A stretch of 41,758 bases of DNA. It comes from Halorhabdus amylolytica (GTDB taxonomy: Archaea > Halobacteriota > Halobacteria > Halobacteriales > Haloarculaceae). The stretch covers positions 246,641 to 288,398 of the forward strand of contig NZ_SPQG01000001.1 in NCBI RefSeq assembly GCF_004944975.1. The letters are read 5' to 3'. This document shows, in pieces, positions 1-41,758 of this stretch; position 1 is the first letter of the stretch, and each line of letters begins with the position of its first letter. Below the pieces are notes generated by a model. That model saw nothing but the letters and a program-made list of their open reading frames with translations, ran no database searches and was not told where the DNA came from. The translations under genes and the position numbers were made by a program.

Positions 1-8
1 ATACGATA

Positions 9-815
9 ATGACTGATATCGACGAAGTGCTGGGTTCCCTTTCCGCCGATTTGGACGCAGTCGTCCTCTTCAGTCCCGGGGCGGATCTCTACGAGCGGTT
101 GCTCGATGATCAACTGGTGATCGTCGTCAGCGACGAGGACGAACGGGCGGCCGAGCGGTTCGTCGAGTTGCCAGTGGAGTTCTCGGCACTGTCCGACCGG
201 ATTCGGTTCGGCATCGAAGGTGCGCTCGAACAGGAATACGTCACGGAGAACGACCAGTTGCTCTGTCTGGCGGCGACCTATGGCGACGATATGGACACGG
301 CCGTGCGGATTCGAGCCGGCGAGTTCACGGAGTCGGGCGTCTACGATCTGTTCGTCAATTCCCGTGCGGAGCCGGGTGTGATCCGGGATGTCGTGGAGGT
401 CGCGGTCGAACTCGGTAAGAAGGGCCAGAAGGGCAAGCCCGTCGGCGCACTGTTCGTCGTCGGCGACGCCGGGAAAGTCATGAACAAGTCCCGCCCATTG
501 TCCTACAACCCCTTCGAGAAGAGTCACGTCCACGTGGGCGATCCCATCGTGAACGTGATGCTCAAGGAGTTCTCGCGACTGGACGGTGCGTTCGTCATTA
601 GTGATGCGGGAAAGATCGTCTCGGCTTACCGATACCTCGAACCCTCGGCCGAGGGAGTGGACATCCCGAAGGGGCTGGGTGCCCGTCATATGGCGGCCGG
701 GGCGGTCACGCGGGATACCAATGCGACGGCGATCGTCCTCTCGGAGAGTGACGGACTGGTCCGGGCATTCAAGGGCGGTGAGTTGATCCTCGAACTCGAT
801 CCGGAGGAGTACTGA
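9..815 (+). CDS. dacZ: Diadenylate cyclase DacZ (c-di-AMP synthase)
   Basis: 268 aa. Condenses two ATP into the second messenger cyclic di-AMP in the cytoplasm. The C-terminal half is a DisA_N/DAC domain. The DGA motif is at residues 192-194 (LDGAFVISDAGKI), and GARHMAA (about 224-230) stands where the family has its Arg-His motif. SESDGLVRAF (about 245-254) forms the rest of the nucleotide site. The N-terminal 115 residues are the acidic domain found in archaeal DacZ, and there is no membrane segment, unlike bacterial CdaA. The TGA stop shares its A with the ATG of the channel gene at 815, so the two are almost certainly co-translated. Only 8 bases precede the start in the window, so the promoter is not visible. 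c-di-AMP is known from Haloferax volcanii DacZ, where it is linked to osmotic control; a link to the neighbouring channel is inference. Confidence 0.93.
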   Translation: MTDIDEVLGSLSADLDAVVLFSPGADLYERLLDDQLVIVVSDEDERAAERFVELPVEFSALSDRIRFGIEGALEQEYVTENDQLLCLAATYGDDMDTAVRIRAGEFTESGVYDLFVNSRAEPGVIRDVVEVAVELGKKGQKGKPVGALFVVGDAGKVMNKSRPLSYNPFEKSHVHVGDPIVNVMLKEFSRLDGAFVISDAGKIVSAYRYLEPSAEGVDIPKGLGARHMAAGAVTRDTNATAIVLSESDGLVRAFKGGELILELDPEEY

Positions 816-1597
816 TGGCCGACATCGCAGAATTGCTCCGGACACTGTTCTCTGAGGAGACGGCGGTGACAGTCGCGATCATCGTCCTATTAGTCGGCGC
901 GGTCGCAGGGTATCTCGTCTGGCGGGGAACGCGGACCCTCCTGTTGAGACTCGAGGTCGACGAGGCCGTCGAGGGGACCGTTTTCGACAGAACGATGCGG
1001 AATTTCGGGTTCTCGACGGTCGGGCTGTTGGCGCTGCTGTCAGCGATGTTCGTCTACGTGCTGGCGGTGTTCATCGCCCTCCAGGTGGCCCAACTGATGA
1101 ACACCCAGATGTTCTGGACGCGCTTGATGGAGTACCTCCCGCGGCTGTTCATCGCTGCACTGGTCGTGATCCTGGGCCTGGTGGTCGGCGACAAGGCCTC
1201 CCTGGCGGTGAGCGAGCGTCTCAAGAGTATCAAACTTCCTGAGGTGACGCTGCTGCCATCGTTGGTCAAATACAGTATCTTTTACGTGGCGGCCCTGGTC
1301 GCGCTGGGCCAACTCGGCGTGGCCACCACGGCACTGGTCGTCTTGCTCGCAGTCTACGCCTTCGGTCTGCTGTTTTTGGCCGGGCTGGCCTTCCGGGACC
1401 TGCTCCGTGCTGGGGCCGCCGGGATGTACCTCCTGCTGTCGGAACCCTACAGCATCGGTGACGAGGTCGAGATCGACGGCAATCGTGGCATCGTCCAGGA
1501 GATCGACGTCTTCGTCACCCATATCGAGAACGAGGACACCGAGTTCATCATCCCGAACCAGCGTGTCCTGCGCTCGGGGATCACGCGTATCCGCTGA
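815..1597 (+). CDS. MscS-family mechanosensitive channel, short form
   Basis: 260 aa membrane protein. Hydrophobic segments lie near residues 14-34, 65-90, 108-128 and 148-190. They are followed by the start of the MscS beta domain (SIGDEVEIDGNRGIVQEID, then ENEDTEFIIPNQRVL). The chain ends at about residue 260, directly after the beta domain, so the C-terminal alpha/beta vestibule of full MscS channels is missing. The stop is clean and the gene looks intact, so this is probably the natural length of this subfamily. MscS proteins release ions or small solutes when membrane tension rises. Its start overlaps the stop of dacZ by one base, which suggests coupled synthesis with the c-di-AMP cyclase and a shared osmotic role. 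Family call is solid; gating and ligand control are unknown. Confidence 0.85.
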   Translation: MADIAELLRTLFSEETAVTVAIIVLLVGAVAGYLVWRGTRTLLLRLEVDEAVEGTVFDRTMRNFGFSTVGLLALLSAMFVYVLAVFIALQVAQLMNTQMFWTRLMEYLPRLFIAALVVILGLVVGDKASLAVSERLKSIKLPEVTLLPSLVKYSIFYVAALVALGQLGVATTALVVLLAVYAFGLLFLAGLAFRDLLRAGAAGMYLLLSEPYSIGDEVEIDGNRGIVQEIDVFVTHIENEDTEFIIPNQRVLRSGITRIR

Positions 1598-1611
1598 GTC
1601 GATCCGTTCGT

Positions 1612-2136
1612 TCAGGCGTCAGTACTCCGATCTTCAGATTCGACGACCTCAGCGGGCACGCCCATGACTGTCGCGCCCGCCGGCACGTCCTCGGTCACCA
1701 ACGAGTTAGCGGCGACCTGCGCGTCGGCCCCGACGTGGACACCCGGGAGGACGATCGCACCCGCGCCGATCATCGCGCGTTCGCCGATCACAACCTCGCC
1801 CGTCCGGTACTCGTCCTGGAGATATTCGTGACAGAGTAGCGTCGCGTCGTAGCCGACGATGGCGTCGTCTTCGAGGACAAGCAGGTCAGGCCAGAGCATG
1901 TCCGGCGTCGCGCCGAACGCCAGCGCAACCCCGTCGCCGACGTCAGCACCGAGCGCACGCAGGACGGCGTTTTTCAGGCGAACGCTGGGTGCCAGCCTGA
2001 GAAACCAGATGATCGCGGGGACGACGAGCATCCAGAGCGGGTTTCGCGTCCGGATCCAGTGACGCAGGGAGTTCCGCGATCCGGGAACCTCGTTGCGCTC
2101 GAGGCGGTCGTGTCGCGAGGGCACGTCGTCGCTCAC
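1612..2136 (-). CDS. Hexapeptide-repeat acyltransferase (LbetaH family)
   Basis: 174 aa. The second half is a left-handed beta helix with imperfect hexapeptide repeats (VVIGERAMIGAGAIVLPGVH). It ends in the GVPAEVV motif typical of maltose/galactoside/virginiamycin O-acetyltransferases. A His in LLCHEYL (about residue 102) is the likely catalytic base. Residues 33-50 are hydrophobic and may sit on or in the membrane. It would transfer an acetyl group from acetyl-CoA to a sugar or similar hydroxyl or amine; the acceptor cannot be read from sequence. It lies 75 nt downstream of dabA on the same strand, so read-through from the dab operon is possible. It converges with the MscS-like gene, leaving only 14 nt between the stops. 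Confidence 0.8.
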   Translation of the reverse strand: MSDDVPSRHDRLERNEVPGSRNSLRHWIRTRNPLWMLVVPAIIWFLRLAPSVRLKNAVLRALGADVGDGVALAFGATPDMLWPDLLVLEDDAIVGYDATLLCHEYLQDEYRTGEVVIGERAMIGAGAIVLPGVHVGADAQVAANSLVTEDVPAGATVMGVPAEVVESEDRSTDA

Positions 2137-2211
2137 GTCCCCTGCTTGGTCGGCGGCCGTAATGAATAACGTGGGCCCGACCGTCAGGGACGGCGGCAGC
2201 GACCGGATGGT

Positions 2212-4668
2212 TCAGTCGTCCGCGGCGGCGGGCGCCTCCGGCATCTCTGGACGGTGTGCTTCCGGTTCGGTGATCGGACGCCACTCAAGATGTTCCTCGT
2301 AGTGGAAGACACGGTGACCCTGACTCGGATCGACGACCGACAGCGAAAGCCAGTCGTTGTCCAGCAGTTCGGTCACCTCGTCGTGGTCGGCCAGCACCTC
2401 GGTGACGCGCTCGACCGGCGCGTGGACGACCGTCGAGAGGCGGAGCGGTTGGTGATACGGGCGGTCGAAAGAAGCCAGCAGCGATTGGGAGGGGAGCCCG
2501 GTCATCAGGTCGCCGCCGTTGCCCTGATAGACGCCGACGTTCCCGACGGGGTTGTGGGTGATCTTCGACCCGCTGCCGTAGACAGCGTTGTCGACCGTCG
2601 AGAAGTAATACTGGGCGTTGATCCACTGCGTGACGATCAACGGGCCAGTGAGAATCGCTTCTAGGGCATCGCCCTCTGGGTCGGTCGACCAGTCGTAGGA
2701 GTGCAGGAAGGCCCGGCCGTCGAGGTCGAGGTCGCTCGTGAGTTCACGCGGCCCGACGACAAAGCCGGCGTTACCGGCCAGTCCCCACTCGGGGCGCGTC
2801 TCCGCCCAGTCGGCGGCGCGGCGTTCGGTCTCACTGACGGCTGCTCCGCCGGCGTCTGTCGGCGCGACGCGCTCGGCGGCGGCGTGCTCCCGCGCGGTGG
2901 CCAGGTCCCCACGCAACTCGGCGAGATCCTCGGCGTGGCTCTCGGGGATTGCGTCGTCGAACAGTTCGATCTCGTCGGTCGTCGTGTTGTGCTCGCCCGC
3001 GAGAAAGGCGGTGTCCTCGGGGATTTCGATACCGCGGTCGGCCAGTGCCGTCCGGACCGCGGGATCGTTACAGATCGCGGCGAGAACGCGGGCGTTCGGC
3101 CCGCCCGGGTTGCCGGCGCAGGCTCCACAGTCCAGACTCGAGTCGTGGGGGTTGTTGGCCGTTTCGCTCGCGTGACCGACGAAGGCGACGAGGCGGCCGA
3201 AGGTCTCGATGCCCATCAACTCGAAGGCTGTCGCGGCGTACTCGACCTTTTCGTCGTGGGTCAGCCCGACTGGAAGGTCGCCGGCGTAAGTGTGCTGGTG
3301 GTCGAGAAGTGGATCACAGAACTCGTGGTCGTCCGGCACCACGTCCTCGGCGGTGTCGAACAGTTCCTGAAGCCGCTGGGGGAAGAGCGTCCGGGCCGTG
3401 AGTGCTAGCCCGTACCCGCCGCCGGCGTTCTCGACGAACCCGAAGGCGGTGGCCGGGTTCGTCTTCAGCGTCTCGACGAGTTCGCCGGCCGCTTCACGGA
3501 TCCCTGACCAGCGATCGTAGCTCGTCCGTTCGGGGCCCTCGACCGGCATCTCGGTGATGCGGTGCGCCGGATCGACGATGGGCGGACAGCCAGCAACCGA
3601 TACCTCGGCATCGTAGCCCCGGTATTCCATCGGGACGCCGAAAAAGCCAGCGTAGCCGTGGGTTTCGTACTCGCCGACGGCCTCGACGTGACGGCGGATG
3701 ACCTCCGACCGGGTGTCGATGCAGAAGACCAGTTGTGCGTCCGGGCGAGCCGACGAATTGCTTTCAGTAATGGACTCGCTCTGGGCGGCGACGTTGTCGA
3801 CGAGCTCGGCTCGATAACTCCGCTCCCAGGCGGCCAGGAACGCCGCGGCGAGGTCGTCGGTCGCGTCGCGCTGGGTGCCGTCCTGACCCGTCGAGGGGGC
3901 AACGTCGGCGTCGAAGGCGTCCAGTAGGGCGAGGCGGGCGGCGAGATAGCCAGCCAGCGTGATGGGATACCGGGACTGCCAGACACCCCCCTCGGCACGC
4001 TGTTTGATCAACCCCGTCCAGCCGGGCAGCGCGGCCAGTTGTTCCTCGAAGAGCGGTGCCCACTGACTCTCCGGGTACTGCTCCAGGACGGCCTCGATGG
4101 CTTCGATGGGTTCCTCGGGAAGGTCAATGACGAGCCCTTCCTGGGGGATCTGACCGTCGTGTTCGGCCACCTCGCAGAACGCGGCGTAGAACCCGTTCTC
4201 GCGGCCTGGCATCGACCATGCGGCCTGCCCCTCGTCGAGAAACGCCGAGAGCCACTTCGAAAGCACGTGATCGACGTGTTCGACAGCGTCGTCCGGCGTC
4301 TCACCCTCGCTGTCTGCGTCCTGCGTATCGTCCTCAATGTCGGTATCCATCCGTTCGAGCGCGGTCTCCGGGTCGATCTCGTGGCCGCGCTCAGAGAGTT
4401 CGGCCCTGAGGATTTCGCGGTCGATCCGGCCGTCCGCGAGTGCCGCCCGGAACGTCTCGGGACGCGGATACCCACGACCGCCGAGCAGATCCGCCGCCTG
4501 CCGGACTGCCTCCTCGAACGGCACGTCTTCGAACCCCGAGAGGGGGTTGGCCGTGACGAAGGAGTGGATCGGCCACACCGACCCGACGGTGGTCGCTGCC
4601 TTCTCGATGCTCGCTTCGATCGATGTCGGGCCATTCGTCGTCTCTTCGATCGAGGTGTTACTGCTCAT
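2212..4668 (-). CDS. dabA: DabA, inorganic carbon accumulation subunit (UPF0753/DUF2309)
   Basis: 818 aa, the usual length of DabA. In bacteria DabA is the soluble, zinc-containing, carbonic-anhydrase-like half of the DAB complex. It is thought to hydrate CO2 to bicarbonate one way, driven by the cation gradient through DabB. All four beta-CA-like zinc positions are visible: Cys316 and Asp318 in FCIDTRSE (with Arg320), His499 in FVGHASE and Cys514 in SLDCGACAG. The 15-residue His-to-Cys spacing matches the characterised Halothiobacillus protein. An acidic insert lies at about residues 108-130 (IEDDTQDADSEGETPDD), as expected for a halophile. The start codon overlaps the last 11 bases of dabB, so the two are translationally coupled with dabB first. 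The family call is very secure; function in an archaeon is inferred. Confidence 0.93.
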   Translation of the reverse strand: MSSNTSIEETTNGPTSIEASIEKAATTVGSVWPIHSFVTANPLSGFEDVPFEEAVRQAADLLGGRGYPRPETFRAALADGRIDREILRAELSERGHEIDPETALERMDTDIEDDTQDADSEGETPDDAVEHVDHVLSKWLSAFLDEGQAAWSMPGRENGFYAAFCEVAEHDGQIPQEGLVIDLPEEPIEAIEAVLEQYPESQWAPLFEEQLAALPGWTGLIKQRAEGGVWQSRYPITLAGYLAARLALLDAFDADVAPSTGQDGTQRDATDDLAAAFLAAWERSYRAELVDNVAAQSESITESNSSARPDAQLVFCIDTRSEVIRRHVEAVGEYETHGYAGFFGVPMEYRGYDAEVSVAGCPPIVDPAHRITEMPVEGPERTSYDRWSGIREAAGELVETLKTNPATAFGFVENAGGGYGLALTARTLFPQRLQELFDTAEDVVPDDHEFCDPLLDHQHTYAGDLPVGLTHDEKVEYAATAFELMGIETFGRLVAFVGHASETANNPHDSSLDCGACAGNPGGPNARVLAAICNDPAVRTALADRGIEIPEDTAFLAGEHNTTTDEIELFDDAIPESHAEDLAELRGDLATAREHAAAERVAPTDAGGAAVSETERRAADWAETRPEWGLAGNAGFVVGPRELTSDLDLDGRAFLHSYDWSTDPEGDALEAILTGPLIVTQWINAQYYFSTVDNAVYGSGSKITHNPVGNVGVYQGNGGDLMTGLPSQSLLASFDRPYHQPLRLSTVVHAPVERVTEVLADHDEVTELLDNDWLSLSVVDPSQGHRVFHYEEHLEWRPITEPEAHRPEMPEAPAAADD

Positions 4669-6214
4669 TGTATTCTCCTTTGGAAGTCAGAAGGGTGCTC
4701 GTCGGCGGCTGACTCGCGTTCAACAGCGCGACGTAGAGCCGCCGGCTGCGTTCGACAATTCCGGTCTCCATGGCGACGTACGCCAGGAGGAAGCCGACGG
4801 CGACGACAACGTGGACGACGGTCAGTTCGGTCGCCGCCGTCACGATCGGGAGGTCGCTCAGGAGCGCCGAAATCGTCGAATAGACCAGCGCGTAGATCGT
4901 GATGGCCGGCAGGAAGACCGTGGGGATCGCCCCGTACCGGAACGCCGCCGGCAGTGACGCCCGGGCGACGACACTACGGGCCGCGTGCAGCGTCGTGACG
5001 ACCACGATCAGCGCGAGGACGAGCCCGCCGTCGAGGTGGGTGCCCTTGCCAGTCAGGATCGCGAACAGCGCGCCGCCGGCGATCCCGGTCAGAAGCGTGA
5101 TGGCGACCCCGACGAGGTCCAGCCCGTGGACAGTCCCGTCGTCCGGACTGGTGTGTTCGATCCGTGCGCCGGCGCTCAAGAAATGATAGGCCTTGTAGAA
5201 GCCGTGGAGAACGAGGTGGGTGATCGCGGCCCCGAAGAAGCCGAGGCCGGCCTGCATGATCATGAAGCCCATCTGTCCGACCGTCGAGCACGCCAGTTCA
5301 CCCTTGACGTCCGACTGGACGGCTTTGAGGAGTTTGCCGAGGATCGCGCTGGTCGCGCCGGCGACGACGATCGCGAGCATGAACGTCGGCTCGACGGTGA
5401 GTACCGGGGCGAACCGGATCAGCAGGATGCCGCCCGCGTTGACGAATCCCGCGTGCATCAGCGCCGATGCCGGCGTGGGCGCGGTCATCGAGGCCAGCAA
5501 CCAGGTGTGAAAGGGAATCAGGGCGGACTGGATCATCGCCGCGAGGACGAGAGCCACCGCAGCGACCAACCACACCGGACCCGCGATCCCCTCGGCTGCC
5601 GCGGCGACGCCCGAAACCGTCGTCGCGCCGGTCGCCAACCACAGTGTTGCGAGTGCGATCCCGAGCAACGCAGTGCTCGCCAGGAAGTGCCGGCGGGCGA
5701 CCTTCGCGGCCGTCTGTGCCTGGTTCCAGCCGTCGATCAGGCCGATCAACTCCGCCATCACCAGCCCCATCGCCAGCCACAGCACCCACAAGAGGGCGAC
5801 ATGGTCGGCCGCGACGAGCCCCATCACGATCGCCGTGAACCCGAACACGGCGGCGAAGAAGGCCGTCTCGTGGGCGTTGCCCGTCATGTACCGGCGCGAG
5901 TAGCTGTGCACGATCCCGCTGAAGAAGGTGACCACTACCCACAGCAGGACGGTCAGCCCGTCGACCGCGAACAGGCCAGGAGCCTCCCACGAAACACCGA
6001 ATCGGACTCGCGCGGCGAGGAAGGCAACGCTGGCGGCGAACAGCGTCCAGGTGAGCCACGTCAGTGCGACGGGCACGACCGGCGAGTCCGCCGTCGTGTC
6101 CGGGAGCGCTCCGACCGTCGGTTTCGAGGTGCGTCCTGCCATCGTTCGATCCTCACGACCGTCGCGGTTGCCGAGGTGACCCTGCGATCCGTTTGCGGTC
6201 GTATTCAACCCCAA
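4658..6214 (-). CDS. dabB: DabB, NuoL/MrpA-like membrane subunit of the DAB complex
   Basis: 518 aa from this ATG. A second Met at 6142 (MAGRTSKP) would give 494 aa, and the 24 residues between are hydrophilic, so the shorter start is quite possible. The protein is hydrophobic almost throughout, with a dozen or more membrane segments. It belongs to the proton-conducting NuoL/MrpA family: ASALMHAGFVNAGG, LLKAVQSDVKGELACSTVGQ and LHGFYKAYHFLSAG carry the conserved His and Lys residues of the ion path. It is shorter than NuoL and stands with dabA rather than in a complex I or Mrp operon, which identifies it as DabB. It would supply cation flow that powers CO2 hydration by DabA. The AT-rich stretch 6225-6300 upstream probably holds the operon promoter. 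Confidence 0.88.
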   Translation of the reverse strand: MGLNTTANGSQGHLGNRDGREDRTMAGRTSKPTVGALPDTTADSPVVPVALTWLTWTLFAASVAFLAARVRFGVSWEAPGLFAVDGLTVLLWVVVTFFSGIVHSYSRRYMTGNAHETAFFAAVFGFTAIVMGLVAADHVALLWVLWLAMGLVMAELIGLIDGWNQAQTAAKVARRHFLASTALLGIALATLWLATGATTVSGVAAAAEGIAGPVWLVAAVALVLAAMIQSALIPFHTWLLASMTAPTPASALMHAGFVNAGGILLIRFAPVLTVEPTFMLAIVVAGATSAILGKLLKAVQSDVKGELACSTVGQMGFMIMQAGLGFFGAAITHLVLHGFYKAYHFLSAGARIEHTSPDDGTVHGLDLVGVAITLLTGIAGGALFAILTGKGTHLDGGLVLALIVVVTTLHAARSVVARASLPAAFRYGAIPTVFLPAITIYALVYSTISALLSDLPIVTAATELTVVHVVVAVGFLLAYVAMETGIVERSRRLYVALLNASQPPTSTLLTSKGEYNEQ

Positions 6215-6393
6215 CTGAGAACAGATTGTGTGTTAAATCTACCTATAGTCACAAAACGTTCGATAAAACAGAATTGTAGAACATTATGTTTTGTAAGTTA
6301 CGGAAGAAGGATCTGGTGATGACGGCTTGTCAGCGGCTGTCTGTGATCGGACGACTGACGGAACAGGCACGCGGCCAGCCTGGAGAACGGGTT

Positions 6394-6879
6394 CTAGGAG
6401 GTGTCTTCGGTCACTGATCTGGTATCGAACTTGCCGAATGGCGTGGTCTCGTGGGTCCGGACGAGCACTTCGTCAGCGACGGTCACGCCCATGTCCAGCA
6501 GTTCCTGTGCGACGGGAGTGATGTCGCTGTCGGACTCACCGACGACGGTGACGAGCAGGTTCTGTTCGCCGGTGACCAGTTCCTGGACCGAGACGACTCC
6601 GTCGATAGCCAGAATGTCGGGGATGAGGTCGCCGCGTTCGGGGATCGACGCGGTACAGTACAGCAACATCCTGAGCGGGTAGCCAGACTGCTGATAGTCG
6701 ACACTGGCACGATATCCTTTGATCACGTCGTCAGTTTCGAGGCGCTGGATGCGCTTGCGGACGGTGCTGTCCGAGGTCCCGGTTCGCTCCGCGATATCCC
6801 CCGAGGACGTGTTCCGGGCGTCCTCCTGGAGGGCATACAGGATGGCCCTGTCCACGTCGTCGATTTCCTCCTCGGTCAT
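6394..6879 (-). CDS. Lrp/AsnC-family transcriptional regulator
   Basis: 161 aa. An N-terminal winged helix-turn-helix spans about residues 1-55 (DVDRAILYALQEDARN, then SDSTVRKRIQRLE). An RAM/AsnC-type alpha-beta effector domain follows to about residue 145 (VVSVQELVTGEQNLLVTVVGE). Archaeal proteins of this type bind DNA as dimers or octamers and often sense amino acids or other small metabolites. It lies between dabB (180 bp downstream, same strand) and the divergent carbonic anhydrase gene, with which it shares a 99-bp intergenic region. That position makes it the best candidate regulator of the carbon locus and of itself. The effector cannot be read from sequence. Confidence 0.88.
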   Translation of the reverse strand: MTEEEIDDVDRAILYALQEDARNTSSGDIAERTGTSDSTVRKRIQRLETDDVIKGYRASVDYQQSGYPLRMLLYCTASIPERGDLIPDILAIDGVVSVQELVTGEQNLLVTVVGESDSDITPVAQELLDMGVTVADEVLVRTHETTPFGKFDTRSVTEDTS

Positions 6880-6978
6880 ACCGGTGTGTCGAGGAGGGAG
6901 CCACTTACCTTTGTACGTTGTCCGGAAGCGGGGGCGGAAATCTCAACCTCTAAACCGCCGGCAGGGTTGTGCTCGCGT

Positions 6979-7659
6979 ATGGACGACGTCTTCGAATCCA
7001 TGCTCGCCGGCAACGAGCAACACGCGCGGTCGTTCGACGACCGCTTCGGCGGTCTTCAGGACGGCCAGCGGCCCGAAGCGGTGACCGTCTGCTGCTCGGA
7101 CTCCCGAGTGCTCCAGGACCACATGTGGGGCACTGACGACCCAGGACACCTGTTCACGTGCGGGAACATCGGGAACCGCGTCGTCCAGCGCGTCGACGGC
7201 GACACCGTCGTCTCCGGTGACGTGCTCTATCCGATCGCCCACACGGGTACCGAAACGGTCGTCGTCGTCGGACACACGGGCTGTGGCGCGGTCACCGCTA
7301 CGTACGACCATCTGACTGATGGCCTCGAGGAACCACCGGGGATCGAACACTGCGTCGACATCTTGGCTCCCGCCCTCGAGTCCGGGATGGAGAACCTCCC
7401 GGACGGCCTCGATCGTGAGGGAACGATCAATCACCTCGTCGAGTACAATGTCGACCGGCAGATCGAGGCGCTCGAAGAGAGCGACCACGTTCCCGATGAC
7501 ACTGCCCTCGTCGGCGTCGTCTACGACTTCCAGGACATCTACACCGACCGCCGCGGCGAGGTCCATGTCATCAACGTCGACGGCGAGACCGATCCGGAGA
7601 CGCTTCGGGAGTCGTCTCCGGAGATCGAGTCACGGATTCGTCGGCTATGGACGTACTAA
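6979..7659 (+). CDS. Beta-class carbonic anhydrase
   Basis: 226 aa. Interconverts CO2 and bicarbonate in the cytoplasm. The zinc and catalytic residues are all present: Cys39-Ser-Asp41-Ser-Arg43 (CCSDSRV) and His99 and Cys102 in VGHTGCGAV. GNIGNRV (about 62-68) and the late YDFQDIYTDRRGEVHVIN are also family features. The ATG at 6979 is preferred because it begins 38 residues before the zinc Cys, as usual; a longer upstream reading frame runs back through the regulator gene and is an artefact. It is divergent from the Lrp-type regulator. CTCTAAACC about 30 nt upstream is a weak TATA candidate. Together with dabB-dabA it makes a two-enzyme inorganic-carbon locus. It would re-equilibrate bicarbonate with CO2 for carboxylases, which is inference. 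Confidence 0.93.
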   Translation: MDDVFESMLAGNEQHARSFDDRFGGLQDGQRPEAVTVCCSDSRVLQDHMWGTDDPGHLFTCGNIGNRVVQRVDGDTVVSGDVLYPIAHTGTETVVVVGHTGCGAVTATYDHLTDGLEEPPGIEHCVDILAPALESGMENLPDGLDREGTINHLVEYNVDRQIEALEESDHVPDDTALVGVVYDFQDIYTDRRGEVHVINVDGETDPETLRESSPEIESRIRRLWTY

Positions 7660-7661
7660 GG

Positions 7662-7700
7662 GGAACATGTCCTATTCGAAATAGCTGTACCGCATGTTCC
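7662..7700. terminator. Nested inverted repeat between convergent genes
   Basis: An outer 8-bp inverted repeat (GGAACATG at 7662-7669, CATGTTCC at 7693-7700) encloses an inner 5-bp stem (CTATT at 7672-7676, AATAG at 7680-7684) with a CGA loop. It begins 3 nt after the stop of the carbonic anhydrase gene and lies 45 nt before the end of the convergent toxin gene. It could be a transcript 3'-end structure for either gene. No long U-tract follows, so an RNA-stability or regulatory role is equally possible. Confidence 0.4.
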
Positions 7701-7744
7701 TGGTTTCGCCGCTGCCGACGTTGTATATCATGTCTCTCCTCACG

Positions 7745-8161
7745 CTATGATGTGTCGAACGCGTCGATAACGGCACTCGTCGAATACGTTTCGACGACGG
7801 CTTGCTCGTCGAAATCGGAGTCGTCACTCCAGATGGCGGCATCGCTGGCGAGGGCACACGCGACGTATAGCACGTCGTCCGGGTCGACTTCGCCGATCGC
7901 TTCCGCAGCTTCCTCGATGAACAGATGGAACTCTGTGACGGGAACAACCTCGATGTACTGAAAGAGAAGGTCGACGAACTGCTGTACTCGCTGTCGTGTC
8001 ATTCCGGACTTCTCGGCGATCAGGTTCTCGTAGTTCTCGATCTCGTCGGACACGAACCCGGGCGTCAGTAGATTCGGCTCGAGCGTGACGATGAGTTCCC
8101 GTGTTTTCGAGTCAGCGATGAGTGCCGAGATGACGACGTTGGCGTCGACGACCAGCTTCAT
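7745..8161 (-). CDS. PIN-domain toxin, VapC-like ribonuclease
   Basis: 138 aa from the ATG at 8161; a longer frame upstream overlaps the antitoxin and is rejected. It is a PIN domain with the acidic metal-binding residues in place: Asp6 in VVDANVVIS, Glu40, Asp93/Asp96 in VDPDDVLYVA and Asp114/Asp116 in WSDDSDF. VapC toxins cleave RNA, commonly tRNA or rRNA, with Mg2+ or Mn2+. The ORF begins 7 nt after the stop of a small ribbon-helix-helix gene, the standard antitoxin-toxin order. WSDDSDF in place of the common W(T)(N)D.DF fits the COG1569-type PIN branch. Target RNA unknown. Confidence 0.85.
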   Translation of the reverse strand: MKLVVDANVVISALIADSKTRELIVTLEPNLLTPGFVSDEIENYENLIAEKSGMTRQRVQQFVDLLFQYIEVVPVTEFHLFIEEAAEAIGEVDPDDVLYVACALASDAAIWSDDSDFDEQAVVETYSTSAVIDAFDTS

Positions 8162-8168
8162 ACAGCGG

Positions 8169-8399
8169 CTACTCCGAGTGCGTCTCGACGCGTTCGCGCC
8201 CACGCTCGTTGATTCTGTCGGCGATGTCGGCGACGTCACTCTCGGTGAGTTCACTGGCGGACGTCAGTTCGTCCATCACCTCGAGTGTCTCTATTTTCTC
8301 CTGAATTGCCTGTCGCGTGACCTCGCTCCAGTTGATCTCCGGATGGCTGTCCATCCGGTCTTTGAGATCGTTGTCGACGTTGACCGTGATCGTTGGCAT
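8169..8399 (-). CDS. Ribbon-helix-helix antitoxin, VapB-like
   Basis: 76 aa, start at the ATG at 8399 (MPTITVNVDNDLKDRM). The N-terminal beta strand (TITVNVDNDLKDRMD) followed by two helices (INWSEVTRQAIQEKI) is the ribbon-helix-helix DNA-binding fold of CopG/VapB proteins. The charged C-terminal tail (about residues 45-76) would wrap the PIN toxin. It precedes the toxin by 7 nt in one operon. Such antitoxins neutralise the toxin and repress their own promoter; an 8-bp palindrome sits 10 nt upstream of the start. A longer in-frame extension upstream (from 8513) has no support. Confidence 0.82.
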   Translation of the reverse strand: MPTITVNVDNDLKDRMDSHPEINWSEVTRQAIQEKIETLEVMDELTSASELTESDVADIADRINERGRERVETHSE

Positions 8400-8402
8400 A
8401 CA

Positions 8403-8420
8403 GAAATATGTATACACACA
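8403..8420 (-). promoter_or_regulatory. Probable vapBC promoter with palindromic operator
   Basis: TGTATACA (8409-8416) is a perfect 8-bp palindrome within an AT-rich stretch. Its right edge is about 10 nt upstream of the antitoxin start, so it also offers a TATA-like element. A ribbon-helix-helix dimer binding here would block transcription, the usual autoregulation of VapBC pairs. Function is inferred from position. Confidence 0.4.
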
Positions 8421-8598
8421 GAATAATGTGTCTTTCGGCATACCACTTCCGAGACGCACCCCCGCCCGGTCCTCGAGCGCTCGGTACAGAATATTGCCGG
8501 ACAGTCGGTTCACGTTTTCCTACTGCCCAACGGCGGGACAGCTATCGAGGCAAACTAACGCTCCCAATTCCACGCTACATACGAGACGGCCGGCTCAG

Positions 8599-8940
8599 CT
8601 ACCGGCTTTCCCGCTGTTCGACCTTGTTGAGTTCGATCAACAGCCGGAAGATAGCCTTCACGAGATTGGCATCGACGTCGAACTGTTCGGCGTTCTCGCC
8701 GGCCCGATCCATGACACGCTGTTCTTGCTGTTCGTCGGTGGTCGGCAGGTCCTGTTCTTCCTTGACCGCCGCGATCGTGTCGGCGACGTACGTCCGGCGG
8801 GCGATCAACTCCACGAGTTGCTCGTCGATCGAGCGGATCTCCTCGCGGAGTTCCGTCAGGTCCATGTCGTCGGGCCGTGATCCAGCCGGCCACGCGCTCA
8901 CGTCGTCCGGGCGCCGTCCCGTTGTGTCGTCGTCATCCAT
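8599..8940 (-). CDS. Chorismate mutase (AroQ class)
   Basis: 113 aa from the ATG at 8940. The core starts at Met26 (MDLTELREEIRSIDEQLVEL), so translation from 8865 is also possible. The longer form overlaps the shikimate kinase gene by 43 nt; the shorter would begin 32 nt after its stop. Catalytic features of the all-helical AroQ fold are visible: Arg in LREEI, the ARR of LIARRTYVAD, Lys in AAVKEEQ and the C-terminal KAIFRLLIELNKVEQ. It rearranges chorismate to prephenate, the entry to phenylalanine and tyrosine. Co-transcription with shikimate kinase places two steps of aromatic synthesis in one unit. Confidence 0.9.
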   Translation of the reverse strand: MDDDDTTGRRPDDVSAWPAGSRPDDMDLTELREEIRSIDEQLVELIARRTYVADTIAAVKEEQDLPTTDEQQEQRVMDRAGENAEQFDVDANLVKAIFRLLIELNKVEQRESR

Positions 8941-9749
8941 GTCTGGCCCTCTCGTTGTTCCCAGGTTGCCCGCACACGCTCTAAGTCTTCCCGATTCCCG
9001 ACCGCCGTCACGCTCGGTCCCGTTCCCGACAGCGAGACACCCTCGACGTAGGGCATCGCCTCGACCATCGGATCCGTCGAGAAGCCAAGCGCGGCGGCGA
9101 ACGCGAGACCGTTGACGGTCATCGCCCGACCGTACTCGCCGTCGAGAGCGAGGTCGGCCACCAGGTCGGCCATCGGGGCGATCTGGTGACAGCGATCGAC
9201 GTCGGCATCGGCGCTGTAGGCCCGTTCCGGTGGCGTCCACACCAGCACGTCCCACTCGACGGGATCGTGGGCGAGCAGAGCGTCTTCCGTATTGTCCGTC
9301 ACAGTCACACCACCAAGCATACTCGCGCTCGCGTCGTCGAATGCGCCGGTCACGGTGACGCCCACGTCCCGGGCGGCTTGCACGCCGATCCTGGCGGCGT
9401 CAGCCTTCGAGATCTCCCCGACGGCATCCAGTGCGGAGAGCGTCGCAAGCACCGTCGCGTTTGCGGCCGCGCTGGAACTCTTCAGCCCGGACGCCATCGG
9501 GATGTCGCTCTCCGTATGGACCGTTCCACCCTCGCCGTTGCCGAACCGTTCGGTCACGAGTTCAACACAGCGTTCGATCAACGACGTATCGGCGTCGGGT
9601 TCGCCCGCGACACTCCCCGTCACGGTCTCGCGACCGTCGAGCGTCACCTCGGCACGCAATTCGACGTCGATGGCAAAAGCCGACCCGGTGCCCGTCGCCA
9701 GCGCGTTCAGCACCGTCCCGGCGGCGGGCGCCACGGCAGTCCCATCCAT
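8898..9749 (-). CDS. Shikimate kinase, archaeal GHMP type
   Basis: 283 aa. Phosphorylates shikimate with ATP in the aromatic amino acid pathway. Archaea use a GHMP-kinase-fold enzyme unrelated to bacterial AroK. The GHMP ATP-binding motif is PMASGLKSSSAAANA (about 110-124), with the GLKSSSA form typical of the archaeal shikimate kinases. The N-terminal GTVLNALATGTGSAFAID and the C-terminal SLSGTGPSVTAVG (GHMP motif 3) are also present. The start MDGTAVAPAAGTV fits family length. The end of the gene overlaps the likely start of chorismate mutase. Confidence 0.92.
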   Translation of the reverse strand: MDGTAVAPAAGTVLNALATGTGSAFAIDVELRAEVTLDGRETVTGSVAGEPDADTSLIERCVELVTERFGNGEGGTVHTESDIPMASGLKSSSAAANATVLATLSALDAVGEISKADAARIGVQAARDVGVTVTGAFDDASASMLGGVTVTDNTEDALLAHDPVEWDVLVWTPPERAYSADADVDRCHQIAPMADLVADLALDGEYGRAMTVNGLAFAAALGFSTDPMVEAMPYVEGVSLSGTGPSVTAVGNREDLERVRATWEQREGQTWMTTTQRDGARTT

Positions 9750-9839
9750 GTAGACACGGACTCGACGAGCCGATATTTACGTGTGCTGGTTCCCGTCCCG
9801 GAACGCGGCGTTTTTCATCGCGACGTACCCAGGACAACC

Positions 9840-10274
9840 ATGAGCATCCGCGAGGACGTCTCCCCCCAGACCGTCGGCGTCGAACTGACGGAGGACGGTG
9901 TCACTGTCGAGTACCTCGACGGCCGGGAAGCGTTCTACCACGGCGTCCCCAAGCGTCAAGAGCGATCAGTTACGACCGCGCCGGGCAAACAGGCCCACGT
10001 CCTCGTGACCGACGGAAAGGAGACCGAGGGGATCCTCGTCTACGTCAACGACCGGATCACCGACGAGGACATCCTCGAGTCGACCGGCGTGGGTCGGGTC
10101 CTGCTCGATCCCGGCGAGGCGACGACGATCTTCCCGGGCGTGCGAGCGGAGAGTCGCTCACACCGCGTCGAAATCACGGTCGACTTCGAAGCGATTGACG
10201 GGCGTGTGTTCGTCTTCGAAGAGGACGAGATGGGCGAACAGTCCTTCGAGATCGTCCCGGCAAACGAGGTGTGA
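9840..10274 (+). CDS. Haloarchaeal DUF5796-type protein
   Basis: 144 aa, acidic, soluble, with no membrane segment. I recognise it as the haloarchaeal family usually listed as DUF5796. Conserved-looking blocks are VEYLDGREAFYHGVP, VLVTDGKETEGILVYVND and VFVFEEDEMGEQSFEI. The start at 9840 follows an extended upstream frame that only mirrors the shikimate kinase gene, so the short form is chosen. The gene is divergent from shikimate kinase with a gap of about 90 bp. No catalytic residues are apparent and no function is known to me. Confidence 0.75.
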   Translation: MSIREDVSPQTVGVELTEDGVTVEYLDGREAFYHGVPKRQERSVTTAPGKQAHVLVTDGKETEGILVYVNDRITDEDILESTGVGRVLLDPGEATTIFPGVRAESRSHRVEITVDFEAIDGRVFVFEEDEMGEQSFEIVPANEV

Positions 10275-10322
10275 CCCACTGGACAAAAGAGGTGATCGGC
10301 GACGCGAGCACCCCGACGGGGA

Positions 10323-10457
10323 CTACTGGATGTACGAAGGGTCTTCCGCGTCGCAATTGTCCTCGTGCTGGCGAGCGTCCTCCCGTTCGTCGAAGAGCAT
10401 CCCGCAGTGCTCACAGCGGTACCACGTCATCCCGTCCTTCTCGGTTGTTTCGACCAT
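10323..10457 (-). CDS. 44-residue C2HC zinc-finger protein
   Basis: The product starts MVETTEKDGMTWYRCEHCGM and ends EDPSYIQ. The zinc ligands are Cys15-x2-Cys18, His31 and Cys35, i.e. CxxC-x12-Hx3C. This resembles the tiny haloarchaeal zinc-finger families of 40-60 residues (DUF7128-like). Coding is supported by the intact frame, acidic composition, complete ligand set and position on its own between two plus-strand genes. A single finger this small usually works through RNA or protein contacts; no function is known. Confidence 0.75.
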   Translation of the reverse strand: MVETTEKDGMTWYRCEHCGMLFDEREDARQHEDNCDAEDPSYIQ

Positions 10458-10613
10458 ATCTGACAATCTGACGGCCGGAAATAAATGCGTTTTCGTGGTA
10501 TCCGTTCACTCGTGACGTAGACCGGCCGTGAAACGCCCTCGGGCAGGCAGACAGTCACGGCGAGCAACCTCGAAACCAGCAGGCACTTACTCGCCGGTCT
10601 CCCACCCGCGAGC

Positions 10614-11681
10614 ATGCGCATTGCCGAGCGGGAGGATCTCGACGGCGGTCGCGAGCGTCTGACGCTCGTCCCCGAGAGTCTCGACGACCTCTGGCATCTC
10701 ACTTACGTGATCGAGCCGGGCGACCAGGTCTCGGGTGACACCACCCGCCGCATCCAGCGCAACGACGAGCAGTTACGAGATACGGGTGGTGAACGTGAAC
10801 ACATCTGGGTCGCGCTGGACGTCGAAGATGCGGAGTTCGCCCGCTTCGCCAACCGGTTGCGGGTCAGCGGCGTCATCGCCGACTGTTCCCGCGAGGACCA
10901 ACTCGGACAGCATCACACACTCAACGTCGAGGAACACGACGAGATCGCCGTCGGCAAGTACTGGAAGCCGGATCAACTCGAACGGATCGAGGAGGCCGTC
11001 GAGGCGACCGACGCGCCGGAAGTGGCCGTCGCGACAGTCGAGGAAGGCCAGGCGTACGTCCACACGGTCGCTCAGTACGGTACCGAGGAGCGAGCGAGCG
11101 TTACCGGTCCGACGGGAAAAGGCGACTACGCCCGTCCCCGGGAAGAACTGTTCGCGGAACTCACCGAGGTCCTTTCCCGGATGGACGCCGACGCGATCAT
11201 CCTCGCCGGTCCCGGATTCACCAAACAGGATGCACTCGACTACATCGAGGAGGAGACGACCGACCTCGCGGACTCGATCACGACCGTCGACACGAGTTCG
11301 GTAGGCGATCGCGGCGTTCACGAAGTGCTCAAGCGCGGTGCCGTCGAAGACGTTCAGACCGAAACGCGGATCGCCGAGGAAGCGGCACTGATCGACGAAC
11401 TCATGGAACAGATCGCCGAGGGTGTCGAGGTCGCGTACGGACCGGAAGAGGTGGCCGAAGCGGCCGAATACGGCGCCATCGAGCACTTGCTTGTCCTCGA
11501 CGAACACCTACGAGAGGCGCGTGCGGGCGTGGGGGAATGGGAGATCGACGCCGATACCGTCATCGAACGGACCGAACAGCAGGGCGGCGAGGTGACCGTC
11601 TTCTCCCGAGAGTTCGATCCCGGTCAACAACTCGCGAACCTCGGGGGGATCGCGGCGTTGCTCCGATATCGACTGCAATGA
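10614..11681 (+). CDS. pelA: Pelota (Dom34/aPelota), ribosome rescue factor
   Basis: 355 aa. Pelota enters the A site of stalled ribosomes without a codon and, with ABCE1, splits them for mRNA surveillance. Three domains are visible. An N-terminal Sm-like domain runs to about residue 130 ([22 protein letters not shown]). A central eRF1-like domain covers about 135-250 ([18 protein letters not shown]). A C-terminal L7Ae-like domain follows ([23 protein letters not shown]) and ends [16 protein letters not shown]. It lacks the GGQ motif of release factors, as expected. The ATG at 10614 fits the family start. A T-tract lies 20 nt after the stop. Confidence 0.95.
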
Positions 11682-11700
11682 GAGGATGCTAACGAAACGA

Positions 11701-11706
11701 TTTTTT
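11701..11706 (+). terminator. Oligo-T tract after pelA
   Basis: Six consecutive T residues lie 20 nt downstream of the Pelota stop. Short U-tracts are the typical archaeal termination signal. The kinase gene begins about 45 nt further on, so the tract would separate the two transcripts. Confidence 0.45.
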
Positions 11707-11749
11707 GTCGGGGCCGTGAGCTTCGATCGACGGAGATCGATCATCGCCA

Positions 11750-12907
11750 ATGGACTTCGAGGATCGGGGGGATTTCGCGGAACAGGTCGCGGACCTGAAC
11801 CGATACGGCCAGGCCTTGAACAGCTGTGAAACTGCCGACGAGGTAGCCTCGCTCACGCTCGAGGCGATGTCTCTACTGTTCGAGTTCCCCTACGCGACGT
11901 TCGTCGAGGTTCGTGACGGGCAACCGACAGTCAACAGCAGTACGAACCCGGCGCTGAGAGCGGACGGCGACCCATCCGAGCTCGTCCGGGAGGCCATCGA
12001 GACAGGACAGACGGTCACGCGGAACGGTACGGACGCCAGAGTCACCGACGACTCCCCCGTGATGGCCGCCCTGGCTGTCCCGGCGAGCATCGTCGAGGAG
12101 GTGATCGTGGTGCTGGTCCTGCGGGCGACAGAGGCCGACGCGATCGGCGACGAACACGTCGAACCGCTCTCGATCCTGGCTTCCCACGCCGCCACGGCGA
12201 TCAGTAACATTCGCTCGCGGGAGGAACTCGAACGGGCGCGCAACGACCTCGAAACCCGCAAGGAGATGATCGAGATGTACGACAGCCTCCTGCGCCACGA
12301 CCTGGGCAACGACCTGCAGGTCATCACGGGGTTCGCCGACGCGCTACTGGACGAAGTTGACGACCAGGCTGGTGACTACGCCGAACGCATTGACCGGGCC
12401 GCCCGGAGCGCCTCTGATCTGGTCGATCGGGTCGGTAATCTCGTCTCGACGCTCGAGGAAGCCGGCGAACCCGAGCCCAAGTCGCTCCGGCAGGAGCTAG
12501 AGGAAACAGTCCGGGACGTCACCGCCCAGTACGACGACCTGACGGTCGCGTTCGAACCCGCGGACTTCGAGTACCAGGTCTACGGCGGCGACCTGCTGGA
12601 CTCGGTATTCACCAATATCCTCTCGAACGCCGCGATCCACAACGACGGGCCCGTCGCGGTCGACATCTACGCCGAGGAGCCAGGCCCCGAGACGGTAACC
12701 GTCGGGTTCGCCGACGACGGGACCGGCGTCCCCGAGGAGGTCCGGGAGACCATCTTCGAGATGGGACAGAAGGGGCCGGAGAGTACTGGGACCGGACTGG
12801 GACTCGGGTTCGTTCGCGCGCTCACAGAATCCTACGGCGGGACGGTCTCCCTCCAGGAGAGCGCGGATGGCGGTGCCGACTTTCGCGTCACGCTGGACCG
12901 GGTCTGA
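11750..12907 (+). CDS. Soluble GAF-domain sensor histidine kinase
   Basis: 385 aa. A GAF-like sensing domain occupies about residues 20-155. A phospho-acceptor helix follows with His183 in LLRHDLGNDLQVI. The HATPase_c domain has its N box at FTNILSNAAIHN, G1 at FADDGTGVP and G2 at GTGLGLGFVRALTESYGG. No transmembrane segment is present, so the signal is cytoplasmic. This GAF-HisKA-HATPase layout is common in haloarchaea, which often keep kinases as orphans. No response regulator lies nearby. The GAF ligand is unknown. Confidence 0.9.
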   Translation: MDFEDRGDFAEQVADLNRYGQALNSCETADEVASLTLEAMSLLFEFPYATFVEVRDGQPTVNSSTNPALRADGDPSELVREAIETGQTVTRNGTDARVTDDSPVMAALAVPASIVEEVIVVLVLRATEADAIGDEHVEPLSILASHAATAISNIRSREELERARNDLETRKEMIEMYDSLLRHDLGNDLQVITGFADALLDEVDDQAGDYAERIDRAARSASDLVDRVGNLVSTLEEAGEPEPKSLRQELEETVRDVTAQYDDLTVAFEPADFEYQVYGGDLLDSVFTNILSNAAIHNDGPVAVDIYAEEPGPETVTVGFADDGTGVPEEVRETIFEMGQKGPESTGTGLGLGFVRALTESYGGTVSLQESADGGADFRVTLDRV

Positions 12908-12993
12908 GACGGGGCAGTGTCGTCCTTGTCCACGGACGGAGGCGAGATGTTATGGTATCGGCGCCCGGAATAACGGGCGACGGAGTATCCACG

Positions 12994-13398
12994 ATGTCTG
13001 CCATCCCCGAAGCGTACCACGACCTCTTCGAGACGGAGACGTTCGCCCACCTGACGACGATGATGCCGGATGGGAAACCCCATACTACACCCGTCTGGAT
13101 CGACTACGACGCCGACGACAACCGGGTACTGGTCAACACCGAACGCGGCCGACGCAAGGAACGCAACGTGGCTCGCAATCCGACGGTCTCGGTGAGTATG
13201 ACCGATCCAGAGAACCCCTATCGGTTCCTCTCGGTGACAGGCGAAGTGGCCGAAACGACGACCGAAGGGGCTCGCGAGCACATCGACGAACTGGCTCGCC
13301 GATACATGGACGAGGACGAATACCCGATGCCGATCGAAACCGAGCGCGTGGTTCTGCGGATCCGAGCTGACGACGTGATTACCAGCGACGAGGAGTAA
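12994..13398 (+). CDS. PPOX-class flavin/F420-dependent oxidoreductase
   Basis: 134 aa starting at MSAIPEAYHDLFE; an in-frame upstream start at 12952 would add 14 residues without family support. The split-barrel fold of the pyridoxamine-phosphate-oxidase group is seen in FAHLTTMMPDGKPHTTPVW, the strand region RVLVNTERGRRKERNVARNP and YRFLSVTGEV. Members bind FMN, F420 or biliverdin-type cofactors. The RxKxRN-type block is common in proteins annotated as F420-dependent TIGR03618. Substrate unknown. The stop codon lies inside the first copy of a 25-bp tandem duplication. Confidence 0.85.
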   Translation: MSAIPEAYHDLFETETFAHLTTMMPDGKPHTTPVWIDYDADDNRVLVNTERGRRKERNVARNPTVSVSMTDPENPYRFLSVTGEVAETTTEGAREHIDELARRYMDEDEYPMPIETERVVLRIRADDVITSDEE

Positions 13399-13442
13399 CC
13401 CCCAGAGTCAGTAGTCGAAGTAACCCCCAGAGTCAGTAGTCG
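13396..13442. repeat. 25-bp tandem duplication including a stop codon
   Basis: The 22-nt core (starting TAACCCCCAGAGTCAG) at 13396-13417 recurs exactly at 13421-13442, with a 3-nt AAG spacer, giving a 25-nt period. The first copy begins with the TAA stop of the oxidoreductase gene. The perfect identity points to a recent slippage or duplication event. Confidence 0.9.
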
Positions 13443-13458
13443 CAAGTGATCACGCGCG

Positions 13459-14214
13459 TCAAAGATCGACGGCCAATCCGTCGGTCGCGACCGCGACGTC
13501 GCCGACGTAATGCTCAGCGATCGAGGTGAGCATCTCCCCGTGTCGACCGTCCGTCTGCGGGTAGAGGTGCGTCAGATAAACCGTCCCGACGTCGACGTTC
13601 GCCTCCGCCAGTGCCTTCCCCAGTGCCGCCGGTGTTGCGTGATTGTCTGTTTCGACGTCGTCCGGAAACGAGCAGTCGTGAACGAGCACGTCGGCCCCGT
13701 CAGCGAGTGTGAGAAACGACGGATCGGCGACGGTATCGCCGCTGAAGACCATCGACGGTCCGTCCCTCCCGGCGGGTGAAACGCGGTAGCCGAATCCTGC
13801 CATCGAATGGTTGACTTCCCTCGCCGAGATATCGAAGCCCGAAAGCGTCGTCTCGCCGGTCCCGATGTCCGTCACGTCGGGATCGACGTGCTCCCGGAGG
13901 TAGTCGTGGACGTCCAACAGATCGGCGAGCAACGTCGTGGTTCCCTCGGGCCCGGCGATCCGAAGCGACGGCGCGTCCGCCAGCCAGCGGGCTTTCAGCA
14001 ACGGGAGTAGATCGGCAATGTGATCGAGGTGGTGGTGAGTGACAAGTGCCCCATCGAGGTCTGCGTACCCGCCGTTAGTGCCCGAAAGCGAACCCAGAAC
14101 GCCGCTACCACAGTCAATCAACAGCCGCCGGTCGTCGGCTTCCAGCAGGAGGCCGGTCTGGGTGCGCTCGCCGGTCGGCATCGCGCTGCCGGTTCCGAGA
14201 AACGTCAGGCGCAT
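13459..14214 (-). CDS. Metallo-beta-lactamase-fold hydrolase, RNase Z-like branch
   Basis: 251 aa from the ATG at 14214 (MRLTFLGTGSAMPTG), the standard start for this family; the frame upstream of it is Arg-rich and non-coding. The metal site is THHHLDHIADL (HxHxDH), with later ligands His in VNHSMAGFGY, Asp in FSGDTVAD and His in YLTHLYP. The pattern LGTGSAMP...SGDT resembles ElaC/RNase Z and related phosphodiesterases, but the long exosite arm of true RNase Z is not obvious. tRNA 3'-processing is possible; a general phosphodiesterase or hydrolase is the safer call. It is convergent with the PPOX-type gene. Confidence 0.82.
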   Translation of the reverse strand: MRLTFLGTGSAMPTGERTQTGLLLEADDRRLLIDCGSGVLGSLSGTNGGYADLDGALVTHHHLDHIADLLPLLKARWLADAPSLRIAGPEGTTTLLADLLDVHDYLREHVDPDVTDIGTGETTLSGFDISAREVNHSMAGFGYRVSPAGRDGPSMVFSGDTVADPSFLTLADGADVLVHDCSFPDDVETDNHATPAALGKALAEANVDVGTVYLTHLYPQTDGRHGEMLTSIAEHYVGDVAVATDGLAVDL

Positions 14215-14613
14215 GCCGGGGGGTCGGACGGACGGGACAAAGCGTTGTCGGCGCCGCCGGACCGTTGGCAAGAGCCTTCTCCGGCACGCCCGTCCACGAC
14301 CACAGCCGGGCGGGCGTTCCGTGTCGCGAGACCGGTACTGGGAGTCCAGTCCTCAGACGGATTATGGTAGATTATTTCCGGATGACGCCGACCCGGGGGT
14401 CGACGGATACCGGTACATCACGACAATAATCCGTATCAGACGTCTTTGAGCTTCAGTGGCCGTTTCGCGTACCTGCTCTCACAGAGGTCGATGTCCTCGG
14501 CGTACGCCGAAGTCATTTCCGTACTTCACCATCTCGTCAGTCAACCAGTCGCTTGAGTGGCGTCCGACCGTACATTTTTGCGTTGGGGCGTGAGAGATAC
14601 CGACATATACCAT
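14215..14613. other. 399-bp intergenic region with inverted repeats and a possible decayed coding fragment
   Basis: No intact gene is seen. It contains a 9-bp inverted repeat (ACGGATTAT 14357-14365, ATAATCCGT 14426-14434). Between the arms is a shorter GACCC/GGGTC pair at 14390-14401. On the minus strand, between about 14570 and 14445, short protein-like stretches ([21 protein letters not shown], then AYAEDIDLCESRYAKRPL) lie in different frames, as expected of a frameshifted remnant. The promoter of the synthetase gene must also lie here; TACATTTTT near 14571 is a weak candidate. Confidence 0.45.
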
Positions 14614-17334
14614 ATGACACGCGACAATCGGTATTCTTCGCAAGTTGTGAGAGAATACTGGCAGTACGAATGGGATAGACAGAACGTCTATACGTGTTCC
14701 GATGACGCCTCGGACCCGACGTACGTCCTCGGGATGTTCCCCTACACCTCCGGGAACCTCCACATGGGCCACGTCCGCAACTACGCAATCACCGACGCCT
14801 ATGCCCGCTATCGGCGTCTCCAGGGCGACGACGTGCTCCAGCCGATGGGTTGGGACGCGTTCGGTCTCCCGGCGGAGAACGCCGCCGAACAACGCTTCAC
14901 TGACCCCCGCTCCTGGACGGAGACGTGCATCGAGAGTATGCGCGAGGAGATGGAGGACCTTGGGCTTGGGTACGACTGGTCGCGGGAGTTCACGACCAGT
15001 GATCCGGCGTATTACCGCTGGAACCAGTGGTTCTTCGAACAGTTCTACGAGGCCGGTCTCGTCGAGTACGACGCCGCCGCCGTCAACTGGTGTCCCGACT
15101 GCGAGACGGTCCTCGCCGACGCACAGGTCGAACATCCAGCAGAGAACGGAACCGATGGGAGGAACGGCGAGTCGGGGCCAGACGCCGGTCCAATCCGGAC
15201 GGAGGGCGTCTGCTGGCGCTGTGAGACGCCGGTCGAGACGCGCGAACTCGACCAGTGGTTTTTCACAATCACCGACTACGCCGAGGAATTGCTCGAGGGG
15301 CTAGAGGACCTCGAGGGCTGGCCCGAGAGCGTCCGGGAGATCCAGCGCAACTGGATCGGTCGCCAGGAAGGGGCCCGTGTCGGATTCGAGGTCCCGGAGT
15401 ACCGGAGCGTCGAAGCGTTCACGAAACGGCTGGACACGATCTTCGGCGCGACGTTCCTGGCGATCTCGCCAGGTCACGACCTCGCGACGGAATTCGCCGA
15501 CGAGGAAGACGCGGTCGCCGACTATCTCTCGGGAACCCGCGGGCGCGACGAGGGTGAGCGGGCAGCCACGGCCCACGGGGTCTTCACGGGACACCACGCG
15601 ATCCACCCGCTTTCAGGCGAGAAAATCCCGATCTACGTCGCCGAGTACGTCCTGGACGACGTGGGGACCGGCGCTGTCATGGGCGTGCCAGCCCACAATG
15701 AACGCGATCACGCCTTCGCGAAGGCCCAGAATCTACCGATCGAACCCGTGATCGACCCAGACGACGGAGAACGTCCCCGAAACGATGACGGCACCGTCGT
15801 CGGGGGCCTGCCCTACACCGGCGCGGGGACCCTCGTCGAAAGCGGCGAGTACGACGGGCTGGACAGCGAGCGCGCCCGCGAGCGGTTCCTCGAACTTGAC
15901 TGTGCCGAGTCAGCCGTCACCTACCGCCTCCGGGACTGGCTGATCTCCCGGCAGCGTTACTGGGGGACGCCGATCCCGATCGTCCACTGTGAGGAGTGCG
16001 GTCCCGTGCTGGTGCCAGAGGACGACCTGCCGGTCGAACTCCCCGAATACCAGCCTGCGACCGGCAATCCCCTCGAAGCGAACGAGGACTTCGTCGAGAC
16101 GACCTGTCCGGAGTGTGGTGACCCCGCCCGGCGGGAGACCGACACGATGGACACGTTCGTCGACTCCTCGTGGTACTTCCTGCGGTTTCTCTCGCCCGGC
16201 TTCGGGGACGCGCCGTTCGACGCCGACCGCGCGGCGGAGTGGTTACCCGTAGACGTCTACGTCGGCGGCGAGGAACACGCCGTCCTGCACCTGCTGTACA
16301 TCCGTTTTTTCGCACGAGCCCTTTCCGATCTCGGCATCCTCGACAGACGGGAACCGGTCGAACGACTCGTCAACCAGGGGACGGTGCTACACGGCGGCCG
16401 GAAGATGTCGACGACGACAGGGAACGTCATCACCCCACACGAGTACGGTCCGGAGACGACACGTCTGTTCGTCCTTAGCGCGGCCCATCCGCGCCAGGAC
16501 TTCGAGTGGACGGCCAAGGACGTCAGTTCGGCCTATGACTTCCAGCAACAGCTCTACGGCATGGTCGATACGTTCGTCGACCGGGAGTCCGGGCGGACCG
16601 ATCGACGGCCGAGAGACGAGTACCTCGATCGGGCCATCGACCGATCGATTGCCGCCGTCACCGGGGAATTCGACGCCTTCCGGTTCCACCGGGCGATCGG
16701 GGAGATACGGTCGCTTGCCGGCCTGCTCTCGCAGTACCGCGACACAGGCGAGCCCCACGAGGAGGTCTACCACCGCGGGCTCGAGACGTTGGCCGTTTTG
16801 ATCGAGCCGATCACGCCGTACCTCGCCGAGGAACTGTGGAACATGTTGCGACGTGACGGTCTCGCCGTCGAAGCCGACTGGCCCGAACCGACTGGCGACA
16901 CTGGGAACTATCGCATCGAGCGGGCGTTGATCGACCGGACGCGAGAGGACGTCCGGGACATCTGTGAAGTGGCCGGGATCGACGACCCCGAACGGATCAC
17001 ATTCGTCGTCGCCCCGAAGTGGAAGTTCCGCGCCCACGAGTCGGTCCGACAGACCGACCCCGACGGGGCAGTCGTCAGTCGGGCGCTGGAAGACGACCTC
17101 GTCGCCGACCACCGCGAGGAGGCTGGACCCTATCTCGCGGACCTAGAGGAACGGCGTCGCTCGCTGGAACCGGTCCTCGATCCGGCGCGCGAACGCACGC
17201 TACTCGAGCGAGCAGGCTGGCTGTTCCGCGAGGAGTTCGACGCCCCAATCGTCGTGGAGTCGGCGTCCTCGATCGATGACAAGGCGCTGGCGGGGCGTGC
17301 CGAACCTGGCAAACCCGCGATCCACATCGACTAG
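14614..17334 (+). CDS. leuS: Leucyl-tRNA synthetase with altered KMSKS and editing motifs, probable paralogue
   Basis: 906 aa from the ATG at 14614; a GTG at 14557 would add 19 unsupported residues. It charges tRNA-Leu with leucine. The core is of the bacterial type, as in other haloarchaea: [11 protein letters not shown] (HIGH, 50-53), [14 protein letters not shown] and [14 protein letters not shown]. Zinc Cys pairs occur in [12 protein letters not shown] and [10 protein letters not shown]. The KMSKS loop reads Lys597-Met-Ser-Thr-Thr (KMSTTTGNV), so the second Lys is lost. In the CP1 editing domain the usual TTRPDT reads Thr270-Lys-Arg-Leu-Asp-Thr275, and HDxRD reads His361-Asn-Glu-Arg-Asp365. 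The C-terminal part looks archaeal ([23 protein letters not shown]). The frame is fully open. I think this is a second LeuRS with changed chemistry, not the housekeeping copy. Confidence 0.88.
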
Positions 17335-17384
17335 CATCGAGAAGCTGTCGATCCCCTCCGGTTTCCACGGCGGGTTCGGGCCGA

Positions 17385-17987
17385 CTAGTCGTCTGCGAGT
17401 AGCATCTCCGCGATGTACCGGTCGAGTTCGTCGCGCAGGGATCCAATGCTGTCCGGGTCCTCGACCAGGACCGATCGATCGAGCGTCCCGTACAACGACG
17501 CGAGGACGAACTCCGCCACCCGCTGGGCGTCGACGTCGCGGAACGTCCCGTCTGCGATGCCGTCCTCGATCACGTCGACGAGGGCGGTTGTGATCAGCTC
17601 GTTCGTCCGCCGGAACTGCTCGCGATACGCCGGTTTGTGCGGCGCCTGGGCCTGCATCTCCATCATGGCCTGGAGCAACTGGACCCGTTCCTCGGCGGGG
17701 TTTTCCGGCGCGAGCAAATCCAGCAGCGTTTCGAGGCGTTCAATGGGGGGTTCGTCCCCGTCGGCCTCCAGCTCCGATTCGAACTGGTCGAGGAGGTGGG
17801 CGAGGAAGTCCGACAGCAGTTCTTCCTTGTCCTCGTAGTGATAATACAGTAGCGATTTGCTCTTTGGAAACTCCTCGGCAATACGGGAGATGCTCGTTCC
17901 CGCGTACCCATGCTTACACAACGCCTGGAACGTCGCGATCATGATGGCCTCCCGAGTCGACGTGTCACTTCCAGGAGCATCAATCAC
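17385..17987 (-). CDS. TetR/AcrR-family transcriptional regulator
   Basis: 200 aa from a GTG at 17987, chosen because a strong Shine-Dalgarno sequence precedes it. The N-terminal helix-turn-helix is TREAIMIATFQALCKHGYAG, then TSISRIAEEF, then SKSLLYYHYEDKEELLSDF, a textbook TetR motif and close to haloarchaeal AcrR-type repressors. The C-terminal 130 residues are the helical ligand-binding and dimer domain (LLQAMMEMQAQAPHKPAYREQ). It lies 113 nt downstream of the polyprenyl-synthase-like gene on the same strand, and a near-palindrome stands upstream of that gene. It may repress this unit. Ligand unknown. Confidence 0.88.
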   Translation of the reverse strand: MIDAPGSDTSTREAIMIATFQALCKHGYAGTSISRIAEEFPKSKSLLYYHYEDKEELLSDFLAHLLDQFESELEADGDEPPIERLETLLDLLAPENPAEERVQLLQAMMEMQAQAPHKPAYREQFRRTNELITTALVDVIEDGIADGTFRDVDAQRVAEFVLASLYGTLDRSVLVEDPDSIGSLRDELDRYIAEMLLADD

Positions 17988-17993
17988 AGAGAT

Positions 17994-18003
17994 CCCTCCT
18001 CCT
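17994..18003 (-). promoter_or_regulatory. Shine-Dalgarno site deciding a GTG start
   Basis: On the minus strand the sequence reads AGGAGGAGGG and ends 6 nt before the GTG at 17987. It matches the 16S rRNA anti-Shine-Dalgarno sequence very well. No comparable site precedes the in-frame Met codons further upstream (18020, 18104). This fixes the start of the TetR-family gene. Confidence 0.75.
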
Positions 18004-18100
18004 GAAACCGCACAGGGCATCCGTGGCGGGTTGACTTCTATCGCGAGCGGCCGGCACCCCGTCACATCGTCGCGCCGTTCGAAACAGTACGTGTAATCTA

Positions 18101-18925
18101 TCACTCATAGGTGATGCGATCCATTGATCCAGCGAGCACAGAGTCAGCAAGCTCACGAAGGCGAGAGAGTGGTTGCGAATCGGGCAGTGGCTTCAGGAGT
18201 TCGTCGATACTATCGGTGCCAATCCCGTCCCCGACGACGGATCCCGGCCACTCCTCGGGGAGCAACTCGTCCACTGACTTGAGTCGGTCCGTTTCGAACC
18301 CATCCCTGTCAGAATGCCACCGGGCGACACCCAGGGCAGTTCCGGTTGTCCGTAACGCCCGCCGACAGTCCTCGTCCGCACGTCCGAGTATGCCGGCGAG
18401 ATCGCCCGCGGTCGCCGTGACGATCGGTTCGATCGGCACACAGTCGATCGACGCCGACCCGCCCTCCTCGACGCGTGCCCAGGCGGAAGCGAGTCGGCTG
18501 CTGGCGGCCGAAACGGATCGAAAACAAGCCGCTCCGATCGACGGCTCGACCTCGAGGTCACGAAGTCCGGCGTATGCCAGCGAGTGGAGGTAATCACTCG
18601 CTAGGAGTGCGTGGCTCCGATCTATACTCTGAAAGCCCGTATCGAGGAGGCCCGACGCTCGTGCGTTCAACAGTGCCTGTCCGTAGAGCAGTTCGACGGT
18701 CGCTGCCGCCTGGACCGCCCTATCGTCCGGCCGCCGTTCACCCGTCGTCGCCATCCCCAACAACAGGAAACGACCACGAAACCGGTCGCTGTCGGCGTCG
18801 AACGGTCGTGCGGCATCGTCGGCGAGCTGTGTCGGCGCGCCGGTCAGCCAGGATCTGATCTGTCGATCGATGGCCTCCCGATACGTCCGCCCCACGTCAG
18901 GTTCCGGTGCCCCATCCATAGTCAC
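18101..18925 (-). CDS. Polyprenyl-synthase-like haloarchaeal protein lacking DDxxD motifs
   Basis: 274 aa, predicted all-helical. Segments such as VELLYGQALLNARAS, SHALLASDYLHSLAYAGL and FRSVSAASSRLASAWARVEEG resemble the helices of isoprenyl diphosphate synthases, where the ASDYLH region matches the first aspartate-rich helix. The DDxxD motifs that bind Mg-diphosphate are missing. It is therefore unlikely to be a normal prenyltransferase and may be a regulatory or scaffold homologue; it fits a haloarchaeal family of unknown function (DUF7114-like). A second Met at residue 3 (18919) could be the true start. The TetR regulator gene follows on the same strand. Confidence 0.6.
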   Translation of the reverse strand: MTMDGAPEPDVGRTYREAIDRQIRSWLTGAPTQLADDAARPFDADSDRFRGRFLLLGMATTGERRPDDRAVQAAATVELLYGQALLNARASGLLDTGFQSIDRSHALLASDYLHSLAYAGLRDLEVEPSIGAACFRSVSAASSRLASAWARVEEGGSASIDCVPIEPIVTATAGDLAGILGRADEDCRRALRTTGTALGVARWHSDRDGFETDRLKSVDELLPEEWPGSVVGDGIGTDSIDELLKPLPDSQPLSRLRELADSVLAGSMDRITYE

Positions 18926-19009
18926 TGACCCTCGCTATCGCCGGATCCGACGGCCCCGGTGCTCCCCGGAACGAGTCCGTCCGTCCGTGACACTCGGTGC
19001 ATGGAAGTA

Positions 19010-19023
19010 ACTGAACGTTTAGT
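19010..19023. promoter_or_regulatory. Near-palindrome upstream of the prenyl-synthase-like gene
   Basis: ACTGAACGTTTAGT is a 14-bp near-palindrome centred on AACGTT with two mismatched positions. It lies about 85 nt upstream of the gene starting at 18925, in an AT-rich patch (TTTAGTCAATATTCAAG) that is a plausible promoter. Size and symmetry suit a TetR-family dimer. The cognate regulator could be the one encoded at 17385-17987; this is inference. Confidence 0.4.
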
Positions 19024-19147
19024 CAATATTCAAGTTTGTGGGTTCGAAACGAGTTCGAATTTCCGGAACATGGTCCAGTCACGGCAGCGAGCCGGACAGT
19101 TCGATAGAGGGTCCGAGCAGTTCGATCCTGAGCGGTCTGACGGGTCA

Positions 19148-20329
19148 TTAACGATCTCGCGAGACGCGTTCGCCGGGTTCAGTGTGGGTTCCAGACGAGA
19201 GGACGATGCCCGGTTCGATGCTCGTGTTGATGCCGGTTTTGACGTCGTCGCCGGCGACGACGCCCATCTTGCGTCGCCCAGTCGAGACACGTTCGCCTTT
19301 CACCGTGACCCAGACGTCCGCCCCGTCGTGACGGAGGTTCGCGACGTTCGTCCCGGCTCCGAAGTTCACTTCCAGCCCGATCACGCTGTCGCCGACGTAC
19401 GAGAGATGCGGGACGGCCGAGCCCGCCCGGATCACGCTGTTCTTGATTTCGACCCCGTTACCGACGTGGACGCCCTCGCCCAGGTATGTCGGCCCGCGAA
19501 GGTAGGCGTTCGGCCCGACTTCGGCGCCCGCATCGATGTAGACCGGTCCCTCGATCACGACCCCAGGCTCGATCGTCGCTCCTTCCTCGACCACAACGGG
19601 ACCTCGGAGGTCGACGTCGTCGCTGACGGCCCCACGCAGGTCGCGGTCGATGCCATCGAGCAACAACTCGTTGGCTTCGAGTAACTCCCAGGGTCGACCC
19701 ACGTCCAACCAGCGCTCGAAGGGGACGGGTGTCACCTCGTAGTCATCGATCACTCTCGCGAGTACGTCCGTGATCTCGTACTCCCCGCGTTCGCTCTCGG
19801 GGACGTCCAGCCACTCCCGGGCCTCCGCCGGGAAGACGTATGCGCCCGCGTTGATCTGATCCGTCGGTGGATTGTCAGGTTTTTCGACAATCTCCGTGAT
19901 CGAACCATCACTGATCGACACGACGCCGTAATTCGAGGGATCGGGGACCTCGTAGGTACCCAGTGCCGGTCCGTCGGCAAAGAGCCGGTCGATCGCGGCA
20001 GGATCGTAGAGGTTGTCGCCGTTGAGGACGACGAAAGCTCCCTCGAGTTCGTCACGCGCCGCGCGGAGTGCGTCCGCTGTCCCGGCCTGTTTGGACTGGA
20101 CCGCGTAGGTCACGGGCACTCCCCGATGGGTGTCCCCGAAGTACGACCGGACGTCCTCGGCCTCGTAGCCGACGACGAAAACGAGTTCGTCCGCGCCGGC
20201 GTCGACGGCCGCATCGGCGACGTGGGCCGCGAGGGGGCGACCGGCCACGGGCAACATCGGTTTCGGCGTGTTGTCGGTGAGCGGGGCCATCCGCGTGCCC
20301 TGCCCGGCGGCGAGCACGACTGCTTGCAT
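19148..20329 (-). CDS. GlmU-like bifunctional sugar-1-phosphate nucleotidyltransferase/acetyltransferase
   Basis: 393 aa from the ATG at 20329 (MQAVVLAAGQGTRMAPLT); a 24-residue upstream extension has no family support. The N-terminal half is a nucleotidyltransferase: the GxGTRM-x-PLT-x13-KP signature (AAGQGTRMAPLTDNTPKPML), the NGDN metal site in FVVLNGDNLYD, and EKPDNPPTDQINAGAYVF. From about residue 240 a left-handed beta helix follows (VVIEGPVYIDAGAEVGPNAY). It ends with an acetyltransferase-like block, LSYVGDSVIGLEVNFGAGTN. Archaeal proteins of this layout make UDP-GlcNAc or dTDP/UDP-glucose for surface glycans and N-glycosylation. The exact sugar cannot be decided by eye. Confidence 0.87.
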   Translation of the reverse strand: MQAVVLAAGQGTRMAPLTDNTPKPMLPVAGRPLAAHVADAAVDAGADELVFVVGYEAEDVRSYFGDTHRGVPVTYAVQSKQAGTADALRAARDELEGAFVVLNGDNLYDPAAIDRLFADGPALGTYEVPDPSNYGVVSISDGSITEIVEKPDNPPTDQINAGAYVFPAEAREWLDVPESERGEYEITDVLARVIDDYEVTPVPFERWLDVGRPWELLEANELLLDGIDRDLRGAVSDDVDLRGPVVVEEGATIEPGVVIEGPVYIDAGAEVGPNAYLRGPTYLGEGVHVGNGVEIKNSVIRAGSAVPHLSYVGDSVIGLEVNFGAGTNVANLRHDGADVWVTVKGERVSTGRRKMGVVAGDDVKTGINTSIEPGIVLSSGTHTEPGERVSRDR

Positions 20330-20511
20330 GCCCGACACCTCTGGACGGTCACGGATAGGCCTACCGCTCTCGATCTTCTCTCCCCGCCCGCTCTGTCCCA
20401 TCCCGTCGGTACCGATACCCGGTGCGTCCCGTCCGGATCCCGGCCGTCGGTCCGACCTGACGGGAGAGAACCGGCAATTTTAGGGTGTAACTCCCGAGAC
20501 CAACGGTCACG

Positions 20512-20661
20512 ATGAACGGCGGCCTGAGTACGACCGCGTGGCTCGCGCTGGGAGGACCGTTCGTGATCTACCTGCTCGCGCTTGCGGGGTACTACGTCCT
20601 GGAGGGACGCCGCGAGCGTGCGCTCCGCGAGGAGTACGAGGGGGAGATGGACGATGGCTGA
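20512..20661 (+). CDS. Tiny membrane protein partnered with Na+/solute symporter
   Basis: 49 aa. After MNGGLSTTAW comes one transmembrane helix (about residues 10-28, LALGGPFVIYLLALAGYYVL) and a charged tail (EGRRERALREEYEGEMDDG). It overlaps the symporter start by 8 nt, so the two are made together. Small one- or two-helix proteins next to solute:sodium symporters (YhdT/DUF997-like or the 'symporter small accessory protein' type) are known, and this fits that layout. Function, perhaps stability or assembly, is not established. Confidence 0.7.
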   Translation: MNGGLSTTAWLALGGPFVIYLLALAGYYVLEGRRERALREEYEGEMDDG

Positions 20662-22321
20662 CGGGATTGCCGGCGGGGCGTCCACGTGGGTTCTGGTAAC
20701 GGTCACGCTGTACCTGATCGTACTGGTCGGGATCGGCCTCTGGGCCTCCCGCCTGATGGACACCGTCGGCGACTACGTCGTCGGCGGCCGCCGCGTCGGC
20801 CCGGTCGTCACGGGCTTCTCCGAGCGCGCCTCGGAGATGAGCGGCTGGCTCACTCTCGGCGTCCCGGAGGACGCCTACGGGACCGGCGTGATGGCCTTCT
20901 ACAACGGTCTCGGGATGATTCCCGCCGACCTACTGTCCTGGGCGGGTATCGCGAAACGGCTCCGGAAGTACACCGAGATCGTCCGGGCGGTCACGCTGCC
21001 GACGTTCTTCGAGGTCCGGCTACAGGACGACACCGGCATGGTCAAGGGGGTCTCCGCGCTCGTCCTGCTGATCTTCGAAGGGGGTTACGTCGGCGCACAG
21101 ATCGTCGCCGCCGGGACCCTTCTGCGCGTGTTGACCGGAATGGAGATGTGGATCGGCATCCTCGTCGGCGGCGCGATCGTCATCGGCTACACCGTCCTCG
21201 GGGGGTACTTCGCGGTCGCCTGGACGGACTACCTCCAGGGGGCGATCATCCTCGCCGCGTTCGCCGTCCTGCCAGTGCTCGCCGTCGGCGAGTACGGCCT
21301 CCCCTTCGAGCAGTTGAGCGCGATGGACGCCTCGCTGACCAGCCCGGTCGCCGGGATGAGCGGCTGGGCGGCACTGTTCGGTCTGATAAGCTACGCGGCG
21401 ATCGGGTTGGGCGTGCCCGGCAACCCCCACATCATGGTCCGGTTCATGGGTATCGACCGCGTCGAGGACATCCGTCTCGCGGCCGTTGTCGCCCAACTGT
21501 TCATGTTCGTCGCGTACGTGGGGGCCGCGCTCGTTGGCCTTTATGCACTGGTCGCGTTCGGTCAGGGAACGATCGCAAATACTGACACAGTGATGCCGCG
21601 ACTCACCCTGGAGTTGTTCCCGCCAGTGGTGGCCGGCATCGTCCTCGCCGCGGCACTGGCGGCGATGATGTCCAGTGCGGACTCCCAATTGCTGGTCGCG
21701 ACCAGTGCCGTCGTCGAGGACATCTACCACGGCTTTCTCGACCGTGAGGCGACCGAGCGCGAACTCGTTCGCTACTCGCGGGTGGTCACGCTGGCGATCG
21801 GGGCCGCCAGCGTCGCCTTCGCCTATCTGGCCCGCGAGACCCCGATCTACACGCTCGTGCTCGACTACGCCTGGGGCGGTCTCGGCGCCGCACTCGGTCC
21901 GACGCTGATCGCCGCGCTATGGTGGCGTCGACTCACCGCGAAGGGCGCGACCGCGAGTATGCTCGTCGGCGCGAGCACGATGATCCTCTGGACGCAGTGG
22001 AGTGCGATCCTCCCGGCAGTCGGGATTGCCATGCCGCCCGAGGGATCGTTCCTCAACGGACTGTTGACAGTGTACGGCCTGTTCCCGGCGTTCGTCCTCT
22101 CTACGGTGACGCTCGTGGTCGTCTCTCTCGCGACGACGCCGCCGGAGGAGAGCACCGTCGAGAAGCACTTCTCCGTCTTCGAGAAGCCGCTGCCGGCCAT
22201 CGAGGGAGACGATGCTGAGGACAGCGGGTACGTCACCGACGGTGGGACCCCCCAGGCCTGTACGGAACTGGACGCCGTCCGTCACCAGGTCGCAACGAGC
22301 GAGTACTGGAAAGACGAATGA
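20654..22321 (+). CDS. Sodium:solute symporter (SSS family, PutP-like)
   Basis: 555 aa, start ATG at 20654 inside the end of the small upstream gene; a longer frame from 20582 is rejected. It has about 13 membrane segments in the LeuT-fold SSS pattern. Signature blocks are FSERASEMSGWLTLGVPEDA, YTVLGGYFAVAWTDYLQG (the second is the classic SSS motif) and LAAMMSSADSQLLVATSAV. The SER-SEMSGW block is typical of the PutP (proline) branch, so proline or a related compatible solute is likely. In haloarchaea such carriers use the Na+ gradient. Its last 4 bases overlap the next gene. Confidence 0.9.
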   Translation: MADGIAGGASTWVLVTVTLYLIVLVGIGLWASRLMDTVGDYVVGGRRVGPVVTGFSERASEMSGWLTLGVPEDAYGTGVMAFYNGLGMIPADLLSWAGIAKRLRKYTEIVRAVTLPTFFEVRLQDDTGMVKGVSALVLLIFEGGYVGAQIVAAGTLLRVLTGMEMWIGILVGGAIVIGYTVLGGYFAVAWTDYLQGAIILAAFAVLPVLAVGEYGLPFEQLSAMDASLTSPVAGMSGWAALFGLISYAAIGLGVPGNPHIMVRFMGIDRVEDIRLAAVVAQLFMFVAYVGAALVGLYALVAFGQGTIANTDTVMPRLTLELFPPVVAGIVLAAALAAMMSSADSQLLVATSAVVEDIYHGFLDREATERELVRYSRVVTLAIGAASVAFAYLARETPIYTLVLDYAWGGLGAALGPTLIAALWWRRLTAKGATASMLVGASTMILWTQWSAILPAVGIAMPPEGSFLNGLLTVYGLFPAFVLSTVTLVVVSLATTPPEESTVEKHFSVFEKPLPAIEGDDAEDSGYVTDGGTPQACTELDAVRHQVATSEYWKDE

Positions 22322-22839
22322 CCGACGATACCCGGCCAGGGGAACCGACAGCCGGGTTGTCTCGACCCGGCGACACCCTTGGCGACGAGGGGACGGTCTC
22401 GGCCGTCGTGCCGTCGATCGAGCGCGAGACCGTCGAGTCGACTGGTCGCGTCGGCGCGGTCGCCTATCCCTATCGGATCGTCGAAGCAACGGTCCGGATC
22501 CCCCGCCCGTTGCTGTCGGACCGCGAAGACAGGTACGTCCTCAGTGTCGACCGCGCCCGCCGGCTGGCTCTCCGGGCTGACGAAGTCCCCGACGTCGAGT
22601 GTCGCACGCTCCGGGACGCACTCGTCGTCGACCCGGAACTCGACGACGCGGAAACGACCGAAAAAGCCCGCGAAACGGCGTTCGAGTGGACGCTCCGGAA
22701 ATATTTGTCCGCCGAACCGCCGACCGTCACGATCGAATCCGCCGTGGACGCCCACAAGCTGTTCTGGCTCGCCGAGCGGCCGGACGGCGACGTGATCGTC
22801 GACAGCGTCCGGGGCACCGAGCGGCCGCTCGACGGCTGA
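22318..22839 (+). CDS. Unknown soluble haloarchaeal protein coupled to the symporter gene
   Basis: 173 aa, very acidic, no membrane segment or recognised motif. It starts at ATG 22318 through an ATGA overlap with the symporter stop, so it is translationally coupled. The middle (YPYRIVEATVRIPRPLLSD and YVLSVDRARRLALRADEVP) and the end (PPTVTIESAVDAHKLFWLAE) look like mixed alpha/beta folds. I do not recognise the family. Its position suggests a role with the transporter, for example regulation or a helper, but this is only positional evidence. Confidence 0.65.
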   Translation: MTDDTRPGEPTAGLSRPGDTLGDEGTVSAVVPSIERETVESTGRVGAVAYPYRIVEATVRIPRPLLSDREDRYVLSVDRARRLALRADEVPDVECRTLRDALVVDPELDDAETTEKARETAFEWTLRKYLSAEPPTVTIESAVDAHKLFWLAERPDGDVIVDSVRGTERPLDG

Positions 22840-22880
22840 ATCGTCGACTGCGAGCGAGTTCGGTCGGCAATCGGGACTTG

Positions 22881-23118
22881 CGTGATTCAAATCCCTCCTT
22901 TCGCATTCGCTCCTCACGTGCGTTCGTCGCAGAATGCTCGGTCCGGGAGTGAGCGGATTCGGAGAATCCGCGAACGTCGATCGACGCTGTCGATCGGGAT
23001 TTGAACCCGATGCCAGACCTCGCTTCGCTCGGTCTGCCGTGATTCAAATCCCTTCCCTGCGCGCTTCGCTCACTCGTAAAACTCGTTCGCTGTAGTGCTC
23101 GGTCCGGGATTTGAACCC
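22881..23118. repeat. Decayed tRNA 3'-end fragments next to tRNA-Glu
   Basis: Three exact pairs occur. CGTGATTCAAATCCCT is at 22881-22896 and 23038-23053. TGCTCGGTCCGGGA is at 22935-22948 and 23096-23109. CGGGATTTGAACCC is at 22995-23008 and 23105-23118. The second copies of the last two are the acceptor and T arm of the tRNA-Glu gene, so the outlying copies are pieces of a duplicated tRNA 3' end. This is what integrase-mediated insertions at a tRNA leave behind. No integrase gene remains nearby. Confidence 0.65.
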
Positions 23119-23170
23119 AGGTCATCGGCTCGAAAGGCCGAAATGATTGGCCGGACTACACCAACCGAGC
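23096..23170 (-). tRNA. tRNA-Glu (anticodon TTC)
   Basis: 75 nt including the discriminator A. The acceptor stem pairs GCTCGGT with ACCGAGC. The anticodon loop CTTTCGA carries TTC and is closed by a CGGC/GCCG stem. The T arm has GGGTTCAAATCCC. CCA is not encoded. A TATA-like TAATAAAT stands about 35 nt upstream of the 5' end. Copies of its 3' end recur downstream. Confidence 0.95.
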
Positions 23171-23200
23171 GAGCTACATCAGGATCGATGGACCGCTCCG

Positions 23201-23208
23201 TAATAAAT
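23201..23208 (-). promoter_or_regulatory. TATA box of tRNA-Glu
   Basis: On the minus strand this reads ATTTATTA, AT-rich in a GC-rich setting. Its distance to the mature tRNA 5' end (about 31-38 nt) is right for archaeal TBP-dependent initiation a few bases upstream of the tRNA. Confidence 0.6.
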
Positions 23209-23297
23209 GCCGTCAATCACGTCGCCCCTGGGGCGTGTTAGGCACCCACAGATTTCGAGACGGAATCCCCAAGTCCGTCCCCGCCGTCGACCTGGCC

Positions 23298-23744
23298 ATG
23301 GGATTGCTGGATCGCGTCCGCGGCCGGCGGTCGGGCGGCGTCGGCCTGTTCGTCGACGGGCCGAACGTACTCCGGTCTGAGTTCGACGTGGACTTAGACG
23401 ACCTCCGGGCGATCGCCGCCGAAGACGGCCGCGTGAGTACGGCCCGTCTCTACCTCGACGAACACGCGACGCCAGGGCTCATCCAGGCCGGCGAAGCACA
23501 CGGCTTCGCGGTCGTGACGACCAGCGGCGACGTGGACGTGAAACTCGCCGTCGACGCGACGCGGGCGGTCGCCGAGGGGCGGATCGACACGCTCGTCGTC
23601 GCCTCCCGGGACACCGATTTCAAACCAGTCCTGGAGGTGGCCGCTGAGAGGGGTTGTCGGACCATCGCGATCGCGCCAGGGGAGTACGGTCGCTCCGACG
23701 CCCTGGCGAGTACGGCCCACGAGAGTTACACCCTCGACGAGTGA
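23298..23744 (+). CDS. NYN-domain putative ribonuclease (TIGR00288/LabA-like)
   Basis: 148 aa, start at ATG 23298 (MGLLDRVRGRR), since the upstream 21 residues of the longer frame look non-coding. The NYN fold, a relative of PIN nucleases, shows its acidic residues in GLFVDGPNVL, GDVDVKLAVDATR and VASRDTDFKPVL. The frame is complete. Members are predicted metal-dependent RNA nucleases in RNA turnover or processing. It lies divergent from tRNA-Glu. Substrate unknown. Confidence 0.85.
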   Translation: MGLLDRVRGRRSGGVGLFVDGPNVLRSEFDVDLDDLRAIAAEDGRVSTARLYLDEHATPGLIQAGEAHGFAVVTTSGDVDVKLAVDATRAVAEGRIDTLVVASRDTDFKPVLEVAAERGCRTIAIAPGEYGRSDALASTAHESYTLDE

Positions 23745-23815
23745 GCAGTTTCGCGAGCGACGTGCAGTCACAGAGAGACGAACGGCTTTTGCGCGAGCAA
23801 CTCTCCCGGTCGACT

Positions 23816-24658
23816 ATGAGTGAGGACTACGATGGGCCGATCCTCGACAACCACCTCCACCTCGATCCCGAGCACGGCCGGGGAATGGACGCCGTCGAAG
23901 ACTTCGCCCGAGCGGGCGGGACGCACCTACTGGTCGTGAACAAGCCGTCCTGGATGCTCGAAGACGTCGCCGACGACGAGTCGATATTCCGGGCAGTCTT
24001 CGAGACGACCGTCGAGACCGTCGATCGGGCTAACGAGGTCCTCCCGGGACGGGCCTGGCCAGTGCTGGGCGTCCATCCCGCACTGATTTCGAAGCTGACC
24101 GGCCGGGGTTACACGCCGGAAGAGGCGCGGGACATCATGCAAGCGGGTCTCGACGTCGCGGCGGAGTTCGTCGCCGATGGGCCCGCGCTCGCACTGAAGT
24201 CGGGCCGTCCACACTACGACGTGGGCGATCCGATCTGGGACGCATCCAACAACGTGATGAAACACGCCTTCGAACTCGGGGCCGAGACGGGTTCGGCCGT
24301 CCAGTTGCACACCGAGGGGGGCGAGGATTTCAGCGATGTGGCTGCGTGGGCCGAGGAGCGCGGACTGCCCGCCAAGCGCGTCGTCAAACACTACTCGGGC
24401 GGCCGACTCGATGGGCCGACCAAGAGCGTCCTCTCGAACGAGGACGAGCTGGAAGTCGCTGTCGAGGAGAACGAACCGTTCCTGATGGAGACGGACTTCA
24501 TCGACGACCCGGACCGTCCGGGTGCGGTCCTCGGGCCGAAGACAGTACCCCGACGCGTCGAGTGGCTGTTGGACAGCGACCGAGTGGATGCCGTCCGGAC
24601 GGCCCACGTCGAGACGCCCGCTTCCGTCTACGGGATCGACCTCGAAGCGACGTTGTGA
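23816..24658 (+). CDS. TatD-like metal-dependent hydrolase
   Basis: 280 aa from ATG 23816 (MSEDYDGPILDNHLHLDPEH). The amidohydrolase-type TIM barrel has HLHLD metal ligands (about residues 13-17), with further His/Glu in VLGVHPALIS, QLHTEGGEDF and KHYSGGRL. MTDFIDDP-like METDFIDDPDRPGA supplies the late Asp. Archaeal relatives are usually grouped with TatD-type DNases, though their substrate is not known. The gene follows the NYN nuclease by 71 nt on the same strand, so they may be co-transcribed. Confidence 0.83.
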   Translation: MSEDYDGPILDNHLHLDPEHGRGMDAVEDFARAGGTHLLVVNKPSWMLEDVADDESIFRAVFETTVETVDRANEVLPGRAWPVLGVHPALISKLTGRGYTPEEARDIMQAGLDVAAEFVADGPALALKSGRPHYDVGDPIWDASNNVMKHAFELGAETGSAVQLHTEGGEDFSDVAAWAEERGLPAKRVVKHYSGGRLDGPTKSVLSNEDELEVAVEENEPFLMETDFIDDPDRPGAVLGPKTVPRRVEWLLDSDRVDAVRTAHVETPASVYGIDLEATL

Positions 24659-24688
24659 ACGGACAACGGACGACGGCCGTTCCCACGA

Positions 24689-25402
24689 TCAGAGTTCGAA
24701 CGTCTCGTCACCGTCGAGGACGTGGACCTCGGCGTCGCTGCCGAGGGCTTTCACCTCGTGGACGAAGTCTCCGGCGTCCTGTTCGATCGGCGGGAACGTG
24801 TCGTAGTGCATCGGGAAGGCGTGATCGACGGCGAGCCAGTCGACCGCGATCGCCGCCTGTTCGGGCCCCATCGTGAAGTGATCGCCGATCGGAACGGCCG
24901 CGGCGTCGGGTTCGAGAAACGGCGCGATGACGTCGCGCATCTCCGTCATCAGCCCCGTGTCGCCGGCGTGGTAGAACGCCGTGGCCTCGTCGTCGCTTTT
25001 TCGGGTCGGCTCCGAGTCGGAGATCACGAAGCCCGCGGGCATCCCCGCCGACCCGATCTCGTGGGTCGTATTGATGCCGTTGGTGTGATCGGATCGGTGC
25101 ATCGTCACAAAGGCGTCACCGGCTTCGAAGGTACCGCCGAGGTTCATGCCGACGGTCTCGTTACCGTGTTCGGCCTCGATGTAGCCAGCGAATTCCGGCG
25201 TCGCGACGACCGTCGCGTCCGGGTACGCGTCGACGTCCGCGATGTGATCGGCATGCCCGTGGGTCAACAGAACGAAGTCGGGGCTGTCGACATCCGTAGG
25301 CGACAGCGACGTCTTCGGGTTGTCGAAAAACGGATCGATCAGCAGTCGCGTCTCTCCGAGGGCGACGCTCCAGGTCGAGTGACCGTGCCAGGTGAGTTCC
25401 AT
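24689..25402 (-). CDS. UPF0173 metal-dependent hydrolase (beta-lactamase fold)
   Basis: 237 aa from ATG 25402 ([16 protein letters not shown]), the standard start; 21 upstream residues are excluded. It is a UlaG/UPF0173-type metallo-beta-lactamase fold. The metal site is [12 protein letters not shown] (HxHxDH), with later ligands in [12 protein letters not shown] and [11 protein letters not shown]. The family is widespread in archaea and bacteria and predicted to be Zn or Mn dependent; no substrate is assigned. It is convergent with the TatD-like gene and divergent from the protease gene. Confidence 0.88.
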
Positions 25403-25497
25403 GGTCGGTGGAGAATACGGCGGTCCCACACTTAATTTTGCATACGGCAAATCCGGGGCGGCCAAGCGTTTATGCGGGACGGAACCGTTGTTGGGGT

Positions 25498-26619
25498 ATG
25501 TCCCCGGATCACGTCTCTCGCCGTCGGTTTCTCCGCGGTCTCGGTGTGGCGACTACCCTCGGTCTCGCCGGCTGTGCCGAGTCTCCCAAGGAGGATGGGG
25601 ATCCGCTGACGCCGGACAGGACGACACAGACGCCGATCGGTGGAGAGAACGCTCCGATCGAGGAACTCGACGGGACTGATTCCTCCCGCTTCACCGAGGT
25701 TTATCGGGCCGTCCGGGATTCGGTGGTGCAGATCAGAGTCCGCACCGCGTCAGGGGGGACTGGTACGGGAACCGGGTTCGTCTACGACGACTCCCACCTT
25801 GTGACAAACGAACACGTCGTCGCCAACGCTCGGGACCTGTTCGTTCGCTATCGAACCACCGGCTGGCGGGAAGCCACGGTCGAGGGGACCGACATCTACA
25901 GCGATCTGGCCGTCTTGGGCGTCGACGAGCGACCCGATGTCGCAGCGCCCCTTCCGCTTCTCTCTCGTGATCCGCCGATCGGGACTGAAGTCGTCGCAAT
26001 CGGAAACCCATACGAACTCTCGGGGACCGTCTCCTCGGGGATCGTCAGCGGCGTCGACCGGACGCTGTCGGCCCCGAACAACTTCTCGATAGCCGATACG
26101 ATCCAGACCGATGCCCCCGTCAACCCAGGCAACAGCGGCGGGCCGCTGGTCGATCTCGAGGGGCGCGTCGTCGGGGTCATCAGTGCCGGCGGCGGCGACA
26201 ACATCGGGCTGGCCATCTCGGCGCCGCTGACCCGACAGGTAGTCCCCGCCCTGATCGAGACCGGTTCGTACGACCATCCGTATCTCGGCGTCGGTCTGGA
26301 GAACGTTACGCCCGCGATCGCGGCCGCCAACGACCTGGCGGAGGCCTCGGGCGTCTACGTCGGTCGCGTCGTCGACGGGGGCCCCTCGGCGGGCGTGCTA
26401 CAGGGATCGACCGGCGAGGAATCCGTCGATGGCAGACTGGTCCCCGTCGGCGGCGACATCATCACACACCTGGCCGGGGAACCGATCCCGACGAGGGCTC
26501 GTCTCTCGAGTGTTCTGGCGCTGGAAACGGAGTCCGGCGAGCCGACGGATCTGCGGATCATTCGTGACGGCAGCGCGGAGACGGTGACTGTCGAGATCGG
26601 GACGCGGCCGCCGGTCTGA
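25498..26619 (+). CDS. HtrA/DegP-type serine protease, Tat-exported lipoprotein
   Basis: 373 aa from ATG 25498. A twin-arginine signal ([10 protein letters not shown]) runs into a lipobox LAGC at Cys26, so the protein is likely exported folded and lipid-anchored outside the cell. The trypsin-like domain has its triad at His106 (TNEHVV), Asp136 (YSDLAVL) and Ser213 ([10 protein letters not shown]). A C-terminal PDZ domain follows from about residue 265 ([17 protein letters not shown]). HtrA proteins degrade or refold damaged extracytoplasmic proteins. The start is chosen because the Tat motif sits directly after it. Confidence 0.93.
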
Positions 26620-26626
26620 GACGGTT

Positions 26627-27571
26627 TCAATCGAGGCGTTCAGCAGCGCCCCGGTCAACCAGCGGTTCGGCGTTCGTCTCCGGGAGTGTGACGATGTCGT
26701 CGGTAGTCAGATCGTAGGCCCGATCGTCGACGCCGAGAATCTCGCCCACGTCGTCCATGATCCGGACTGTCGTTCGTTCGACGGACGGGTCCGATCGGAT
26801 GGCGGTTCCCGTGTCGCCACCGACTGGGGCGCCATCCCCGTCCGCGTCGGACGGCGTCCCAGCCGACGCCGTCCCGCCGTCCCGGCGTGCAGACTCTCGA
26901 ACTCCCACCGCTTCCGGGGGTTTTTCTTCGGGAACTGCTCGGGATTGCTCGTCGCCGTTCGGGGGAGCGTCGGTCGACGATCCAGCAGGGGGTGAGTCAC
27001 TGTCCCCAGCCATCAGATCGGCCGCGGACACCGTTTCGGGGTCCGGCTCTTCACGGGGGGGCGAACGTTGGTCGGCTTCCGATCGTTCGACAGGCTGTGA
27101 AGCTTCCCCGGTGCCGGCCGGCTGTCGATTCACCTCGTCTATGTTCGAGTGGTCGTCGCCTCCGTCCGGATTCCCACTGGTCGTCTTCCCTTCCAGCACG
27201 TCGAAGACGTGCTCGCGACTGTCCTCGATCGACTGGACCAGCGAGTCGAAGAGATCGCGCTCTTCGGTCGTGAGTCCTTCCTCGTCGGTCGGCATGTCCG
27301 CGGCCGCCAGCGATGCCATCTTGACAATCTTGCCGACGCGACGCTCGTAGATCGCCTCCAGGGTCTGTTCGGCGGTCGCGATGTCGTCACTCAGACGGTT
27401 GACCTCGGGCGCGTCGAACGGGTCGTCGGCCCGCTCGGCGACCCGTTCGCGTTCCGTTCGCAGCGCACGGACGAACTCGCCGGCCTCCTCGTAGAAGGAA
27501 TCTCGCAGTTGCTGGAGGCTGTCGGTCTGGCGCTCGCGGCTCTGTACTGATTGGATCTCGTCTAGGTCCAT
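26627..27571 (-). CDS. Archaeal GINS subunit Gins51 (Gins15)
   Basis: 314 aa. GINS joins MCM and Cdc45/GAN as the replicative CMG-like helicase. The N-terminal helical A domain covers about residues 1-130 (LQQLRDSFYEEAGEFVRAL, then RRVGKIVKMASLAAADM). The small B domain is at the C terminus (VRIMDDVGEILGVDDRAYDL). Between them is an unusually long acidic, Pro/Ser-rich linker of about 130 residues, probably disordered, typical of haloarchaeal Gins51. It directly follows priS on the same strand with a 9-nt gap, the conserved archaeal gene order. Confidence 0.9.
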   Translation of the reverse strand: MDLDEIQSVQSRERQTDSLQQLRDSFYEEAGEFVRALRTERERVAERADDPFDAPEVNRLSDDIATAEQTLEAIYERRVGKIVKMASLAAADMPTDEEGLTTEERDLFDSLVQSIEDSREHVFDVLEGKTTSGNPDGGDDHSNIDEVNRQPAGTGEASQPVERSEADQRSPPREEPDPETVSAADLMAGDSDSPPAGSSTDAPPNGDEQSRAVPEEKPPEAVGVRESARRDGGTASAGTPSDADGDGAPVGGDTGTAIRSDPSVERTTVRIMDDVGEILGVDDRAYDLTTDDIVTLPETNAEPLVDRGAAERLD

Positions 27572-27580
27572 GGTCGTCGG

Positions 27581-28741
27581 CTATTCGGGGCCCTTCTCGG
27601 CACGTCCCCGCGACATGAGGAACACGCCGAGGTACTCCGGAACGATACTGTCTCCCTCAGAGAGTGTAAAGCTGTCGCCACCGAGTTCGACCGCTCCCGG
27701 CTCGGTCACCTCGACGGCGATGTCGTGGCCCTCGAACGTCTCCGGGACGGCATCGACCAGCGGTTCGAACTCCTCGATCGCGTCCCTGTCGATCCGCCGG
27801 ACTTCGAGCCCACTTCCGCCGTGGAGGCTTCCGGGCAGTCGGATGAGACGGTTCGTGTCCGTCGTGACAGGTTCGTCGATCGGTGCGTTCTGGGCGGTGA
27901 CGACTTCACCCGTCAGTGCATCGACGAGTTTCCTGATACCCGGACCACCCGCTTCGAGGTTGCCGCCCTCGATGGCCTCGCGGTTGGCCTGGATGGCCCC
28001 GTGGACAGTCTTCGCCCGCCCGTCACCGATCCCGTCGAGTTCCTGGAGACGGGCCATGGCCTCCTCCTCGGGGAGCGCTTCGACCTCGTCGACGAACGAA
28101 AGAAGCGCCTCGTGGACGCGTTTGCCCCACCCGCCTTCGGTCTTGAGCGTGCGAGCGGTGACGTTGCCCCGCATCTCCGTCCTGACCAGGCCGTCGGGAT
28201 CGAGGCCGATCCCACGGACGTAGTCGACGATTTCCCGACGGGCCTCGCGTTCGAGGTGCTGGATACCCTCGTCGCGGACGTGGACATGATAGCCACGACT
28301 GCCCGAGAAGACGACCGTCAGGTCCTCGAAACCGAAGTCGTCCTCCAGAAAGTCAAGCAATCGAAGGAGAGCGTCCTTGCAGGCGGCCAACATCTCGGCG
28401 TAGGTCGCCTCGCTAGGCTCGACCGAGGGGAGATGGTCGGCGTCGAGATCGAAGATCACGTCCGAGCCTTGCCAGTCCTTGGCCGCCATCGAGGACGCGC
28501 TCGGATCGGCATAGCGGCCCGCCGAGAAGTAGACGTGGCGGGGTCGCTCGCGCTCAAGGAACGACTCGATGTCGCCCAGGTCCAGCAGTGATTCGTGGCG
28601 AACCATCGTCTCCCCGGGCCCTCCGGTCCACGGAATGTATCCCCACTCGCGTTCGTGGGCGTCAGGCGGTGGCGTCACCGCTTTCCGGCGGTAGTGATCC
28701 CCGAACCGGCCCCGGAGATACGCACGGGTTCGCTCCTCCAT
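27581..28741 (-). CDS. priS: DNA primase small subunit PriS
   Basis: 386 aa. Catalytic subunit of the archaeal/eukaryotic-type primase that makes RNA primers for replication with PriL. The catalytic aspartates are in VIFDLDADHLP (Asp98, Asp100, Asp102). FSAGRYADPSA lies near the nucleotide site, and SGSRGYHVHV (about 160-170) gives the second conserved block. The length matches halophile PriS. Gins51 follows 9 nt downstream, so primase and GINS are made from one transcript. PriL is not in the window. Confidence 0.94.
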   Translation of the reverse strand: MEERTRAYLRGRFGDHYRRKAVTPPPDAHEREWGYIPWTGGPGETMVRHESLLDLGDIESFLERERPRHVYFSAGRYADPSASSMAAKDWQGSDVIFDLDADHLPSVEPSEATYAEMLAACKDALLRLLDFLEDDFGFEDLTVVFSGSRGYHVHVRDEGIQHLEREARREIVDYVRGIGLDPDGLVRTEMRGNVTARTLKTEGGWGKRVHEALLSFVDEVEALPEEEAMARLQELDGIGDGRAKTVHGAIQANREAIEGGNLEAGGPGIRKLVDALTGEVVTAQNAPIDEPVTTDTNRLIRLPGSLHGGSGLEVRRIDRDAIEEFEPLVDAVPETFEGHDIAVEVTEPGAVELGGDSFTLSEGDSIVPEYLGVFLMSRGRAEKGPE

Positions 28742-28874
28742 CGGCTATCCGTTCGAGGGAGGTCAGGAAAGGATTGTTGGTCCTGCTTCTCTATGAAAGC
28801 TCGGCGGGTTGTCAGGACTGTTTCCGATTGATGCCGACCGGACATGCAACAACGAAAACGGAGCCATGCTCACT

Positions 28875-29129
28875 ATGTGCGATTGCCCACAGTGTGAGGG
28901 GTCACTCTCGACTGAACAGCGAATGCGTCAGCACCACACGAAAGTTCACGGCGACCCCCTTCCGAATCGCGAGTGTTCGGGGTGTGGGACCGAGTTCTAC
29001 GGCCCCAAAGCGCGACGTGAGTTTTGTTCTGAATGCAATCCGAATGCGGGAGAGCACAACGGTAATTGGCAGGGGGCACAGGAGACCACAACGTATGACC
29101 GATGTGACGAGACGTTCACGTACTATTGA
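28875..29129 (+). pseudogene. Truncated zinc-finger/HNH-type protein
   Basis: 84 aa from MCDCPQCEGSL; another Met at 28866 is possible. The N-terminal finger (CPQCEGSLSTEQRMRQHHTKVHG) and the second cysteine set (CSGCGTEFY, CSECNPNAGEHNGNWQG) resemble haloarchaeal zinc-finger proteins related to HNH nucleases. In those the chain continues through another finger, roughly TTCxxCGxxFEYYPS. Here the first Cys of that finger is Tyr (TTYDRCDETF) and the frame stops at TYY. The gene is therefore probably a remnant, though a short functional protein cannot be excluded. Confidence 0.55.
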
Positions 29130-29208
29130 CAACGATCTCCAGACCAGTGATATCGAACCGTAGGTCACCGGCCTCGCTTTCGGTAGCACTAATAACCGAA
29201 ACCTCGAA

Positions 29209-29823
29209 TTACGCAGACGTCAACCGCACAACGACCAGCCGTTCGAAGGGGAACGATTCCTCGGCGACGATCGACGAGTTGAGGTCCTGCCCGGCGGCAT
29301 ATTCCCGGACCTCGTCGATCCCGGTCAGACTGCTGACGAGCAGGAACGCCCGCCCACTGGCCCGGAGCACGCGACAAACATCTTCCAGAAACGGATCGAC
29401 CACGGCGCGACCGTCCTCGCCACCGGAAAGAGCCGCCCCCATCCAGTCGCCCCACTCCGTATCGGGATCGGCCGGGAGATACGGTGGATTGAACGCCACG
29501 AGGTCAAACGTCTCAGCGCGGAACGGATTCAACAGGTTCGCCCGGACGGCCACGATCCCGGCCTCGCGGGCCTGCCGACAGGCCGCCGGGTTCAGATCCG
29601 ACCCGATCACGTCGGCACCGGCTTCGGCGAGCGCGCCCGCCACGTAGCCAGAACCCGTCCCCACGTCCAGGGCACGCTCACCCGGTTCGACGGAATCAGC
29701 GGCAGCCTCCGCGAGCAAGTGGGAGTCCTCGCTCGCCCCGTAGACGGTATCGACGCCTCGTTGTTCGGCGAGTGGCGGCCGAGCAGTCTCCCCGGGGTCG
29801 ACCGACTCCTCGTCGTCAGTCAT
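29209..29823 (-). CDS. HemK2/PrmC-family N5-glutamine methyltransferase
   Basis: 204 aa from ATG 29823 (MTDDEESVDPG); the upstream extension mirrors ksgA. A Rossmann-fold SAM domain shows ALDVGTGSGYVAGAL (motif I) and the catalytic FNPPYLPADP (NPPY binds the target amide). The short form without the N-terminal PrmC domain is the HemK2/Mtq2 type. It methylates the GGQ glutamine of release factor aRF1, usually with a Trm112-type partner. Its start overlaps ksgA by 8 nt, in a conserved archaeal cluster. Confidence 0.9.
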   Translation of the reverse strand: MTDDEESVDPGETARPPLAEQRGVDTVYGASEDSHLLAEAAADSVEPGERALDVGTGSGYVAGALAEAGADVIGSDLNPAACRQAREAGIVAVRANLLNPFRAETFDLVAFNPPYLPADPDTEWGDWMGAALSGGEDGRAVVDPFLEDVCRVLRASGRAFLLVSSLTGIDEVREYAAGQDLNSSIVAEESFPFERLVVVRLTSA

Positions 29824-30736
29824 CGGACTCGAATCCGACCTCGTGGGCCAGACTCGCCAACGCCGCGAAGTCGGCAGGTGAGAGTTTGCCGGCCCGCTTG
29901 CCCAGCAGTTCTTCGTCGGCCGCTTTGACGACCGCGTCGGGATCGTCGAGTCCCGAGATGTGAGTCGTGTTCCGGATCCCGTTCCGGACTGTCTTACGTC
30001 GCTGGGTGAACACGGCCGTGACGAACTCCAGGAAGAACTCGTCGTCGGAGACGGTGTAATCCGGCTCGCGCGGCAACGCACGGACTAAGGCGCTCTCGAC
30101 GGCCGGCGGCGGCGCGAAGGCCTCCGGCGGGACGGGTTCGACGACCTCGACGTCGGCGTAGTGGCCCGCCGTCACCGACAGTCGGCCGTACTCATCGGTC
30201 CCGGGCGCAGCGGCCATCCGGTCGGCGAACTCCCGCTGGACCATCGCGATCAGTGGTCTCCCCTCGGGAAGCAATCTGAACAGGATCTCGCTGGACGCGC
30301 CGTAGGGCAGGTTCGAGATCGATGCCGTATGCTCCGGGAGGTCCACTTCGAGTGCGTCCCCCTCGATCACGGTCAGGTGACCGTCCTCGATCGCGTCGGC
30401 GAACTCCTCCTGAAGAAATGTTGTCAGGTCAGGGTCGCGCTCGACCGCAGTGACGCGATCAGCGACAGCGAGCAAGCGATCGGTCAAGGCCCCGTTCCCG
30501 GCGCCGATCTCCAGAACGTGGGAGAGATCGACCCCGGCGCCGGTCGCGTAGGTCGGGATCCGATCGAGAACGCGATCGTCGACGAGGAAGTGCTGGTCGC
30601 GCCCCGGGTTCCCCCACGCTCCCGCACGGGAGCGCAGTGCGTCCGGATCGCGCTCTCCGGTCTCGAAATCGCGTGTATCGGCATCCCGTCCCTGTCCAGT
30701 GGAGGGCGGCGCGTCCGATGTCTCGTCGCCGTTCAT
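29816..30736 (-). CDS. ksgA: 16S rRNA dimethyladenosine transferase KsgA/RsmA
   Basis: 306 aa. Dimethylates two adjacent adenosines in the 3' hairpin of 16S rRNA late in 30S assembly. SAM-binding features are QHFLVDDRVLDRI, VLEIGAGNGALTDRL and VTAVERDPDL. The catalytic motif is ISNLPYGASSEI (NLPY). The C-terminal helices (FTQRRKTVRNGIRNT) contact rRNA. The first 45 residues are an acidic, probably flexible halophile extension. It overlaps the DUF655 gene by 4 nt (ATGA) and hemK2 by 8 nt, so all are coupled. Confidence 0.95.
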   Translation of the reverse strand: MNGDETSDAPPSTGQGRDADTRDFETGERDPDALRSRAGAWGNPGRDQHFLVDDRVLDRIPTYATGAGVDLSHVLEIGAGNGALTDRLLAVADRVTAVERDPDLTTFLQEEFADAIEDGHLTVIEGDALEVDLPEHTASISNLPYGASSEILFRLLPEGRPLIAMVQREFADRMAAAPGTDEYGRLSVTAGHYADVEVVEPVPPEAFAPPPAVESALVRALPREPDYTVSDDEFFLEFVTAVFTQRRKTVRNGIRNTTHISGLDDPDAVVKAADEELLGKRAGKLSPADFAALASLAHEVGFESDD

Positions 30737-31299
30737 TCCTCACGCCGGGCGAACGTCCGATACTTGAGGTCCTCCTCGCGGATTTCCTCCATGATACGAT
30801 CTGCGAGCACCTCGCGAGGGTTGTGCAGGCCGTCGACACGATCGGTGAGTTCCTCGAAACTCTCGAAGGGTTTGCGCTTGCGCTCGTCGAGGATCGCGTT
30901 CCGGAGTTTCTTCCCGATCCCCGGCAAGAGGTTCAGCGCGTGCAGCCGGGTAGTGATCGGCCGGGCGTCGTTGAAGAAATCGACGAAGCGCCGTTCGTTC
31001 TCCTCGATGACGTCCTCGATGACGTACTCCAGTTCGGACTGGCCACCGCCGGAGAGATCGGCGTAATCGACTGTCCGTGCGGTCTCGATCAGATCGGCGC
31101 TGAGATCCACAGTATCACCGATCGAGAGGTCTGCGTCCGCGGCCAACGTCAGTTCGACCAGCCGAAACTCGTCGGTCGACACCGCATAGGCGAGGGGCTG
31201 TTTCTGGTACTGGGGGCGGTCGTCGTCCGACCGGCCGTGTGGAAGATGATCGAGAATTACGGCCGTCTCCGCGTCCGAATCTGACTCGCTGTCGCTCAT
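30733..31299 (-). CDS. DUF655 protein with helix-hairpin-helix
   Basis: 188 aa. The N-terminal half is OB-like (VRLVELTLAADADLSIGDTV region). The C-terminal half has a helix-hairpin-helix (LNLLPGIGKKLRNAILDERK) and FESFEELTDRVDGLHNP, typical of nucleic-acid binding. DUF655 sits between rpoF and ksgA across archaea and is thought to act in RNA or ribosome metabolism. It overlaps ksgA by 4 nt. No catalytic motif is apparent. Confidence 0.88.
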   Translation of the reverse strand: MSDSESDSDAETAVILDHLPHGRSDDDRPQYQKQPLAYAVSTDEFRLVELTLAADADLSIGDTVDLSADLIETARTVDYADLSGGGQSELEYVIEDVIEENERRFVDFFNDARPITTRLHALNLLPGIGKKLRNAILDERKRKPFESFEELTDRVDGLHNPREVLADRIMEEIREEDLKYRTFARREE

Positions 31300-31400
31300 G
31301 TCGTCGGGGTACGGTGAGGGGATACTTAAACCCAGGCGGGGCTATCGGAACGCGGTGGAAGAGAATCGATCTGCTGAGAAGCGGTGGACTCGAAGAGCGT

Positions 31401-31757
31401 CTAGACGTACTTCGCAACGACGTCAAGGATGTCGTCGAGTTCGTCTCCGTCGAGCGTGTATCGCTCCTGAGCGTAGATCGAACGAAGTTCGTCCCGATCC
31501 TGGGGTCGGAGGTTGACGATCTTGTAGGCCGTCGGCTCGTCGACCTTCTCGATTGCGAGTAGCTCCTCGACGAACTCCTCGGACTCCTCGATACCGAGAA
31601 CGGCAAAGTGATTGACGTGCTCGATTGCCCGGGTGAGTTCGTAGCGCATCTCCCGGTCCTCGTCGGCGGCCCGTTCGCGCTCGATGTCCGCGAGGAGTTG
31701 CTTCGCCTCCGCGAAGGTAAGATACTCCTCCTCGAGCTGCTCCTTGAAGATCGTCAT
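31401..31757 (-). CDS. rpoF: RNA polymerase subunit Rpo4 (RpoF, Rpb4 family)
   Basis: 118 aa. Forms the stalk of archaeal RNA polymerase with Rpo7. Family features are FAEAKQLLADIERERAADED, YELTRAIEHVNHFAVLG and ELRSIYAQERYTLDGDELD. Its ATG lies 7 nt after the rpl21e stop, so they are co-transcribed. About 100 nt separates it from the DUF655 gene; the cluster order rpl21e-rpoF-DUF655-ksgA is conserved in archaea. Confidence 0.93.
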   Translation of the reverse strand: MTIFKEQLEEEYLTFAEAKQLLADIERERAADEDREMRYELTRAIEHVNHFAVLGIEESEEFVEELLAIEKVDEPTAYKIVNLRPQDRDELRSIYAQERYTLDGDELDDILDVVAKYV

Positions 31758-31764
31758 GAGGTAG

Positions 31765-32061
31765 TCACTCCTCGGACTGTTCGCGGAGGTGGGCCGGCTT
31801 GACGATGATTGTCTTGTCCTTGCCGCCGTCGTTGATCCGAACCTTGTAGGCCCCGCCCTGCGTCCCGACGACTTCGCCGGTGTGCCCGGAGAAGCGCGGG
31901 TGGAAGCGACCGTCGGGGACGCTCGGATCGATCGCGAGGTGAACCGTCTGGCCGGTCGAAAACTCCTGGACGGCCCGGTTTGGCGGCGACGTCCCGCGGT
32001 CTCGGGGATCGTTCTTCAGCTTGTTGCGCGTGCCTTCGAGTGGTCCGTTCGAACTGGGCAT
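31765..32061 (-). CDS. rpl21e: 50S ribosomal protein L21e
   Basis: 98 aa. Archaeal/eukaryotic-type large-subunit protein. The SH3-like fold is seen in [32 protein letters not shown] and [20 protein letters not shown]. First gene of the operon, with a good TATA box about 30 nt upstream, so the message is nearly leaderless. Confidence 0.95.
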
Positions 32062-32087
32062 TCTTGGAACTCGCTAATCCGGTTGGA

Positions 32088-32096
32088 CTTATAAAA
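32088..32096 (-). promoter_or_regulatory. TATA box of the rpl21e operon
   Basis: On the minus strand the sequence reads TTTTATAAG, an excellent archaeal TATA element, about 30 nt upstream of the rpl21e ATG. The expected start of transcription is within a few nt of the ATG, giving a leaderless or near-leaderless mRNA, common in haloarchaea. Confidence 0.75.
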
Positions 32097-32110
32097 CGTG
32101 CGTTCCGACC

Positions 32111-32377
32111 CTACAGGCGGCCGACATCCTCGACGGAGACGCTCTCGACACCCTCGACGCCCTCGAAGGCCTCCTCGACGGCCTCCGTGCCGCCCGATTC
32201 GTCGGGGACGATGACAGTCGGGATCAACGCGACGAGGCCGAACGCCACGTCGTCGCGGTCGAACCCGTTGATCTTCGCGCCCTCGGGGAGGGACTGCTCG
32301 AGACGCTCCTGGAGCGCGTCGAGGTCGACCTCCGGACTCTGCGGCATGACCTTGATACCGGCTGCTACTTTTCCCAT
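32111..32377 (-). CDS. ef1b: Elongation factor 1-beta
   Basis: 88 aa. Nucleotide exchange factor that recycles GDP on EF-1alpha; the archaeal protein is the small catalytic domain only. Family marks are [38 protein letters not shown] and [18 protein letters not shown]. The gene follows the four-CxxC zinc protein by 36 nt, a gene order conserved in haloarchaea. Its partner tuf is about 5 kb away in this window. Confidence 0.94.
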
Positions 32378-32413
32378 GGATGTGGATTGCGGTATGCGGT
32401 TATGTGTCTGTCG

Positions 32414-32593
32414 TTACGGGCCCGTGAAGCCACACTCGGGACACTCATAGAGCGTGCTCTGCTTCCGGCAGGTCGGACACCGGTAGATCCGGTGGCCACA
32501 GTCCGGACAGTCGAAGGCCGCAGCGTTCGTCCCCGAGATGTTGATCCCGCAGGAGACACACTTCTGCGTGCGTTTCTGTTGGCTCTCGCTCAT
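32414..32593 (-). CDS. Zinc-finger micro-protein of the HVO_2753 family
   Basis: 59 aa from ATG 32593 ([16 protein letters not shown]). Four CxxC pairs are at Cys12/15, Cys29/32, Cys39/42 and Cys51/54, which would bind two zinc ions. Length, spacing and the following ef1b gene match HVO_2753 of Haloferax volcanii, whose structure is known and whose loss affects biofilm and motility. I rely on memory for that phenotype. Molecular role unclear; RNA or protein binding is likely. Confidence 0.88.
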
Positions 32594-32662
32594 ACCATCG
32601 CGTTCCCGGCCGCGACGTTTAACCCTTACCAACTGCGCCCTCGGCCTCGCTGAGGGGAACGC

Positions 32663-32706
32663 CGGTCGGTGTTCGTCGGCGTAACGGTCGGTGTTCGTCG
32701 GCGTAA
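32663..32706. repeat. 22-bp perfect tandem duplication upstream of rpoL
   Basis: CGGTCGGTGTTCGTCGGCGT plus AA occurs twice without spacer, at 32663-32684 and 32685-32706, followed by a further partial CGTAACG. It lies 36 nt before the rpoL start and between divergent genes, so it may alter promoter spacing. Confidence 0.9.
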
Positions 32707-32742
32707 CGTAACGTTGATGCGCGCCAAGCCGAAGGTACTGAT

Positions 32743-33027
32743 ATGGAACTGCGGGTCATCGAGAAGGACGACACCTCGCTGTCGATCGAGATCGCCGGCG
32801 AGGATCACACCTTCATGAACGTGCTCAAGGGCGCGCTGCTGGAAACGGAGGGGGTCGCCGCCGCGACCTACGACATGAACCCCGAACAGTCCGGCGGCCA
32901 GACCGATCCGATCCTCACGATCAAGACCGAAGCGGACACCGACGCCCTGGACGCACTCGAAACGGGGACCGAACGCATCGTCGAGAAGGCCGACGCTTTC
33001 CAGAACGCCTACGACGCAGCGGCGTGA
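32743..33027 (+). CDS. rpoL: RNA polymerase subunit Rpo11 (RpoL)
   Basis: 94 aa. Pairs with Rpo3 in the alpha-like assembly platform of archaeal RNA polymerase. Family marks are [35 protein letters not shown] and [13 protein letters not shown]. Ordinary length. A 22-bp tandem repeat sits just upstream. It is monocistronic in view; the next gene converges. Confidence 0.94.
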
Positions 33028-33158
33028 CGTCGGCGGATCGATTCCAGAGATAGCGTGCTTCTCCTGTTCTCGATCGGATAGCCGCTGATTTATCGTCTCG
33101 GCACGTCATGTGAGTTCGATCCGATCGGCAGGAGAATCGAACTCGCGGGCGTGAGGAC

Positions 33159-34640
33159 TCAATCGTCATCGACATCCACGGCTACGGTGGACATCCCGTC
33201 GTCCTCGCGTGAGGATTCATCGAGCGACCGGATCCCCCAGCCGGTCACCCCCATCCCGATCAACACGAGCGGTGAGAGAAAGCCGAGTAAGTAGTACGGT
33301 GCGTAGGCGACCGTCGGCACCCCGAGGACGCCGGCCATGTAGATGCCGCCGGTACTCCAGGGGACGAGGGCGCTAGTGGTCGTCCCGGCCGCCTCGATCG
33401 CCCGCGAAAGGTTCGAACTATCGAGATCGTACTCGTCATAGAGGTTACGCAGCGTCAATCCGGGAACGACCAGACTCATGTACTGCTCGGCAGCGAGGAC
33501 GTTCATCGAGAACGCCGAGATCGCTGTCCCGATCGTCAGACTCGCGACACCCTGGATGGCTCGCGCGAGCCCGTGTGCGAGCACCGCGAGGACGCCCGTC
33601 CGCTCGAAGAGGCCGCCGAGCGACAGCGCGATCATCACCAGCGAAATGACCCACATTGCCCCCGACAGCCCATCGGCCGCCAGCAGGCCGTCGACTGACT
33701 TCACGCCAGTCGCGGGCTCTGTCCCGAAGTGGATCGTCTGCCAGACGGCGACCGGCGAAGTGCCCTGGACCGCGACGGCGGTCGCGGCGCCGGCGAAGAC
33801 ACCCGCGAGCAACGACGGGATCGCGGGATAGCCCCTGAGAGCGAGCGCGAACGTGACAATCACTGGAACGAACGTCAGTGGTGTGATCGCATATGAGCCG
33901 TCGAGCGCAGTGATGATAGTCTCAAGCCGATCGACGGGGATCGCACCGCCGGCCTGCAGCCCGAGGACGACGTAGGCGAGTACCGCGATCCCGAACGCCA
34001 GCCCCGTTCCGACGCGCATGGCGCTGACGTGATCCATGAGATCAGTGTTGGTTACGGCCGCTGCAAGGTTCGTCGTATCCGACAACGGCGAGACCTTATC
34101 GCCAGTGTAGGCCCCGCTGAGGACGGCCCCTGCCGTCATCGGTTCCGGGATACCCAGTCCCGTCCCAATCCCGATGAACGCCACCCCGAGCGTCCCCGCA
34201 GTCGTCCAGGAGGAGCCGACGGTAAAGGCGGTCGCGAACGCCAACACGGCCGCGACTGGGAGGAACACGTCCGGCGTGAGGATCTCCAGTCCGTAGACGA
34301 TCAGCGTCGGGATCGTCCCCGCGGCGATCCAGGCGGCGATCAGCATGTAGACGATCATCAGGATCAAGATCGCCTGCATGCCCATCCTGAGCCCGTCGAC
34401 GATGCCATCGTAGAGTTCGTCCCAACTCCGGTCGAACCAGTACCAGCCGATCAGACCGGTGAACACGCCGCTCCACAACAGGGGCATGTGCGGACTCGGC
34501 TCCTCGATCGGCAACACTACCATCCACAGCGACAGCAACACCAGCATGACGACGATCGGGACGATCGCCTGAGGAAGTGTAGGCCGTCTGTCTGGCGACA
34601 GCTCCTCGTACGCGAGTGGCTCGTAGGACAACTGGGGCAT
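33159..34640 (-). CDS. nhaC: Na+/H+ antiporter NhaC
   Basis: 493 aa with about 11-12 membrane segments. NhaC family antiporters expel Na+ against H+. Signature regions are FATAFTVGSSWTTAGTLGVA, GAYTGDKVSPLSDTTNLAAA and SAFSMNVLAAEQYMSLVVPG. Both cytoplasmic ends are acidic (SLDESSREDDGMSTVAVDVDDD at the C terminus, which starts at about residue 470). A Tyr/Glu-rich N-terminal tail precedes the first helix. The gene stands alone, with the upstream AT-rich stretch 34670-34745 likely holding its promoter. Confidence 0.92.
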   Translation of the reverse strand: MPQLSYEPLAYEELSPDRRPTLPQAIVPIVVMLVLLSLWMVVLPIEEPSPHMPLLWSGVFTGLIGWYWFDRSWDELYDGIVDGLRMGMQAILILMIVYMLIAAWIAAGTIPTLIVYGLEILTPDVFLPVAAVLAFATAFTVGSSWTTAGTLGVAFIGIGTGLGIPEPMTAGAVLSGAYTGDKVSPLSDTTNLAAAVTNTDLMDHVSAMRVGTGLAFGIAVLAYVVLGLQAGGAIPVDRLETIITALDGSYAITPLTFVPVIVTFALALRGYPAIPSLLAGVFAGAATAVAVQGTSPVAVWQTIHFGTEPATGVKSVDGLLAADGLSGAMWVISLVMIALSLGGLFERTGVLAVLAHGLARAIQGVASLTIGTAISAFSMNVLAAEQYMSLVVPGLTLRNLYDEYDLDSSNLSRAIEAAGTTTSALVPWSTGGIYMAGVLGVPTVAYAPYYLLGFLSPLVLIGMGVTGWGIRSLDESSREDDGMSTVAVDVDDD

Positions 34641-34750
34641 TCAGGCGAATGTTTCCGAAGATCGGTATGGATGTTTCCATTCGATGCCGATACGATACAA
34701 ATTTGTCCAGTAGAGACTACTTGTGGTACACAACACAAAAATGACAACAC

Positions 34751-35572
34751 TCAACAGACGATCTGCGTGACGAACAACCGCCCGTCCGGCCCGTAGTGAA
34801 AGTCGATACCCGTTTGACTTGCCGTGTTCCCGAACGCGTCAGTCCCGCCCGCAAGCGCGTCCGTAGCGAGGCCCTCGCCCAGCGACGTCGCGGAGTCCGT
34901 CACCGTCCCGTCCAACGGGACGGGCCCGAGCTCGTAAATTGCGCCACGACACTGCACGTCGAAGTTCGCGGCGAGTTCCTCGCCGGTCGGTCGCGATCCA
35001 TCCCCGGAGACGGCTTTTACCCGGCGCTGATTGTAGTACGTGGCGACGGCATCAAGGGTATCCGTCCGATCGAGTCTCGCACTGTCCGCCGCTTCACGGC
35101 GGTCGTTCAGGGCTTCCAGATACGCCGTCTCGACGTCGGCGAGGGAAAGTCCCTCGGCCCCGGTGGCGTTGCCCGGCACGTTCTCGACGGTCGGCGCTTG
35201 TTCGGGCGTGAGTCCGGGAATCGAGATCACGCCCACAAATCCGAGAATACCGACCGCGAGCAGTCCGACCAGCAGGGCGGCAGCCGCCAGTTCCTGCCGG
35301 CCGATCAACCCCAGGTATCCCCGCGTGGACGTGTCGAACTCCTCGTACTCCAGCGGTTGCTTCTCGAACGTGCCCGCCCCACAGCGCGAACAGGGCGGAC
35401 TGTTGCGCTGATGGGACCGTCCGCACTCGGTACAGACCCACACGAAGGACTCCTGATCCGACTCGGGGGCCCCGGGAACGACGGCACGCTCGAAGGTATG
35501 GTGGCCACAATTGTCACACGGCGGGTCGTTTCGTTCGTGCGGTTTGCCACACTGTGGACACCGCCATTTCAT
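34751..35572 (-). CDS. Membrane-anchored double zinc-ribbon protein with CAP-like domain
   Basis: 273 aa. Two similar zinc ribbons come first: Cys5/8 and Cys19/22 (CPQCGKPHERNDPPCDNCG), then Cys47/50 and Cys61/64 (CTECGRSHQRNSPPCSRCG), evidently an internal duplication. One transmembrane helix follows at about residues 95-116. The outer C-terminal 150 residues resemble a CAP/SCP domain (VETAYLEALNDRREAADSAR, VATYYNQRRV). The topology would put the zinc ribbons in the cytoplasm and the CAP-like domain outside. A Cys near residue 207 and the final Cys273 could form a disulphide. No function is known. Confidence 0.75.
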   Translation of the reverse strand: MKWRCPQCGKPHERNDPPCDNCGHHTFERAVVPGAPESDQESFVWVCTECGRSHQRNSPPCSRCGAGTFEKQPLEYEEFDTSTRGYLGLIGRQELAAAALLVGLLAVGILGFVGVISIPGLTPEQAPTVENVPGNATGAEGLSLADVETAYLEALNDRREAADSARLDRTDTLDAVATYYNQRRVKAVSGDGSRPTGEELAANFDVQCRGAIYELGPVPLDGTVTDSATSLGEGLATDALAGGTDAFGNTASQTGIDFHYGPDGRLFVTQIVC

Positions 35573-35660
35573 ATCCCCACCGCCGGACTACTCCGACAAA
35601 GTTCCCCCTGTCTCGGACCGACGAAAGCCGTTCCAGACCGGGCGACCGGGCGATGGTTAC

Positions 35661-36476
35661 TCACAGTCGGACCGGAACGCCACGCTCGTCCAGGTACTCT
35701 TTGGTCTCGGCGATCGAGTACTCCCCGAAGTGGAAGATAGAGGCCGCAAGCCCGGCATCGGCGCCTGCCTCGGTGAACACCTCGTACATGTCCTCGGGCC
35801 CGCCACAGCCCGAAGAGGCGATCACGGGCGTTTCGACGGCGTCACAGACCGCCCGCGTCAGTGGAATGTCGTAACCGTCCTTGGTCCCGTCGGCGTCGAT
35901 CGAGTTGACGAACAGTTCCCCGGCCCCGCGCTCTTCGGCCTCTCTCGCCCACTCGATGACGTCCAGTCCGGTCCCCTCACGGCCACCCTTGACGGTCGCT
36001 TCGAACCAGACCGACTCGCCGTCGATCTGTTCGTAGTACTCGCCTGCCCCGTCGTACCGACGGCGAGCGTCGACGGAGATGACGATACACTGGTTGCCGA
36101 AGGCTGTCGCCCCTTCCTCGATGAGGTCCGGGTTCTCGATCGCGCCGGTATTGATCGATACCTTGTCGGCCCCGGCCCGCAACGTCTCCTTGATATCCTC
36201 ACGAGTCCGAATCCCTCCGCCGACAGTCAGGGGGATAAACACCTCGTCCGCGACCTTCTCGACGGTCTCGAGCATGGTCTCCCGGCCCTCGGCGCTGGCG
36301 GTGATGTCCAGGAAGACGAACTCGTCGGCACCGGCCTCGTTGTATCGTTTGGCCATCTCGACGGGGTCGCCCGTGTACTGGAGGTCCTCGAAGTTCACGC
36401 CGGTGTAGACCGCTGCGTTGCCGTCGTCGTCTAAGTCCACGTCGATACAGGGGATGATCCGTTTCGTGAGCGTCAT
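35661..36476 (-). CDS. hisF: Imidazole glycerol phosphate synthase cyclase subunit HisF
   Basis: 271 aa from ATG 36476 ([19 protein letters not shown]); 14 upstream residues are excluded. A TIM barrel that uses ammonia from HisH to close the imidazole ring in histidine synthesis. The catalytic aspartates lie in CIDVD (Asp12) and ISVDARR; phosphate loops are [14 protein letters not shown] and [30 protein letters not shown] is a family hallmark. The internal insert [20 protein letters not shown] is a little longer than in bacteria. No other his gene is in the window. Confidence 0.95.
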
Positions 36477-36604
36477 CTGACTGCTCTTTCGGGACGGTCG
36501 CTCAAAAGTGGTCTGCACCGCCCACCGTCTCCGGTCGACCAGCTATCTGAACCGTGATTGTCGGATCCGATAGTTGCAAGTGCCGGCCCCGAGAACCGTC
36601 AGCT

Positions 36605-36793
36605 ATGAGCGACGGTCACGCAGAAGAACGGCCCGAGTACGATCCGACTGAACCCGAACCCCCCGCCCGGGAACCGCCGCTACGGAGCACTGCCCCACAG
36701 GGCGAATACACCACCGGACAGGTCGCGACCGGGTTCGCGATCGCCATCGTCGGACTCGCCCTGACGTTCGGCCTGGCGCTCCTGCTGGCCTGA
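36605..36793 (+). CDS. Small single-helix membrane protein (DUF7550-like)
   Basis: 62 aa from ATG 36605 (MSDGHAEERPEYDPTEPEPP). An acidic, Pro-rich head is followed by a TTGQVATG segment and one C-terminal transmembrane helix (about 44-62, AIAIVGLALTFGLALLLA). I recognise the layout as a small haloarchaeal membrane family without known function. The upstream in-frame start at 36554 is not supported. Confidence 0.65.
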   Translation: MSDGHAEERPEYDPTEPEPPAREPPLRSTAPQGEYTTGQVATGFAIAIVGLALTFGLALLLA

Positions 36794-37132
36794 CAGTCGT
36801 TCTCCGAGTTCGTCGATTTGATCCGTCACAGGAGAGGATCGAGTTCCCGTCTCTGTGGATCGATATCTGGACTTGCCCGAATCCCCCTTGAGATTGGGTT
36901 TCCGTACGGCCCTTGCACAATTTGACGTCTGCACACTGGAAACGAAACTGTCGTCGACGAAGAACGTGAGTGGCAAGTTGCTAAAATCGCACGACGGGAC
37001 GTCGCAACCGGTCGGTACGCATTCCTTCTCTTCTCAACGGGGTTTGTTTCACTACCCGGCGAGACACAAATACCCTTCTCGGCGACGCTACCGGGGACTA
37101 ACCGGATAGTTCGCGAAGAAGACGGAGTGTAG
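36794..37132. other. 339-bp intergenic region without a recognised gene
   Basis: Only short, non-conserved frames run through it. The first 60 bases encode nothing beyond the stop of the small membrane protein. AT content rises around 36960-37080. It is the 3' flank of the minus-strand tRNA-Ala and of the convergent membrane-protein gene. I see no repeats or structured RNA. Confidence 0.6.
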
Positions 37133-37204
37133 TGGACTCGCGGGGATTTGAACCCCGGGCCTCTTCCTTGCGAAGGAAGCGATCTGCCGCTGATCTACGA
37201 GCCC
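37133..37204 (-). tRNA. tRNA-Ala (anticodon CGC)
   Basis: 72 nt including the discriminator A. The acceptor GGGCTCG pairs with CGAGTCC and includes the G3-U70 wobble that identifies tRNA-Ala. The anticodon loop is TTCGCAA with anticodon CGC on a CTTCC/GGAAG stem. The T arm is GGGGTTCAAATCCCC. CCA is not encoded. It lies 54 nt downstream of rps10 on the same strand and may be processed from the tuf-rps10 transcript. Confidence 0.95.
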
Positions 37205-37258
37205 GCATATGAATGTAGATGGGTCGAGACAGTTGAATCCGACGATCCGAGTGTGCGG

Positions 37259-37567
37259 TCAGTCCTCGAGGACGATCTCGATGGAGACGTCGTTGGGTAC
37301 CTGGATGCGCATGAGCTGGCGGAGTGCGCGTTCGTCGGCGTCGATGTCGATGAGCCGCTTGTGGACGCGCATCTCCCAGTGCTCCCACGTGGCCGTCCCC
37401 TCGCCATCAGGGGACTTTCGCGCGGGGATTTCCAGCGTCTTGGTCGGCAGCGGCACGGGCCCTGAGAGTTCGACACCGGTCTTGTTGGCAATCTCGCCGA
37501 CCTCCGCACAGATGTCGTCGAGGTCTTCCGGACTCGTGCCCGCCAGACGGACGCGTGCTTGCTGCAT
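37259..37567 (-). CDS. rps10: 30S ribosomal protein S10
   Basis: 102 aa. Small-subunit head protein near the A site. Family marks are [40 protein letters not shown] and [19 protein letters not shown]. The start overlaps the tuf stop by one base, so translation is coupled. tuf-rps10 is a conserved archaeal pair. Confidence 0.96.
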
Positions 37568-38838
37568 TATTCGCGCTCGTCGACGCTGAGAACCTGACCC
37601 GCAGCAATGGTCTGTCCCATGTCACGGATGGCGAAACTCCCAAGCTCGGGGATCTCGCCGGCCGGCTCGATACTGAGGGGTTTCTGCGGTCGGACCGTGA
37701 CCTTCGCGGCGTCGCCCGACTGGATGAAGTCCGGGTTCTCCTCGGCAACCTCGCCGGAAGCGGGGTCGATCTTCGCGTCGATCGACTCGATCGTACAGGC
37801 GACCTGGGCGGTGTGAGCGTGGAAGACCGGCGTGTAGCCGGCGGTGATCACACTCGGGTGCTGCATGACGACGATCTGGGCCTGGAAGGTCTCGGCGACC
37901 GTCGGCGGGTCGTCGGCCGGACCACAGACGTCACCGCGGCGGATGTCGTCTTTGCCGATGCCGCGGACGTTGAACCCGACGTTGTCGCCGGGGCCCGCGC
38001 TGTCGACTTCCTCGTGGTGCATCTCGACGGTCTTGACCTCGCCACCCACGTCGGACGGCTGGAAGCTTACGTCATCGCCGGGGAACATCTCGCCGGTCTC
38101 GATCCGGCCGACCGGGACAGTCCCGATGCCGGAGATGGTGTAAACGTCCTGAATCGGCAGCCGCAACGGCGCGTCCGTCGGCGGCTCGGGTACCGGCAAG
38201 TCGTTGAGTGACTCGAGGATGGTCGGCCCGTCGTACCAGGGCATGTTGTCGCTGGCGTGCTCGACGTTGTCACCCTCGAAGGCGGACGACGGGATGAAGC
38301 TGGCGTCCTCGGTGTTGAACTGGACCTGGTTGAGCAGATCCTTGACTTCCTCGACGACCTCCAGATACCGGGACTCCTCGTAATCGACGAGGTCCATCTT
38401 GTTGACGGCGACGATGAGCTCGTCGATACCCAGGGTACGGGCCAGGAAGACGTGCTCCTGGGTCTGGGGCTGGACGCCGTCGTCGGCGGCGACCACGAGC
38501 ACGGCGTTGTCGGCCTGGCTCGCGCCCGTGATCATGTTCTTCACGAAGTCACGGTGGCCAGGACAGTCGACGATGGTGAAGTAGTACTCGTCGGTGTCGA
38601 ACTCCTGGTGGGCGATGTCGATGGTGACCCCACGTTCGCGCTCCTCGGCGAGGTTGTCCATCACGTAGGCGAACTCGAAGCCGCCTTTGCCCTTCTCTTC
38701 TGCTTCCTCTCGGTGCTGCTCGATAACGTGCTCCGGAACGCTGCCTGTCTCGAACAGGAGTCGACCGACGAGAGTGGACTTCCCGTGGTCGACGTGTCCG
38801 ATGATGGCGAGGTTCTGGTGCGGTTTGTCCTCACTCAT
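37567..38838 (-). CDS. tuf: Elongation factor 1-alpha (EF-Tu homologue)
   Basis: 423 aa. GTPase that delivers aminoacyl-tRNA to the ribosome. The G motifs are [15 protein letters not shown] (G1), [14 protein letters not shown] (G2), [14 protein letters not shown] (G3) and [11 protein letters not shown] (G4). Domains 2 and 3 contain [15 protein letters not shown] and [12 protein letters not shown]. Full length for a haloarchaeal protein. A clear BRE/TATA promoter stands about 50 nt upstream. rps10 follows with a one-base overlap. Confidence 0.97.
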
Positions 38839-38885
38839 TGTAATCTCACGCGCAGAGGCGCTGTATCGGAATCGTTCGGCAGAAG

Positions 38886-38902
38886 TAATTAAAACGGTTT
38901 CG
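38886..38902 (-). promoter_or_regulatory. BRE and TATA box of the tuf operon
   Basis: On the minus strand CGAAACC (38896-38902, BRE) is followed by TTTTAATTA (38886-38894, TATA). This is close to the archaeal consensus and lies about 50 nt upstream of the tuf start, which implies a 5' leader of roughly 25 nt. Confidence 0.75.
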
Positions 38903-39012
38903 ATACGTCGTTCCTGCGATCGCGGTTTCGTATGGCGATCTGGGAACGCATGACACGACCGCGATGGGGCGTCAATGTGCCGTCCGCGAGGGGGACGTCG
39001 ATCGCGCTCGGC

Positions 39013-39966
39013 CTAGCCGAGTCGGCCGACGTCGGCGAGGATCGCCGATGCGGTCTCGGGGCCACCTGCCCCACGACCCGAAAGGTTGAGTCGGCCGGCA
39101 TTCTCGGTCTCCAGCTGGACGATGTTCGTCGTCCCCGTCACCGCGAGTTCGCTGTGTTCCGGGACGAGACGCGGGCCGACGCGGACCTCGCCATCAGCCA
39201 CTTCGCCGATCAGCCGGATCGTCCGGCCGTCCTCTCGAGCGAGCTCCAGTGCACTCCCCGGCACGTCCTCGATCCCTTCTACGGTGGCGTCGGCGAGCGT
39301 GTATTCTCGCTCGCCCTGAGCGAGCACGTTCGCCAGGATCACGCACTTCAACGCTGCGTCGGTTCCCTCCACATCGAAAGACGGATCGGTCTCGGCGACG
39401 CCGAGATCCTGAGCCTCGGCGAGGACGTGCTCGTACCCCAGCCCCTCGGCGGCCATCCGTGAGAGGATAAAGTTCGCTGTCCCGTTGAGAATACCTCTGG
39501 CGGCGGTGATCGTTCCCGGATCGTAGTCTTCGATCGTCGAGAGAACCGGGATCGCGCCGGCCACAGTCGCCTCGAAGCGGACTTCGCCGTCGCTTTCGGT
39601 TTCGAGGGCGCGAACGTCTGCATAGCGCTCGGCCATCGGCCCCTTGTTGGCGAGGACGACGTGTTTGTCCCGCTCTAGGGCCGCCTCGACGTGACTGAAT
39701 CCGGGTTCGGCGTCGCTGAGCGTCACCGGCGTTACCTCGATCAGTGCGTCGTACTCCGCGGCGAGGACGTCCGCGGGATCAGCGTCGCCGATGTGGGCCT
39801 CACCCTCGGTCCGTTGTCGTTCGAGCGCCGCCGCCGTGTCGATGCCGTCGGGATCGATCGCCGCGGCGTCGACGTTGGCCATCGCGGTAACGCGATGCCC
39901 GTACTGGCCGGCGAGTTCGGCGACGGAACTCCCGACCGTCCCCGTCCCCATGATCGCGAGGTCCAT
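39013..39966 (-). CDS. hom: Homoserine dehydrogenase
   Basis: 317 aa. Reduces aspartate semialdehyde to homoserine with NAD(P)H, the branch to threonine and methionine. The Rossmann motif is MDLAIMGTGTVGSSVAEL. The catalytic region contains VLANKGPMAERY and GILNGTANFILSRM, and the substrate site VAQDLGVAETDPSFDVEG-like EAQDLGVAETDPSFDVEG. It is a short single-domain form with no C-terminal ACT domain. The ACT domain is instead supplied by the gene immediately upstream, which overlaps it by one base. Confidence 0.93.
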   Translation of the reverse strand: MDLAIMGTGTVGSSVAELAGQYGHRVTAMANVDAAAIDPDGIDTAAALERQRTEGEAHIGDADPADVLAAEYDALIEVTPVTLSDAEPGFSHVEAALERDKHVVLANKGPMAERYADVRALETESDGEVRFEATVAGAIPVLSTIEDYDPGTITAARGILNGTANFILSRMAAEGLGYEHVLAEAQDLGVAETDPSFDVEGTDAALKCVILANVLAQGEREYTLADATVEGIEDVPGSALELAREDGRTIRLIGEVADGEVRVGPRLVPEHSELAVTGTTNIVQLETENAGRLNLSGRGAGGPETASAILADVGRLG

Positions 39967-40496
39967 CAGGCCTCACCCCCCGGGGCGAGGGGTTCGACGA
40001 CACGGAGATCCTTCTGCTTGGCCACCGAACGGACCGCAGCGAGGGTGTCCTCGACGGCCCCCTGCTCGGTCTGGAGGCGCAACCGGGCACTGGAGACCTC
40101 CTCGACTCCCTCCGGTGCGGACAGTGAGAGGTCCGTGACGGCACCGTTCTCCGCCCGGAGTGCCGAGAGGGTATCCGAGAGGTCCGTGTCGACGAGATGA
40201 CCGACCAGCAGGACCGTCACTTCCTCGCTGTAGCGCTCCTGGCCGGCCTCGATCACGTTGACGCCGGCCTCCCGAAGTGCTTCAACGATCCCGTCGAAGC
40301 GGTCGGGCGTCGCCTCCAGATCGACCTCGACCGGGATGTGCCCGCGTGGGGTCAGGTTCCCGCGTTCGTGGTAGATGCTGAGGAGATTGCCGCCGTGTTC
40401 CGCGATGGGTTCGAGTGCCCGGAGGAGTTCCCCGGGTTCGTCGACGAGTTCGAGCCGAACTGTGTACGCCCGGACTTCGTCCTGGGGATCGCTCAT
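39966..40496 (-). CDS. Double ACT-domain amino acid-binding protein
   Basis: 176 aa. An N-terminal ACT domain (YTVRLELVDEPGELLRAL, GGNLLSIYHERGNLTP) is followed by a second, more divergent repeat (VTVLLVGHLVDTDLSDTLSAL). ACT domains bind amino acids and regulate enzymes. Overlap by one base with homoserine dehydrogenase, which here lacks its own ACT domain, makes it a likely allosteric partner for threonine feedback. The pairing is a known archaeal arrangement; the ligand is inferred. Confidence 0.85.
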   Translation of the reverse strand: MSDPQDEVRAYTVRLELVDEPGELLRALEPIAEHGGNLLSIYHERGNLTPRGHIPVEVDLEATPDRFDGIVEALREAGVNVIEAGQERYSEEVTVLLVGHLVDTDLSDTLSALRAENGAVTDLSLSAPEGVEEVSSARLRLQTEQGAVEDTLAAVRSVAKQKDLRVVEPLAPGGEA

Positions 40497-40503
40497 CGGA
40501 GAC

Positions 40504-40510
40504 TCACCTC
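40504..40510 (-). promoter_or_regulatory. Strong Shine-Dalgarno before the ACT-domain gene
   Basis: The minus strand reads GAGGTGA, a full match to the anti-Shine-Dalgarno end of 16S rRNA, 7 nt before the ATG at 40496. A TATA-like element (TTCTTATAC, 40568-40576) upstream gives a leader of about 45 nt. This operon therefore uses a leadered message. Confidence 0.7.
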
Positions 40511-40567
40511 GGCTGGCGAAGACGCGTGTCTGGGCGCGTACATCGTAACTGATTCACGGGCGGGGGA

Positions 40568-40576
40568 GTATAAGAA
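40568..40576 (-). promoter_or_regulatory. TATA-like element of the ACT-hom operon
   Basis: TTCTTATAC on the minus strand, 72-80 nt upstream of the ACT-domain start, in a GC-rich setting. Transcription would begin about 45 nt before the ATG and include the Shine-Dalgarno site. Confidence 0.55.
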
Positions 40577-40621
40577 TCCCCTGAACGTGGTTTCTCGCGG
40601 ACGGTATTCGTCCCGCGGTTC

Positions 40622-41593
40622 CTACTCGTAACCGAACACTTCGACGGGTTCGTAGGGTTCTTCGAGGTATTCGACGTCGGATTCGCTGAGATCGACGTCG
40701 AGCGCTTCGACGGCTTCCTCCAGATGTTCGATGCTCGAGGTCCCGACGATCGGCGCGTCGACGTTGTCGTTCTGGAAGTGCCAGGCCAGCGCTATCTGGG
40801 CCATCGTCACGCCGTAGTCATCGGCGAGTTCCTCGACACGGCCGTTGATCTCCTCGCTGCCCGGTCCCTCGTGATACGGGGTCCCGTAGTCGACTTCGTG
40901 TTCCGCACGCGTCGTCGTCACGAACTCGTCGTGGGGGCGGGTGAGATAGCCCGCACCGAGCGGTGACCACGGCAGGACGCCGATGTTCTCCTTGTTGCAG
41001 ACGGGATACATCTCGCGTTCCTCCTCGCGATAGGTCAAATGATAGAGGTTCTGCATCGTCTCGAAGCGGGCGAGTCCCTCCCGATCGCTGACGTGCAGCG
41101 CCTCCTGGAACTGGTAGGCCCACATCGACGAGGCACCGATGTGGCGGACCTGCCCTCGACGGACGGCATCGTCGAGTGCCCGGAGCGTCGTCTCGATCGG
41201 CGTGTCGTAGTCCCAGCGATGGATCTGGTAGAGATCGACCGTCTCCATGCCGAGGCGGTCGAGGCTATTGTCGAGTTCCTGTTCGATCGCCTTCCGGGAG
41301 AGACCCTGGGCGTTGGGATTGTCCTCGTCCATCTCGCCGTAGACCTTCGTCGCGACGACCTGCTCGTCACGGTCGTAATCTGCGAGTACGTCGCCCAGGA
41401 TCTCCTCGCTTTCGCCCGAAGAGTAGACGTTTGCGGTGTCGAAGAAGTTGATTCCCAGGTCGATCGCCCGCTCTACGAGTTCCCGCCCTTCCTCCTCGTC
41501 CAGCATCCAGTCGTCCCCGCCCCCGAAGCTCATACAACCCAACGCGATCTTTGAAACCTCCATGCCGGTCGAACCGAGTGTCGTATACTCCAT
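40622..41593 (-). CDS. Aldo/keto reductase
   Basis: 323 aa. NADPH-dependent TIM-barrel oxidoreductase. The catalytic tetrad is visible: Asp in INFFDTANVYSSGESE, Tyr in VYSSG, Lys in QVVATKVYGEM and His in LYQIHRWDYDTP. The phosphate loop region is near the C terminus (IVGTSSIEHLEEAVEAL). It resembles the AKR11/AKR12-like proteins that reduce sugars and small aldehydes; substrate unknown. The start has a plausible TATA box (GATATATTTC, 41618-41627) about 30 nt upstream. Single gene, convergent with nothing in view. Confidence 0.9.
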   Translation of the reverse strand: MEYTTLGSTGMEVSKIALGCMSFGGGDDWMLDEEEGRELVERAIDLGINFFDTANVYSSGESEEILGDVLADYDRDEQVVATKVYGEMDEDNPNAQGLSRKAIEQELDNSLDRLGMETVDLYQIHRWDYDTPIETTLRALDDAVRRGQVRHIGASSMWAYQFQEALHVSDREGLARFETMQNLYHLTYREEEREMYPVCNKENIGVLPWSPLGAGYLTRPHDEFVTTTRAEHEVDYGTPYHEGPGSEEINGRVEELADDYGVTMAQIALAWHFQNDNVDAPIVGTSSIEHLEEAVEALDVDLSESDVEYLEEPYEPVEVFGYE

Positions 41594-41617
41594 GCCATAC
41601 GAACCACGAGCCTCGAT

Positions 41618-41627
41618 GAAATATATC
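41618..41627 (-). promoter_or_regulatory. TATA box of the aldo/keto reductase gene
   Basis: GATATATTTC on the minus strand, about 25-34 nt upstream of the ATG at 41593. It implies a nearly leaderless mRNA. Confidence 0.6.
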
Positions 41628-41713
41628 TACCGGCGTGAAAACCGAAACAGGAACAGACAGTGGGAGTAGAGTTGGGTTTCAGCTCAATGAACGAAATAGC
41701 TGTCCTCGAGCAT

Positions 41714-41758
41714 ACGACGGCGCTTGCGCCGTCGTTTCCCCGAGCGCCGACGGCGCTC
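41714..41758. repeat. Two adjacent strong hairpins at the window edge
   Basis: ACGACGGCGC (41714-41723) and GCGCCGTCGT (41726-41735) form a perfect 10-bp inverted repeat with a TT loop, followed by TTT. GAGCGCCG (41742-41749) and CGGCGCTC (41751-41758) form a second perfect 8-bp repeat around one A. The window stops there. They could be a terminator for a gene entering from the right, or subterminal hairpins of an IS200/IS605-type element. Confidence 0.5.

Follow-up and report, generated by a model that had tools for sequence, protein, structure and literature searches.

The window, a stretch of 41,758 nucleotides from Halorhabdus amylolytica, carries on its plus strand a gene for a leucyl-tRNA synthetase, LeuRS2 (positions 14614 to 17334). 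The frame is open from either of two starts to the stop at 17334, giving 906 aa from the ATG at 14614 or 925 aa from the upstream GTG at 14557; residues of LeuRS2 are counted here from the ATG, all other positions follow the E. coli enzyme. In a profile search, LeuRS2 matched TIGR00396 (leuS_bact) with 791 bits against a cut-off of 548, and it matched the Thermus-type LeuRS 1h3n with E = 6.5e-186. Family membership is certain, and the fold is clear from the sequence. The C-terminal part found its top matches in the archaeal LeuRS 1wz2 (residues 542-905) and in TIGR00395 (residues 543-905), and the archaeal-type C-terminal domain (positions 16984-17331) lies within this part. By these matches LeuRS2 is a bacterial-type core joined to an archaeal-type C terminus, as the original prediction had suggested. 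The HIGH motif reads HMGH (residues 50-53; 14761-14772). Four zinc-type cysteine pairs are present, CPDC (160-163; 15091-15102), CWRC (200-203; 15211-15222), CEEC (459-462; 15988-15999) and CPEC (498-501; 16105-16116). R202 within CWRC corresponds to R178, which contacts the gamma-phosphate of ATP and is invariant. The KMSKS loop reads KMSTT (597-601; 16402-16416) and continues to KMSTTTGN, so that the third lysine (KGN) is lost as well (T602). The motif positions, the 906-codon frame, the HIGH motif and the cysteine pairs had all been described correctly to the residue.

LeuRS2 stands alone between an upstream MBL-fold gene and a downstream gene for a TetR-type regulator, both on the other strand. 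This arrangement is largely common within Halorhabdus and differs in other genera, in agreement with Andam et al. LeuRS2 has no linked tRNA gene, and a tRNA-Leu gene was found near only one of 40 loci (L072); beyond the genus, neither a linked tRNA nor a conserved operon was found. The neighbors (MBL-fold, TetR regulator, histidine kinase, eRF1-like) include no locus for biosynthesis of, or resistance to, an inhibitor. The eRF1-like protein (355 aa; 10614-11681, plus strand) has strong matches to eRF1 domains 1 and 3 and a weak one to domain 2, and is possibly a release-factor or Pelota-like paralog. It is followed by a GAF/histidine kinase gene (11750-12907), and both genes also lie beside LeuRS2 in Halorhabdus salina (L037).

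The genome that contains the window (3.46 Mb, 26 contigs, 99.4% complete) encodes another LeuRS (G000:C23:67554-70208) that is 54% identical to LeuRS2 and has the motifs KMSKS, TTRLDT and HDDRD, while a whole-genome search found no archaeal-type LeuRS. The earlier guess of a second copy was therefore right, and LeuRS2 is not the only LeuRS of its genome. The Halorhabdus genomes with KMSTT or KMSTA that were searched as whole genomes carry a canonical copy too. The closest named relative found was Halorhabdus salina (75% identity). The alignment combined E. coli LeuRS with sequences from 57 genomes within the family, from 80 loci in named genomes and from 40 further LeuRS genes, and a FastTree phylogeny of 165 sequences was rooted with the E. 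coli enzyme. LeuRS2 falls into a clade of 95 distinct sequences (support 0.947); the housekeeping copy of the same genome belongs to a separate clade of 69 sequences (support 0.728). The two groups correspond to those that Andam et al. (2012; PMC3436685) named LeuRS-B'' and LeuRS-B'. LeuRS2 is hence a further member of a paralog family known since 2012, and ordinary in kind; two haloarchaeal LeuRS forms have been known for more than 10 years, the second without an assigned role.

The same clade contains NmLeuRS2 of Natrialba magadii (Fang et al., 2014), which also exists beside a B' enzyme (LeuRS1) and shares with LeuRS2 the bacterial core, the archaeal C terminus and an HN[ED]RD editing motif. 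The Natrialba members have likewise lost the second lysine of KMSKS (KMSSS or KMSTS), whereas the Halorhabdus form is KMSTT or KMSTA and the window sequence alone adds T248K and loss of the third lysine. LeuRS1 of the same genome resembles LeuRS2 in lacking the leucine-specific domain and in its zinc-type cysteine pairs and catalytic residues, but differs in having E169, D342, M536, M568, an intact KMSKS and four extra residues behind the KMSKS loop. Another duplicated archaeal enzyme with impaired function and an altered editing domain is LeuRS-I of Sulfolobaceae (Weitzel et al., 2020). By its description in the review PMC9437257, LeuRS-I differs in that its editing domain is disrupted, its C-terminal domain is divergent and acidic, and it does not aminoacylate.

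Selection on LeuRS2 is purifying; that the gene is under selection had been proposed from the open frame and the intact motifs. Among Halorhabdus, dN/dS (NG86) ranged from 0.13 to 0.20 in B'' and from 0.11 to 0.18 in B', and the frame is open at full length in all close relatives. The B'' protein evolves faster, with 74-77% identity to the window genome copy within the genus compared to 85-89% for B'. Gaps aside, HMGH, M40, Y43, D80, R178, W223, Y527, E532, H533, H537 and Y540 are invariant in B'', and the four cysteine pairs are present in 95/95 sequences. Positions invariant in B' are kept in B'' at a mean of 94% and 90% in the two catalytic parts and 85% in the editing domain. For the helical bundle and the C-terminal domain, each with few such positions, the means are 91.5% and 78%. 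The dN/dS values and the invariant residues rule out a pseudogene and favor retained catalysis over a mere tRNA-binding relic.

The original prediction saw the missing second lysine of the KMSKS loop (K622) as the diagnostic defect, a view which the comparison does not bear out. All five Halorhabdus relatives examined have KMSTT or KMSTA, so the loss is no chance or sequencing feature. Within B'' the lysine is kept in 43/95 sequences and replaced in 52, mostly by Ser (29), Thr (13), Ala (6) or Glu (3). This requires at least six changes on the tree, or seven losses if only loss is allowed, and the groups concerned include Halorhabdus, Halosimplex, a group with Halapricum, and Natrialbales-type groups. 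Conservation of the catalytic positions is equal in B'' enzymes with and without this lysine (0.918 and 0.916). In B' it was lost twice on the tree, in 9/69 sequences, which read AMSSS. In six sampled species of one genus (g24, family f3), the AMSSS enzyme is the only LeuRS (G058, G075, G088, G095, G102 and G119; loci L170, L161, L169, L182, L173 and L174). These genomes are 95-99% complete, one of them being a single contig, and searches of all six found neither a second bacterial-type nor an archaeal-type LeuRS. Both KMSKS lysines can thus apparently be absent from a haloarchaeal LeuRS that carries translation, although the AMSSS enzymes keep the third lysine that LeuRS2 has lost. Loss of the second lysine alone is consequently no mark of a dead or failing enzyme. 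In the window genome, IleRS (GMSKS) and ValRS (AMSKS) keep it. In a near-complete genome without archaeal LeuRS (G002; L144 and L021), B' reads AMSSS and B'' KMSKT, so that neither loop is fully canonical.

Haloarchaea accumulate molar concentrations of potassium in the cell. In human TyrRS potassium replaces the second lysine, according to the citation of Austin and First (2002) in PMC7927068. By analogy, potassium may take the place of the missing KMSKS lysine in haloarchaeal LeuRS. The existence of a sole LeuRS without the KMSKS lysines bears on the extent to which a lost KMSKS signals lost function in high-potassium cells.

We compared all alignment columns of B' and B'' for positions fixed differently, of which there are few. 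Four substitutions stand out in B'', E169A (94/95), D342N (93/95), M536L (95/95) and M568T (93/95); further fixed differences are L/V at 335, D640E, A/T at 642 and M647L, with one each in the helical bundle and the C terminus. In addition, the stretch behind the KMSKS loop comprises 12 residues in B'' and 16 in B', and this four-residue deletion, located in LeuRS2 between residues 609 and 610 (16438-16443), is found in 95/95 B'' sequences. E169 and D342 are both present in 69/69 B' sequences, where LeuRS2 has A170 (15121-15123) and N362. In the priming loop (GIEHA), residue 531 is Ile in 65/69 B' sequences, whereas 89/95 B'' sequences have an acidic residue there; LeuRS2 reads GEEHA with E553, and the segment extends to L558 (residues 552-558; 16267-16287). 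Judged from the alignment, it is above all the clade-wide pair E169A and D342N that defines B''; of the two, the original prediction had missed E169A. Only one of the 95 B'' sequences, from Halobacteriales archaeon QS_1_68_17 (L109), has Glu169, and the group that it forms with L012 has KMSKS.

In the LeuRS of Neisseria, E169 lies on the CP1 hairpin, where it is in contact with Y554 and W223 and clashes with L550; closure of the hairpin on ATP and leucine depends on it (PMC9424281). In the E169G mutant the hairpin stays open and leucine activation is 24-fold less efficient (PMC9424281). Neisseria L550 corresponds to E. coli M536 and to L558 of LeuRS2, as placed by the GIEHAxLH motif, and both members of the E169/L550 switch pair therefore differ between B' and B''. 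Haloarchaeal LeuRS2 is described in a review as drastically reduced in aminoacylation with its affinity for tRNA-Leu kept (PMC9437257, citing Fang et al., 2014). E169A, rather than the lysine, may be the best single explanation of this reduction, with the effect of E169 borrowed from a bacterial enzyme, from a change to Gly instead of Ala and from another background. Compensation for E169A could come from the acidic residue 553 or from L558. The fixed signature of B'' (E169A, D342N, M536L, M568T and the deletion behind KMSKS) points to the activation step, and it makes the reported low activity of LeuRS2 testable by exchange of single residues between the paralogs.

Two changes in the editing site had also been pointed out. 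The reading of TTRPDT as TKRLDT (residues 270-275; 15421-15438) as two changes was rejected, since Leu in RLDT is the normal state of haloarchaeal bacterial-type LeuRS, including the housekeeping copy of the same genome with TTRLDT. The Thr to Lys change at T248 (K271) is real and unusual, TKR occurring in the window sequence only among the 95 B'' members. HNERD (residues 361-365; 15694-15708) is indeed present instead of HDxRD, but it is not peculiar to this gene, as Asn at position 342 is found in 93/95 B'' sequences. That the position stays Asn across B'' speaks for a replacement and not for drift. T252 and R249 are invariant in B'', and 93/95 sequences retain D345. LeuRS of Candida and yeast cannot do without a conserved Asp in the editing site (PMC3834818). 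From the sequence, editing by LeuRS2 is predicted to be weak. A strongly changed B'' enzyme, L196 (G006:C1:1757201-1759837), combines a KMAET loop with an editing site that reads TRRLDT and HDSQA.

We surveyed 243 genomes of the order that are at least 95% complete. A LeuRS was found in all 243, of bacterial type in 188, of archaeal type in 90 and of both types in 35. With B'' called at an identity of at least 58% among the matches listed, a threshold that may miss divergent members, 81 near-complete genomes have B'', and in 0/81 is it the sole LeuRS. Its partner in these listed genomes is a second bacterial-type match, taken as listed, in 61, LeuRS-A in 19 and B' in one (G039). The only genome seen with B'' alone is 60% complete (G010); its B'' (L012) has an intact KMSKS, and E169 is present in the near relative L109. 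Genomes with a single match of about 55% identity were considered as further B''-only cases and rejected, the single-copy sequences that were fetched all lying outside B'' and grouping with B'.

Our preferred reading, which we consider probable, is that LeuRS2 is an ancient auxiliary enzyme beside the housekeeping LeuRS, with slow charging, altered editing and a non-housekeeping role. It would still bind leucine, ATP and tRNA-Leu and would most likely make Leu-AMP and Leu-tRNA, slowly. E169A would remove the glutamate that holds the active site closed while leucine is activated, the priming loop has become acidic, and behind its motif the KMSKS loop is shorter, with two lysines lost in the window sequence. 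Slow activation is suggested by the Neisseria E169G mutant together with the published data on haloarchaeal LeuRS2. Editing would be altered by the clade-wide D342N and the private T248K, and the enzyme may act conditionally or in the handling of tRNA-Leu. A possible though rather unlikely variant holds that B'' was rewired and not weakened: its ancestor would have lost the E169 clamp and reset the site by M536L, the acidic residue 531 and D342N, and slow or potassium-dependent activation would have been selected for a role of its own, for example conditional charging or a readout of leucine or tRNA-Leu. We consider it unlikely that LeuRS2 is a fully competent LeuRS used under another salt, pH or leucine level, with potassium in place of the lost lysine. 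Such an enzyme would agree with AMSSS B' as only LeuRS in six genomes, with the repeated loss of the second lysine untied to other catalytic loss, with the potassium effect in human TyrRS and with a LeuRS urzyme that loses little rate when its lysines are removed (PMC9026127); the clade-wide E169A is, however, predicted to slow activation, in the 81 near-complete genomes B'' always has another LeuRS beside it among the matches listed, and the review cited above describes reduced aminoacylation for haloarchaeal LeuRS2.

That LeuRS2 has given up charging tRNA for translation and uses its old pocket as a regulator that binds tRNA-Leu or leucine is doubtful. E169A, the altered KMSKS loop, the altered editing site and the combination of low aminoacylation with kept tRNA-Leu affinity in that review would suit a sensor, but residues of both half-reactions (D80, R178, E532 and HMGH) are invariant and would be needless in a pure binder, and conservation is higher in the catalytic core than in the tRNA-binding C terminus. 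We give little credence to a reserve enzyme insensitive to an inhibitor, comparable to AgnB2 against agrocin 84 (TM84) or IleRS2 against mupirocin. AgnB2, likewise a second LeuRS beside a housekeeping one, has an altered KMSKS loop and lacks the leucine-specific domain, and K622 touches the phosphate of the adenylate mimic TM84 (PMC5059758); B'' alters K622 or its surroundings as well as the editing site, and the gene is retained though insufficient alone. B' also lacks the leucine-specific domain, however, and while AgnB2 has a Met to Gln change in KMSKS and is plasmid-borne with antibiotic genes, LeuRS2 has no antibiotic or resistance neighborhood, its surroundings are not conserved between genera, and the gene is vertically old, widespread and not mobile-looking within the genus. 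Decay of a redundant duplicate heading for loss is very improbable: the faster protein evolution and extreme forms such as L196 would be expected from it, but the dN/dS values, the full-length frames in all close relatives and the fixation of the changed residues themselves (N342 and A169) argue against drift.

Archaeal-type and bacterial-type LeuRS genes were also seen adjoining each other, mostly in divergent orientation (G176:C22, G117:C1, G206:C16, G217:C4 and G024:C1). In G061, LeuRS-A and B'' lie about 3 kb apart.
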